DNA of 41,966 nucleotides from Candidatus Krumholzibacteriota bacterium (lineage in GTDB: Bacteria; Krumholzibacteriota; Krumholzibacteriia; JAJRXK01): NCBI GenBank assembly GCA_024276305.1, contig JAJRXK010000041.1:1-41966 (forward strand), in the 5' to 3' direction. Numbering within the stretch: position 1 is the first letter of the stretch; every line of letters starts with the position of its first letter. The notes under the pieces are model-generated. The model was given only the letters and a program-made list of their open reading frames with translations. It did not search any database and was not told where the DNA came from. Both the position numbers and the translations under genes were made by a program. Of this stretch, positions 1-41,966 are shown one piece after another.

Positions 1-584
1 AATTCGGAGAGCGCCAGTCCCTTCCAGGCGGGGGCAAAGCCAGGATCCACTTCGAGGGCCTGGCGGAAGGAGGCTGCAGCCTTTTCGAAGACCGATCCCA
101 ACATGCGGCGCCGAGCCTCTCCGAAGTAGAAGCGTCCGAGTTGGGTCGCGGCCCGAGGATCCCGGGGGAATTGGTCCACGCTCTCCTCCAATCGGACCTT
201 CGCCCGCGAGAGATAGCGCATCCGGGCCACCACTGCGGCCCAGAGTTCGGCCGCTTCGTAGCGCTGCGGATCGAGGTCCATCACCCGCTCGAGGAGATCG
301 AGGGCATAGCGACGATGCTTGGTGAGATCGGTGGCCAGGTAGAGCTGGGCCAAACGCAACAGAAGCTCCGGCCGCTCCTCCACCCCAAGCCGGCCCACTC
401 TTCCCTCGAGGCTGTCGATGCGCGCGAAGAGGAGGTCGCGAGAGAGTTCCTGCCCCTCCAGGCGAAGACCTTCGTCTTCGAGGGACCAGCAGTGGACTCC
501 CTCCTCCCCTCCCTCCGTGGCGGAAGCGCAGACCGAGACCACCACACAGAGAAGCGCGAGCCACGGCAGTCGGGATGGAAGCAT
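1..584 (-). CDS. Secreted TPR-repeat protein (3' end outside window)
   Basis: The reading frame stays open from an ATG at 584 to the window edge, giving about 194 residues. The N-terminus MLPSRLPWLALLCVVVSVCASA looks like a signal peptide, so the protein is probably periplasmic or surface-exposed. Later segments such as YALDLLERVMDLDPQRYEAA and SFRQALEVDPGFAPAWKGLA have the spacing of tetratricopeptide helices, with A/L and P at repeat positions. TPR proteins are protein-protein scaffolds; no catalytic motif is visible and no specific partner can be named. It is divergent from the gene at 756, and the 171 bp between them must hold both promoters. The Shine-Dalgarno is weak (GGTGAGAG). The C-terminus is missing, so a fused C-terminal domain cannot be excluded. 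Confidence 0.8.
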   Translation of the reverse strand, partial: MLPSRLPWLALLCVVVSVCASATEGGEEGVHCWSLEDEGLRLEGQELSRDLLFARIDSLEGRVGRLGVEERPELLLRLAQLYLATDLTKHRRYALDLLERVMDLDPQRYEAAELWAAVVARMRYLSRAKVRLEESVDQFPRDPRAATQLGRFYFGEARRRMLGSVFEKAAASFRQALEVDPGFAPAWKGLALSE

Positions 585-755
585 CTCTCTCACCAAGATC
601 GAAGGTCCTGCGGTCCGGCCAGAGGAGGGGGGACGAGGCCAGCATAGGCACCGGCTCCCGCATCGATCAAGCCTCCCGCGGAAGGATCGGTCGAGGGAGG
701 ACAATCCCCCTCCGTCGCGCTACTCTGTTCCCGGTCCAGACGAGAGGGGGAAAGC

Positions 756-1193
756 ATGGCCAAGAGCAGTGAATACACCGACGGACACCTCGCGGTGGCA
801 GCCATCCGCATCCTCGAGCACCGCAATCGAATCCTGCCCCGAGAGGAGGACGTCGCGGAGCTGCTGGGCTGGCACATCGACCACACCCGGGTGATTCTCC
901 GGGGTCTACGAGATCGAAAGATCATCGAAGAGATCCGCTCCGCCCACGATCTCCGGCTCAAAGTCGGTCAGCATCTCGACCTCGAAGAACTCGACCGGGA
1001 CGAGGAGGATGCCGACCTCATCCGGCGAGAGATGGCCGAATTCCAAGCCAAGATCGAAGCCGAGCAGAGCGCGCTCGACGAGCTCTTCCAGGCGAGCCAG
1101 CCCCCCGAACACGAACAAAAAACGAAACTTCAGCGGGAGTACGAGCGCTACCGCGGCCACAAGCCCCCCAATCCCTTCGGAGACGAGGGCTGA
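756..1193 (+). CDS. Hypothetical winged-helix-like small protein with coiled-coil tail
   Basis: This 145-residue cytoplasmic protein has no signal peptide and is preceded by a purine-rich Shine-Dalgarno (GAGGGGGAAAGC). Residues 10-70 (LAVAAIRILEHRN..., EEDVAELLGWHIDHTRVILRGL, KIIEEI) resemble a winged helix, with the second stretch as recognition helix. Residues 75-145 are highly charged and helical, consistent with a coiled coil, and end in a basic/proline-rich tail. I do not recognise a named family. The fold suggests nucleic-acid or protein binding, which is inference. The gene ends only a few bases before the rpmB promoter, so the two are probably transcribed separately. Confidence 0.75.
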   Translation: MAKSSEYTDGHLAVAAIRILEHRNRILPREEDVAELLGWHIDHTRVILRGLRDRKIIEEIRSAHDLRLKVGQHLDLEELDRDEEDADLIRREMAEFQAKIEAEQSALDELFQASQPPEHEQKTKLQREYERYRGHKPPNPFGDEG

Positions 1194-1196
1194 GCC

Positions 1197-1224
1197 TTGC
1201 GCCCCGGGGCGCTTCCGCTATACT
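1197..1224 (+). promoter_or_regulatory. Likely sigma70-type promoter of rpmB with embedded palindrome
   Basis: TTGCGC (1197-1202) and TATACT (1219-1224) are separated by 16 bp, about 75 bp before the rpmB start codon. The -10 matches five of six consensus positions; the -35 matches only TTG. The spacer is dominated by a perfect 14-bp palindrome GCGCCCCGGGGCGC (1199-1212), which could be an operator or the stem left by the end of the upstream gene. Confidence 0.5.
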
Positions 1225-1297
1225 TGGCCATTCGTGATGTTTTCTTGGCGGGAGCCCCCGCGGCCCCGCCGGACTCCAGAGATTCTCGAGGTCGGCC

Positions 1298-1534
1298 ATG
1301 TCCAAGCGCTGCCAGGTCACCGGAAAAGGACCCATGTCGGGCAACCGCGTGAGCCACGCCCACAACGTGAACAAGCGCCGCTTCCTTCCCAATCTTCAGA
1401 AGAAGAAGTTCTGGTCCGCCGACGAAGGTCGCTTCGTGACCCTGACGGTGAGCGCGCGGGGGATCAAGACCATCTCCAAGCACGGCATCGACAAAGTCCT
1501 GCGCAAGATGCGCAAGCGGGGAGAGAAGTTCTAG
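1298..1534 (+). CDS. rpmB: 50S ribosomal protein L28
   Basis: At 78 residues this is the usual L28 length. It starts [20 protein letters not shown] and continues with the conserved N-V-N-K-R-R-F-P-N-L segment typical of L28, followed by the basic C-terminal half ([22 protein letters not shown]). The first cysteine is present, but the zinc-ribbon cysteine pairs found in some L28 proteins are absent, so this is a C-minus type form. L28 is a structural component of the large ribosomal subunit. The gene appears monocistronic: its own promoter is at 1197-1224 and a hairpin terminator follows the TAG stop. rpmG, often adjacent elsewhere, is not here. Confidence 0.97.
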
Positions 1535-1571
1535 TCCCCCGGCCGGGCAACTCTCTGGAATCCAGGTCCAG

Positions 1572-1600
1572 AGGCCGCTCTCCACGAGCGGCCTTTGTCG
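1572..1600 (+). terminator. Rho-independent terminator after rpmB
   Basis: AGGCCGCTC (1572-1580) pairs perfectly with GAGCGGCCT (1586-1594) across a 5-nt loop and is followed by TTTGTCGTT. It lies about 40 bp after the rpmB stop. The convergent desaturase gene ends at 1634. Confidence 0.8.
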
Positions 1601-1633
1601 TTGCAGTGGGCAAGCTCACCCCTCCGCAACATC

Positions 1634-2677
1634 TCAGGACAGCGCCGCGGTCGAAGAATCCCTCGGCCGATCCCAATTCTGATGGGGCGGACGATTGTGC
1701 ACGAACCAGTCCTCGAGGATTTCGAAGTAGCCATGGCTCTCGATGCCATGCTCTTCGAAGTAGGGCCGCAGCAGTTGGTTCAGCTCTGCCAAGTGGTAGA
1801 AGGGCACTCTCGGAAAGTAGTGGTGCTCGAGGTGGAAGTTCGAATAGAGGAACAGGAAGTGCCAGATCCGGTTGCCGTCGACTCGGGTGCTCCAGTGCCG
1901 AGGATCCGCGGGATCGATCCGGTAGTGCTGTCCCAACCGGTTCAGCGTGAAGGCCACGGGAAAGACCAAGAAATAGGGCACCAGATAGACTCTCGACAGC
2001 ACTCCCGCGCCTCCCCACCACCACAACGCCGCCGCGATCGCCACATGAGCTCCCATGGTCCACGCACGCTCCCGGCTCACCGCCCGACGCAGCTCGGGTT
2101 CGTAGGTCGCAGTCTCCCGCCGAGCCGCCCGAAAATAGATGGGGAAGAGAGCGGGCGTGAGATAGAGCAATTTGTACCATCGGGCATTGCGCTTGGGAGA
2201 GAGGTGGGCCCGCTTGGGATCCTCGTCATCGCTGCCGAGATTGTCGTGGTGATCGAGGTGCCATCGGGTGAATTGGGAAGCGCTGATCCCGCTGGGAAAG
2301 GCGTAGAGATGCCCCAGCCACCGCATCACCCGCGGATGGCGCCCCTCGAAGATGGCTTCGTGGACCTGCTCGTGGAGCAGGACCGTGAAATTGAAGAGAG
2401 TGAATCCCTCCAGAATCGCGGCCGGAATCCACACCCACCCACTGGAGACCTTCCAGCTCAGGGCTCCGCAGGCAAAGAGGAGGAGGAATTGGCGGACCAC
2501 GATGGCGAAGTGGCGCCCGGGGCTCTTCTGATGCAGCTGCCGGAGGGCCGGCCGCGGAAGCTGCTGACCCAGCTCGCGGCGGAGATCTCGGGCCGCATGG
2601 GCGTAGCCCCTCGACTTCAGACGCGGACGCGCGGCCGAGGGCTGCGCGGCGGAAGACTGAGAATGCGAATCGGGCAT
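1634..2677 (-). CDS. Membrane fatty-acid desaturase / hydroxylase-like protein
   Basis: A 347-residue integral membrane di-iron enzyme. The three histidine clusters of the membrane desaturase superfamily are present in order: HEQVHE (about residues 102-107), HLDHH (140-144) and HLEHH (282-286). They are separated by hydrophobic segments, including FLVFPVAFTLNRLG. The family introduces a double bond or hydroxyl into an acyl chain or lipid using O2 and an electron donor; the substrate cannot be told from sequence. I chose the ATG at 2677 because GAGGAAA lies eight bases upstream; an in-frame start 18 codons further upstream lacks that signal. The first ~35 residues are Ser/Ala/Pro-rich and probably disordered. 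The 5' flank carries the transposon-derived element at 2757-3186, which may influence its promoter. Confidence 0.88.
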   Translation of the reverse strand: MPDSHSQSSAAQPSAARPRLKSRGYAHAARDLRRELGQQLPRPALRQLHQKSPGRHFAIVVRQFLLLFACGALSWKVSSGWVWIPAAILEGFTLFNFTVLLHEQVHEAIFEGRHPRVMRWLGHLYAFPSGISASQFTRWHLDHHDNLGSDDEDPKRAHLSPKRNARWYKLLYLTPALFPIYFRAARRETATYEPELRRAVSRERAWTMGAHVAIAAALWWWGGAGVLSRVYLVPYFLVFPVAFTLNRLGQHYRIDPADPRHWSTRVDGNRIWHFLFLYSNFHLEHHYFPRVPFYHLAELNQLLRPYFEEHGIESHGYFEILEDWFVHNRPPHQNWDRPRDSSTAALS

Positions 2678-2747
2678 GGGATTTCCTCGGGAGGGGCTCC
2701 CAGAATAACAGGAAGCACCGGGGCTGCGCAATCGAGCCCCTCGGTTC

Positions 2748-2756
2748 AGAACAATT
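2748..2756. repeat. 9-bp target-site duplication, left copy
   Basis: AGAACAATT at 2748-2756 is repeated exactly at 3187-3195, directly flanking the element at 2757-3186. This is the expected scar of transposase-mediated insertion. Confidence 0.85.
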
Positions 2757-3186
2757 GGTTGTGTCTCGGAAATTGTTGATGGGATGAATCGTTGTTGGGC
2801 CTGGTCCGTGCGCTGTCCAGGATCATGGACATGGTCGACCGGATCCCGAAAGGCCAGCCCCTACCCCACTGCACCAACCGCAAGTGCAAGTACCACAATC
2901 ATATGGGTGGTCCCTGGCCCGTCCGGAAGGCCGGCTTCTACACCCGCAACACTGACCGGAGATCCGCACAGCGTTCCATTGCCGGGCATGTGGTATGGCG
3001 ATGTCGGCCCAGCCCTTCTCGACCACCTACTGGCAGAAACGCCCCGATCGCCCCGACCCCGAGGCCGTGGAGAAGGGCATGCTCGAGCCGCTCCAGAGTA
3101 CCCTGCCCGTCGAGTAGAAGACCTCGGCCCCTCACGCAGCCAGGATCTTCTCGCTCCCAACCATCAACAATTTCCGAGACACAACT
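2757..3186 (+). mobile_element. Short transposon-derived element, copy 1 (non-autonomous, MITE-like)
   Basis: A 430-bp unit bounded by 24-bp inverted repeats at 2757-2780 and 3163-3186 (core GTTGTGTCTCGGAAATTG) and by a perfect 9-bp target duplication AGAACAATT. Only about 100 codons lie inside, encoding a zinc-ribbon fragment resembling the N-terminus of IS1/IS1595-type transposases. The DDE catalytic domain is absent, so movement would require a transposase supplied elsewhere. A second copy in the opposite orientation lies at 19434-19858. Insertion occurred at the final codon of the beta-barrel gene at 3185-3892: removing the element and one repeat restores a TGA stop in place of the present TAG, with the same protein. 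The intact duplication indicates a comparatively recent insertion. Confidence 0.88.
2825..3117 (+). pseudogene. Frameshifted transposase-like zinc-ribbon fragment
   Basis: The frame begins MDMVDRIPKG and contains the first cysteine pair (CTNRKC) of a zinc ribbon. Relative to the intact copy at 19503-19796 it has lost one base near 2973, after RSAQR. Reading resumes in another frame as FHCRACGMAMSAQPFSTTYW and ends at a TAG homologous to that of copy 2. Its length of 293 bp, one base short of the 294 bp of copy 2, agrees with a single deletion. The second cysteine pair is therefore lost from any product. The fragment carries no catalytic domain even without the frameshift. Confidence 0.85.
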
Positions 3187-3892
3187 AGAACAATTCGTGG
3201 AGAAATCCGCGGGGGAAATAGGCCTGGAAGGCGATGGTGTACTGGAGGGTATTGCCCGAGATCTCGGCTCCACCGTCGACCCGGCCCGCATCCACGCCGA
3301 ACACCACCGACATGTCGTGGGCGAAGAAGTGCTCATAGCCCACCCCCAGCACGATGATCGGCCCCTTCCCGCTCGCGCTCAATGCACTCCCCGTAGAATC
3401 GACAATGGTGGCCGAAGTCTGCCCGTAGCCCACTCCCGCTCTGAGCAGAAATCCACCGAGGTGTGGATAGAGATTGACCGAGACCAGACCCGACCCGAGG
3501 TAACGATCCACGGTGCCGAGACTCGAAGTCGAGGCCGTGCCAGAGCTGTCCGAAGCACTCTCGGGACGGCGCCAGACTCCGTACTCGCCCAGGATCACCA
3601 GCTCCTCGGTGATGGCCCAACCCACGCGCCCCCGAACGACAGTACCTCCGCTACCCCACCCACTGCTCCGAGAGTCCCCATTGCGCGAAAGGTCGAAACT
3701 CCCGCTGCCACGGCCGAGAACTCCCCCCACGATCCCCCCGCGACGTTGGGGTCTTGCCGAGTCGAGAGCGCCTGCCTCCGCGGTCCACGCTCCTACCATC
3801 AGGGGAAGAATTCCGAGCAGCACCACGACTCCGATCCGCAGAGAGAGGCCCTCTCCACCGACGTGCGCTGCTCTGCCGAGAAGTCTGGACAT
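3185..3892 (-). CDS. Outer-membrane beta-barrel protein (small porin/OmpA-like fold)
   Basis: 235 residues starting at the ATG at 3892. The N-terminus carries a hydrophobic segment (LRIGVVVLLGILPLMVGAWT) followed by AEAGA, a plausible signal peptide. The mature part alternates hydrophobic and polar residues in short Gly-rich strands (VRGRVGWAITEELVILGEYG, GGFLLRAGVGYGQ, IIVLGVGYEHFFAHDMSVVF) and ends in phenylalanine, as BAM-inserted barrels usually do. It resembles the eight-stranded outer-membrane beta-barrel superfamily; no specific function is evident. Frame upstream of 3892 is open but lacks barrel character and covers the intergenic region. Its stop codon TAG is formed partly by the inserted element (3185-3186) and partly by the target duplication (3187). 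It lies 80 bp downstream of the GH57 gene. Confidence 0.75.
   Translation of the reverse strand: MSRLLGRAAHVGGEGLSLRIGVVVLLGILPLMVGAWTAEAGALDSARPQRRGGIVGGVLGRGSGSFDLSRNGDSRSSGWGSGGTVVRGRVGWAITEELVILGEYGVWRRPESASDSSGTASTSSLGTVDRYLGSGLVSVNLYPHLGGFLLRAGVGYGQTSATIVDSTGSALSASGKGPIIVLGVGYEHFFAHDMSVVFGVDAGRVDGGAEISGNTLQYTIAFQAYFPRGFLHELF
3187..3195. repeat. 9-bp target-site duplication, right copy
   Basis: AGAACAATT, identical to 2748-2756. Read on the minus strand it encodes the last residues and part of the stop codon of the beta-barrel gene. Confidence 0.85.
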
Positions 3893-3972
3893 GGACGCCC
3901 TTTCGCAGATCTCGAAGCCCCGTGACCGAAGTCCCGGCCGCTCGGGGGAGATTCTGCAAGGGGCGAGCCGAA

Positions 3973-6423
3973 TCACTCCTCGAGCTGAGGAGAGAAGTGC
4001 AGTGCGGCCCTCACCTGCGACGCCACCGAAGGGTAGGGTCGGGGCATCCGAGGATGCACTTCCTCGACGAAGCGCGTCTGTACCGGCCGGAGATCCACTT
4101 CCAACCCCAGCTCTTCCACCCAGCGCAGACCGCGCAACACCATCTTCAGCCCTTCGAGGGCGGAGTCGAATCCGTCGGCCCCGAGCGATCGAGCCGCCGC
4201 GTCCATCGCCTCTTCGACTTGGAGTGCGAAGGCCCGGGTCAGGGTCGGAGACACCAACTGAGCCCGGTGGAGGTGAAGCTCGCGCACGAGGTGGAGTAAT
4301 TCGGGATCCTCCTCCAGATCGGGATGTTCCACCCACCTCAGCAAACGCGCTTCGAGCCGACGACGGAGGGCGAAAGCAATGGTCGACTGGAGCTCATCCG
4401 GCAGTTCCCATCCCAGCTCCCGGAGGTCATGGAGCAACGATCGATACTCGTCGTAGAGTCGGGCGTTGCTCTCGCCGAAGACCTCGGTCACCGAAGAGAA
4501 GATCTCCGCCAAGAATTGCTGGTATCCGGGCTCGAGCAGGTCCTCGACGCCATATCGCGGCATCTGGAAGTGGTGGTCGAGTTCGGCGATCAGTCCCTGT
4601 TCGCCGGAGCTGTCGAAGGCCTCGTGCATGGCCTGTTGCATCGAGACGAAGCCCGCTTCGTCGAAGGGACGCACCGCGGTGCAGAACTCGATTCCCCCCC
4701 GGTGAACCATGGCTACCTGGAGGTCGGCCAGACTCTCGGTCCGCCGATGTTGGAGCCGGAAGCGGCCGGTCACCAGGCGCAGCTCACCCTTCTGGCGGAG
4801 GTGAAACTGTTCGCGGTGATAGTCCCAGAGGCCGAAGCTTCCCGATGCTTCCGGCGGGCGGAGCGTGGCCAACATCGCCAGATGCGCCACGACCCGTTCT
4901 GCCGTGACCCGAACCGATTCCACATCCCGCTCGAAGACTTCCGCTCCATTGCGCGGAGGATCTTCGTTGGTCTGCGCTTCGCGCAAGCGATCCAAGAATT
5001 CCGCCCGCGGCGAAACCACCCCGACTTCGTCGAAGAGTTCCAGACAGCGGGCGGCGTAGCGCAGGATCTGCACCGCCTCGAGTCCGGCCAGATCATCGAA
5101 GAACCAGGCGCAGCTGGTGTACATGAGCTGGGCCTGATGCTGCATCTCGAGCAGAGTCCACAGGCGGCGGCGCTGCGCCGCATCCATTTCCTCGACAAGG
5201 CCATGGCGGGCCCAGAAACGATCTCGGGCCTCGGGGCTCGGGTCGAGCAGAAGCTCGACGTATTCGTCCCGCGCCTTCCAGGGATCGGCCACCAACTCGG
5301 ACATCTGCTCTTCGAAGACTTCGCGGCTGCGATCACGGATCAAGTCCAGGGCCTCGCGCAGCGGCGTTCTCCAGGCCTGGGAGGTGGGCGCCCCCGGCGC
5401 GATCCGGCAGCTGCAGTCGCGGATCCACCGCCCGACCCCGTGGGCGCAGCTCCAACTCGAGCCTTCGCCGAGAGGACCGAGGTCCAGTTCCACCTCCACC
5501 TCGGGCGGGTTCTCCTCCAGATACTGTCCGTAATTCGTGAGGCGAAAGCCCCGGGCCGGAAGCTCGCGGGCCAGAGCCCAGCTCAGAGCGAGGTTGCCCC
5601 ACGGCACGTGGTGGCCGGCGGTCTCGCCATCGACGGCGACGTGGAGCAACTGCCGATGGTCACGCGAGGGATCGAAGGCCGCCTCGAAGGCATCGGCCAG
5701 AGCTCGACCGTCGCTCAGAGCGCGGCCGAAGGAACAGGCGGCGCCAAGCGCACCATCGTAGAAGAAGACCCCCAGAGTCCCGCCCGAGGGACGCCGGGAG
5801 CAGTAGCGGTAGGCTCGCGAAGGATCCACTCCCCCTTCGACCCCGATCCACTCCTCCGAGGAATCCATTCGGATCCGAGCCGCCTGTCTCGGGGCCAAGA
5901 CCACGAATCGAATCTGCTGCTCGATGAGCTCCTCGAGAACCTCGTGATTCGCGGCCGTTTCCGCCAACCACATCCCCTCGGGAGGTCGTCCGAAGCGGTG
6001 CAGAAACTCGAGACAACCCCATCGAATCTGGGTCCGGCGATCGCGGGCATCGGCCAGCGGAAGAATGACATGGTTGTAGCACTGGGCCAGAGCGTTGCCG
6101 TGCCCCCCCAAGCGAAGACGACTCCGCCGATCGGCCTCCACGATGCGCTCCAGAGTTCGCGGGTCTTCGGTCTCCATCCACCGCAGGAGAGTGGGCCCGA
6201 AGTTGAAGCTGATCCATTCGTAGTTGTCGAGCATTGCCTCGAGCTGACCTTGGGCGTCGTAGACCGCCGAAGCGGCATTCGCGGCGTAACACTCGTGGGC
6301 GATCCTCTCGTTCCAGTCGTGAAAGGGATCGGCGCTCCACTCGCGCTCGACCACATCCGTCCAGGGATTCTCCCGGGGCGGCTGATAGAAGTGACCGTGA
6401 AAAACTACATCAGCGCGGGACAT
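3973..6423 (-). CDS. Glycoside hydrolase family 57 protein with C-terminal DUF3536 domain
   Basis: An 816-residue cytoplasmic enzyme with no signal peptide. The N-terminal GH57 (beta/alpha)7 barrel starts with the family motif HGHFYQPPRENPW (residues 9-21). GMWLAETAA (150-158) contains the predicted nucleophile Glu155, and VAVDGETAGHH (263-273) contains the predicted acid/base Asp265. The following ~500 residues are the helical DUF3536-type region usually fused to this GH57 subgroup. GH57 enzymes act on alpha-glucans (amylase, branching enzyme, 4-alpha-glucanotransferase); the DUF3536 subgroup is poorly characterised, so the substrate is left open. A GGAGGG ribosome site lies about 12 bases before the ATG at 6423. 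No glycogen-metabolism genes are adjacent. Confidence 0.9.
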   Translation of the reverse strand: MSRADVVFHGHFYQPPRENPWTDVVEREWSADPFHDWNERIAHECYAANAASAVYDAQGQLEAMLDNYEWISFNFGPTLLRWMETEDPRTLERIVEADRRSRLRLGGHGNALAQCYNHVILPLADARDRRTQIRWGCLEFLHRFGRPPEGMWLAETAANHEVLEELIEQQIRFVVLAPRQAARIRMDSSEEWIGVEGGVDPSRAYRYCSRRPSGGTLGVFFYDGALGAACSFGRALSDGRALADAFEAAFDPSRDHRQLLHVAVDGETAGHHVPWGNLALSWALARELPARGFRLTNYGQYLEENPPEVEVELDLGPLGEGSSWSCAHGVGRWIRDCSCRIAPGAPTSQAWRTPLREALDLIRDRSREVFEEQMSELVADPWKARDEYVELLLDPSPEARDRFWARHGLVEEMDAAQRRRLWTLLEMQHQAQLMYTSCAWFFDDLAGLEAVQILRYAARCLELFDEVGVVSPRAEFLDRLREAQTNEDPPRNGAEVFERDVESVRVTAERVVAHLAMLATLRPPEASGSFGLWDYHREQFHLRQKGELRLVTGRFRLQHRRTESLADLQVAMVHRGGIEFCTAVRPFDEAGFVSMQQAMHEAFDSSGEQGLIAELDHHFQMPRYGVEDLLEPGYQQFLAEIFSSVTEVFGESNARLYDEYRSLLHDLRELGWELPDELQSTIAFALRRRLEARLLRWVEHPDLEEDPELLHLVRELHLHRAQLVSPTLTRAFALQVEEAMDAAARSLGADGFDSALEGLKMVLRGLRWVEELGLEVDLRPVQTRFVEEVHPRMPRPYPSVASQVRAALHFSPQLEE

Positions 6424-6741
6424 GAATGGGCAGACCCTCCGAGAACCGAATCACACAGGCCAATCTTCGAGAGCGGAGAGCTAGACTAGACCAAAGCGCC
6501 GACCGTGGCATCGAGGAATGCCCTCAAGAAAATGCCCTCCGACTACGGGGTCGAAGGGCGGAACACCGTCGTCCCGCACCGGGTGGAGGATCGGGCGGCC
6601 TCGGATGTTCTGGCAAAACATTAGGCCGGATCTCTCCCCGTCGCCACCCTTCCGCCCATTCTCGTCCGTGTACGAACAATCTGCACAGTCGAGAACCTAC
6701 GAGAAAACTCCACTGCTCATGCAGTGGAGTCCTCGAAGAAA
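6424..6741. other. Intergenic region between GH57 gene and tRNA-Asp
   Basis: 318 bp without a supportable gene; short frames on both strands lack ribosome sites and family similarity. It holds the tRNA terminator (6703-6730) and must contain the promoter of the GH57 gene, which I could not place. Confidence 0.6.
6703..6730 (-). terminator. Terminator downstream of tRNA-Asp
   Basis: On the minus strand a perfect 10-bp stem ACTCCACTGC / GCAGTGGAGT with a 4-nt loop is followed by TTTTCTC. It sits 11 bp after the tRNA 3' end and probably ends the whole murQ-nagZ-tRNA transcript. Confidence 0.85.
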
Positions 6742-6819
6742 TGGCGGGAGCGACGAGACTTGAACTCGCGACCTCCGGCTTGACAGGCCGGCGTTCTAAC
6801 CAAACTGAACTACGCCCCC
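6742..6819 (-). tRNA. tRNA-Asp (anticodon GTC)
   Basis: A 78-nt cloverleaf with acceptor stem GGGGGCG/CGCTCCC, D arm TTCAGTTTGGTTAGAA, anticodon stem CCGGC/GCCGG around loop CTGTCAA (GTC at 6782-6784), T arm GCGAGTTCAAGTCTCGT, discriminator G and an encoded CCA. It begins 15 bp after the nagZ stop codon, suggesting cotranscription and processing out of the operon RNA. Confidence 0.97.
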
Positions 6820-6834
6820 GCAGGGAGCAGCAAT

Positions 6835-8361
6835 CTAGCAACGGCCCTGGTCGATGTCAACCGAGCCCTCGGGGGGTGTACGGCCCGCCACCGCCCTCCG
6901 CGCTGCGGCATGGAGATCGGCGCAGAACACCGCCGACCGGCCCCGGGCATGGAGCCACCGGCCGATCTCCCCCTCTTGGTCCAGATCGGCAGCGGCGGCC
7001 CCCAATCCGGCAATCTCACAGTTCGGGAATTCGTTCAGAAGGCGGAGCAGCCAAGCCCGGAGCTGCGGGCCCAGTGGCCGCACCGAAGCCACCACGATTC
7101 GGTCGAGAGGATCGAGTTCTGCCGCCTCCACCGAGGGCACTTCCGCGGCCGATTCGAGACAGAAGCTGCACCGGGGCGGAACGGCCCAGGCCTCCTCGAA
7201 CTCCGTTTGCAGAGGGTTTCGGCCTCCGCCGGACGAGGCGACGGCCTCCCCGACGAGGTCGAATCCTCGCGGGGGGCGGACCAGTCGATCAAGACTCGCC
7301 GCGTCCACCAGAATCCAGGACCTCGCACTTCCACCCCATCCCATTCGGCTCCACCAACCCCCGACCGCCGAGGCCAAGAACTCGCCGAGTTCCGAAGCCG
7401 AAGGGCCCTCCGCCGAAGTCGGCGACGGTGGCTGCAGACGACGGATCCGGTCCGCCGCGAGAGCATCATCCTCTCGGGGTGCCGCAAGGGCCTCGAGAAT
7501 CTCGGGGCGCAATCGTCCGACCGGGGTGGCGAGCAAGAGGAGATCGCAACCGGCATCGAGAGCCGCAACCGGAGCGGAGCCCGCGAAGCCTCCCATCTCG
7601 AGAGCGTCACTGAGAATCGCACCCTCGAATCTCCACCGTTGACGAAGCCACTGCCGAACGACGACCTCCGAAGCGGAGGTCGGACCCGCCTTCGGGTCGA
7701 GGAACGGAGCGCGAAGGTGAGCGACCATGAGCGCGTCGGCCTGGGCCTCGACCGCGGCGCGGAAGGGCCGGCAATCGACGGCCTTCCACTCCTCGGCGTC
7801 GACCTCGAGAGTGGGGAGAGACTCGTGGCTGTCGATGCTGACCGCTCCGTGCCCCGGCCAATGCTTCACGCAATGCCGCACCCCTCCGTCGCGGAGCCCA
7901 CGCATCGCCGCCAACAGATGCCGAGTCACCCCGTCGACCGTCGTCCCGAAGGCCCGGGTCGCGATCACCGGATTGCCGATGCGGTCGATGTCCGCCACCG
8001 GGGCCAGCACCATTCCCACCCCGAGCTCCCGGCAGCGCACCGCCCGCGCCCGGTGCACCCGGTTGGTGTAGTCGACCTCGTCGACCTGGCCCAAGCTCCG
8101 CGCGGAGACCGACGGGCCGAGGGCCGGCGCGAGTGGCGAGACCGCTCCTCCTTCTTCGTCCACCGCCAGGATGGCGGGATGACCCGTCGCCTCACGAACG
8201 GCATCCTGAACCTGGGCGCAGAGCTCGCGGAGCTGCTCGCTCGACCGCACATTGTGTCGCAGGAGAAGCACCCCCGGAATGCCTTCGCGGACCAGGACCT
8301 CGCGCTCGTCGGCTCGCAGTCGGGTACCCTCCAAACCCACCAACGCCCGCAGGGACTTCAA
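6835..8361 (-). CDS. nagZ: Beta-N-acetylhexosaminidase, GH3 (NagZ-like) with extra C-terminal region
   Basis: This cytoplasmic GH3 enzyme should remove non-reducing GlcNAc from GlcNAc-anhydroMurNAc during peptidoglycan recycling. Visible motifs are DEEGG (68-72), KHWPGHG (166-172), DSHESLP (177-183, with the Asp-His pair characteristic of NagZ) and SDALEM (251-256, predicted nucleophile Asp252). About 508 residues is far longer than typical NagZ (~340); the last ~200 residues form a separate unrecognised region. The likely start is TTG at 8361, overlapping the TGA of the SpoIID-like gene (TTGA); a GTG seven codons later is an alternative. The frame is open far upstream, but that part overlaps the SpoIID-like gene and is not real. 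The stop TAG lies 15 bp before tRNA-Asp. Confidence 0.88.
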   Translation of the reverse strand: MKSLRALVGLEGTRLRADEREVLVREGIPGVLLLRHNVRSSEQLRELCAQVQDAVREATGHPAILAVDEEGGAVSPLAPALGPSVSARSLGQVDEVDYTNRVHRARAVRCRELGVGMVLAPVADIDRIGNPVIATRAFGTTVDGVTRHLLAAMRGLRDGGVRHCVKHWPGHGAVSIDSHESLPTLEVDAEEWKAVDCRPFRAAVEAQADALMVAHLRAPFLDPKAGPTSASEVVVRQWLRQRWRFEGAILSDALEMGGFAGSAPVAALDAGCDLLLLATPVGRLRPEILEALAAPREDDALAADRIRRLQPPSPTSAEGPSASELGEFLASAVGGWWSRMGWGGSARSWILVDAASLDRLVRPPRGFDLVGEAVASSGGGRNPLQTEFEEAWAVPPRCSFCLESAAEVPSVEAAELDPLDRIVVASVRPLGPQLRAWLLRLLNEFPNCEIAGLGAAAADLDQEGEIGRWLHARGRSAVFCADLHAAARRAVAGRTPPEGSVDIDQGRC

Positions 8362-9710
8362 CGCAGCACCACCGCAGTCGGCTGGAGATCGTCGACGCTC
8401 ACCACCGAAGCTCCCCGGTAGTAGTGGGCCAGAATCTCCTCGGCGCTCTGTCCCCAACGCGCCCGCTGGAGCGCGCCGGTCTGACAGAGCCCCACCCCGT
8501 GCCCGAATCCGCCACCGTGGAGTTCCACCCCCACGAGCTTGCCATCGCGGCGGTGCTCGATGATGTCGAAGAGAGTGCTCCGTAGAATCGAGAAGCGTCC
8601 ACGCGCCGGGCGCAGGGCCCAGCGGATCCGATCTCCCCAGACTTCGAAATGGCCTCGATCGGTGAGGATGCCCAAGCGCTGCACTCGTCCGGACCGATCG
8701 CGGTCGAGGACCTCGAGCCCTTCGAGGACGCCGATCTCGCGGGGATCCAGGCTCTGCCCCACCAACTGCGGCAACTCCTGTCGCAGGATCTCTCCCAATT
8801 CGCGTGCGCTCCAACTCTCGGTCCACCGGAAGTGAGGGCTTGCGGCACAGGCCGTCCGACCGCGCCATCGATCGAGTCCCCCGACCAAGTAGGGCGCTCC
8901 TTCTTTCTGCCACACGTCCACGAGGTCGGAGGAATAGCCCCCGCAAGTGCTCGAGTAGTAAGCGCGAATGAGCCGTCCCTCGAAGGCCAGAACCCGGCCC
9001 GCAGTGGTCCGCACTGCACGGTCGGTGATCTCCGAGCTTCCGCTGCGTCCCCGGTAGACTTGATCGCCCACGTCGGCGCGCAGGTCGAATCCCTCCGCTT
9101 CCCAATGTCCCAGATGGGCGTAGGCGTAGGTGCGAGCGGCGATGGCCTGGGCCTGGACCGCAGTGAAGGCCTCCCCCTCGGGCCGACCGATCTCCCAGGG
9201 AACGACTCCTTCGAGATAGCGTTCGAGACCGACTTCTTCGACCAGAGTCAGGCCGGTCGAGCCCTCCTTGCGCACCACGAGGGAGCCCGCGTATCGATCT
9301 CCATCGAGGGTCCACAACTGGCCCTCGCTCCTCTCCAAGCGCAGGCGGGAGGGGCCGCGACGCCAGGGACCGTCGCCCTGACGACGCCATTCGATGCCGC
9401 CCGAAACGGGTCGAAACTCCAGAGACACCGAGCTGGGCCACTGCGCCAGACTCCGTCCTGCGCCGTCGCGCAGGACGCAGGCGCGCGCCGACTGAAGTGC
9501 AATCGCATCGACCCCGACCCGGAGACCGATGCGCACCGGCCGACGGCCCTGCCAGACCTCCCGCACCGCGGTGGTCGGATCGATGTGGTCGACCGGCGGC
9601 AGAGCCTGGGTCGACAGAGTGGTGGTGGGCCGTCCCCCACAAGCGCTGACCAGAAGCCCCACGCCCCAGAGAACGGTCGCGCAGAGGACGAGCCTCGAAT
9701 TCTGGTTCAT
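8358..9710 (-). CDS. SpoIID/LytB-domain lipoprotein (putative peptidoglycan lytic transglycosylase)
   Basis: 450 residues. The N-terminus ends in a lipobox (LLVSACGG), so the protein is a predicted lipoprotein facing the periplasm. The SpoIID domain is clear: YLEGVVPWEIG contains the Glu equivalent to the catalytic Glu of Bacillus SpoIID, followed by AVQAQAIAARTYAYAH, the TCGGYSSD segment, and GGGFGHGVGLCQTGA near the C-terminus. SpoIID proteins cleave glycan strands lacking stem peptides and leave 1,6-anhydroMurNAc ends, the substrate used by the neighbouring anmK and nagZ products. The ATG at 9710 overlaps the anmK stop (ATGA), and its own stop overlaps the nagZ start, so translation is coupled on both sides. 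LytB-type amidase enhancers share the domain, so an accessory role is the alternative. Confidence 0.88.
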   Translation of the reverse strand: MNQNSRLVLCATVLWGVGLLVSACGGRPTTTLSTQALPPVDHIDPTTAVREVWQGRRPVRIGLRVGVDAIALQSARACVLRDGAGRSLAQWPSSVSLEFRPVSGGIEWRRQGDGPWRRGPSRLRLERSEGQLWTLDGDRYAGSLVVRKEGSTGLTLVEEVGLERYLEGVVPWEIGRPEGEAFTAVQAQAIAARTYAYAHLGHWEAEGFDLRADVGDQVYRGRSGSSEITDRAVRTTAGRVLAFEGRLIRAYYSSTCGGYSSDLVDVWQKEGAPYLVGGLDRWRGRTACAASPHFRWTESWSARELGEILRQELPQLVGQSLDPREIGVLEGLEVLDRDRSGRVQRLGILTDRGHFEVWGDRIRWALRPARGRFSILRSTLFDIIEHRRDGKLVGVELHGGGFGHGVGLCQTGALQRARWGQSAEEILAHYYRGASVVSVDDLQPTAVVLR

Positions 9711-10882
9711 GTTTCTCGACGTCCCCAAGGGTCGTGAATGCTTCCCAGCACCAGTTGGTCTCGCGCGCCGGTGAGAAGGGCTCCACCCACCGACCGTCCC
9801 CGGAGAGCCTGCCCTCCGAGATAGGCGAAGTCGACGGCCTCCTTGGCATCGGGAGAAATCCCCAGGTCTTCGACACCTCGGATTTCGACCTCCGGCACTT
9901 CGGCTTGGGCTCGCTTCCACCAAGCTCGATTGTGGCGGCCACCGCCGGTGAGATAGCAACGCCACCTCGTCTTCCGGCGCCTCCACCCCGAAGCGAAGCG
10001 TTCCACGAAGCGAACCAAAGCTCTCACTTCGATGGCCACGACCGTGGCCAGCAGGTCTTCGACCGGTGCCGCCGGCATTGCCGACTCGAGAGCGGCGACC
10101 CATGCCTCTCCGAACTGTTCCCGACCGAAACTCCGTGGGAGCCCTTGGTCCACCCAATCCTCCCGCAGGAACTCTTCGACCACCCGATGGTTCACTCTTC
10201 CCCGGTCGGCGTGGGTTCCATCCTCGTCGTAGTCCCGACCCAAGTGGCGCCGGGCCAAGTGATCGAGAGGAAGGTTGGCCGGACCCACATCGCCGCAGAT
10301 CACTTCCTCCGGCCCCTGGCATCCGGCGGGCAGGAGCGTGATGTTCGCCACTCCCCCCAGATTCAGGATGGCACGGTCCTCGTCTTCACTTGATCGCAGC
10401 GCCAAGTCCACGAGGGGAGCCAGCGGAGCCCCTTGCGCCCCGACCCCCAGATCCGCGGCCCGAAACTCGTCGACCACCGGACATCCGAGATCGGCCGCCA
10501 GAACCGCACCGCAGTGCAGTTGCCATCCATGGGCCCGTGGCGCATCGGGACGGTGACAGAGGGTGACTCCGTGGGCCGCCACATAGTCCACCTTCACCGC
10601 CTCGCCCAGAGGCACCCCCAACACCCGGCGGACCGCACGCGCCTCGTCCCGGGCCAGAGAAAACCTCAACTCGCTGATTTCCGCGGCGCGAGCCTCCGCA
10701 CCCGCGGCCAGATCTCGCAGCCGTTCGACCTTCACCTCGGCGAAGGGCTCGACCACATGGCTCAGAACTCGGAGTTCGGACCAACGGTCCGGCCCTGGAA
10801 TTTCCACCCACGCCGCATCGATGCCATCGAAGCTGGTCCCACACATCAATCCGACCGCCTGCAGTCGTCGGTCCGGGATCAT
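9707..10882 (-). CDS. anmK: Anhydro-N-acetylmuramic acid kinase
   Basis: A 391-residue cytosolic kinase of the actin/hexokinase fold that converts 1,6-anhydroMurNAc plus ATP to MurNAc-6-phosphate. The N-terminal motif GLMCGTSFDGIDAAW (residues 11-25) is diagnostic for AnmK. Other family segments are AAHGVTLCHRP, VVDEFRAADLGVGAQGAPL, ILNLGGVANITLL, DVGPANLPLDHLARR, LTGGGRHN and the C-terminal EAVDFAYLGGQAL. The ATG at 10882 overlaps the preceding TGA (ATGA). The open frame continues upstream, but that part lies inside the lipoprotein gene. Together with murQ it supplies the two consecutive cytosolic steps of anhydroMurNAc recycling. Confidence 0.95.
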   Translation of the reverse strand: MIPDRRLQAVGLMCGTSFDGIDAAWVEIPGPDRWSELRVLSHVVEPFAEVKVERLRDLAAGAEARAAEISELRFSLARDEARAVRRVLGVPLGEAVKVDYVAAHGVTLCHRPDAPRAHGWQLHCGAVLAADLGCPVVDEFRAADLGVGAQGAPLAPLVDLALRSSEDEDRAILNLGGVANITLLPAGCQGPEEVICGDVGPANLPLDHLARRHLGRDYDEDGTHADRGRVNHRVVEEFLREDWVDQGLPRSFGREQFGEAWVAALESAMPAAPVEDLLATVVAIEVRALVRFVERFASGWRRRKTRWRCYLTGGGRHNRAWWKRAQAEVPEVEIRGVEDLGISPDAKEAVDFAYLGGQALRGRSVGGALLTGARDQLVLGSIHDPWGRRET

Positions 10883-12036
10883 GGTCCGCGCTGCTCCATC
10901 GCCCACTGATCCTGGGCCTCCTCGAGTGCAGCCTCCGCCGACCGGCGCCGATCCATGACCGCGGTCACCGCGCCCGACCAGAGTTCGAGAGCCCGACGCT
11001 CTCCCACCAAGGCCGGAAGAGCGAGAGCATCGACCTCGGAAAGGGTGTCCCGGCGAAGGGAGACCCAGGGCTCGGTCGCCCCCTCCCCGAGTCGCGCCGC
11101 GGCCTCCGCCGAAACGAGCCACCGTACCAGCGACTCGGCGAGTTCGGCATAGGGCGCCTGCCGTGGCTCGCAGAGGAGTCTGGCCTCCACCCAGGCCACC
11201 GGCCGGCCGCCCTGGGGCCGAGGCCAACCCATCCAAGTGCCTCCGTAATTCGAAGGGGCGCTGCTCACCCCCCCGGCCAGAAGGTGAGAATCCAACTCTT
11301 CGGTCGAATCGATTCGCGGCGCGCGACCGTGAAGACGAGCCAAGAACGACAAAGCTTCCACCGCTTCGTCACCGTCGAGGCGAAGCGTACCCCTCTGCGC
11401 ATCGAAAAAACGCATCCCACTCCCGACACTCAAGGCCAGGAAGGCCCAGGCTTCCACTCCCCGGTCATCTTGCCACAGTGCCACTCCGGAGAGCCGCTGC
11501 CCCAACCGGGCCAGAGCCGACCAGGACTGGAGATCCGGCCCGGACTCGATGGGCGCGGGCAGAGCGACGCCGTGGAGAGCGCCCCGCCAAGCCATTCCGT
11601 AGAGCTGCGCCTCGAAGAGACCCGTCTCATTCGCCGCCAGGGCCTCGGATTCCGTCCGCAATCCAGAGAGGGGCCGCAACCGCCGTGACTGGACCAGATC
11701 CCCGAGGTCGGAGGCCTCCACTTCCACCAACGCGTATTCGACCCCCGCTCCGAGAGGATCCTCGACCACATCCGCCAATACCTTCGCCCCATGAACCTCG
11801 CCCCACTCCCGGAGTCCCTCGTCGAGGCCCAGAGCCGGGCTGAGGAGAGCCACCCGGAGGGAAAGGACCTCGGACCTGGTCGTCGAAGCCCGCTCTTCAG
11901 CGGAGGGAGAATCCTCTCCCCGTTGGGAGCTTCGGTCCCCCGAGGACTCCGACTGGCAGGAGAAGAGCACCCCCACCGCCAATAGCGGAAGGAGTCGTGA
12001 CCACGCTGCGCGGAACCCTGATCCCGGGATCTTCAC
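10879..12036 (-). CDS. Putative extracellular solute-binding lipoprotein
   Basis: 385 residues from a GTG at 12036 that overlaps the murQ stop (GTGA), with GGAGGAGAG immediately upstream. The N-terminal segment LLPLLAVGVLFSCQSE is a lipoprotein signal with lipobox LFSC, followed by a Ser/Glu-rich linker of about 30 residues. The rest resembles family-1 sugar-binding proteins of ABC importers: FFDAQRGTLRLDGDEAVEALSFLARL, then a window with SNYGGTWMGWPRP, and a helical C-terminus. No transporter membrane or ATPase gene is adjacent. Given its place between murQ and anmK, capture of muropeptide sugars is a reasonable inference. Confidence in the family is moderate; confidence that it is a real lipoprotein gene is high. 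Confidence 0.75.
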   Translation of the reverse strand: MKIPGSGFRAAWSRLLPLLAVGVLFSCQSESSGDRSSQRGEDSPSAEERASTTRSEVLSLRVALLSPALGLDEGLREWGEVHGAKVLADVVEDPLGAGVEYALVEVEASDLGDLVQSRRLRPLSGLRTESEALAANETGLFEAQLYGMAWRGALHGVALPAPIESGPDLQSWSALARLGQRLSGVALWQDDRGVEAWAFLALSVGSGMRFFDAQRGTLRLDGDEAVEALSFLARLHGRAPRIDSTEELDSHLLAGGVSSAPSNYGGTWMGWPRPQGGRPVAWVEARLLCEPRQAPYAELAESLVRWLVSAEAAARLGEGATEPWVSLRRDTLSEVDALALPALVGERRALELWSGAVTAVMDRRRSAEAALEEAQDQWAMEQRGP

Positions 12037-12968
12037 CTCTCCTCCCTCGCCCCTGCTTCGAGGGCCCGAGCCAGCACTCCATCCGCCGCCGCCAGACGTT
12101 GCCGAGCATCGCCGACCCCGAGGGAGCATCGGGCCATGAGAATCGCCACCTTCACGTCGTCTCCACTCTCCTTCAGGAGAGCTGCGGCACGGTCGTAGTC
12201 GACTCCTGCCAGGTCCATGACCAGGCCCTTGGCTCGCTCCCGGAGTTTCTGACTGGTCGGAGCGACATCCACCATCAGATTGCCGTAGACCTTTCCGCAA
12301 CGCACCATGACCGCAGTGCTGAGCATGGTGAGCATCATCTTCTGCGCCAGCGCGGCCTTCATCCTCGTGCTTCCGGCGATGGCCTCGGGGCCGGTGACCA
12401 CTTCCACCACTCGGTCCACGCAATTCCGGGTCTCTCCATCCACCCGATTGCAGGCCAGTAAACAAGTCCAGGCCCCCCGCTCCCGAGCCCGCAGGGCCGC
12501 TCCCAAGGCATAGGGAGTGCGGCGGCTGGCCGAGATCGCGACCAGGACATCCCGATCGCCCAGGCCGTGGGCATCGACCGCTCGTGCTCCCCCTTCGGGG
12601 TCGTCCTCCACGCCCTCCTGGCTCTGCACCAGGGTGTCATGGCCTCCGGCGATGAGACCCACCACCCGGCCGGGGTCCGTGCTGTAGGTCGGTGGGCACT
12701 CGGCCGCATCGAGGACTCCGAGACGTCCGGAAGTCCCTGCACCGGCGTAGAACAGCCGGCCGCCCTTTCGAAAGCGCACCACGATTTCGTCGACGACCCA
12801 ACTCCAGTCGGGCAGGGCCGCATCGACCACATCCATCACGCTGCGATCCTGGGCGTGAATCCGCCTCAGGATCTCCAGGGAATCCAGAGTGTCGAGGTCC
12901 AGGGTGTCCGGATTGCGCGATTCGGTCGCCAAGGACCGCAGGGCCGCGTGAAGTTCTCGATCGTCCAT
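12033..12968 (-). CDS. murQ: N-acetylmuramic acid 6-phosphate etherase
   Basis: A 311-residue SIS-domain lyase that splits MurNAc-6P into GlcNAc-6P and D-lactate. AGAGTSGRLGVLDAAECPPT (75-94) is the MurQ signature, with Glu90 the likely catalytic residue. GVEDDPEGGARAV (119-131) holds the second conserved acidic site, and GPEAIAGSTRMKAALAQKMML is also typical. It is the first gene of the operon in transcription order, and its TGA overlaps the GTG of the lipoprotein gene. The ribosome site GGGGAGG lies inside a strong hairpin (12968-12997), which may limit its translation or separate it from the upstream protease gene. Confidence 0.96.
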   Translation of the reverse strand: MDDRELHAALRSLATESRNPDTLDLDTLDSLEILRRIHAQDRSVMDVVDAALPDWSWVVDEIVVRFRKGGRLFYAGAGTSGRLGVLDAAECPPTYSTDPGRVVGLIAGGHDTLVQSQEGVEDDPEGGARAVDAHGLGDRDVLVAISASRRTPYALGAALRARERGAWTCLLACNRVDGETRNCVDRVVEVVTGPEAIAGSTRMKAALAQKMMLTMLSTAVMVRCGKVYGNLMVDVAPTSQKLRERAKGLVMDLAGVDYDRAAALLKESGDDVKVAILMARCSLGVGDARQRLAAADGVLARALEAGAREER

Positions 12969-12997
12969 TCGGCCTCCCCGACGACGGGAAGGCCGAA
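12968..12997 (-). promoter_or_regulatory. Hairpin enclosing the murQ ribosome-binding site
   Basis: A 13-bp stem (plus-strand TTCGGCCTCCCCG at 12968-12980 against CGGGAAGGCCGAA at 12985-12997, one G-U/G-T mismatch) with a 4-nt loop. On the minus strand it contains the GGGGAGG ribosome site and reaches the A of the murQ ATG. No T-run follows, so it is not a canonical terminator. It starts 12 bp after the C25 protease stop codon. Confidence 0.65.
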
Positions 12998-13008
12998 GCT
13001 GCCCGTCG

Positions 13009-16000
13009 TCAGCGCATCACCACGATGCGTCCCATGTTGCTGCGGGCCGCGCGAGTGCCCGCCCCCACTTCGAGACGATAGAAGTAGGTGCCGTTGGCAA
13101 TCTCCGACCCGTCCGACGTGCGCCCATCCCAGGCGAGGCTGAGCTCGCCGCTCCCCAACGACAGCCCGTCGTCTCTCCTCTCGTAGACCATCCGCCCCGA
13201 GAGGTCGTAGACCGTCAGCCGCGCCCACTCTACCGCCTCCGAGGCGCGGGCGACAACGTAGATCGGCTGTCCACCGGCCAGTCGGGCTGGATTGGGCATC
13301 GGGTAGTGGGCCTCGATCACCAGAGGAGCTCCACCCACGGTCCCCGCACTCAACGGAATCGTTTCGGTCGCCGATCCCAGCGAAAGACTGAGCACCTGCC
13401 CGGTCGAAACCTCTGCCCGGGCGTCGAAGATCAAGGTCCAGTCCCGGCCCGAACCCGTCACGGTCACCGGCCCCACGGTCCCCCCGTCCAGGGTCACCGC
13501 GCCGAAGTCCGAGTTCTGGAGGTCGACCGGCGAGCTCAGGCGCACCTCCACCGCGATGGTCTGACCCACAGGAAATCCGGATCCCGCCGCGGGATCGAAG
13601 AGGCTGCCGTCCACGTAGATCTCGTGACCGAGGGTGACATGCCAGGTCTTTCGAGTCGGTCGGGTGTCGGGATAGGATCCGTCATGGATCGAGATCTCCA
13701 CGTCGTAGGTCTGCGGTAGAATGGGAAGGTTCAGATCATAGCTCCGCCGGCGAGGATCGGTGCCTGCCAATGGCTGGAGGAGCCCCGTGGAATCGCGCCC
13801 CTGACTGTCGACGATCTCCAACCGGGAGATTCCGGTCTCGTCGATCGCTTCGAGACGAAGGCTCGCCGTCGTCGCTCCCGCGTCCGCCACCAGATCTGCA
13901 CCTTCACTCAGCGCGCCTCCCGAATTCCACACCCGCAGGCGAGGCGGAGCTGCATCCATCCGCAGCAGAGGATCGCCGAGAAGGTTGTACTGCGCGATCA
14001 TCTCCGATTTTCGGAACACCGAACTGATGCCCACCGTATTGAGTTCGGCTTGGGCCAAGGCCTCACCCACGACCCACTGAGAGGCCAGCGGAGAGGAAAG
14101 CTGCCCCGTGGATCGGCCCTCCGCCCAGAAGACCGACGCGATCTCCTCCATGAACGTCGCATTGGGATTAAGGAACTCGAATCCACTACTGCCATAAGTT
14201 GCGATCGCCCCCTTGCCGGGCAGGGCGAAGAGGTACTCACCAATCGGAGTCCCCACTCGGCCCTCTTCCGCCTGCAGGAAGTCGCTGACATGGCAGCCCA
14301 TTCCGAAGAAGAGGAAGGGCTTGCCGACATTCTGTAGCGCTCCGAGAGCGTTGCGATTGACCATGGTCTCGTGGGCGAGCCGATTGAAGGCCGCGTGGCC
14401 CTGGTAGGAAACCATGAGCCACCCCTGAGAGAGCACTTCGAAGAGCCTTCCCTGACCCCGATTGGCATAGCAACTGGCAACACAGGGAGCGGTGGTGCAG
14501 CCGAGCTCGTCCCGGCAGCCCGAGGTGACCTCGTCCAGGTTGAAGTAGATTCCGCTCTGCAGAGTGTCGAGCGAAGTGCTGATCAGATTGGCGCTGCGTT
14601 CCTGACTGCGCCCGAATTCGACCTCGTCCGAAACGAAACCGTAGGTGCCTTGAGACGTTCCCAGATAATTGCTGCTGTAGGCATCGTCTGCGATCCAGTA
14701 ACTCCGGCGGCGCCAGTCATCACTCGCCCGGGGCTGCTCGTAGGCAAAGATCTTGTCCAGAGCGACCTGCAGCCCCTCGTTGTCCGCGACTGGCAGGCGC
14801 CCCACCAAGAGATCCGCCGTTCGATCGATGCGGTCCGGGAAGTCAGCCCGGGGATTCATGAATGCGTACCACTTGTCCGACGCCAGCAGCTCCGTCACTC
14901 CCAGGAACTGTTGGAGGTGGACTCGGGCCGGAACAAGATTGGGGCCCGCATCGGAGGTGATCTGACGCGCGTCTTCGTTGGCGTACCCGACCAGCAAGAG
15001 CGCTTCCGCTCCCCAGCTCACGTAGGCATATTCCACGAAGTCATGGATCGCCTCGGGGGACTGCAGCCCTCCCGAAAAGTCGTCGTAGATCTGTTGGACG
15101 TCCACATAGCCGACCCGCCACCCGTAGCCGAGATCGTGATCCTGACGCCACTGGACCCAACTCTGCATCTTGTCGGCGAAGACCGCCGGCCCCACCGCCA
15201 ACACCTGAAGATCGTTCGCGGTATCGAAGACCGATGGGATGTTGTCCGTCTCGATGTCCTGATTGCGCAGAACATCCAGCCGAATCAGAGGCGAGGCCCG
15301 AAAACTTCGTTGCTCGCCCGCCACCTGCGGAACATGCAGGGAGAGGGTGAAGGTTCCGTCCCCAGCGTCCACGACATTCTGCGGCGACAGGGTGATGGCC
15401 CTCGGCCTCCGCGGATCGGTGACTTCGAAGAGCAGGAGATCTCCACGATCGAAGCCGGTCGCCTCGATGTCCACATTCACCCCGGTCGCTCCGGTGGAGA
15501 ACTCCAGATCACTGAAGGCGGCCCGGTACATCGAAGCGTAGTCCACGGTGATCCGACCCAGATAGGTTCCCACCCGCGCCGAACTCCCGTTCAGAACGTG
15601 ATCCATTCCCAAACGTACGAACCCATCCGGGAGCGCACTCGCGGGAACTTCGGCTCTCAGCTCGTGCAACACTCTGTAGAGCGCCAGATCCGAGTTGATG
15701 GTCATCAAGTCGATCCGGCCATTCAGACCCTCGAGGTAGAAATCCACGGGGTGAGGAACATTGGTGTTCATCGACCGCGACGTCACGGTCCAGGCCCATC
15801 GCACATTCGAATCGGGAACCGCAGCGAAGACCGGCACCGCGCGCTGCACATTGACTTCGTCCCAATCGTTCCAGTGGTAGCGTTCCACCGTCGGATCCTT
15901 GGGGTTCTGTTGAAAGGCCGCGTCCCCGGTGAAGGTCCTGGTCTTGCGAAACATCGATTGGGGACTGCCCTGAGATGGGCCCAAGGTTTCGACCGGCATT

Positions 16001-17190
16001 CGAGCCCAGGCTCCCCCGGCCGGATCCATCGCCGCCAAGAAGTAGACGTTCGCGGAATTGTAGGAATCCGGGCGCATGGAAGGCAGAGTCATGGCCCGCG
16101 GGAAGTTCGCCCCATCGATGTTGCGGTCGACCCAGTCGTCCTGGGCCGAGAACCCGTAGAAGACGATCACATCCGCCGGATCCACGGGAGAGTTGGGATC
16201 GGGATCACCCACGAAGTACAACGGAACGTCCGCGGTGATCGGCGTGGGATAGGTGGGAGAGTCCGGCGAATCACGGCGCTTCTGGTAGAGTCGAAGGTCC
16301 CGGCGAAGAGTGGAGGGGGGAAGTTCGTGATTGGTGAGCAACGTCGACATCTGGACTCGATGCAATCCCGTTCCGCTCACCCGGAGACGGATCTCGGCGC
16401 TCCGGAGTCGGCTCTTGTCGAAGAGGGGAGTTCCCCACACCGCCGCGCGTCGTAGACCAGAGTCCAGCCCGTCGCTGGCCCAGATCTTCTTCCGCCCTTC
16501 GAGTTCGGGCGGCAGACAGCCCCACTCTCGCGCCAGTTCTCCATTGAGCAGGGACGATTGGAATCTCTGCAGCCCGGGCTTCACCGGGGAATGGCGTCCA
16601 GCGGGTTGGGGGAATCGCACCCGCACCCGGATCTCCGTGGCAACCTCCACCCGACCGGTCGCCGCGTCGTAGAACACCGGAGATACTCGAAGAGGTGCCA
16701 CCCGCTGGCGACGATGGAAGACCGCTTGGCCCAAGCTCACCGCCTCTGCCGCCGTCGTGGAGAAACGATTGTAGCCCGGACCCTCGATGCTGCGTTCGAC
16801 GAGGCGGGGCTCGTCGTCCATGGCCTGGGGATCGATGCTGGGAGTCGAATGAGGCAGCATTCTGCCGCGACCCAAGACCTGACGCCCCAGGATCTCGAAG
16901 TCGATCGAAGCCTCGCCCTCGGGGGGGAGAGCGAACCACCGCGCGGCCCGCGGCAACATGGGCAGTCCCGGGCTTCCGCTCTGGTGCGCGCCATCGATTT
17001 CGACGAGGTACCAGGGGCTCCCCGAAGGATCCGTGCCGGCCCGCATCCACTCCGCTCCGCGGACGGTGAGTCGGACTTCCATCTGCTGGGCGCTGGAGCT
17101 GAGAACCTCCCAGTCGAGCTGGGCCGCAGCCGGTCCGGTGCCCATGGAGAACATGATCAGGACCGCAATGGCCCAGGTCTTTCTCAACAC
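13009..17190 (-). CDS. Secreted gingipain-type C25 cysteine peptidase with FlgD-like C-terminal domain
   Basis: About 1393 residues. The signal peptide is WAIAVLIMFSMGTGPAAAQ. A C25 propeptide-like region follows (VAPLRVSPVFYDAATGRVEV, then VRVRFP). The peptidase domain has the family's catalytic pair: His near residue 932 in YQGHAAFNRLAHE and Cys near 966 in FFGMGCHVSDFLQ, followed by the conserved GAIATYGSSG. The last ~95 residues form a FlgD Ig-like/T9SS-type sorting domain (YDLSGRMVYERRDDG, SGELSLAWDGRTSDG, GTYFYRLEVG) ending NMGRIVVMR. Family members are secreted endopeptidases or PorU-like sortases; a PorU-like role cannot be excluded, but PorU itself usually lacks this C-terminal domain. 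The GTG at 17190 is favoured because GAGGAGGG lies ahead and the signal peptide follows. It stands alone between its promoter (17353-17382) and murQ. Confidence 0.88.
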   Translation of the reverse strand: MLRKTWAIAVLIMFSMGTGPAAAQLDWEVLSSSAQQMEVRLTVRGAEWMRAGTDPSGSPWYLVEIDGAHQSGSPGLPMLPRAARWFALPPEGEASIDFEILGRQVLGRGRMLPHSTPSIDPQAMDDEPRLVERSIEGPGYNRFSTTAAEAVSLGQAVFHRRQRVAPLRVSPVFYDAATGRVEVATEIRVRVRFPQPAGRHSPVKPGLQRFQSSLLNGELAREWGCLPPELEGRKKIWASDGLDSGLRRAAVWGTPLFDKSRLRSAEIRLRVSGTGLHRVQMSTLLTNHELPPSTLRRDLRLYQKRRDSPDSPTYPTPITADVPLYFVGDPDPNSPVDPADVIVFYGFSAQDDWVDRNIDGANFPRAMTLPSMRPDSYNSANVYFLAAMDPAGGAWARMPVETLGPSQGSPQSMFRKTRTFTGDAAFQQNPKDPTVERYHWNDWDEVNVQRAVPVFAAVPDSNVRWAWTVTSRSMNTNVPHPVDFYLEGLNGRIDLMTINSDLALYRVLHELRAEVPASALPDGFVRLGMDHVLNGSSARVGTYLGRITVDYASMYRAAFSDLEFSTGATGVNVDIEATGFDRGDLLLFEVTDPRRPRAITLSPQNVVDAGDGTFTLSLHVPQVAGEQRSFRASPLIRLDVLRNQDIETDNIPSVFDTANDLQVLAVGPAVFADKMQSWVQWRQDHDLGYGWRVGYVDVQQIYDDFSGGLQSPEAIHDFVEYAYVSWGAEALLLVGYANEDARQITSDAGPNLVPARVHLQQFLGVTELLASDKWYAFMNPRADFPDRIDRTADLLVGRLPVADNEGLQVALDKIFAYEQPRASDDWRRRSYWIADDAYSSNYLGTSQGTYGFVSDEVEFGRSQERSANLISTSLDTLQSGIYFNLDEVTSGCRDELGCTTAPCVASCYANRGQGRLFEVLSQGWLMVSYQGHAAFNRLAHETMVNRNALGALQNVGKPFLFFGMGCHVSDFLQAEEGRVGTPIGEYLFALPGKGAIATYGSSGFEFLNPNATFMEEIASVFWAEGRSTGQLSSPLASQWVVGEALAQAELNTVGISSVFRKSEMIAQYNLLGDPLLRMDAAPPRLRVWNSGGALSEGADLVADAGATTASLRLEAIDETGISRLEIVDSQGRDSTGLLQPLAGTDPRRRSYDLNLPILPQTYDVEISIHDGSYPDTRPTRKTWHVTLGHEIYVDGSLFDPAAGSGFPVGQTIAVEVRLSSPVDLQNSDFGAVTLDGGTVGPVTVTGSGRDWTLIFDARAEVSTGQVLSLSLGSATETIPLSAGTVGGAPLVIEAHYPMPNPARLAGGQPIYVVARASEAVEWARLTVYDLSGRMVYERRDDGLSLGSGELSLAWDGRTSDGSEIANGTYFYRLEVGAGTRAARSNMGRIVVMR

Positions 17191-17352
17191 GACAATCCAA
17201 CCCTCCTCGTGGGGCAACGACGACCATCGCCCGGTCACCGCGTGGCAGAACAGAACGGGCACTCTCCCGAAGCACAGCTCATCGACACGAGCCGTAGAAT
17301 CGGAAGATCAGGGAGGGAGAGGGCAGAAGAACCCGAGTTGGCTGGCCTATCG

Positions 17353-17382
17353 AGTGTAGCCCCGCAGGACCGCCGTCGTCAA
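17353..17382 (-). promoter_or_regulatory. Predicted promoter of the C25 peptidase gene
   Basis: On the minus strand TTGACG (17382-17377), an 18-bp spacer and TACACT (17358-17353). The same arrangement, TTGACA-N18-TACACT, precedes the dockerin-like gene at 22026. The predicted start site gives a leader of about 155 nt. Confidence 0.5.
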
Positions 17383-17425
17383 CGAGTCGCTCTCCGTTGC
17401 CACAAAGACTCCACTCCGCGAGCGC

Positions 17426-17451
17426 AAAAGAGGGGCTCCAAAGAGCCCCTC
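17426..17451 (-). terminator. Terminator after secreted protein gene 17508-18179
   Basis: Perfect 9-bp stem GAGGGGCTC/GAGCCCCTC (17430-17438 and 17443-17451) with a 4-nt loop. Read on the minus strand it is followed by TTTTGCG. Confidence 0.85.
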
Positions 17452-17507
17452 TCGCATCGATGTAGTCGTAGTCCGGGAAGTTGATCCCGAAGGTCAGATC
17501 TTCTGCA

Positions 17508-18179
17508 TCAGTCCCCGAAATTGGCCTTGATCGCTCCCCAACTCGGGGTCTCGACGGGAGTGATGCAATTGTTCACACAATTCACCACCGCGGGCCGCAC
17601 CACCGCAAAGGGACGGAGACACTCCGTGCCCCCACCGGTGGCCAGATTGATGCACTCGCCCACGTCGATATTGTCGTTGAAGCCCGCTGCAGGCGGGTTG
17701 AAGCTGCTCTGAGAAGCCTGTCCGAGCTCCAGGAGCAAATCCGTCGGGGCAGCTCCGCCGAAGAAGACGATCGAGTACTGGACCAGATCGATCGGAGTGG
17801 TGTTGGCAATGATCGCGGTGGTAAGGCCCACCAAGAAATCGGTATTGGGAGGAGTCCCCAGATTCAGCGCGACATTGCGGATGGTGGCTTGGGCGATCAA
17901 GAAGCTCGAAGGGATGGTGAGTCCGGCCTCCCACGCCCGCAGTCCGGTGCTGGCATTGAGCGACGGCCGTCCGATATCTCCATAGTCCAATTCGGCCAGA
18001 ATGAAGAGATCGAAAGGTGTGCCCGGAACCACAGTGATGTTGGGCATATAGGCGGTGCCATTCCCGGAGACCGAGAGAATCCCCATGGTCTGACCCGGAG
18101 TGGAACCCTGGGCGAATACCGACGCGGCGCTGAGGGTCACCGTCAGCATCACAAGAGCCACGATAGCGACTCGTTTCAT
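17508..18179 (-). CDS. Secreted hypothetical protein P1 of the S(F/W)GxVK family
   Basis: 223 residues from the ATG at 18179, preceded by an excellent GGAGGAAAC. The signal peptide MKRVAIVALVMLTVTLSAASVFAQ has a clear Ala-x-Ala-type cleavage site. The mature protein is beta-rich with no known domain. It has cysteines in the pattern GECIN...GGTEC...VNCVNNC, suggesting disulfides. It ends PSWGAIKANFGD, matching the C-terminal motif of the three related genes upstream (TSFGGVKARF twice and TSFGAVKGLY once). It is the most divergent member. Function is unknown; secretion to the periplasm or surface is the only safe inference. It has its own terminator and a weak candidate promoter at 18341-18369. 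Confidence 0.85.
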   Translation of the reverse strand: MKRVAIVALVMLTVTLSAASVFAQGSTPGQTMGILSVSGNGTAYMPNITVVPGTPFDLFILAELDYGDIGRPSLNASTGLRAWEAGLTIPSSFLIAQATIRNVALNLGTPPNTDFLVGLTTAIIANTTPIDLVQYSIVFFGGAAPTDLLLELGQASQSSFNPPAAGFNDNIDVGECINLATGGGTECLRPFAVVRPAVVNCVNNCITPVETPSWGAIKANFGD

Positions 18180-18540
18180 GTTTCCTCCTTCAAAGATCGC
18201 GAATCCTCGCGTTGGCTGCCGCTCGGGATTCGAAGGCCAGCCGCATGAGACGGTCGAGGGGAGACACCTTCTGCCCTCGATTTCGAACCGAGTTTGGAAC
18301 CAGCGCACTCGAACACTCCAAGCAGCGCGCCAGCAAACCTTGGGTACCGAGAATTCGCGATGACGTCAAGAATCAATCCGAGAGCCGAATCCAATCCTCC
18401 GCCCCCGAACCGGGCGGTTGCGTCGCGAATCGGTGCACACAGGACCAATATAGGGGGTGAGGGAGGGAAAAGAAAGCCCCAATCCGGTCACTTTTCTCGA
18501 TTCGCGGGGCGAATTGCGCAGTTCTCGACGCCCTCGACGC
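18180..18540. other. Leader/intergenic region upstream of P1
   Basis: 361 bp without a credible gene. It contains the P1 ribosome site next to 18179 and one candidate promoter (18341-18369). The remainder shows no repeat or RNA structure I can support. Confidence 0.6.
18341..18369 (-). promoter_or_regulatory. Weak candidate promoter for P1
   Basis: TTGACG (18369-18364), 17-bp spacer, TACCCA (18346-18341) on the minus strand. The -35 is good and the -10 is poor. Confidence 0.3.
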
Positions 18541-18574
18541 AAAAAAGAGGGGCGCCCGTGGGGCGCCCCTCTTT
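18541..18574 (-). terminator. Terminator after P2
   Basis: Perfect 13-bp stem AAAGAGGGGCGCC/GGCGCCCCTCTTT with a 5-nt loop. On the minus strand the T-run continues as TTTTTTGCG. It lies 22 bp after the P2 stop. Confidence 0.9.
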
Positions 18575-18595
18575 CCATCGTTCTCGAAAAAACGA

Positions 18596-19186
18596 CTAGA
18601 ACCGAGCCTTCACCCCACCAAAGCTGGTGGACTCGGTGGCCACGGGGCCACCATCGGTGGCGTTGAGCACGAGGCAGCCATCGGGGTGAGCCGGCGAACC
18701 GTTCTGGGCAACACCGAAGGGCACCAGGGTGTCGGTGCAGTCGGAGAGGCCAGGGACGGCCGGGCTGAACGAACTATTGGAGAAGGGTCCGATGCAGATC
18801 GTCGCATCCGCGGGCGGCGGAGTGAAGGACGCGGCGGCATAGGTGGCCAGCACCACAACGCCATTCCCGTCGACACAAGCGCCGGTCGAAGCGGCGACAT
18901 CGGTGTTCGTTCCGAAGTTGGTGGGAAGGGGGCCAACGAGAGTAAGCGACTGAACCAGGTATCCGATGTCATTGGTCAGGCTGTACTCGATGGCCTTGAT
19001 CCCGGTGACGAGGTCGAAGCCGACGACGTAGAAGTTGAAGAAGCCGGGGGCGACGACCATTGTGGATTGCGTACCCGCGGTATCGGCGAAGACACCAACG
19101 TCTCCAGCCTGGGGTTGAGCGACGGCCAAGACCGAAGAGAAAGCCACCACGCTGACCGCGAGGGCGAGAATCGCAATTTTCTTCAT
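18596..19186 (-). CDS. Secreted hypothetical protein P2 of the S(F/W)GxVK family
   Basis: 196 residues with signal peptide MKKIAILALAVSVVAFSSVLAVAQ and a GAGGA ribosome site. The mature part begins GDVGVFADTAGTQST, continues with FYVVGFDLVTGIKAIEY and GPLPTNFGTNTDVAA, and contains cysteines in TGACVDGNG, TICIGPF, LSDCTDTL and PDGCLV, consistent with two disulfides. It ends TSFGGVKARF. It is a close paralog of P3 at 19989-20576: long blocks such as GPLPTNFGTNTDVAA and GPFSNSSFSP are identical, and the nucleotide sequences also align closely. No known domain is recognised. Each gene has its own terminator, so they are probably separately transcribed units rather than an operon. Confidence 0.88.
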   Translation of the reverse strand: MKKIAILALAVSVVAFSSVLAVAQPQAGDVGVFADTAGTQSTMVVAPGFFNFYVVGFDLVTGIKAIEYSLTNDIGYLVQSLTLVGPLPTNFGTNTDVAASTGACVDGNGVVVLATYAAASFTPPPADATICIGPFSNSSFSPAVPGLSDCTDTLVPFGVAQNGSPAHPDGCLVLNATDGGPVATESTSFGGVKARF

Positions 19187-19329
19187 GGGTAAAATTCCTC
19201 CATAGCGACGATGTCGAAGCAAGAATATCCCCAGCCGTGGCCCTCAGCATCAAGCCCGCGACCGGAGGTGGTTGGAGTGGGAGCCAGCAGGGACGCAGGC
19301 GTAACGAACCCTCCCCGATACATTCCTCG

Positions 19330-19358
19330 ACTTTACAGTATTGCCCAATTTGTGTCCA
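19330..19358 (-). promoter_or_regulatory. Candidate promoter for P2
   Basis: TGGACA (19358-19353), 17-bp spacer, TAAAGT (19335-19330) on the minus strand, about 145 nt before the P2 start. The match is moderate. It lies between P2 and the inserted element at 19434, so insertion did not separate it from the gene. Confidence 0.4.
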
Positions 19359-19433
19359 CATCGGAATCGCTTCCGCCCCTGGGAGCCACGATTCGCTCCC
19401 ACGAGGACCGATCCGGACAGATCCTGGTCACAA

Positions 19434-19858
19434 AGTTGTGTCTCCGAAATTGTTGATGATCGAGTGCGAGAAGATCCTGGCTGCGTGAGGGGCCGGGGTC
19501 TTCTACTCGACGGGCAGGGTACTCTGGAGCGGCTCGAGCATGCCCTTCTCCATGGCCTTGGGGTCGGGGCGATCGGGGCGTTTCTGCCGGTAGGTGGTCG
19601 AGAAGGACTGAGTCGACATCGTGACACCACATGCCCGGCAATGGAACCGCTGTACGGATCTCCGGTCACTCTTCCGGGTGTAGAAGTCGACCTTGCGGAC
19701 CGGCCAGGGACCACCCATGTGATTGTGGTACTTGCACTTGGGGTTGGTGCAGCGGGGTGGGAGCCAGCCCCTCGGGATCCGGTCGACCATGTCCACGATC
19801 CTGGACAGCGCACGGACAGGCTCAACAACTATTCATCAACAATTTCCGAGACACAACT
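19434..19858 (-). mobile_element. Short transposon-derived element, copy 2 (non-autonomous, MITE-like)
   Basis: 425 bp, bounded by 24-bp inverted repeats at 19434-19457 and 19835-19858 that match those of copy 1 (2757-3186) except for one base. It lies in the opposite orientation to copy 1 and has an uninterrupted 97-codon zinc-ribbon frame. Differences from copy 1 include four bases and one base missing near the frame's 5' side. The nine bases on either side (TGGTCACAA and AAAGGGTGC) do not match, so no target duplication remains; the insertion is older, or flanks were rearranged. It sits between the near-duplicate genes P2 and P3. Confidence 0.85.
19503..19796 (-). CDS. Transposase-derived zinc-ribbon protein, no catalytic domain
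   Basis: 97 residues from a GTG at 19796 (MDMVDRIPRGW...). CTNPKC and FHCRACG form a four-cysteine zinc ribbon, followed by MSTQSFSTTYRQKRPDRPD, a segment I associate with the N-terminal DNA-binding part of IS1/IS1595-like transposases. After residue ~80 the sequence jumps to a short tail (AMEKGMLEPLQSTLPVE) with no DDE residues. The likely origin is an in-frame internal deletion of a full transposase that kept the DNA-binding ribbon and the extreme C-terminus; this is inference. If translated, it could bind the inverted repeats and act as a repressor or be mobilised in trans. There is no strong ribosome site. Confidence 0.65.
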   Translation of the reverse strand: MDMVDRIPRGWLPPRCTNPKCKYHNHMGGPWPVRKVDFYTRKSDRRSVQRFHCRACGVTMSTQSFSTTYRQKRPDRPDPKAMEKGMLEPLQSTLPVE

Positions 19859-19926
19859 AAAGGGTGCAGATGCCCCATCTATCGACAGGCCCCAAGCTCC
19901 CGGCCGATCCGGATTCCCAGCCGACG

Positions 19927-19961
19927 CGAAGAGCCCCCGTCCGCAGGACGGGGGCTCTTCG
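19927..19961 (-). terminator. Strong hairpin after P3
   Basis: Perfect 16-bp stem CGAAGAGCCCCCGTCC/GGACGGGGGCTCTTCG with a 3-nt loop, 27 bp after the P3 stop. It lacks a T-run on the minus strand, so termination may need a factor, or the hairpin may protect the mRNA 3' end. Confidence 0.7.
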
Positions 19962-19988
19962 ATCGAAACGAATTCGAACGGATCCGGC

Positions 19989-20576
19989 CTAGAAACGGGC
20001 CTTCACACCGCCGAAGCTCGTCGACTCGGTGGCCACGGGGCCACTGTCCGTGGCGTTGACCACGAGGCAACCATCGGGATGGGCGCCATTGCCGTTCTGC
20101 GCCACACCGAAGGGACGCAGGGTGTCGGTACAATCCGAATACCCGGGCGTCGGCGGACTGAACGAGCTGTTCGAGAACGGACCGATGCAGATCGTGCTGT
20201 CATCGGCAGGCATGGCGAAGGTCGCGGCCGCATAGGTCGCGAGCACCACCACACCGGCCCCATCCACACACGCACCGGTCGCGGCGGCCACGTCGGTATT
20301 GGTCCCGAAGTTGGTCGGCAGCGGACCCACAAAAGTGGCGGACTGGACCAAGAACCCGATGTTGTCGGTCAAGCCCCACTCGATGGCCTTGAGGCCCGGC
20401 GTCAGCTCGAAGCCCACGACGTAGAAGGTGAAGAACCCAGGAGTCACCACCAGGGTCGACTGCGTACCGGCGGTGTCGGCGAACACGCCCACATCTCCGG
20501 GTTCTGCTTGCGCAAACGCCAGGCTGCTCATCGCGAGGATGCCCAGGGCCAGCACAGCTACCATTAGCTTCTTCAT
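19989..20576 (-). CDS. Secreted hypothetical protein P3 of the S(F/W)GxVK family
   Basis: 195 residues with signal peptide MKKLMVAVLALGILAMSSLAFAQ. GGAGG lies 12 bases before the ATG, a slightly long spacing. The mature protein GDVGVFADTAGTQST... parallels P2 almost residue for residue, including cysteines in TGACVDG, TICIGPF, YSDCTDTL and PDGCLV, and ends TSFGGVKARF. P2 and P3 are therefore a recent duplication. The N-terminal and strand-rich middle parts also align with P4, though much more distantly. The product is secreted but of unknown function. Stop codon is TAG, as in P2. Confidence 0.88.
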   Translation of the reverse strand: MKKLMVAVLALGILAMSSLAFAQAEPGDVGVFADTAGTQSTLVVTPGFFTFYVVGFELTPGLKAIEWGLTDNIGFLVQSATFVGPLPTNFGTNTDVAAATGACVDGAGVVVLATYAAATFAMPADDSTICIGPFSNSSFSPPTPGYSDCTDTLRPFGVAQNGNGAHPDGCLVVNATDSGPVATESTSFGGVKARF

Positions 20577-20751
20577 GAGAGGTAGAATCCTCCGATTCAG
20601 AGTTCGAAGCACACGAGAGAAGTGCAATTCTCCCAAGGATTTGATTGGCGATCGTCTCCGGCGAGAGCGAGAGGTGGTTGGGTGGCGACGGAGATCCCGT
20701 TCACCACCCTCCCTACGATCGCACAACTAGATCACGGGTCGAAACCAGCGA

Positions 20752-21306
20752 CTAGTAGAGGCCCTTCACTGCACCGAAGGAAGTCGCCTCATTGGCCACC
20801 GGCGGACCGATGAACAGAGACGGACCCAGGTTGCAGGTACTCAGCTGGGCGGCACAGGAATTGATCTGCGCTCCCAGCGGATCGGCCGAGGTATTCGCCT
20901 ACACGGACACGGTACGGCTGGCGCTGGTGGGGAAGGGGATCTGCACTTCATAGTCGGTGACTAGGATCGGCAGACCGCCAAAACCGATGGCGCACTCGCC
21001 CAGACCCACATTGTTCCCCGTCGCTTCGCTCACGTTGAACCGACCACCACTCGGACCATAAGTCTGAGAAATGATGAAGATCTCGGTGTTCAGACCGGGA
21101 AGATCGAGGTCGTAGGCTACCGCGTTGACCGCGTTCTCAGCGAAGAGCACAACGTAGATGTGGAAGTTCGTGCCCTGAGTGGGTATGAACGAACTCACAG
21201 TCCCGTTGGCGTCAGCATAGACTCCCACCGTGCACTGAGCAGCGGCGTAACCGGCAGCCATCACGACGAGCATCGCGACCACCACCATCATTGTCCTCTT
21301 GAACAT
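20752..21306 (-). pseudogene. Secreted protein P4 of the S(F/W)GxVK family, interrupted by an in-frame TAG
   Basis: An ATG at 21306 with a clear AAGGAGAG site starts MFKRTMMVVVAMLVVMAAGYAAAQ, a signal peptide, followed by CTVGVYADANGTVSS, equivalent to GVFADTAGTQST in P2/P3. Later come GLGECAIGFGG and LPILVTDY. After 135 residues there is a TAG at 20899-20901. The same frame continues 48 codons to a second TAG at 20752 and encodes the family C-terminus, ending NEATSFGAVKGLY. Conservation of the downstream part implies the full-length gene was functional until recently. Explanations are a nonsense mutation, a sequencing or assembly error, or stop-codon readthrough. TAG is a normal stop in P2, P3, nagZ and rpmB here, so genome-wide recoding is unlikely. 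Confidence 0.75.
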
Positions 21307-21426
21307 TTGATCTCTCCTTACAAGCGAGATGTCATCCCATAGGTTGATTCAAGGAGTAACGCGCCCACACCTCTAGACCTCCCGGAGGAGACACCGATGC
21401 AATGCGCGGCAACCCTGACTGGACAC

Positions 21427-22026
21427 TTAGGGACAAACCTCGAACAGGTGGACACCAAATTCACCGACGTCGGAGAGATTGATGACGCCATCCGGCACGA
21501 GGTCAGAGCGGAAGTTGTAAGCACCGCCGAAGTCCGCGCCGAAGATGCCGATGTCAATCAGGTTGACCTCGAGGTCTCCGTTCATGTCCGGGCTGTTCAT
21601 GTCGATCGCAAGCGCAGGACCAGCCAGAGGAGTTCCTGCCAGATAGACCTGAACACCGGCCTGGGTGAAGCCGCCACCAGCGATGGCACCGCTGATCGTG
21701 GTCGCGCCAGCTGCGTCAGTGTTGAAGTCCGCCACGCTACCGCCCTTACACAGGGAGATCGAACCGTCACCGGTGTCGTCGACCCAGATGTCTTGGAACG
21801 GATAGCCAGCAATCGCATTACCATTGACGTCGAGGACGGTGACCGAAATGGTCGCGCCCTTTTCCGCAAGGGTCTTGCCGAGACCGGCAGGAGTCACGAG
21901 AACCGTGCCACCGGCCGAAGTAGCGGTACTGAGGGTATCATCCGGAATGCCAGCAGCGGCCAAGCTCGAGAGCCCAAGCAGCATGGTGCCGGCAACGGCG
22001 AGACTCAGGAGTCTCTTGTTGATCAT
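21427..22026 (-). CDS. Secreted protein P5: Ig-like domain plus dockerin-like repeats
   Basis: 199 residues from the ATG at 22026 with GGGAGG upstream. The signal peptide is MINKRLLSLAVAGTMLLGLS. The middle (ISVTVLDVNGNAIAGYPFQD, WVDDTGDGSISLC, TTISGAIAGGGFTQAGVQVY) has the beta-sandwich pattern of bacterial Ig-like domains. The C-terminus holds two dockerin-type repeats: DMNGDLEVNLIDIGIFGADF, with a good Asp-x-Asn-x-Asp calcium loop start, and a degenerate DLVPDGVINLSDVGEFGVHL. It ends EVCP. Dockerin-like repeats bind calcium and can anchor to cohesins; no cohesin is seen here. It differs from P1-P4 and lacks their C-terminal motif. A good promoter precedes it at 22149-22178. Confidence 0.82.
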   Translation of the reverse strand: MINKRLLSLAVAGTMLLGLSSLAAAGIPDDTLSTATSAGGTVLVTPAGLGKTLAEKGATISVTVLDVNGNAIAGYPFQDIWVDDTGDGSISLCKGGSVADFNTDAAGATTISGAIAGGGFTQAGVQVYLAGTPLAGPALAIDMNSPDMNGDLEVNLIDIGIFGADFGGAYNFRSDLVPDGVINLSDVGEFGVHLFEVCP

Positions 22027-22148
22027 TGAGATAAACCTCCCAAGGGTACATCGCGCAGCTGGTGAGGTTTCCAGCCGCGTTGCTGATTGATTAATTTCCG
22101 CGCTCAGAACCCCCTTCCACTCTTTCCATCCAATACTCGACGTGAAAG

Positions 22149-22178
22149 AGTGTAACACGGTCGCCGGAACAATGTCAA
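22149..22178 (-). promoter_or_regulatory. Strong sigma70-like promoter of P5
   Basis: TTGACA (22178-22173, perfect -35), 18-bp spacer, TACACT (22154-22149) on the minus strand. It predicts a leader of about 115 nt before the ATG at 22026. Confidence 0.6.
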
Positions 22179-22301
22179 TACGGCCACACGGGCAGAACCG
22201 CTTTGAAGACAATGACTTAGGATGGGTGTGCGAATCTTGACCAAAAACACCGGTCGGGGATTGGCCGCTCGGCCCGAACGAGGCCCGATCGACCGTCCTC
22301 G

Positions 22302-22378
22302 TGGTGGGCGAAACAGGATTCGAACCTGTGACCCCCTGCTTGTAAGGCAGGTGCTCTAACCAACTGAGCTATTCGCCC
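22302..22378 (-). tRNA. tRNA-Val (anticodon TAC)
   Basis: 77 nt with acceptor GGGCGAA/TTCGCCC, D arm CTCAGTTGGTTAGAG, anticodon stem CCTGC/GCAGG with loop CTTACAA (TAC at 22342-22344), T arm ACAGGTTCGAATCCTGT, discriminator A and an encoded CCA. Its first ten bases overlap the end of the small membrane-protein gene at 22369-22542, so both lie on one transcript. Confidence 0.97.
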
Positions 22379-22542
22379 TCGACACCACGACGATGAACCA
22401 CCCACAGGTGGGTCGGAATCAGAATACAGTAGCCAGCGACCAAGAGAATCGGGGCGAGGCGAGTGCTCCCCGCCCATCCCAGCAGTCCGTAGCCCACGGC
22501 GATGCTCGCCAGTGCCGCGACGAGCCAGATGTTCCGTTGCAT
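22369..22542 (-). CDS. 57-residue small membrane protein, stop codon inside tRNA-Val
   Basis: An ATG at 22542 has GGGGAGATC immediately before it. The protein begins MQRNIWLVAALASIAVGYGL, continues through GWAGSTRLAPILLVAGYCIL and ends HRRGVEGE. Two hydrophobic stretches (about residues 5-24 and 29-49) predict a small inner-membrane hairpin with a basic then acidic C-terminal tail. The TAG stop is formed by bases 8-10 of tRNA-Val. It lies 54 bp downstream of mltG and on the same strand, so it is probably the last protein gene of the mltG transcript. No family is recognised. Support comes from the ribosome site, hydrophobicity pattern and fit between neighbours, not homology. Confidence 0.65.
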   Translation of the reverse strand: MQRNIWLVAALASIAVGYGLLGWAGSTRLAPILLVAGYCILIPTHLWVVHRRGVEGE

Positions 22543-22596
22543 GATCTCCCCTTCGGTGCGGCCACGCTAGGCAAGCCCTCGGCCGACGTCAAGTCG

Positions 22597-23616
22597 CTAC
22601 TGTCTTCGGTCCCGGCGCGCCCGACGGTAGTCACGGACGGCCTGACGGTGCTCCTCCCAGGTCTCGCTGAAGCGATGACGACCCTTTCCGTCCGCCACGA
22701 AATACATGGCCCGAAAGTTCGGTTCGGGCCAGAGCACTGCTCGAATCGACGACAACCCGGGGCTGTTGATGGGCCCTGGCGGCAAACCGGGATGACGGTA
22801 GGTGTTGTACGCGGAATCGACTTCGAGGTCCCGGAATACCAGCCGCTGTCCCTCTTTTCGGAGCGCGTAGGCCACCGTCGGGTCGGCCTCGAGTTTCCAT
22901 CCCCGGCGCAGGCGATTGAGGTAGACCGCGGCGACCCGAGGCCGCTCATCATCATGGATGGCCTCGGCCTCCACGATCGACGCCAGAGTCACCACCTCTT
23001 GGAGAGAGAGGTCGATCTCGTCGAGCCGCCGCCTCGAAGTCGAGTCCAGATGAGCGGCGAAGGTCCGCAAGATCTGCTCGAGGACCGTCCCCACCCCGAC
23101 CCCAGCTGCGAAACGGTAGGTCTCGGGGAAAAGATAGCCTTCAAGGCTTTGGCCTTCGGGCAAGTCGAGGATCCGCCGCAACCGCGCAGGAGGGGCTTCG
23201 ATCCACTGGACCAGCCGCCCCGGATCCAGGCCCAGGGTATCGGCCAGCACCTCGGCCGCACGCTCCCAGCGCCAACCCTCCACCAGAGTGACCTGCCGCA
23301 GGCGCTGCGGACCACTCTGGAAGAGGGTCAGAAGGCGGAGCGGCGAAGCTCCCACCGGCACGTCGTAGTCGCCGGCGCGGATCGGACGGCGGTCGAAGTA
23401 CAGTCTCTGCGCCAACCTCAGACGCCAACTCCCTCTCAACAGCCCCTGCTCCTCCAGGGCTCGGCCCACCTGCGCCACCGACGCGCCGGCCGAAATCTGG
23501 AAGGGTCGAGTCTGGCCGGTGGGATGATCGACCACCAGTTCGGCGCGCAGCCACCCCGCGCCCACCACCACCGCTAGGATCCCGCTCAGCCAGAGGAGAG
23601 AGGAGCGACCGCGCAT
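22597..23616 (-). CDS. mltG: Endolytic murein transglycosylase MltG (YceG-like)
   Basis: 339 residues with one N-terminal membrane anchor (LLWLSGILAVVVGAGWL). MltG cleaves nascent peptidoglycan strands at the inner membrane and is thought to set glycan length. The YceG domain is clear: GYLFPETYRF (160-169), VVTLASIVEAEA (208-219, predicted catalytic Glu216), RVAAVYLNRLRRGWKLEADPTVAYAL, YNTYRHPGLPPGPINSPG and the C-terminal YFVADGKGRHRFSETWEEH. The ATG at 23616 has GGAGGGA upstream and shares its A with the TGA of ruvX (TGATG), so translation is coupled. Upstream codons in frame belong to the ruvX overlap. Confidence 0.96.
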   Translation of the reverse strand: MRGRSSLLWLSGILAVVVGAGWLRAELVVDHPTGQTRPFQISAGASVAQVGRALEEQGLLRGSWRLRLAQRLYFDRRPIRAGDYDVPVGASPLRLLTLFQSGPQRLRQVTLVEGWRWERAAEVLADTLGLDPGRLVQWIEAPPARLRRILDLPEGQSLEGYLFPETYRFAAGVGVGTVLEQILRTFAAHLDSTSRRRLDEIDLSLQEVVTLASIVEAEAIHDDERPRVAAVYLNRLRRGWKLEADPTVAYALRKEGQRLVFRDLEVDSAYNTYRHPGLPPGPINSPGLSSIRAVLWPEPNFRAMYFVADGKGRHRFSETWEEHRQAVRDYRRARRDRRQ

Positions 23617-24035
23617 CAGTCTCCCTCCTTCACATCTTCGCGGCCGTCGAGCCACCCTTGGAGAATCAGTGCTGCAGCGAGAGCATCCCGGTCGGCTCGC
23701 TCGTGCCGTCGACCCCTCAGAAGGCGTCGAGCTTCGGCCGTGGAGTAGCGCTCATCCACCAATTCCACCGGAACCGAAAGGCGTTGCGCCAGCTTGCGGG
23801 CCAACACTTCGCTGCGCACGGCCGACGCCCCGTGCTCCCCCATCTGCGTGAGTGGCAGGCCGACGAGAACCCTTTCCGCGCCGTGGTGGTCGCAGAGTTG
23901 GGCGATGCGGTCGAGCAGGGAACGATCTCGGCGGCGATCGTGGGTCTCGAGAGGCGTGGCCAGAATGCCCGCGGGGTCGCAGATGGCGATGCCGGTGCGC
24001 CGCTCCCCCGGGTCGAGAGCCAGCACCACTCCCAC
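23616..24035 (-). CDS. ruvX: Putative pre-16S rRNA nuclease / Holliday-junction resolvase-like YqgF
   Basis: 139 residues, the normal YqgF length, with an RNase H-like fold: LALDPGERRTGIAICDPAG at the N-terminus, VLVGLPLTQMGEHG, and DERYSTAEARRLL containing conserved acidic residues, ending DALAAALILQGWLDG. YqgF matures the 5' end of 16S rRNA; a Holliday-junction role was proposed earlier. I chose the GTG at 24035, eight bases after the stop of the kinase gene, because family members begin just before the LALDPG motif; its ribosome site is poor. The mltG-ruvX order is a common arrangement. Confidence 0.93.
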   Translation of the reverse strand: MGVVLALDPGERRTGIAICDPAGILATPLETHDRRRDRSLLDRIAQLCDHHGAERVLVGLPLTQMGEHGASAVRSEVLARKLAQRLSVPVELVDERYSTAEARRLLRGRRHERADRDALAAALILQGWLDGREDVKEGD

Positions 24036-24043
24036 GGCCGCGA

Positions 24044-24496
24044 TCAGTCGGAGTCGCTGGCCGACGGTGCGGCCTCGCGAATCGCCAGAGGAATCTTGAC
24101 CAGTCGAACCCCGAACTCCGTGTCGCGTCGCAAGAATGTCAGTTCGTCGCAGAAGGTGCTCATCATGTAGAGGCCGCGGCCGCGCTCCTGCATGAGATCC
24201 TCGGGCATCTTGGAAAAGTCCCGGTCGCCGGGGTCGAAGCCCTGCCCCTCGTCCCACACCGTTACCTGGAACCTCTCGGCCGTGAACTCCAACACCACCC
24301 GCGCTTTGCGCTCTTCCTGGAGCCCATTGCCGTGCTCGATGGCGTTGGTGCACGCCTCGATCACCGAAGTCGAAAGCTCATCGAGCTCACTCTGCTCGAA
24401 GGGCAATTCACTGCCCACCTCTTGGATCACCGCATCGGGGACCCCGAGGAACATGTGAGAGCTGGGAATGGTGATTTCGATCCGCACGTCATCCAA
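24044..24496 (-). CDS. RsbW/SpoIIAB-type anti-sigma serine kinase-like ATPase
   Basis: 150 residues with the Bergerat ATP-binding fold: STSVIEACTNAIEHGN (N box), VWDEGQGFDP (G1 box) and QERGRGLYMM (G2 box). Such proteins bind a sigma factor and phosphorylate an antagonist protein; that role follows from the family, and no sigma factor is present here. The STAS antagonist gene ends 34 bp upstream, forming the usual antagonist/kinase pair. The start at 24496 has no obvious Shine-Dalgarno and may rely on coupling. The PP2C phosphatase that normally completes the switch is absent from the window. Confidence 0.92.
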   Translation of the reverse strand: MDDVRIEITIPSSHMFLGVPDAVIQEVGSELPFEQSELDELSTSVIEACTNAIEHGNGLQEERKARVVLEFTAERFQVTVWDEGQGFDPGDRDFSKMPEDLMQERGRGLYMMSTFCDELTFLRRDTEFGVRLVKIPLAIREAAPSASDSD

Positions 24497-24530
24497 CCGT
24501 CGGGTGGAATTCGTCGAGCGCAGGGCCCGA

Positions 24531-24875
24531 CTAGTCAGTGGCGAAGCTTTGCACAGCCTCTTCCTCGTCCTTGTACGAGTCGAAGACGGAATGAAGTTTC
24601 GTCACCATGAAGATGCTCTCGATGCGTTCGGACACGTTGAGCAGTTTCATCTCGCCATTGTTGCGCTTGAGCGTGGTGTATCCGGAAATCAAGATCCCCA
24701 GACCGGTACTGTTCACCCAGGTCACCCGGCTCAGATCCACCAGCACTCGCGTACGCTCCTCGTGCACGAGAGTCTTCAGCGTACTGCTGAAGAGCTCGGA
24801 ATCCGGCCCTCCCATGATCTTTCCTGAGACCTCGAGGATGGTCACTCCGTCGCGGGCTCGTTCCTTGATCTTCAT
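24531..24875 (-). CDS. STAS-domain anti-sigma factor antagonist (RsbV/SpoIIAA-like)
   Basis: 114 residues covering a single STAS domain: VTILEVSGKIMGG, RVLVDLSRVTWVNSTGLGIL, GEMKLLNVSERIESIFMVT. The serine in NSTGLG is at the position phosphorylated by the partner kinase in this family. The unphosphorylated form would bind the kinase at 24044-24496 and release its target. The ATG at 24875 is preferred; an upstream in-frame methionine gives a 20-residue extension without domain character. Spacing to the rluD-type gene upstream is about 95 bp, so a separate promoter is possible. Confidence 0.93.
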   Translation of the reverse strand: MKIKERARDGVTILEVSGKIMGGPDSELFSSTLKTLVHEERTRVLVDLSRVTWVNSTGLGILISGYTTLKRNNGEMKLLNVSERIESIFMVTKLHSVFDSYKDEEEAVQSFATD

Positions 24876-24970
24876 CGCCACCCATATCCTTTGCTCGCAA
24901 TGGAATCCAGAACGCGGCATCGCTGCCCCGGGCATCAGGTATGGAATCTAGTGAACGGGCCAGGTGGTGT

Positions 24971-26002
24971 CTACCCGCTTTCGGCCGACGGCAGATCGAG
25001 ACAGGCCCAGGCCCGCGCCATGTCCTGGGGCCAGGGCTCGAGAAAGTCCATCGCTTCGCCGCTCCCGGGGTGGACGAAATGGAGCCGGTGCGCATGCAGC
25101 GCCTGGCGGGACAGGCCGGCCAGAGCCCGCAGCACCCGCGGGCGCAGGGGAGGGGAAATCCCGCCGATCTGGCGCCGATCTCCGTGGTAGAGGCCATCTC
25201 CGAAGATCGGATGCCCGAGATGAGAGAGGTGGGCCCGGATCTGGTGGGTGCGTCCGGTTTCGAGACGCAGCTGCAAACGCGCAATCCCACACCGAAGCTC
25301 CTCGACCCGGTAGTGGGTCCGAGCCTGCCGGCCGCCCTCGATGACCGCTCGTCGCCGCCGCTCCTTGGGATCACGATCGAGAGGAGCGTCGATCACACCC
25401 TGTGCCGCGCGCGGAGCCCCCCAGCTCAGAGCGAGATACACCCGCCCGAGGCTTCGATCCCGGAGCTGATCCTGGAGTCCCTTGTAGGCCCGGTCGGTCT
25501 TGGCCACCACCAACAACCCCGAGGTGTCCGCATCGAGACGGTGCACGATCCCGGGGCGAGCTCGCCCCCCCACTTCGCTCAGGCTGTCGAGACGGGCCAG
25601 GAGCCCGTGGACCAAGGTGGCGGTGCGACGACCAGCTCCGGGATGGACCACGACTCCCGCCGGCTTGGCGATCACCGCCAACTCGTCGTCTTCGTAGACG
25701 ATGCCGAAGGGGACCCGAGGGTCCGGCGTGAGGTCGACTTCTTCGACCGGAGGAATCGAGTACTGGATGACATCGCCCTCGGAAAGACGATGTCGGGCCG
25801 GACACCCCTTGCCGTTGACCCGCACCCTCTCCGCGTCGATGAGCTTCTGCCATCGGCTCCGGGACAGACCCAGGGGCTGGTCGCTCAACCACCGATCGAG
25901 GCGCACGCCCTCTCCGTGCTCCCCGACGTCGACCCGGTCCCAAGAGGTGGGAGGATCAGTCTTCGGCCACTTCGGGCGCGGGCTCGACCGAGACTTCTTC
26001 AT
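24971..26002 (-). CDS. RluD/RluA-family 23S rRNA pseudouridine synthase
   Basis: 343 residues: an N-terminal S4 RNA-binding domain (RLDRWLSDQPLGLSRSRWQKLI...VNGKG) and a pseudouridine-synthase domain with the catalytic Asp in GIVHRLDADTSGLLVVAKT. Also visible are LAVIAKPAGVVVHPG, LETGRTHQIRAHLSHLGHPIFGD and RQALHAHRLHFVHP. It isomerises uridines in 23S rRNA; RluD is the likeliest assignment given S4 plus the catalytic domain and its neighbour lspA, the common lspA-rluD order. The ATG at 26002 has GGGGAGAAG upstream and overlaps the 3' end of lspA by 47 bp in another frame. Confidence 0.93.
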   Translation of the reverse strand: MKKSRSSPRPKWPKTDPPTSWDRVDVGEHGEGVRLDRWLSDQPLGLSRSRWQKLIDAERVRVNGKGCPARHRLSEGDVIQYSIPPVEEVDLTPDPRVPFGIVYEDDELAVIAKPAGVVVHPGAGRRTATLVHGLLARLDSLSEVGGRARPGIVHRLDADTSGLLVVAKTDRAYKGLQDQLRDRSLGRVYLALSWGAPRAAQGVIDAPLDRDPKERRRRAVIEGGRQARTHYRVEELRCGIARLQLRLETGRTHQIRAHLSHLGHPIFGDGLYHGDRRQIGGISPPLRPRVLRALAGLSRQALHAHRLHFVHPGSGEAMDFLEPWPQDMARAWACLDLPSAESG

Positions 26003-26468
26003 CGTCTTCTCCCCGATCCAAGAGCATGTCGACGATGAGCAGGGCGGCGCCAAGGCTCACTCCCATGTCCGCGACATTGTAGACGGGGAAGAGGTGCCCC
26101 CTCCAACCCATCTCGACGAAGTCGATCACCAATCCGTCATAGAAGATCCGGTCGACCAGATTCCCGGCCGCTCCGGCCAGAATCATCGAATAGGCCACCG
26201 TCCGTCGAATCCCCAGAGGATGTCGCAGGAGCAGGTAGCCCAATCCGATCACCGCCAACACGCTGACCGTGACGAAGGGCCACCGCGCCCCCTCGAAGAT
26301 CCCGAAGGCCGCGCCGGCATTGCGGACATAGGTGAAGCGCAGGAGTCCATCGACGAGAGGGATCCCCTGACGGAAGGCGTCGATGTCGGCGAGGACCCAA
26401 CGCTTGGTGAAAAAGTCCAGCACCAAGATGCCCAGAGTGAGGACGAGACTGAGACGACGGTGGAACAT
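25956..26468 (-). CDS. lspA: Lipoprotein signal peptidase II
   Basis: 170 residues with four hydrophobic segments. Conserved motifs are NAGAAFG (50-56), AGNLVDRIFYDGLVIDF (101-117, catalytic Asp116) and YNVADMGVSLG (130-140, catalytic Asp134). It removes the signal peptide from diacylglyceryl prolipoproteins in the inner membrane and fits the several lipoproteins predicted in this window. The C-terminus carries an acidic tail (GEDDEEVSVEPAPEVAED) beyond the catalytic core, part of which overlaps the next gene. The ATG at 26468 has TGAGGC upstream and lies just after the punA stop. Confidence 0.96.
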   Translation of the reverse strand: MFHRRLSLVLTLGILVLDFFTKRWVLADIDAFRQGIPLVDGLLRFTYVRNAGAAFGIFEGARWPFVTVSVLAVIGLGYLLLRHPLGIRRTVAYSMILAGAAGNLVDRIFYDGLVIDFVEMGWRGHLFPVYNVADMGVSLGAALLIVDMLLDRGEDDEEVSVEPAPEVAED

Positions 26469-26475
26469 CGGTGCC

Positions 26476-27303
26476 TCAGTCGACGGCGGCCAGGAAGGCT
26501 GCCACCAGTCGTCGCAATCGCGGCTCGGTCTCTCCCGCAACCCGAATGATCTCGTCCACATCGGCCTCTCGAAGGGAGTCGGGGAAACAGGCATCGGTGA
26601 TCACATTCAGCCCCAAGACCCTCATGCCCCCGTGTCGAGCCACCAGATTCTCGGGAACCATGGACATCCCCACCGTGTCCGCCCCCATCAGCCGCAGCAT
26701 GCGATACTCCGCTGCGGTCTCCAGATTCGGTCCCGCCACTGCCACATACACCCCCCGGTGCACCCGAAGCTTCAGGTCGAGAGCGCAATCGATCAACCGG
26801 TCGATGTAGGCACGATCGTAGGGTTGGGACATGTCCGGGAATCGCGGACCCAGGTCGTCGTCATTGGGGCCGATCAGGGGATTGTCACCCATGAGATTGA
26901 TGTGATCGGTGACCACCATGATGTCCCCGGGCGCCATCTGCGGGTTCATGCCGCCCACCGCATTGCTCATCACGAGGCTGTGGCAACCCATGGCCTTCAT
27001 CACTCGCACCGGCAGCGTGATTTCCTGCATGGTGTAGCCCTCGTAGTAGTGCACACGACCTTGCATGGCCATGACCCGACGTCCGGCGAGGCTCCCGATC
27101 AGAAGATTCCCCGCGTGGGAGGTCGCGGTGCTCTTGACGAAGCCCGGAATCTCCTCGAAAGGAATGCTCAATTCGGTCTGAATCTCTTCTGCAAATCCCC
27201 CCAGACCCGTACCGAGAATGAGGCCGAATTCGGGGACGAAATCGCTGCGGTCGCGAAGGTAGTCACTCGCCGCGCGGATGTTCTCTCGAAGCGTGGACGT
27301 CAT
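26476..27303 (-). CDS. punA: Purine-nucleoside phosphorylase (class I, trimeric type)
   Basis: 275 residues. It phosphorolyses purine nucleosides to free base plus ribose-1-phosphate for salvage. Family segments include LILGTGLGGFAEEI, TSHAGNLLIGSLAGRRV, MQGRVHYYEGYTMQEITLPV, VMSNAVGGMNPQMAPGDIM, VTDHINLMGDNPL, GVYVAVAGPNLETAAEYRML and TVGMSMVPENLVARH. The 270-280 length and these motifs distinguish it from the hexameric DeoD type. The ATG at 27303 follows GGAGCC. It lies between a divIVA terminator and lspA, so it may start the punA-lspA-rluD transcript. Confidence 0.95.
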   Translation of the reverse strand: MTSTLRENIRAASDYLRDRSDFVPEFGLILGTGLGGFAEEIQTELSIPFEEIPGFVKSTATSHAGNLLIGSLAGRRVMAMQGRVHYYEGYTMQEITLPVRVMKAMGCHSLVMSNAVGGMNPQMAPGDIMVVTDHINLMGDNPLIGPNDDDLGPRFPDMSQPYDRAYIDRLIDCALDLKLRVHRGVYVAVAGPNLETAAEYRMLRLMGADTVGMSMVPENLVARHGGMRVLGLNVITDACFPDSLREADVDEIIRVAGETEPRLRRLVAAFLAAVD

Positions 27304-27349
27304 CGATGGCTCCAGAGCTAGAAGGAAAGCAGAAGAAAGGACGGACCAA

Positions 27350-27379
27350 GGAAAACGGCCAGGCGTCCGCCCGGCCGTT
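27350..27379 (-). terminator. Terminator after divIVA
   Basis: On the minus strand AACGGCC pairs with GGCCGTT, extended inward by four more pairs, and is followed by TTTTCCTT. It lies about 40 bp after the DivIVA stop. Confidence 0.8.
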
Positions 27380-27420
27380 GCCCCATCGATCGCTACGACC
27401 TCGATCCAGACCGTCGCGAA

Positions 27421-28653
27421 TCAGAAGTTGGCCAGGCCCTTGGTGAAGCGCGAGAGCGACCAGCGGGAGGACTCCTCACCGGAGGATTGCGCCTCGGTTT
27501 CCGCAGATGAGACCGAGGTTGCCACAGCCTCCGACTCCTGTCCACTCGCAGCCTCCGCCCGGGTGAACTCTTCGGACATGTCCTCGTAGGCCGAAGCCTC
27601 CGCCATCATCTGGGCGATGCGGTCCACGGGATCCTCCACCGAAGGATCCCCTCCCCCGTCGGGCAGAGAATCGATTTTCGTCTCGACCGGGGGTGCAGGG
27701 GTCGATTCGGTCACCTCGACCTGATCGACGACTACGGAAGTGTCCGGCGCCGGAGCGGGGATGGCGACCTCGACCTCCGCCACGTCGTAGGCGTAGACCG
27801 ATTCGGGGACCCTCTCCTCGGGAGAGGCAACCGCCGAGAGTTCTTGTCCACCGAGATGCCCATTCGTCTCGACGGCGGGAAGATCCGGGGGCGCAGTCAT
27901 CGTCGCGACCTCAGAAGAGTGGTTTGCCTCGGCGGGCAGAACCCTTTCGGGGGTCTCCGGAGGAGAGCTCATCGCAGCCGAACCCACATCGTAGTCACGC
28001 CATTCGTCCGAGGATCCGGCGGCGGAACTCGGTGAGGACGGCTCCACCGGAGGGAGAGCCGAACTCTCCGCGGGACCGTCCACCGCGGGGGTCTGCGGTG
28101 ATTCGACCTCTGCCGGTCCCTCCGGGGCCACGGGGTCCGTTTCGGCGGGCTTCTGACCAAAGCTGGCCACTCGGTGCGCACTCCTCTCCGCATCCTCGTT
28201 CTGGAAATCACGACGGAAACTCTCGACCAAGCCCACCTGGGATTCGGCCAGAGACTGCAGACGTGCGAGGAAGGCATCGCGTTGCCCTCTCAGATCACGC
28301 AGTTGATTCTTGAGAGCTTCGACCTCGGCGGCGATATGCGCGGTTTGACCGTTGGCCTTCATCGTCGCATCCCGGAGGATGAGCTCGGCTTCCTTGCGCG
28401 CATTCTGCCGCGCCTCGGCCATCACTCGCTCGGCCGTGAGCAGGGTGTCGCGCAGCGTCGTTTCCATGTTGCGGTATTCGGAGACCTTCTCGTCGAGATC
28501 GATCACCTTCTCGCGCAATTGTTTGTTGTCGGAGAGGCAGGCCTCGTACTCGTCGGCCACCGTGGTCAGGAAGGCATAGACTTCGTCCGCATCGAGGCCT
28601 CGAACGACTTTGCGAAACTCCTGCTTACGAACGTCCAACGGTGTGATGCGCAT
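27421..28653 (-). CDS. divIVA: DivIVA-domain protein with long acidic C-terminal region
   Basis: 410 residues. The N-terminus MRITPLDVRKQEFRKVVRGLDADEVYAFL is the DivIVA membrane-curvature domain, followed by a coiled coil (about 30-150: KQLREKVIDLDEKVSEYRNMETTLRD, ARKEAELILRDA). Residues ~165-395 are low-complexity Pro/Ser/Glu/Val sequence with no fold, and a short C-terminal segment follows (SRWSLSRFTKGLANF). DivIVA proteins recruit partners to poles or septa. Usual length is 160-350, so the disordered part is long. A GTG two codons upstream is possible, but AAGGAG is best spaced for the ATG at 28653. The order yggS-yggT-divIVA is a recognisable conserved cluster, usually linked to cell division genes. 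Confidence 0.9.
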   Translation of the reverse strand: MRITPLDVRKQEFRKVVRGLDADEVYAFLTTVADEYEACLSDNKQLREKVIDLDEKVSEYRNMETTLRDTLLTAERVMAEARQNARKEAELILRDATMKANGQTAHIAAEVEALKNQLRDLRGQRDAFLARLQSLAESQVGLVESFRRDFQNEDAERSAHRVASFGQKPAETDPVAPEGPAEVESPQTPAVDGPAESSALPPVEPSSPSSAAGSSDEWRDYDVGSAAMSSPPETPERVLPAEANHSSEVATMTAPPDLPAVETNGHLGGQELSAVASPEERVPESVYAYDVAEVEVAIPAPAPDTSVVVDQVEVTESTPAPPVETKIDSLPDGGGDPSVEDPVDRIAQMMAEASAYEDMSEEFTRAEAASGQESEAVATSVSSAETEAQSSGEESSRWSLSRFTKGLANF

Positions 28654-28702
28654 CGGCACTCCTTGAGAATGGGCCCCGGCCTCCTCTCGGGAAGCGACCG
28701 GC

Positions 28703-28957
28703 TCAGCCCAGGATCAACCCGACGACGATGCGCCGGATGAGCATGGTCAGAAAGAGCGCGACCAGCGGACTCAAGTCCAACCCTCCCATGGGGGGCAACA
28801 CGCTGCGGATGGGGGCCAGAACCGGCTCGGTCCAATCACGCAGAAAGCGCACCACGGGGTGATAGGGGTCCACGTCGACCCAACTACTGATGACTCGACC
28901 GAGCAAGATCAGCAGATAGACCGCGAAGGCCGCATCGACCAGTCCAGCAATCCCCAC
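28703..28957 (-). CDS. yggT: YggT family membrane protein
   Basis: 84 residues with two transmembrane segments (LVDAAFAVYLLILLGRVISSW and LSPLVALFLTMLIRRIVVGL) separated by the typical motif DPYHPVVRFLRDWTEPVLAPIRSVLPP. Function is not settled; the family is linked to osmotic tolerance and division-associated clusters. The GTG at 28957 is favoured because GAGGAGG lies seven bases upstream; the longer frame upstream has no membrane or family features. Confidence 0.9.
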   Translation of the reverse strand: MGIAGLVDAAFAVYLLILLGRVISSWVDVDPYHPVVRFLRDWTEPVLAPIRSVLPPMGGLDLSPLVALFLTMLIRRIVVGLILG

Positions 28958-29074
28958 GCCAGGGCCTCCTCTACTCGTTACGCCCTCACTAGCGCCCGGG
29001 AATGCAGTCAGCACTCCCGGACTGGAGAACAATTGGCAAGAAAACGACCACCAACGGAAGCCGCCGGTCGATCC

Positions 29075-29773
29075 TCATCCACGCGGTCCGAAGAGCGCCT
29101 TGCCAAGCCTCAGCTGGGTCGCTCCCTCTTCCACCGCGACCTCGAAATCCCCACTCATCCCCATGGAGAGCTCCACTTTCGAGGGGCTCACGAGATCAGC
29201 TCCGATGCTTCGCAACAGAGCGAAACTCCTGCGCAGCTCGACTTCATCCACCCCGCGCGCTCCCATCCCCAGCAGGCCCACCGCTTCGAGGGCCGAACTG
29301 TCGAGCCCACGCTGCCACAATTGCGCGACCCGGTCCGGGGCGCAACCGCCTTTTTGACTCTCCGCACTGATGTTCACTTGAATCCAGATGCGTTGGCACA
29401 GTCCACACTCTCGGGCCCGTGCCTCGATCTTCTCCAACAACTCCACGCGATCGACCGAAGCGATGCTCTCGACTCGACCCACGAGCTTGTTGACCTTGTT
29501 GGTCTGCAGGCGGCCAATGAACTGGACCCGAAGATCGGGAGGGAGATGGTCCAGCTTGGGCAGGAGGTCCTGGACCCGGTTCTCTCCCACATGCCACAGC
29601 CCGAGCTCCCGCGAGATTTCGAGAATCTCCCCGGAGTGGCCCTTGGTCACGGCCAGAACCTCGACCTCGGTGGGATCACGCCCCACTCGAGCACAGGCGC
29701 CTTCGATGCGCTCGCGCACCCCGCTCAGGCGAGCGCGGCAGTCTTCGAGCCATTCAGCTCTGCTGAGATTCAC
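29075..29773 (-). CDS. yggS: Pyridoxal-phosphate homeostasis protein (YggS/PLPBP)
   Basis: About 232 residues forming an alanine-racemase-like barrel without a second domain. The PLP-binding lysine is in EVLAVTKGHSGE, followed by LWHVGENRVQDLLPKLD, VQFIGRLQTNKVNKLV, WIQVNISAESQKGG, and LSMGMSGDFEVAVEEGATQLRLG with the phosphate-binding segment. The family buffers PLP and has no known catalysis. The start is uncertain: no GTG candidate has a strong ribosome site. 29773 gives the usual distance to the conserved core, while 29812 would add 13 residues. Both overlap the end of the Rrf2 gene. Confidence 0.93.
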   Translation of the reverse strand: MNLSRAEWLEDCRARLSGVRERIEGACARVGRDPTEVEVLAVTKGHSGEILEISRELGLWHVGENRVQDLLPKLDHLPPDLRVQFIGRLQTNKVNKLVGRVESIASVDRVELLEKIEARARECGLCQRIWIQVNISAESQKGGCAPDRVAQLWQRGLDSSALEAVGLLGMGARGVDEVELRRSFALLRSIGADLVSPSKVELSMGMSGDFEVAVEEGATQLRLGKALFGPRG

Positions 29774-30260
29774 CTTGGCCACATCCGCTGCACTGGGCGA
29801 CGAAGTGCTCACAACCGCGAAAGGCCATCTTGCACCCGCCGATGGTCCCGTCTGGAAGTACGGAGACCGGCTGCGCCAGGAGGTCGGAGAGCTTCCATCG
29901 CCTCAACACCGACTTCACCGAGTCATGCACTTCTTTCATCGCCGCGTGGAAGCCGCAGACCTCGACCGGCTGCGCGCCCAGCGACCGACAGTAGTTGCCC
30001 ACCAGAAAACCGTCGCAGGCCTCGACCACCGAGAGGAGGGTGATGTCGGCGGGATCGACCACGAGCATGACGCCTCCTCGTGCGCCGCGCACCGAGACCA
30101 ACAGCCCGTCGCGAGTGAGGGCTCCGAGGACTTTGGAGAGGTAGGAATGCGAGCAATCCATTTGCTCGGCCAATTCCCGGGGAGTGACGGGTTCATCCGA
30201 GCCACGGAGCCCCAGGATCAGTAGGGCCTGGATCGCGAGTTCCGATGCCTGCGTGAGCAC
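29754..30260 (-). CDS. Rrf2-family regulator with cysteine-rich C-terminus
   Basis: 168 residues. The winged helix begins LTQASELAIQALLILGLRG and includes LAEQMDCSHSYLSKVLGALTRDGLLVSVRGARGGVML, the standard Rrf2 DNA-binding core. The GTG at 30260 is preferred because GGGAG precedes it and it gives the canonical N-terminus. Cys82, Cys91 and Cys102 are candidates for the [Fe-S] ligands of the IscR/NsrR type, but the spacing is wider than CX5CX5C of IscR. An additional C-terminal cluster GGCKMAFRGCEHFVAQCSGC (Cys143, 150, 157, 160) is unusual. It probably senses redox state or NO and regulates genes not identifiable here. The coding region overlaps the start of yggS. Confidence 0.88.
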   Translation of the reverse strand: MLTQASELAIQALLILGLRGSDEPVTPRELAEQMDCSHSYLSKVLGALTRDGLLVSVRGARGGVMLVVDPADITLLSVVEACDGFLVGNYCRSLGAQPVEVCGFHAAMKEVHDSVKSVLRRWKLSDLLAQPVSVLPDGTIGGCKMAFRGCEHFVAQCSGCGQGESQQS

Positions 30261-30340
30261 AAGACGCTCCCTGCCGGCCACCGACCAGCCGATCATGCTG
30301 GCCGCGGGCCAGTCGATCTGGTCCACGGGCGGGCAAGAAC

Positions 30341-30698
30341 TGGTGGAGGCGGCGGGAATCGAACCCGCGTCCGAAAGCGGCCAGCCGCCGACGTCTACGT
30401 GTGTAGCCCCCGGAAAACTTCGCCTGGGGTCCCTCCAGGGACCACGGTCAACCCCACGCTAGCCCCATTGTTTCTCGACGCTTTCCCTGTGGCTACGGGT
30501 CCACGCCCAGCTTCCGGAAGATGACGCCTCGATTGGGAAGTCCCCGAGGCCCGACTTCCCCGAGACGACTGCCACTATTTAGGCAGCGAGAGCCATAGGC
30601 TCGTCAATTGTTGTTTTCCCACCAGTTTAACGAGAATAGGTGAGCTCCTCGACACGCAGTCAACGACCTATCCACCCCCGTCGAAACCTTTCGCCCCC
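30341..30698 (-). ncRNA. ssrA: Transfer-messenger RNA
   Basis: 358 nt. The 5' end GGGGGCGAAAGGTTTCGACG and the 3' end (GTTCGATTCCCGCCGCCTCCA then CA) form the tRNA-like acceptor arm GGGGGCG/CGCCTCC, with CCA encoded. Within it, a short frame ends GAGCCTATGGCTCTCGCTGCC-TAA (30579-30581), giving a proteolysis tag ending in Met-Ala-Leu-Ala-Ala. The resume codon is probably GGG at 30618-30620 (tag GKTTIDEPMALAA); GGT one codon earlier is possible. It rescues stalled ribosomes together with SmpB, which is not in the window. It lies 80 bp upstream of the Rrf2 gene. Confidence 0.95.
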
Positions 30699-30738
30699 GA
30701 CGATCGATGAGGACTCCTGCGAGTCCCGGTCCTCTCCC

Positions 30739-32712
30739 CTAGCTTACATCACGCGCAGCCCCGCGCAAGGGAGCTTCTCGCCGCAGCAGCAGGAATCCGG
30801 CCACCAGCCCTCCTCCGCTGAGGGTCCAACCCAGGAATCCTCGAGGATCGATGGGCATCTCGTGGCGCGAGAAGTAGTCGAGTCCCAGCACCAGAGATGC
30901 GTTGTAGGTGAAGTGCAGCAGCATCGACACCAGGATCGAACGCCCCCGGTAGGCGGCGAATCCCAGCAGTGATCCCAGCAAGAAGGTCAGTACGAATCGA
31001 TGCACGCTCATGTGCATCAACGCGAAGTAGAAGGCCGAACCGAAGATGGCCGCTCCCGCGGGAAGGCCGCTGCGGCGCAGGACCCCCAGCGCGAGGCCCC
31101 GGAACAAGAGCTCTTCGACCACGGCGGGACTGAAGGCCAGCAGGAATACGGCCAGGGGCAAACCCAGCTCGCCGAGGCTCTCCGCAAAGGCCGAAGGCAG
31201 ATTCGGTGCGGGCATGAAACGATCCTGCACCCACTGCCACCCGACGACCAGAGGAAGGATCGCGCCCCAGGCCAGAAGGATCGCCCCCAGACCCGCTCCA
31301 GGTCGCGGAAGACGGATCCCCAGGACCTCGCGCCAATCGCGGACGGAGTGAGTGAGCATCAGGCCGCCGAACACGAAGAGAGGCAGCAGCCCCCACAGCG
31401 ACACCGCGAGTCCCCCCACCTCCCACCGGGATTGGAGCCATTGGCCCAGATAGAAGTAGATCAGCAGGCTCGAGGCGAGGCTGAGGTGGAGGGCGCGCCG
31501 CTGTCCCGAGGGAGTCCGGGCCAGAAGGGCTTCGTGGTCGAAGCCCAGGACCAGCTCCTCGCGGCCCAACATCGCAGTGACCTTCCGGAGCACCAACGCG
31601 AGATAGATGGTGGTCGCAACCAGACTCAGGAGGAGGTAGACCACCGAGAGATGACCCGCCAAGAGATCCCGCATCAGGAAGGCCAGATTCGCGACCGGAA
31701 TCACCGCGATGAAGGTACTCATCTCGATGCTCTGCTGCATGGACATCAGGGCCGGGACCAACAGGACCAGCATCACCGGCAACATGCTGGTCTGCGCCTC
31801 CTTGAGGCTCCTCGCCCAAGTGGAAATCCCCAGCAACACCGATCCGATGAGCGCGCCGGCCGGCACCGCCAGGAGCGCCAGGCCCCCGAAGGGAAGGAGC
31901 CCGAGCCGGATCGCCGAACCATCGTCGGCCCGGACCCAGCCCCAATGATAACTCGCGACCAGCCCGGCCAGACAGAGCAAGCCCGTCGCAGCCGTCCCCA
32001 CTGCCACCACGATCACCTTGGCTTTCGCGATCTCGCTGCGATCGACCGGCGCGAGGAAGAGGGTCTCCAGCGTGCCCCGCTCCTTCTCGCCGGCGACCAT
32101 GTCCGTCGCCAGCACCGAACCCGCCATGTAGAGAATCATCAAGAGCAAGTAGATCGCGATCTTGGCGGCCTCGGCACCGCCCTCTTCGGCCGCGGTGGCG
32201 ATGCTGTGGGCTCGAAGGACTACGACGTCGAGGCTTTGCGACGGCACTCCCGCTCGATCGAGGTCCTCTCGCAGCATCTCGGCGCGCAGCTCTTCGAAGT
32301 CCTCCAGAAGTCGGCGAGACGCCTCGCGAGAATCCTCCCGGGCCGAGGCGGCCCAGACCCGGATGCTGTCGAGGGAAACCGTCCCCCCGGCGCCGGCCAC
32401 CTTCCGCGCGAAGGCCACATCCGCCCGACGCTCCCGAACCGCCGCTTCCAACGAATCCGCGGCGACCACCACCGGGACGAGGGTGGAGTCGTGTTCGACG
32501 ACTCCTGCGTAGGGCCCCGTGCTGTCCGCAATGGCGACTCGCAGCTCTCGTTCCTGCATCTGACCCGCGTGCCGCGACTGCAGGCGCTGACTCGCGCCCA
32601 TCAATCCCGGATAGAGAAGGACCGGCAGGATCAGAGAGACGATCAGGACGCGACGGTCCCTTCGGAGTTCCCGCCACTCCTTCTCGAGCAGGATGCGCAG
32701 CGACGGCTTCAC
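30739..32712 (-). CDS. ABC-2 permease fused to CPBP (ABI) intramembrane protease
   Basis: 657 residues. The N-terminal half (about 1-420) is an ABC-2/NatB-type permease: cytosolic helix, LIVSLILPVLLYPGL, a large extracytoplasmic loop, then IYLLLMILYMAGSVLATDM with the conserved GEKERGTLETLFLAP motif and several further membrane segments. The C-terminal part (about 430-657) is a CPBP/ABI domain with EELLFR near residue 532, FALMH near 563 and LLHFTYN near 603, the three conserved motifs of these glutamic-type proteases. The fusion occurs in other bacterial phyla. The GTG at 32712 overlaps the ATPase stop (GTGA). With the ATPase and the second permease it should form one heteromeric exporter. 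Substrate is unknown. Confidence 0.9.
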   Translation of the reverse strand: MKPSLRILLEKEWRELRRDRRVLIVSLILPVLLYPGLMGASQRLQSRHAGQMQERELRVAIADSTGPYAGVVEHDSTLVPVVVAADSLEAAVRERRADVAFARKVAGAGGTVSLDSIRVWAASAREDSREASRRLLEDFEELRAEMLREDLDRAGVPSQSLDVVVLRAHSIATAAEEGGAEAAKIAIYLLLMILYMAGSVLATDMVAGEKERGTLETLFLAPVDRSEIAKAKVIVVAVGTAATGLLCLAGLVASYHWGWVRADDGSAIRLGLLPFGGLALLAVPAGALIGSVLLGISTWARSLKEAQTSMLPVMLVLLVPALMSMQQSIEMSTFIAVIPVANLAFLMRDLLAGHLSVVYLLLSLVATTIYLALVLRKVTAMLGREELVLGFDHEALLARTPSGQRRALHLSLASSLLIYFYLGQWLQSRWEVGGLAVSLWGLLPLFVFGGLMLTHSVRDWREVLGIRLPRPGAGLGAILLAWGAILPLVVGWQWVQDRFMPAPNLPSAFAESLGELGLPLAVFLLAFSPAVVEELLFRGLALGVLRRSGLPAGAAIFGSAFYFALMHMSVHRFVLTFLLGSLLGFAAYRGRSILVSMLLHFTYNASLVLGLDYFSRHEMPIDPRGFLGWTLSGGGLVAGFLLLRREAPLRGAARDVS

Positions 32713-33476
32713 CCCTCCTCGCTCACCGCACGGAGAAAGACCTTCTCCAGGTATTGTTCCGAGAACTCTTCTCGGAGTTCGTCCGCGGTCCCCACGGCTC
32801 GAATCCGTCCCGCATGCAGAATGGCGATGCGGTCACAGAGGCGTTCTACTTCACTCATGATGTGGGTGCTGAAGATCACGCATCGTCCTTGGGCGCACAG
32901 AGTCTCCACGAAGTCGAGAGTGGTGTCGGCGGCCAACACATCCAGCCCGCTGGTGGGCTCGTCGAGGATGAGCACCGGCGGATCGTGGACCACGCACCGC
33001 GCGATGCCCACCTTCTGCTTCATCCCGGTGCTGAGCTTCTCGCATCGCATATCCGCGTAGCGGTCGATGCCGAAGGTCTCGAGCGTCCGACGCACCCTCT
33101 CTTCGAGAAGATCGCCCTCGAGGCCGTGGAGCTGACCGAAAGTCCTCACGATCTCGGCCGCGGTCAGCCGATGATAGAGGCCGGTGGAGGCCGAGAGGAA
33201 ACCGATGCTCTGTCTCACCTCTCGCGACTCCCGAACGATGTCGTGACCCGCAACCGTGGCGGTGCCCGCAGTCGGAGTGAGCGACGTGGCCAACATGCGC
33301 AAGGTGGTGGTCTTCCCGGCGCCGTTGAGACCGAGCAGACCGAAGATCTCCCCGGCGTGGCACTCGAAGCTGAGGTCGCGCACCGCGTGCACCGCCTCGC
33401 CGTCGTGGCCGGGGTAGGTCTTGGCCAGAGCATCGACCTGTACCCGGAGCGATCCGCGTTCGACTGAGTGCTCCAC
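32709..33476 (-). CDS. ABC transporter ATP-binding protein (NatA-like)
   Basis: 255 residues. Walker A GLNGAGKTT, Q-loop region SIGFLSASTGLYHRLT, signature LSTGMKQKVGIARCVVHDP (NatA variant of LSGGQ), Walker B VLILDEPTSGLD and H-loop FSTHIMSEVERL. The GTG at 33476 follows GGAGG and sits 1 bp after the upstream permease stop; codons further upstream lie within that gene. It energises the two permeases flanking it. NatAB exports Na+ in Bacillus, but the family also moves antibiotics, so the substrate remains open. Confidence 0.94.
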   Translation of the reverse strand: MEHSVERGSLRVQVDALAKTYPGHDGEAVHAVRDLSFECHAGEIFGLLGLNGAGKTTTLRMLATSLTPTAGTATVAGHDIVRESREVRQSIGFLSASTGLYHRLTAAEIVRTFGQLHGLEGDLLEERVRRTLETFGIDRYADMRCEKLSTGMKQKVGIARCVVHDPPVLILDEPTSGLDVLAADTTLDFVETLCAQGRCVIFSTHIMSEVERLCDRIAILHAGRIRAVGTADELREEFSEQYLEKVFLRAVSEEG

Positions 33477-33477
33477 T

Positions 33478-34746
33478 TCAACTCCTCCGTCGGAAGATGG
33501 CTCGTAGCGAGGGGGACGCTTCGAAGTAGACCTGCTGGTCGCGCAAAACTCGCCGCGAAAGGGCCACACTCACCGCGGCCAGCACCGTGAGCGAAAGAAG
33601 GGCCACTCCCACCGGACCCGCAGAGAGATCGCCCCGGAGCGCGCTGCGGAGAAGACCCGCGACATTGAGCACTGGCAGGAGAGCCTGGGTGAGACCGAAG
33701 CTCTCCCCCCCCGTCACCGACAGCATGGCACCCACCGCCGACACCAGATAGACCGGGCTCAATGCGGCCTGGCCCTCCCGATAGGACCGAGCGGGAAGGG
33801 CCACGAGAATCATCACCGCGGCCACTGCGATGGCAAAGAGGACCATGGCGGCGACACTCACCAGGAAGGCCGGCAGATTCCAAGCCAGACTCACCGCGGA
33901 CCCCAAACCCAGGATCTGCGCGCCGGCCCAGAGAAAGACCAGCATCCCCATCAGGTTCAGGACCGTGGCGGCCAGACTCCAGAGCACCACGTAGGCGAAC
34001 TTGCCGACCACGATCTCTCCGTGGTCGAGCGGACTGGTGAGGAGCGTTTCCCAGGTTCCGCGCTCGCGCTCTGCCACGATGGTGTCCAGGGTGGCGTAAT
34101 AGGCCCCCTGAGGAAGCATGATGAGAAGCACCACGGGCAGCACCAGGGAGAGGATCCAACCCGCGAACTCACTCCCGCTCGAGACCTCGTGCCTCTGGAT
34201 CACGTAGCGCTGCAGCGCGCTTTCGTCCCAGCCCAACTCCGCGGCCCGATGGATACGTTCGGCTTCCGCATAGTCTCGGACCACCGAAGCCACCGCCCGT
34301 TGAGTTCGCCGGCCATGCTCGGAAGAGGCGTCGTAGTGAATGATCACCGTATCGACCGCGCCCGCCTCTCGCCACTGCAGCCAAGCGTCGGGGGCAGGTT
34401 CTGCGGTCAACATCGCGACCCGCGGGCTGCGGTCCCCCACCCCATCCACTTCCGGCGGAACCGGGGTCACCGACCACCGGGGCCGTGCCTCCAGCGAGTC
34501 CCGCACCGCAGCGGGAAGCTCTTCGTCGACCCAGACGGTGGTGGACCTCTCTTCGCTCACCCCCCGCGACACCAAGTAGATCTGGTAACCGACCATGCCC
34601 AATAAGGGGTAGAGAAAGAGCGGAACCAAGATGAGCTGGGCCAGAAGGGCTCGATCCCGACTCGCCTCCCGCAATTCCTTGCGCAGGAGCAGAGCCGAAG
34701 CTCGCCAGCCGCGGAGCGGCGAAGGGTTGGAGGAACCCGGCGTCAC
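33478..34746 (-). CDS. ABC-2 type permease (NatB-like)
   Basis: 422 residues with one N-terminal membrane segment, a ~130-residue external loop and five to six C-terminal segments. LLRKELREASRDRALLAQLILVPLFLYPLLG at the start and AERERGTWETLLTSPLDHGEIVVGKF in the middle are diagnostic of this family and repeat in the second permease of the operon. The start GTG at 34746 overlaps the preceding TGA (GTGA). It ends FRRRS just before the ATPase gene. Presumably it pairs with the permease-CPBP fusion as a heterodimer. Confidence 0.92.
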   Translation of the reverse strand: MTPGSSNPSPLRGWRASALLLRKELREASRDRALLAQLILVPLFLYPLLGMVGYQIYLVSRGVSEERSTTVWVDEELPAAVRDSLEARPRWSVTPVPPEVDGVGDRSPRVAMLTAEPAPDAWLQWREAGAVDTVIIHYDASSEHGRRTQRAVASVVRDYAEAERIHRAAELGWDESALQRYVIQRHEVSSGSEFAGWILSLVLPVVLLIMLPQGAYYATLDTIVAERERGTWETLLTSPLDHGEIVVGKFAYVVLWSLAATVLNLMGMLVFLWAGAQILGLGSAVSLAWNLPAFLVSVAAMVLFAIAVAAVMILVALPARSYREGQAALSPVYLVSAVGAMLSVTGGESFGLTQALLPVLNVAGLLRSALRGDLSAGPVGVALLSLTVLAAVSVALSRRVLRDQQVYFEASPSLRAIFRRRS

Positions 34747-35081
34747 CGGCTCGCATTCTCTTCGAGGTAGGCCCGAATCATCTTGTCTTCCTTCGGGGAG
34801 GGAAGTCGATGACCGCGATCCCGCATCAGGATGATCATCCGTTCGTACTGATTGTTCCAGTAGCCCGGCGAATCGATCTGGGGAGGGATGGGATCATGGC
34901 AACCCGAACCCGAGCAATAGTTCACGTAGAGCTGGGCCGCCGGGGATTCGGGGTCGGGCAGCTCCGGTCCGCAGCCCACCACCAGCGCGACCGTGCTGAA
35001 GACGAGAATCAACAGGAAGCCTAGCCCAGCGATCACGTTCACGGTGGGACGAGGGGTGGGTGGGTCGAGCTGCGATCTCAT
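34743..35081 (-). CDS. Small c-type-cytochrome-like lipoprotein with CX4CH motif
   Basis: 112 residues. The hydrophobic segment LGFLLILVFSTVALVVGC carries a lipobox (VVGC, Cys37), so a lipoprotein is likely. Downstream, QLYVNYCSGSGCHDPIPP resembles the haem-c site of monohaem cytochromes, except that four residues separate the cysteines (Cys56, Cys61, His62) rather than two. The C-terminal IILMRDRGHRLPSPKEDKMI followed by RAYLEENA is also typical of class I cytochromes (a Met near 82-86 as axial ligand). Haem attachment would need to tolerate CX4CH, known in some multihaem cytochromes; without haem it might be a metal or redox sensor. It overlaps the genes on both sides (ATGA, GTGA). Confidence 0.75.
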   Translation of the reverse strand: MRSQLDPPTPRPTVNVIAGLGFLLILVFSTVALVVGCGPELPDPESPAAQLYVNYCSGSGCHDPIPPQIDSPGYWNNQYERMIILMRDRGHRLPSPKEDKMIRAYLEENASR

Positions 35082-35512
35082 GATTCGGAAGACCTCCTGC
35101 TGTCTCTCGGAAGGGTGTCAAGACGTTCTCGCAATTCTCCGGCCAAACGCAGGGGGCGACCCTGTCCCTCCCCCACCACGACGAAAGTCACCCGCGCCTC
35201 GGCGATCAGAGCCTGATCATCGACCCGGTGCACCTCCTGACGCAAGCGCACGCTGGCCCGCCCGAATTCTTCGACCAGGGTGGTGATCCGCAGCCGATCT
35301 CCCAGGGTCGTGGGCGCGCGGTAGTCGATCTCGATGCGCACCACCACCAGGCTCCAGCCCTGCCGGTGAAAGTCCTCGATGTCCACAGTGCGAGCCATCG
35401 TCTCCCACCGCGCGGTCTCGAGGAATTCGAGATAGCGGGCATTGTTGACGTGGCCATAGAGATCGCAGTGGAATCCCTGCACTCGTAGCTCGGTTTGTGC
35501 GTCGGCAATCAT
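35078..35512 (-). CDS. Acyl-CoA thioesterase, hotdog fold (YbgC/4HBT family)
   Basis: 144 residues with one hotdog domain. TELRVQGFHCDLYGHVNNARYLEFLETARWE contains the conserved Asp-x-x-Gly-His-Val-Asn-Asn active-site segment of 4-hydroxybenzoyl-CoA thioesterase relatives, followed by the beta strands VVRIEIDYRAPTTLGDRLRI and EARVTFVVV. It hydrolyses short or medium acyl-CoA thioesters. GGAAGGG precedes the ATG at 35512; upstream codons lie in the divergent promoter region shared with the MFS gene. It is first in the five-gene overlapping operon ending at 30739, but no functional link to the exporter is obvious. Confidence 0.92.
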   Translation of the reverse strand: MIADAQTELRVQGFHCDLYGHVNNARYLEFLETARWETMARTVDIEDFHRQGWSLVVVRIEIDYRAPTTLGDRLRITTLVEEFGRASVRLRQEVHRVDDQALIAEARVTFVVVGEGQGRPLRLAGELRERLDTLPRDSRRSSES

Positions 35513-35737
35513 CCCTTCCACTCCCTCCGGGGGGCTCACCGGCCCAGCATAGTGTCTGGCATCGGAATTGGCTACGAACGCGGTCGCCCTCGAACTCACA
35601 TTGGATTGGTCAGTCCGGCCTCGTGGGATTATCCTCCATGCGGCCGCAGCGAATCCGCGTGGCGGCCGCGGGCGCTGGATCGATTCCGCGCCTCGATCGT
35701 TCTGCCCACGGTCCTCTGTCCACCGCCCTGGTACACC

Positions 35738-36988
35738 ATGAGCCATTCCAGATCATCCTCGGGCCGCTCCTCCTTGTTGCCCGTCTTCCTCACCGTATTC
35801 ATCGACCTGCTGGGGTTCGGGATCGTCATTCCCCTCCTGCCGATCTATTCCGAGGCCTACCGCGCGGGGGAGCTCCAGCTCGGCCTCCTCTTCGCCAGTT
35901 TCTCGGCCATGCAGTTGGTCTTCGCTCCCTTCTGGGGGCGCCTCAGCGACCGGATCGGCCGACGGCCGGTGCTCATCGGCGGCTTGGTGGTAACGGCGTT
36001 CTCCTACCTCCTCTTCGGCCTGGCCACCAACATGGTGATGCTGTTCGCAGCGCGGATGCTGGCCGGCTTCTTCGGGGCCAATGTCGCCACCGCCCAGGCC
36101 TACGTCGCCGACGTCACCGAGCCCCGGGACCGGGCCAAGGGCATGGGGATGATCGGCGCGGCCTTCGGACTGGGGTTCACCTTCGGACCGCTCATCGGGG
36201 GAGAGATGGTCGGCGTCTCGATGATGGCCCCGGGGTTCGTCGCCGCCGGCCTCTCTGCGACGGCGGCCGTTGTGGGTTTCCTCCGCCTGCCCGAACCTCC
36301 CCGTCACCGGGGAACGGCCACTCGCATCTTCAGCTTCGACACCCTGCTGGTTGCGCTTCGCGAGCCCCGAATCGGGACTCTCCACCTGCTCTACTTCCTG
36401 GGCATCCTGGCCTTCTCCGGCTTCGAATCGATGTTCGTGCGCTTCGGATTGGCCAAGTTCCCCCACATCTTCGGAGTGCCCGAAGCCATCTCCGAAGCCA
36501 CCATGGATCAGATCCTGGGCGCCGCCCCCATCGCCGGCCGCTACATGTTCGCCATCGGTCTCATCGCGGCTGTGATCCAGGGCGGACTGATCCGCAGACT
36601 GGTGCCCCGATTCGGCGAGACGCGCTTGATCGTGGCCGGACCCTTCTTCTTGGGCGTTGCGCTCACCGTCATTGGCCTGGCTTCGAGTTGGACCATGGTG
36701 ATCGTGGGCTGTGCGGTCATGCCTCTGGGTTTCGGCATCAACAATCCCTCGGTACAGGGCCTGCTCTCCCGCGCGGTTTCGGCCGAGCGACAAGGGGCCT
36801 TCCTGGGGCTGAACCAGTCTTTGGGCAGCCTGGCCCGCGTGGTCGGTCCCGTGGTGGCCGGAGCCATCTTCCAGTGGGGTGGTGCGAGTCTTCCGTTTTT
36901 CTTTTCTTCTGCCCTGCTCCTGATCGCGGTCTTCGTCGCGGCCCAGTACGGACGCCGCTATGCCGCGAGCTTCCGGGAGGAGGCCTGA
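35738..36988 (+). CDS. Major facilitator superfamily transporter (TetA/DHA1-like)
   Basis: 416 residues, twelve predicted membrane segments. The first contains FGIVIPLLPIYSEAY and the loop 2-3 motif A is clear: GRLSDRIGRRPVLIGG. GLGFTFGPLIGG matches motif C of drug/H+ antiporters, and the C-terminal half repeats the pattern (GFGINNPSVQGLLSRAVSAERQGAFLG). Many homologues of this type are annotated as tetracycline-resistance-like exporters, but the substrate cannot be inferred. The ATG at 35738 (MSHSRSSSG) has a poor ribosome site; earlier codons are within the divergent promoter region. htpG follows 51 bp downstream. Confidence 0.92.
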   Translation: MSHSRSSSGRSSLLPVFLTVFIDLLGFGIVIPLLPIYSEAYRAGELQLGLLFASFSAMQLVFAPFWGRLSDRIGRRPVLIGGLVVTAFSYLLFGLATNMVMLFAARMLAGFFGANVATAQAYVADVTEPRDRAKGMGMIGAAFGLGFTFGPLIGGEMVGVSMMAPGFVAAGLSATAAVVGFLRLPEPPRHRGTATRIFSFDTLLVALREPRIGTLHLLYFLGILAFSGFESMFVRFGLAKFPHIFGVPEAISEATMDQILGAAPIAGRYMFAIGLIAAVIQGGLIRRLVPRFGETRLIVAGPFFLGVALTVIGLASSWTMVIVGCAVMPLGFGINNPSVQGLLSRAVSAERQGAFLGLNQSLGSLARVVGPVVAGAIFQWGGASLPFFFSSALLLIAVFVAAQYGRRYAASFREEA

Positions 36989-37039
36989 GCCCGACTCCTC
37001 CGCACGATCCCAGGTGTCGCCAGACCGGAGGTTCACCCC

Positions 37040-38935
37040 ATGAGTGAAGCCAAGACCCTCGAATTCCGTACCGAGCTCAAACAACTCCTCGACATCATCA
37101 TCCACTCGCTCTACAGCGAGCGGGAAGTGTTCCTGCGCGAGCTGATCTCGAATGCGGCGGATGCCCTCGACAAGCTCCGCTTCGAGGCCATCGCTCGCCC
37201 CGACCTCGTGCGAGGAGATCCCGACTACCAGATCGTGCTGCGAAGCGATCAAGAAGCGCGCACCCTGACCATCTCGGACAACGGAATCGGAATGACCGAA
37301 GAGGGGGTCATCGAGGATCTCGGAACCATCGCTCGCAGTGGGACTCGTGCCTTTCTCGAGGCGCTGCGCGAAGCCGATGCCGCAGACCGTCCTGCGCTGA
37401 TCGGACAATTCGGAGTCGGATTCTACTCTGCCTTCATGGTCGCCGATGAGGTCACCGTACTCACGCGTCATGCTGCGGCCGAGACCGCAGTGCGTTGGAC
37501 CTCGAGTGGCGATGGCCAGTTCCAGGTGCAGGAGGCGACCAAGGAGGGGCGGGGCACCGAAATCACCTTGCACCTCAAGGAGGACGCCACCGAATTCCTG
37601 GAGGAGTGGCGGTTGCGACAGATCGTCAAGAAATACTCCGACTTCCTCGAACACCCGGTGCTCCTCGAAGTCGAGCGCAAGAAAGAGGGTGCGGAAGACG
37701 ATTCCGAAACCGAGACCGTGAGGGAGCGAGTGAACTCCGGCAAAGCCCTGTGGCTGCGCAATCCGGACGAAATCACCGAAGAGGAACACGAGGAGTTCTA
37801 CAAGAGCATCAGCCATGATTTTCAGGGGCCGGCGCGTACCATCCCGTATTCCGCCGAGGGAACCCTCGAGTACCGCGCCATGATGTATCTCCCCCAGAAG
37901 AAGCCCTTCGACTTCTACTGGGGTGAGCCCAAAGGGGGACTCCAGCTCTACGTGCAACGGGTCTTCGTCCTCGATCAGTGCGAAGATCTCATGCCCCTCT
38001 GGCTCCGTTTCGTGAAGGGCGTGGTCGACAGCAGCGATCTACCCCTGAACATCTCCCGCGAAATGCTCCAGGACAGTCGCGTAGTCCGACAGATCCGCAA
38101 AGGACTGGTCAATCGCGTTCTCAAGGAACTCGAAGAGATGATCGAGAAGGACCGCGATGCCTATCAGCGCTTCTTCGAGGAGTTCGGAGCGGTGCTCAAG
38201 GAGGGAGTGGCTCAGGACGCCGAACATCGCGAGCGCATCGCCAGACTTCTCACCTTCCGCTCGACCCGCACTGACGACGACGAGACGGTCACCCTGGGCG
38301 AATATGTGGAGCGCATGGCCGACGGACAGGAGAAGATCTACTACCTCGCCGGCGAGAACCTGGCGGCTCTGCGATCGAGCCCCTACCTCGAGGGCCTGCA
38401 GGAGAAGGGCTTCGAAGTGCTCCTGCTCACGGACACCGTCGACGAGTTCGCCTTCCAATCGCTCCGTGAGTTCGAAGGCAAGCCCCTCCAAGCGATCGAT
38501 CACGGCGACCTCGAAGATGCCGGAGAGGAAGTCGAGAAGGAGAAACAGGAACAGTTCGAAGGGCTGTTGACCTTCCTCCGGACTGCGATCGACGGGTTGA
38601 AGGAAGTTCGCCTCTCCCGCCGCCTCCGCGAGAGCGCAGCCTGCTTGGTGGTCGACGAGGGTGCGGCCAGCGCCAATATGGAACGGCTCTTCGCCGCAAT
38701 GGGCAGAGCCGGCGAGATCCCAACCGCCGACCGAATCCTGGAATTGAACGCCGATCATCCCGCGGTGCAGGCCATGCAGAAGCTCTACGACACCGATCCC
38801 AAGGACCAACGGGTCGAGGACTACGGCCGCCTGCTCTACGACCAGGCGGTTCTGGCCGAGGGTTCGAAGCTCAAGGATCCGGCCGACCTTGCGCGGCGCA
38901 TCAACCGCCTCATCGAGAAGACGGCCGAAGCCTGA
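37040..38935 (+). CDS. htpG: Molecular chaperone HtpG (Hsp90)
   Basis: 631 residues, the normal bacterial Hsp90 length. The N-terminal ATPase domain shows LISNAADALDKLRF, ISDNGIGMT and GQFGVGFYSAFMVADEV, the Bergerat-fold motifs. The middle domain includes SADLP-type segment VDSSDLPLNISREMLQ with the conserved Arg region, and the C-terminal dimerisation domain ends with VLAEGSKLKDPADLARRINRL. It folds or maintains client proteins in an ATP-dependent cycle. The ATG at 37040 is preceded by GGAGG. No heat-shock operator such as CIRCE is seen in the 51-bp gap after the MFS gene. Confidence 0.98.
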   Translation: MSEAKTLEFRTELKQLLDIIIHSLYSEREVFLRELISNAADALDKLRFEAIARPDLVRGDPDYQIVLRSDQEARTLTISDNGIGMTEEGVIEDLGTIARSGTRAFLEALREADAADRPALIGQFGVGFYSAFMVADEVTVLTRHAAAETAVRWTSSGDGQFQVQEATKEGRGTEITLHLKEDATEFLEEWRLRQIVKKYSDFLEHPVLLEVERKKEGAEDDSETETVRERVNSGKALWLRNPDEITEEEHEEFYKSISHDFQGPARTIPYSAEGTLEYRAMMYLPQKKPFDFYWGEPKGGLQLYVQRVFVLDQCEDLMPLWLRFVKGVVDSSDLPLNISREMLQDSRVVRQIRKGLVNRVLKELEEMIEKDRDAYQRFFEEFGAVLKEGVAQDAEHRERIARLLTFRSTRTDDDETVTLGEYVERMADGQEKIYYLAGENLAALRSSPYLEGLQEKGFEVLLLTDTVDEFAFQSLREFEGKPLQAIDHGDLEDAGEEVEKEKQEQFEGLLTFLRTAIDGLKEVRLSRRLRESAACLVVDEGAASANMERLFAAMGRAGEIPTADRILELNADHPAVQAMQKLYDTDPKDQRVEDYGRLLYDQAVLAEGSKLKDPADLARRINRLIEKTAEA

Positions 38936-38941
38936 GCTCCG

Positions 38942-39715
38942 CTAGCGGGCGCAGGTTTGGGCCCGCCCGCCATCGATGGCCACGCACTCGCCGGTGATCC
39001 ACCCCGCGCGATCCGAGGCCAGGAAGGCGATGAGTTCTGCCACCTCCTCGGGCTCTCCCACCCGCCCGAGGGGGTGGGTGGCGCTGCCCTTGGCCAAGAA
39101 GGCAGCGTAGCTCCGCTCATCCATGCCCCCATTGCGGTGCAGGTTGGTCTTCACCACTCCAGGATTCACCGCGTTGACCCGTACCCCCGCTCCGGCGAGG
39201 TCCAGAGCCATGCACCGAGTCATCTGATCGACGGCTGCCTTGCTCACGCAATAGCTGAACACCCCGGGGAATGCCCGCGTACCGGTCACGCTACTCACAT
39301 TCACCACCGCACCCCGGCCCTTACGCAGCGCAGCCACGCAGCGTTGGGTGAGGTCGAAGACCACCCGCACGTTGAGATCCATCATGTGGTCGAAGTCCTC
39401 GAGTCTCGTCTCCTCGACACCACCCGTGGCGATGATCCCCGCCGCATTCACCAGGACCTGCAACTCCGACTGGGGGTCGGCATGAGATGCTACCAACTCC
39501 GCCCGGGCCTCTGCGTCGGTGAGGTCGGCGACCACCGTCACCACGGATCCCGAAGCTCCCGCCGCTTCGTCGCGGAGGGTCTCCAGCGCGGCCTCGTTGC
39601 GTCCCACTCCCACTACTTCGCAGCCCCGATGAGCCAGGAGGAGGGCCGTGGCTCGGCCGATCCCGCTGCTCGCTCCGGTGACCAGAGCCCGTTTTTCCTG
39701 AAATTCTCCGTGCAT
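38942..39715 (-). CDS. Short-chain dehydrogenase/reductase (SDR)
   Basis: 257 residues of a classical SDR. TGASSGIGRATALLLAHRG is the cofactor motif; NAAGIIATG, VNVSSVTGTRAFPGVFSYCVSK (catalytic Ser, Tyr and Lys) and NPGVVKTNL are also present, and the end ITGECVAIDGGRA is typical. Asp-independent specificity and an Arg after the second strand (VGVGRN) suggest NADPH. Substrate unknown; FabG-like or sugar-alcohol activities are possible. The ATG at 39715 shares its A with the TGA of the peptidase gene (TGATG), so the two genes are coupled. It converges with htpG, only 6 bp apart. Confidence 0.93.
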   Translation of the reverse strand: MHGEFQEKRALVTGASSGIGRATALLLAHRGCEVVGVGRNEAALETLRDEAAGASGSVVTVVADLTDAEARAELVASHADPQSELQVLVNAAGIIATGGVEETRLEDFDHMMDLNVRVVFDLTQRCVAALRKGRGAVVNVSSVTGTRAFPGVFSYCVSKAAVDQMTRCMALDLAGAGVRVNAVNPGVVKTNLHRNGGMDERSYAAFLAKGSATHPLGRVGEPEEVAELIAFLASDRAGWITGECVAIDGGRAQTCAR

Positions 39716-41526
39716 CAGTCCCATCCCTTCTTCCGGCCTTCATTCTCCTTCTGCAACCACTCCATGAGCGGCGCGAAGTACTCCATCATCGGTCGTGTGC
39801 TGAGAGGCTCACCGGTGGCTTCAACGATGAGTTCGCGCCAATCCCGCGTGGCTCCCTGCTCGAGAATCGAGCGCAGGAAGTCCCCCACTTCCTCGTGCCC
39901 GTAGTAGTTGCAGGCATTGGGCGGTTGGTGAAGGATCTTCTTGGCGATGGTGTTGTGCAACTGGTACTTCAGCACCGTGGCGAAAGCATAGTCGTAGTAC
40001 TGCGCCGGATCATCGTTGATATGAGTCTTGGTGGCCGGATCGCAGTATTCCCCGCCGCGCGTCGATGGAGCCTCGATCCCCTGGTACTTCGATTTGTAGG
40101 CCCACCACCGCTGGTTCCACTCCTCTGGAGGAAGATTCTCCTCGTAGAGATCGTGCTCGAAGTGACTGATGGTTCCCGCCGCCCAGGGCAGGAATGCGAT
40201 CGTCTCGCTCAGGGCCTCATTGAGCAACCACTGCATCGAATCGACCTCGCGACCCTCCTCCAGTAGGCCGACTTGCTGGAGGTAGGGAACCTGCCAGGCC
40301 GCAATCGAGATCTGCTCTCCGATCCCCTCGTGGAAGCCACGGTTCGCTCCGGTGCGGAGCACCACCGGAACCTCCGGCCGGGTGTAGCTCATGTAGTAGT
40401 AGATGTGCCCGAGTTCGTGGTGCGAAGTCCCGAACCACTGCGCATTGTTCTCCACGCTCATCAGCGACCGCACATCGTCCCCGAGATTGATGTGCCAGGC
40501 ACTCGCGTGACTGTTCTTCTTGCGATCGCCTCCCACCGGCACCGGATAGAGATCACTGCGCTGCCAAAAGGTCGCCGGCAACGGCGAGAAGCCCATGGAA
40601 ACGTAGAAGTCCTCGGCCTGGCGCACAATCCATTCGGGATTCTTGTCTTCGAAGAGCGCATCGAGGTCCACTGCATCCACCAGGCCCGGCCAACTCTGTC
40701 CCCACCGATTTCCCAGCCAGTGAGCCGGGATGCGGTCGGGCACCGGCTCTCCGTAGCGCTCGGCCAGCTTGTACTTGGCCCAGGTGTGCAATTCGATGTA
40801 GAGAGGCCAGATGTCGCGAATCCAACCGTCGAGCATCTCCATCATCTCGTCGACGGTCATCCCATAGTCGGCCACCTGAAGGGCGAAGAACGAATCGTAT
40901 CCCATCTCTCGCGCGACTTGGTTGCGGAGGCGTTGGAGCCGGGCCAGTCCTGGGGCGAGGACCTTCCCGATTTCCTTGCTCGACTCCCACACCTTCCGAC
41001 GTTGGTCGAGATCCCGGCTGTCGACGAGCAGCTCGTCGATGCGATTGGCACTCACCTTCTCGAGGCACTCTCCCTCGGCATTTCGTCGCAAGCAGTACTG
41101 ATAGCCGTCTTGCAGACTGCCCTGCTCGGCTTCGGCCTCGATGCGCTCTTCCACGATCCGAGGGATGGACCCGGGAGCCTCCGCGGCTTCCAGCCACGCC
41201 TTGTCCAGCTGACGCTGCGTGAGAGCCGAGAGCTCTTCGCGGTGCTCTCGGAAGTAGCGAATGCGACCGAGTAACTCCGGATCCCCGGTGAAGGCCGACC
41301 AAGCCCGTCCTCCCGCGATCCTCTTGCCATCGTTGAGAGGGCCGACGTCGGTCGAAGCCTCCCACGAACTCCCCTCGGAAACCTCGAAAAACCGTTGGTA
41401 GAGAGAGTTGTAGATCCGCAGAAAGTCCTGGGCCTGGCTCTCGAGATCCTCGCCTGCCTGGGACCTCAGCGGAGAAACCGCCACCAGGAGCAGGACGATG
41501 GCGATGACAGTGGAACGACGTGGCAT
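39715..41526 (-). CDS. Secreted M2-family dipeptidyl carboxypeptidase (ACE-like)
   Basis: 603 residues with a signal peptide (STVIAIVLLLVAVSPLRSQAG). The M2 zinc site is SHHELGHIYYY, with zinc ligands His370 and His374, catalytic Glu371, and third ligand Glu400 in GFHEGIGEQISIAAW. Other ACE-type segments are GYDSFFALQVADYGMTVDEM, CHP-less PATFWQRSDLYPVPVGGDR and HINDDPAQYYDYAFATVLKYQLH. It cleaves dipeptides from peptide C-termini in the periplasm or outside the cell. Together with the adjacent M28 gene it suggests peptide scavenging. Divergent from the M28 gene; 105 bp separate them. Confidence 0.95.
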   Translation of the reverse strand: MPRRSTVIAIVLLLVAVSPLRSQAGEDLESQAQDFLRIYNSLYQRFFEVSEGSSWEASTDVGPLNDGKRIAGGRAWSAFTGDPELLGRIRYFREHREELSALTQRQLDKAWLEAAEAPGSIPRIVEERIEAEAEQGSLQDGYQYCLRRNAEGECLEKVSANRIDELLVDSRDLDQRRKVWESSKEIGKVLAPGLARLQRLRNQVAREMGYDSFFALQVADYGMTVDEMMEMLDGWIRDIWPLYIELHTWAKYKLAERYGEPVPDRIPAHWLGNRWGQSWPGLVDAVDLDALFEDKNPEWIVRQAEDFYVSMGFSPLPATFWQRSDLYPVPVGGDRKKNSHASAWHINLGDDVRSLMSVENNAQWFGTSHHELGHIYYYMSYTRPEVPVVLRTGANRGFHEGIGEQISIAAWQVPYLQQVGLLEEGREVDSMQWLLNEALSETIAFLPWAAGTISHFEHDLYEENLPPEEWNQRWWAYKSKYQGIEAPSTRGGEYCDPATKTHINDDPAQYYDYAFATVLKYQLHNTIAKKILHQPPNACNYYGHEEVGDFLRSILEQGATRDWRELIVEATGEPLSTRPMMEYFAPLMEWLQKENEGRKKGWD

Positions 41527-41631
41527 GATTCCTCCCTTGGTCCACGATGCCCGGAGAATGTAGACGAAGCCAGGGGGAGACCGCTACAGTGTCTTCCTTG
41601 CCCCCTCACTCCTGCGCTTCGGGTGATTCGC

Positions 41632-41966
41632 ATGAATCGATTCTTCACCGCATTCGGGCTTGCGGCCGCCGCCCTGATCTTCGCATCGGCGACCGCGGAG
41701 GCCGACCGGTCTCCCAGCGATCTGGAAGTTCTCAATCAGATTCGCCAAGAGGGATTCCATCGCTCCCACGCTCTGCAGTACCTCGAGCACCTCACCGAAG
41801 ACATCGGTCCCCGGCTCACCGGGAGCCCCGCGATGCGTGCGGCAAATGACTGGACTCGCGACGCCCTCGTGGAGATGGGATTGTCGAAGGCTCGCCTCGA
41901 GAGCTACGAATTCGGTGTGGGATGGAGTTTCGGCCGGTGCTCGGTGACGGAGGTCGAACCCATCGC
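41632..41966 (+). CDS. Secreted M28-family peptidase, N-terminal part (3' end outside window)
   Basis: The frame from ATG 41632 is open to the window end (111 codons). The signal peptide FFTAFGLAAAALIFASATAE is followed by a conserved N-terminal stretch of M28-type aminopeptidases: SHALQYLEHLTEDIGPRLTG, SPAMRAANDWTRDALVEMGL and ARLESYEFGVGWSFGR. The zinc ligands are further downstream and cannot be seen. Divergent from the M2 gene; both would be exported peptidases. No good Shine-Dalgarno precedes the start (GTGATTCGC). Confidence 0.75.
   Translation, partial: MNRFFTAFGLAAAALIFASATAEADRSPSDLEVLNQIRQEGFHRSHALQYLEHLTEDIGPRLTGSPAMRAANDWTRDALVEMGLSKARLESYEFGVGWSFGRCSVTEVEPI

What the first reader, a model, noticed from the sequence alone, without database searches (positions are those of the whole stretch)
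17508..21306. Family of small secreted proteins defined by a C-terminal S(F/W)GxVKxx(F/Y) motif
Four consecutive genes (P1 17508-18179, P2 18596-19186, P3 19989-20576, P4 20752-21306) encode signal-peptide proteins of about 185-223 residues ending SWGAIKANFGD, TSFGGVKARF, TSFGGVKARF and TSFGAVKGLY. P2-P4 also share (G)V(F/Y)AD..GT near the N-terminus and a (G)xC...G.(V/L)xx(L/V)(A/V)T(Y/D) segment; all have several cysteines. No domain is recognised. Extreme conservation of the last ten residues against divergent cores is what one expects of a sorting, assembly or processing signal. Each gene keeps its own terminator, so they behave as an expanded family rather than an operon. The adjacent C25 peptidase may be functionally linked; that is inference.
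Basis: partly seen in the sequence, partly recalled or inferred. Interest (0 to 1): 0.8.

Follow-up and report, generated by a model that had tools for sequence, protein, structure and literature searches.

The report
Short C-terminal sorting tail, five phyla
Hundreds of otherwise unrelated exported proteins in Krumholzibacteriota and at least four other little-studied bacterial phyla end in the same roughly 15-residue tag, which looks like a previously unnamed address label that can stand in for the known type IX secretion signal and is linked by gene order to its own protease.

Summary
Observation: real, with one correction. P1-P3 are intact and end as described. P4 has an in-frame TAG at codon 136, so its tail lies behind a stop. 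Interpretation: right in its core and larger than proposed. The tail, consensus V(A/P)T(E/D)xx-(S/T)(W/F)Gx(V/I/L)K(A/S/G)x(F/Y)(R), is a modular C-terminal signal, not a family trait. In fetched loci it sits on 130 proteins in 54 unrelated core clusters, 120 with a Sec-like signal peptide. Terminal perfect matches number 154, against 2 in 974,276 internal positions. It occurs throughout Krumholzibacteriota (the window's phylum), in 39/41 Eisenbacteria, 38/38 Fermentibacterota and 79/79 Poribacteria genomes, and in Coatesbacteria, up to about 50 per genome with low controls. No NCBIfam or Pfam model was found for it. Similar cores (malectin, cohesin-like, beta-helix) occur with either this tail or a type IX secretion (T9SS) type A C-terminal domain; none seen with both. 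Tail genomes encode T9SS parts. P1-P4 lie in a conserved locus: MltG, tRNA, dockerin-like gene, tail genes, C25 peptidase; that C25 is a PorU paralogue in its own clade. Best reading: a sorting signal functionally equivalent to the T9SS domain. Cleavage by the C25 is inference.

The parts
17508..18179 (-). P1: Sec signal peptide, cohesin-like core, tail PVETPSWGAIKANFGD
   Evidence: ORF and alignment; joins the P2/P3 family by iterative HMM
17511..17558 (-). C-terminal tail of P1 (16 residues)
18596..19186 (-). P2: Sec signal peptide, cohesin-like core, tail PVATESTSFGGVKARF
18599..18646 (-). C-terminal tail of P2
19989..20576 (-). P3: Sec signal peptide, cohesin-like core, tail PVATESTSFGGVKARF; 77% identical to P2
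   Evidence: AlphaFold2 model pLDDT 55.7; best PDB fold matches are cohesins
19992..20039 (-). C-terminal tail of P3; residues 177-195 have pLDDT below 50, with a predicted short helix 188-192
20752..21306 (-). P4: same family, interrupted by in-frame TAG at 20899-20901; tail PVANEATSFGAVKGLY lies behind the stop
21427..22026 (-). Secreted protein with two dockerin-like Asp/Asn-rich repeats at the C-terminus, ending in CP; conserved neighbour of the tail genes
   Evidence: synteny in 6 genomes and further loci; an orthologue hits Dockerin_1 at E 0.0018, below the cut-off
13009..17262 (-). Second-kind (PorU-paralogous) C25 cysteine peptidase with FlgD-Ig / T9SS type A-like C-terminal domain
   Evidence: PF01364 1e-56, FlgD_ig 1.2e-6; NF033707 PorU 6e-47 but 160 bits against cut-off 420; own clade; QGHA...GMGC dyad
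22597..23655 (-). MltG (YceG), conserved upstream flank of the locus
   Evidence: synteny
22302..22378 (-). tRNA-Val(tac), flank of the locus
17429..17452 (-). hairpin after P1, terminator-like
18544..18574 (-). hairpin after P2, followed by T run, terminator-like
19927..19961 (-). hairpin after P3

Best explanation
The last ~15 residues are a modular C-terminal sorting signal. Proteins carrying it are exported to the periplasm by Sec (signal peptide: shown by sequence). The tail, predicted to be an exposed segment with a short Ser/Thr-capped amphipathic helix (W/F, V/I and F/Y on one face, a nearly invariant Lys on the other), is then read by an outer-membrane or cell-surface machine (inferred). 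It does the job that the ~75-residue Ig-like type A C-terminal domain does for ordinary type IX secretion (T9SS) cargo in the same genomes, so the likely route is the T9SS translocon (inferred from interchangeability and co-occurrence). The PorU-paralogous C25 cysteine peptidase encoded next to the conserved tail-gene cluster is the best candidate to cut or transpeptidate it (inferred from synteny; cleavage at the conserved Lys would fit a gingipain-like specificity but is untested). At this locus the carriers are cohesin-like proteins beside a dockerin-like protein, suggesting a small surface complex (inferred, weaker).
For: Modularity: 130 tail proteins fall into 54 core clusters once signal peptide and tail are removed, with malectin, lamin-tail, PPC, beta-helix, PMP-repeat, Calx-beta, NHL and NCBI 'choice-of-anchor' D and R domains. 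Terminality: 114/130 end exactly at F/Y, the rest within 7 residues; 154 terminal against 2 internal perfect matches. Signal peptides: 118/136 tail ORFs against 148/518 other ORFs with the same heuristic, Fisher p 9e-36. Conservation outside the search pattern: V/I at -15 in 104/130, A/S/G at -3 in 125/130, R/L at -2 in 104/130; Lys was never the mismatched position in 18 one-mismatch tails. Interchangeability with the T9SS domain: malectin core 43% identical, tail form beside CTD forms in one contig; cohesin-like core 40%; beta-helix core 29% over 437 aa; no tail protein matched TIGR04183 among the listed families. T9SS present: SprA in 69/69 Krumholzibacteriota and 33/41 Eisenbacteria over cut-off; 14/14 tail genomes sampled carry 40-150 type A domain matches. 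C25 link: 21/40 loci around second-kind C25 hold tails, nearly all directly upstream; many of the others hold relaxed tails; against 1 tail in 373 kb around true PorU. Second-kind C25 is one clade of 35, support 100, with the His/Cys dyad kept in most.
Against: No experiment. Every described T9SS signal (types A, B, C) is a region of about 70-100 residues or more (PMC10202324); this tail is ~15. SprA was not found in three tail-bearing Eisenbacteria MAGs, G083, G090 and G099, though G090 and G099 carry 48 and 80 type A domain matches, so MAG gaps are likely. T9SS and tail are both near-universal in these phyla, so their co-occurrence is confounded by ancestry. Synteny with C25 holds for one conserved locus; the dozens of other tail genes per genome are scattered. 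One neighbour tail has Arg in place of Lys (L243). Both AlphaFold2 models are of low confidence, so the helix is only suggested.
Confidence: 0.6

Rival explanations
1. The tail is a docking or retention peptide: the protein crosses the outer membrane or stays periplasmic by another route, and the uncut tail binds non-covalently in a groove of a surface or envelope receptor, as dockerins bind cohesins.
For: Helix-like spacing W-8, V/I-5, F/Y-1 with a conserved Lys looks like a groove-binding ligand; the locus also encodes cohesin-like and dockerin-like proteins.
Against: The free or near-free C-terminus is strongly conserved and the tail swaps one-for-one with a T9SS export domain, which argues for export or sorting. 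No receptor was found.
Confidence: 0.2
2. The tail is recognised by the BAM or autotransporter machinery, as a beta-signal at the end of an outer-membrane strand.
For: It ends in F or Y like outer-membrane proteins, and the carriers are exported.
Against: The fixed Gly-7/Lys-4 and 3-4 residue spacing do not fit the alternating beta-signal pattern (own knowledge of that pattern); carriers are soluble extracellular modules such as malectin, LTD and PPC, not barrels; an Arg after F/Y is common in whole families.
Confidence: 0.05
3. The tail is a periplasmic proteolysis tag or maturation propeptide read by a protease at the C-terminus, with no sorting role.
For: A C25 peptidase is adjacent in the conserved locus.
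Against: Dozens of unrelated, apparently functional surface-type proteins per genome carry it; degrading them all makes little sense. Interchange with a T9SS domain is unexplained.
Confidence: 0.1
4. The motif is only a conserved end of one protein family expanded by duplication.
For: P2 and P3 are tandem duplicates and about 77 collected sequences, some duplicated between loci, share the cohesin-like core.
Against: 54 separate core clusters and many unrelated Pfam domains carry the same tail.
Confidence: 0.02

Closest known systems
T9SS type A C-terminal domain (TIGR04183 / PF18962, here mostly FlgD_ig PF13860)
   Same: C-terminal, on Sec-exported extracellular proteins, abundant per genome, similar cores found with either signal; the review PMC10202324 reports that the last 22 residues of one type A domain sufficed to export GFP and that conserved Lys in its last motif matter, so a short Lys-bearing signal is not absurd
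   Different: ~15 residues instead of a ~75-residue Ig-like fold; no match to the TIGR04183 model; predicted helix or disordered, not a beta-sandwich
PorU, the T9SS sortase (NF033707), and the C25 gingipains
   Same: the adjacent peptidase is a C25 with PorU as best NCBIfam and PDB match and keeps the His/Cys dyad
   Different: well below the PorU cut-off, in its own clade, and most genomes have a separate true PorU
PEP-CTERM/exosortase, GlyGly-CTERM/rhombosortase, MYXO-CTERM/myxosortase, LPXTG/sortase
   Same: modular C-terminal tag on many unrelated exported proteins, including NCBI choice-of-anchor modules
   Different: no transmembrane helix and no basic cluster after the motif; the stretch before the motif is acidic
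Cohesin-dockerin pairs
   Same: P-family core matches cohesin folds best; the neighbouring gene has dockerin-like repeats
   Different: model confidence is low; no Pfam cohesin hit; no sign of a cellulosome

Membership tests
T9SS type A cargo | N-terminal Sec signal peptide | tested here: met
   118/136 tail ORFs by heuristic against 148/518 controls
T9SS type A cargo | C-terminal Ig-like domain recognised by TIGR04183 / PF18962 | tested here: not met
   TIGR04183 is absent from the complete NCBIfam list; PF18962 is absent from the 25 of 28 Pfam families shown
T9SS type A cargo | genome encodes the SprA translocon | tested here: met
   69/69 Krumholzibacteriota; 33/41 Eisenbacteria over cut-off; Fermentibacterota and Coatesbacteria MAGs positive, Poribacteria only distant
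T9SS type A cargo | signal removed by PorU and protein attached to lipopolysaccharide | not testable with these tools
   needs proteomics
Tripartite sortase/exosortase-type C-terminal signals | motif, then transmembrane helix, then basic cluster at the C-terminus | tested here: not met
   motif is terminal; positions -25 to -10 are mostly net negative
PorU (window C25) | NF033707 above curated cut-off of 420 bits | tested here: not met
   159.9 bits; the true PorU of this genome is at G000:C1
PorU (window C25) | C25 catalytic His and Cys | tested here: met
   YQGHAA...FFGMGC found by pattern
Cohesin (P1-P3 core) | cohesin fold | tested here: inconclusive
   top nine Foldseek matches are cohesins, best E 3.5e-3, but model pLDDT is 55.7; profile search of PDB sequences found none
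Dockerin type I (21427-22026) | PF00404 above gathering score | tested here: not met
   window copy no hit; orthologue L096 18.9 bits against 22.9

The most novel reading that the evidence does not exclude
The tail is a fourth, minimal class of type IX secretion signal: a helix-forming ~15-residue peptide that replaces the Ig-like domain and is handled by a dedicated PorU paralogue, in use across at least five phyla (Krumholzibacteriota, Eisenbacteria, Fermentibacterota, Poribacteria, Coatesbacteria).
Probability: 0.35. Interest if true: 0.9.

Novelty: new variant of a known kind. Interest (0 to 1): 0.8.

Why it matters
It assigns a likely location and pathway to a large class of unannotated exported proteins (up to about 50 per genome) in several uncultured phyla, supplies a one-line motif for annotation, and poses a direct test of how small a type IX secretion signal can be. 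It also gives the second, PorU-like C25 peptidase of these genomes a candidate substrate set.

Tried and rejected
A first genome-wide pattern missed Leu codons TTG and was widened. The strict terminal pattern suggested patchy distribution in the phylum; allowing Arg before the stop showed 67/69 genomes, so the patchiness was an artefact of my pattern. Apparent Spirochaetaceae hit L178 rejected as chance: no exported ORF and no SprA. Second AlphaFold2 job on a Fermentibacterota carrier was uninformative, pLDDT 40. Presence/absence profiling for a receptor failed because tail and SprA are both near-universal. Sequence-profile search of the core against the PDB gave nothing significant. The simple terminator scan missed the hairpins that the inverted-repeat search found. 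Labels in the tree: four rows tagged second-kind inside the PorU clade come from PorU control loci (L264, L273, L281), and L256, which I had fetched as second-kind, branches at the base of the PorU side; the first four are my labelling, L256 is a wrong pick.
Full report
Where it is. The window is contig C24 of a 3.55-Mb MAG, 97.9% complete. Relatives in the same held phylum match named GTDB records of Krumholzibacteriota: contig lengths and positions identify G006 with JAJDAC, G004 with JAFGBK and G008 with JAOZPE. So the host is taken to be a krumholzibacterium (inference from record titles).

Checking the observation. P1, P2 and P3 are as described. P4 is not: TAG at codon 136 separates its body from the tail. 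The motif has no other copy in the window.

The tail is modular. An own-genome profile search already hit the tails of unrelated proteins. A DNA pattern for (S/T)(F/W)GxhKxx(F/Y)-stop gave 47 copies in G006, 15 in G007, 17 in G005 and 11 in G004, with no reversed-pattern hits in any of these. I fetched about 100 flanks. The 130 carriers had Sec-like signal peptides (120/130), median length 217 aa, and the tail at the very end in 114. Cores fall in 54 clusters. Pfam and NCBIfam name typical extracellular modules and no tail model. Scanning all ORF ends of the fetched loci gave 154 perfect and 18 one-mismatch tails, against 2 and 9 in 974,276 internal positions. The loci were chosen because they hold a tail, so the terminal count is enriched by design; the rarity inside ORFs is not. 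Gly and Lys were part of the first pattern, so their invariance there is by construction; in the one-mismatch set Gly changes 7 times and Lys never. In syntenic neighbours read without the pattern, one Lys-to-Arg change and several changes at Gly and at the aromatic positions occur.

Distribution. A GTDB-wide scan of 84,980 species with a strict pattern returned 45 stretches, in Krumholzibacteriota, Fermentibacterota, UBP1, Coatesbacteria, Poribacteria, Eisenbacteria and NIOZ-UU57 (some titled Latescibacterota, Fibrobacter or Gemmatimonas, although G059, G060 and G062 group in the window's phylum), plus one chance hit. Counting by phylum: Krumholzibacteriota 67/69 genomes with the Arg-extended form, about 755 matches against 2 controls; Eisenbacteria 39/41, about 680 against 1; Fermentibacterota 38/38, about 400 against 15; Poribacteria 79/79, mostly 2-14 per genome against 0-3, at most 5. 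Sums are mine from the tables.

Link to type IX secretion. SprA is in 69/69 Krumholzibacteriota, 33/41 Eisenbacteria over cut-off and in Fermentibacterota and Coatesbacteria; Poribacteria have a distant one. All 14 sampled tail genomes carry 40-150 type A domain matches. These are confounded by ancestry, so the swap test carries more weight. The malectin protein L051:3004-3681 ends in the tail; its contig neighbours on both sides hold about 43%-identical malectin modules and end in FlgD_ig / TIGR04183. A cohesin-like core shows the same swap at 40% identity (L119 against L160), and a beta-helix core at 29% over 437 residues (L120 against L112). No carrier was found with both signals.

Link to the C25 peptidase. 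The window C25 is a PorU relative below the PorU cut-off. PorU-family matches are in all 69 genomes; most have a true PorU plus second-kind C25s. A tree puts 35 second-kind enzymes, the window's included, in one clade with support 100. Around 40 such genes, 21 loci hold tails, nearly all directly upstream; many others hold relaxed tails (SWGAIKGMLE, SFDNIKAMYR, TWTQLKNLFD) with the dockerin-like gene and often MltG; a few show no tail (L250, L252, L255, L256) or are cut by a contig end. Around 20 true PorU genes there is one tail in 373 kb. The arrangement MltG, tRNA, dockerin-like, 1-6 cohesin-like tail genes, C25 is therefore old in the phylum.

Core fold. From its sequence pattern and the dockerin-like neighbour I expected a cohesin-like core; Foldseek of the P3 model then gave cohesins as its first nine matches, best E 3.5e-3. 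With pLDDT 55.7 this is suggestive only. In the model the tail is the least confident segment.

What is known. Literature in the library describes type A, B and C T9SS domains and PorU sortase action (PMC10202324). I found no description of this motif, but the library lacks most subscription papers and all preprints.

Verdict. Modular C-terminal sorting signal: about 0.85. T9SS-equivalent or T9SS-routed: about 0.5. Processing by the second-kind C25: about 0.35. Shown: modularity, terminality, export signal, distribution, swap, synteny. Inferred: machine, cleavage, receptor, helix.

Noticed in passing
window 19434-19858: 26-nt, 96% complementary inverted repeats bound a ~425-bp insert between the tandem duplicates P2 and P3, with a small ORF (19503-19796, minus) bearing Cys pairs like a transposase zinc ribbon; no Pfam hit. 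Probably a decayed insertion element.
   Followed up: partly
window 20899-20901: In-frame TAG in P4 with the rest of the frame, tail included, still conserved; recent nonsense mutation or MAG error.
   Followed up: partly
window 23616-24935: RuvX, an RsbW-like ATPase and a STAS protein sit upstream of MltG; a similar ATPase/STAS-type neighbour is seen in some other loci.
   Followed up: partly
many of the 69 genomes: Besides true PorU and the second-kind C25, a third C25 class of ~1600-1730 aa recurs in many genomes; not studied.
   Followed up: no
window 30341-30698: tmRNA gene with tag DEPMALAA.
   Followed up: no
L150, L172, L188, L174: Records titled Fibrobacter, Gemmatimonas or Latescibacterota carry contigs that match genomes grouped here in the window's phylum; the titles look mislabelled.
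   Followed up: no
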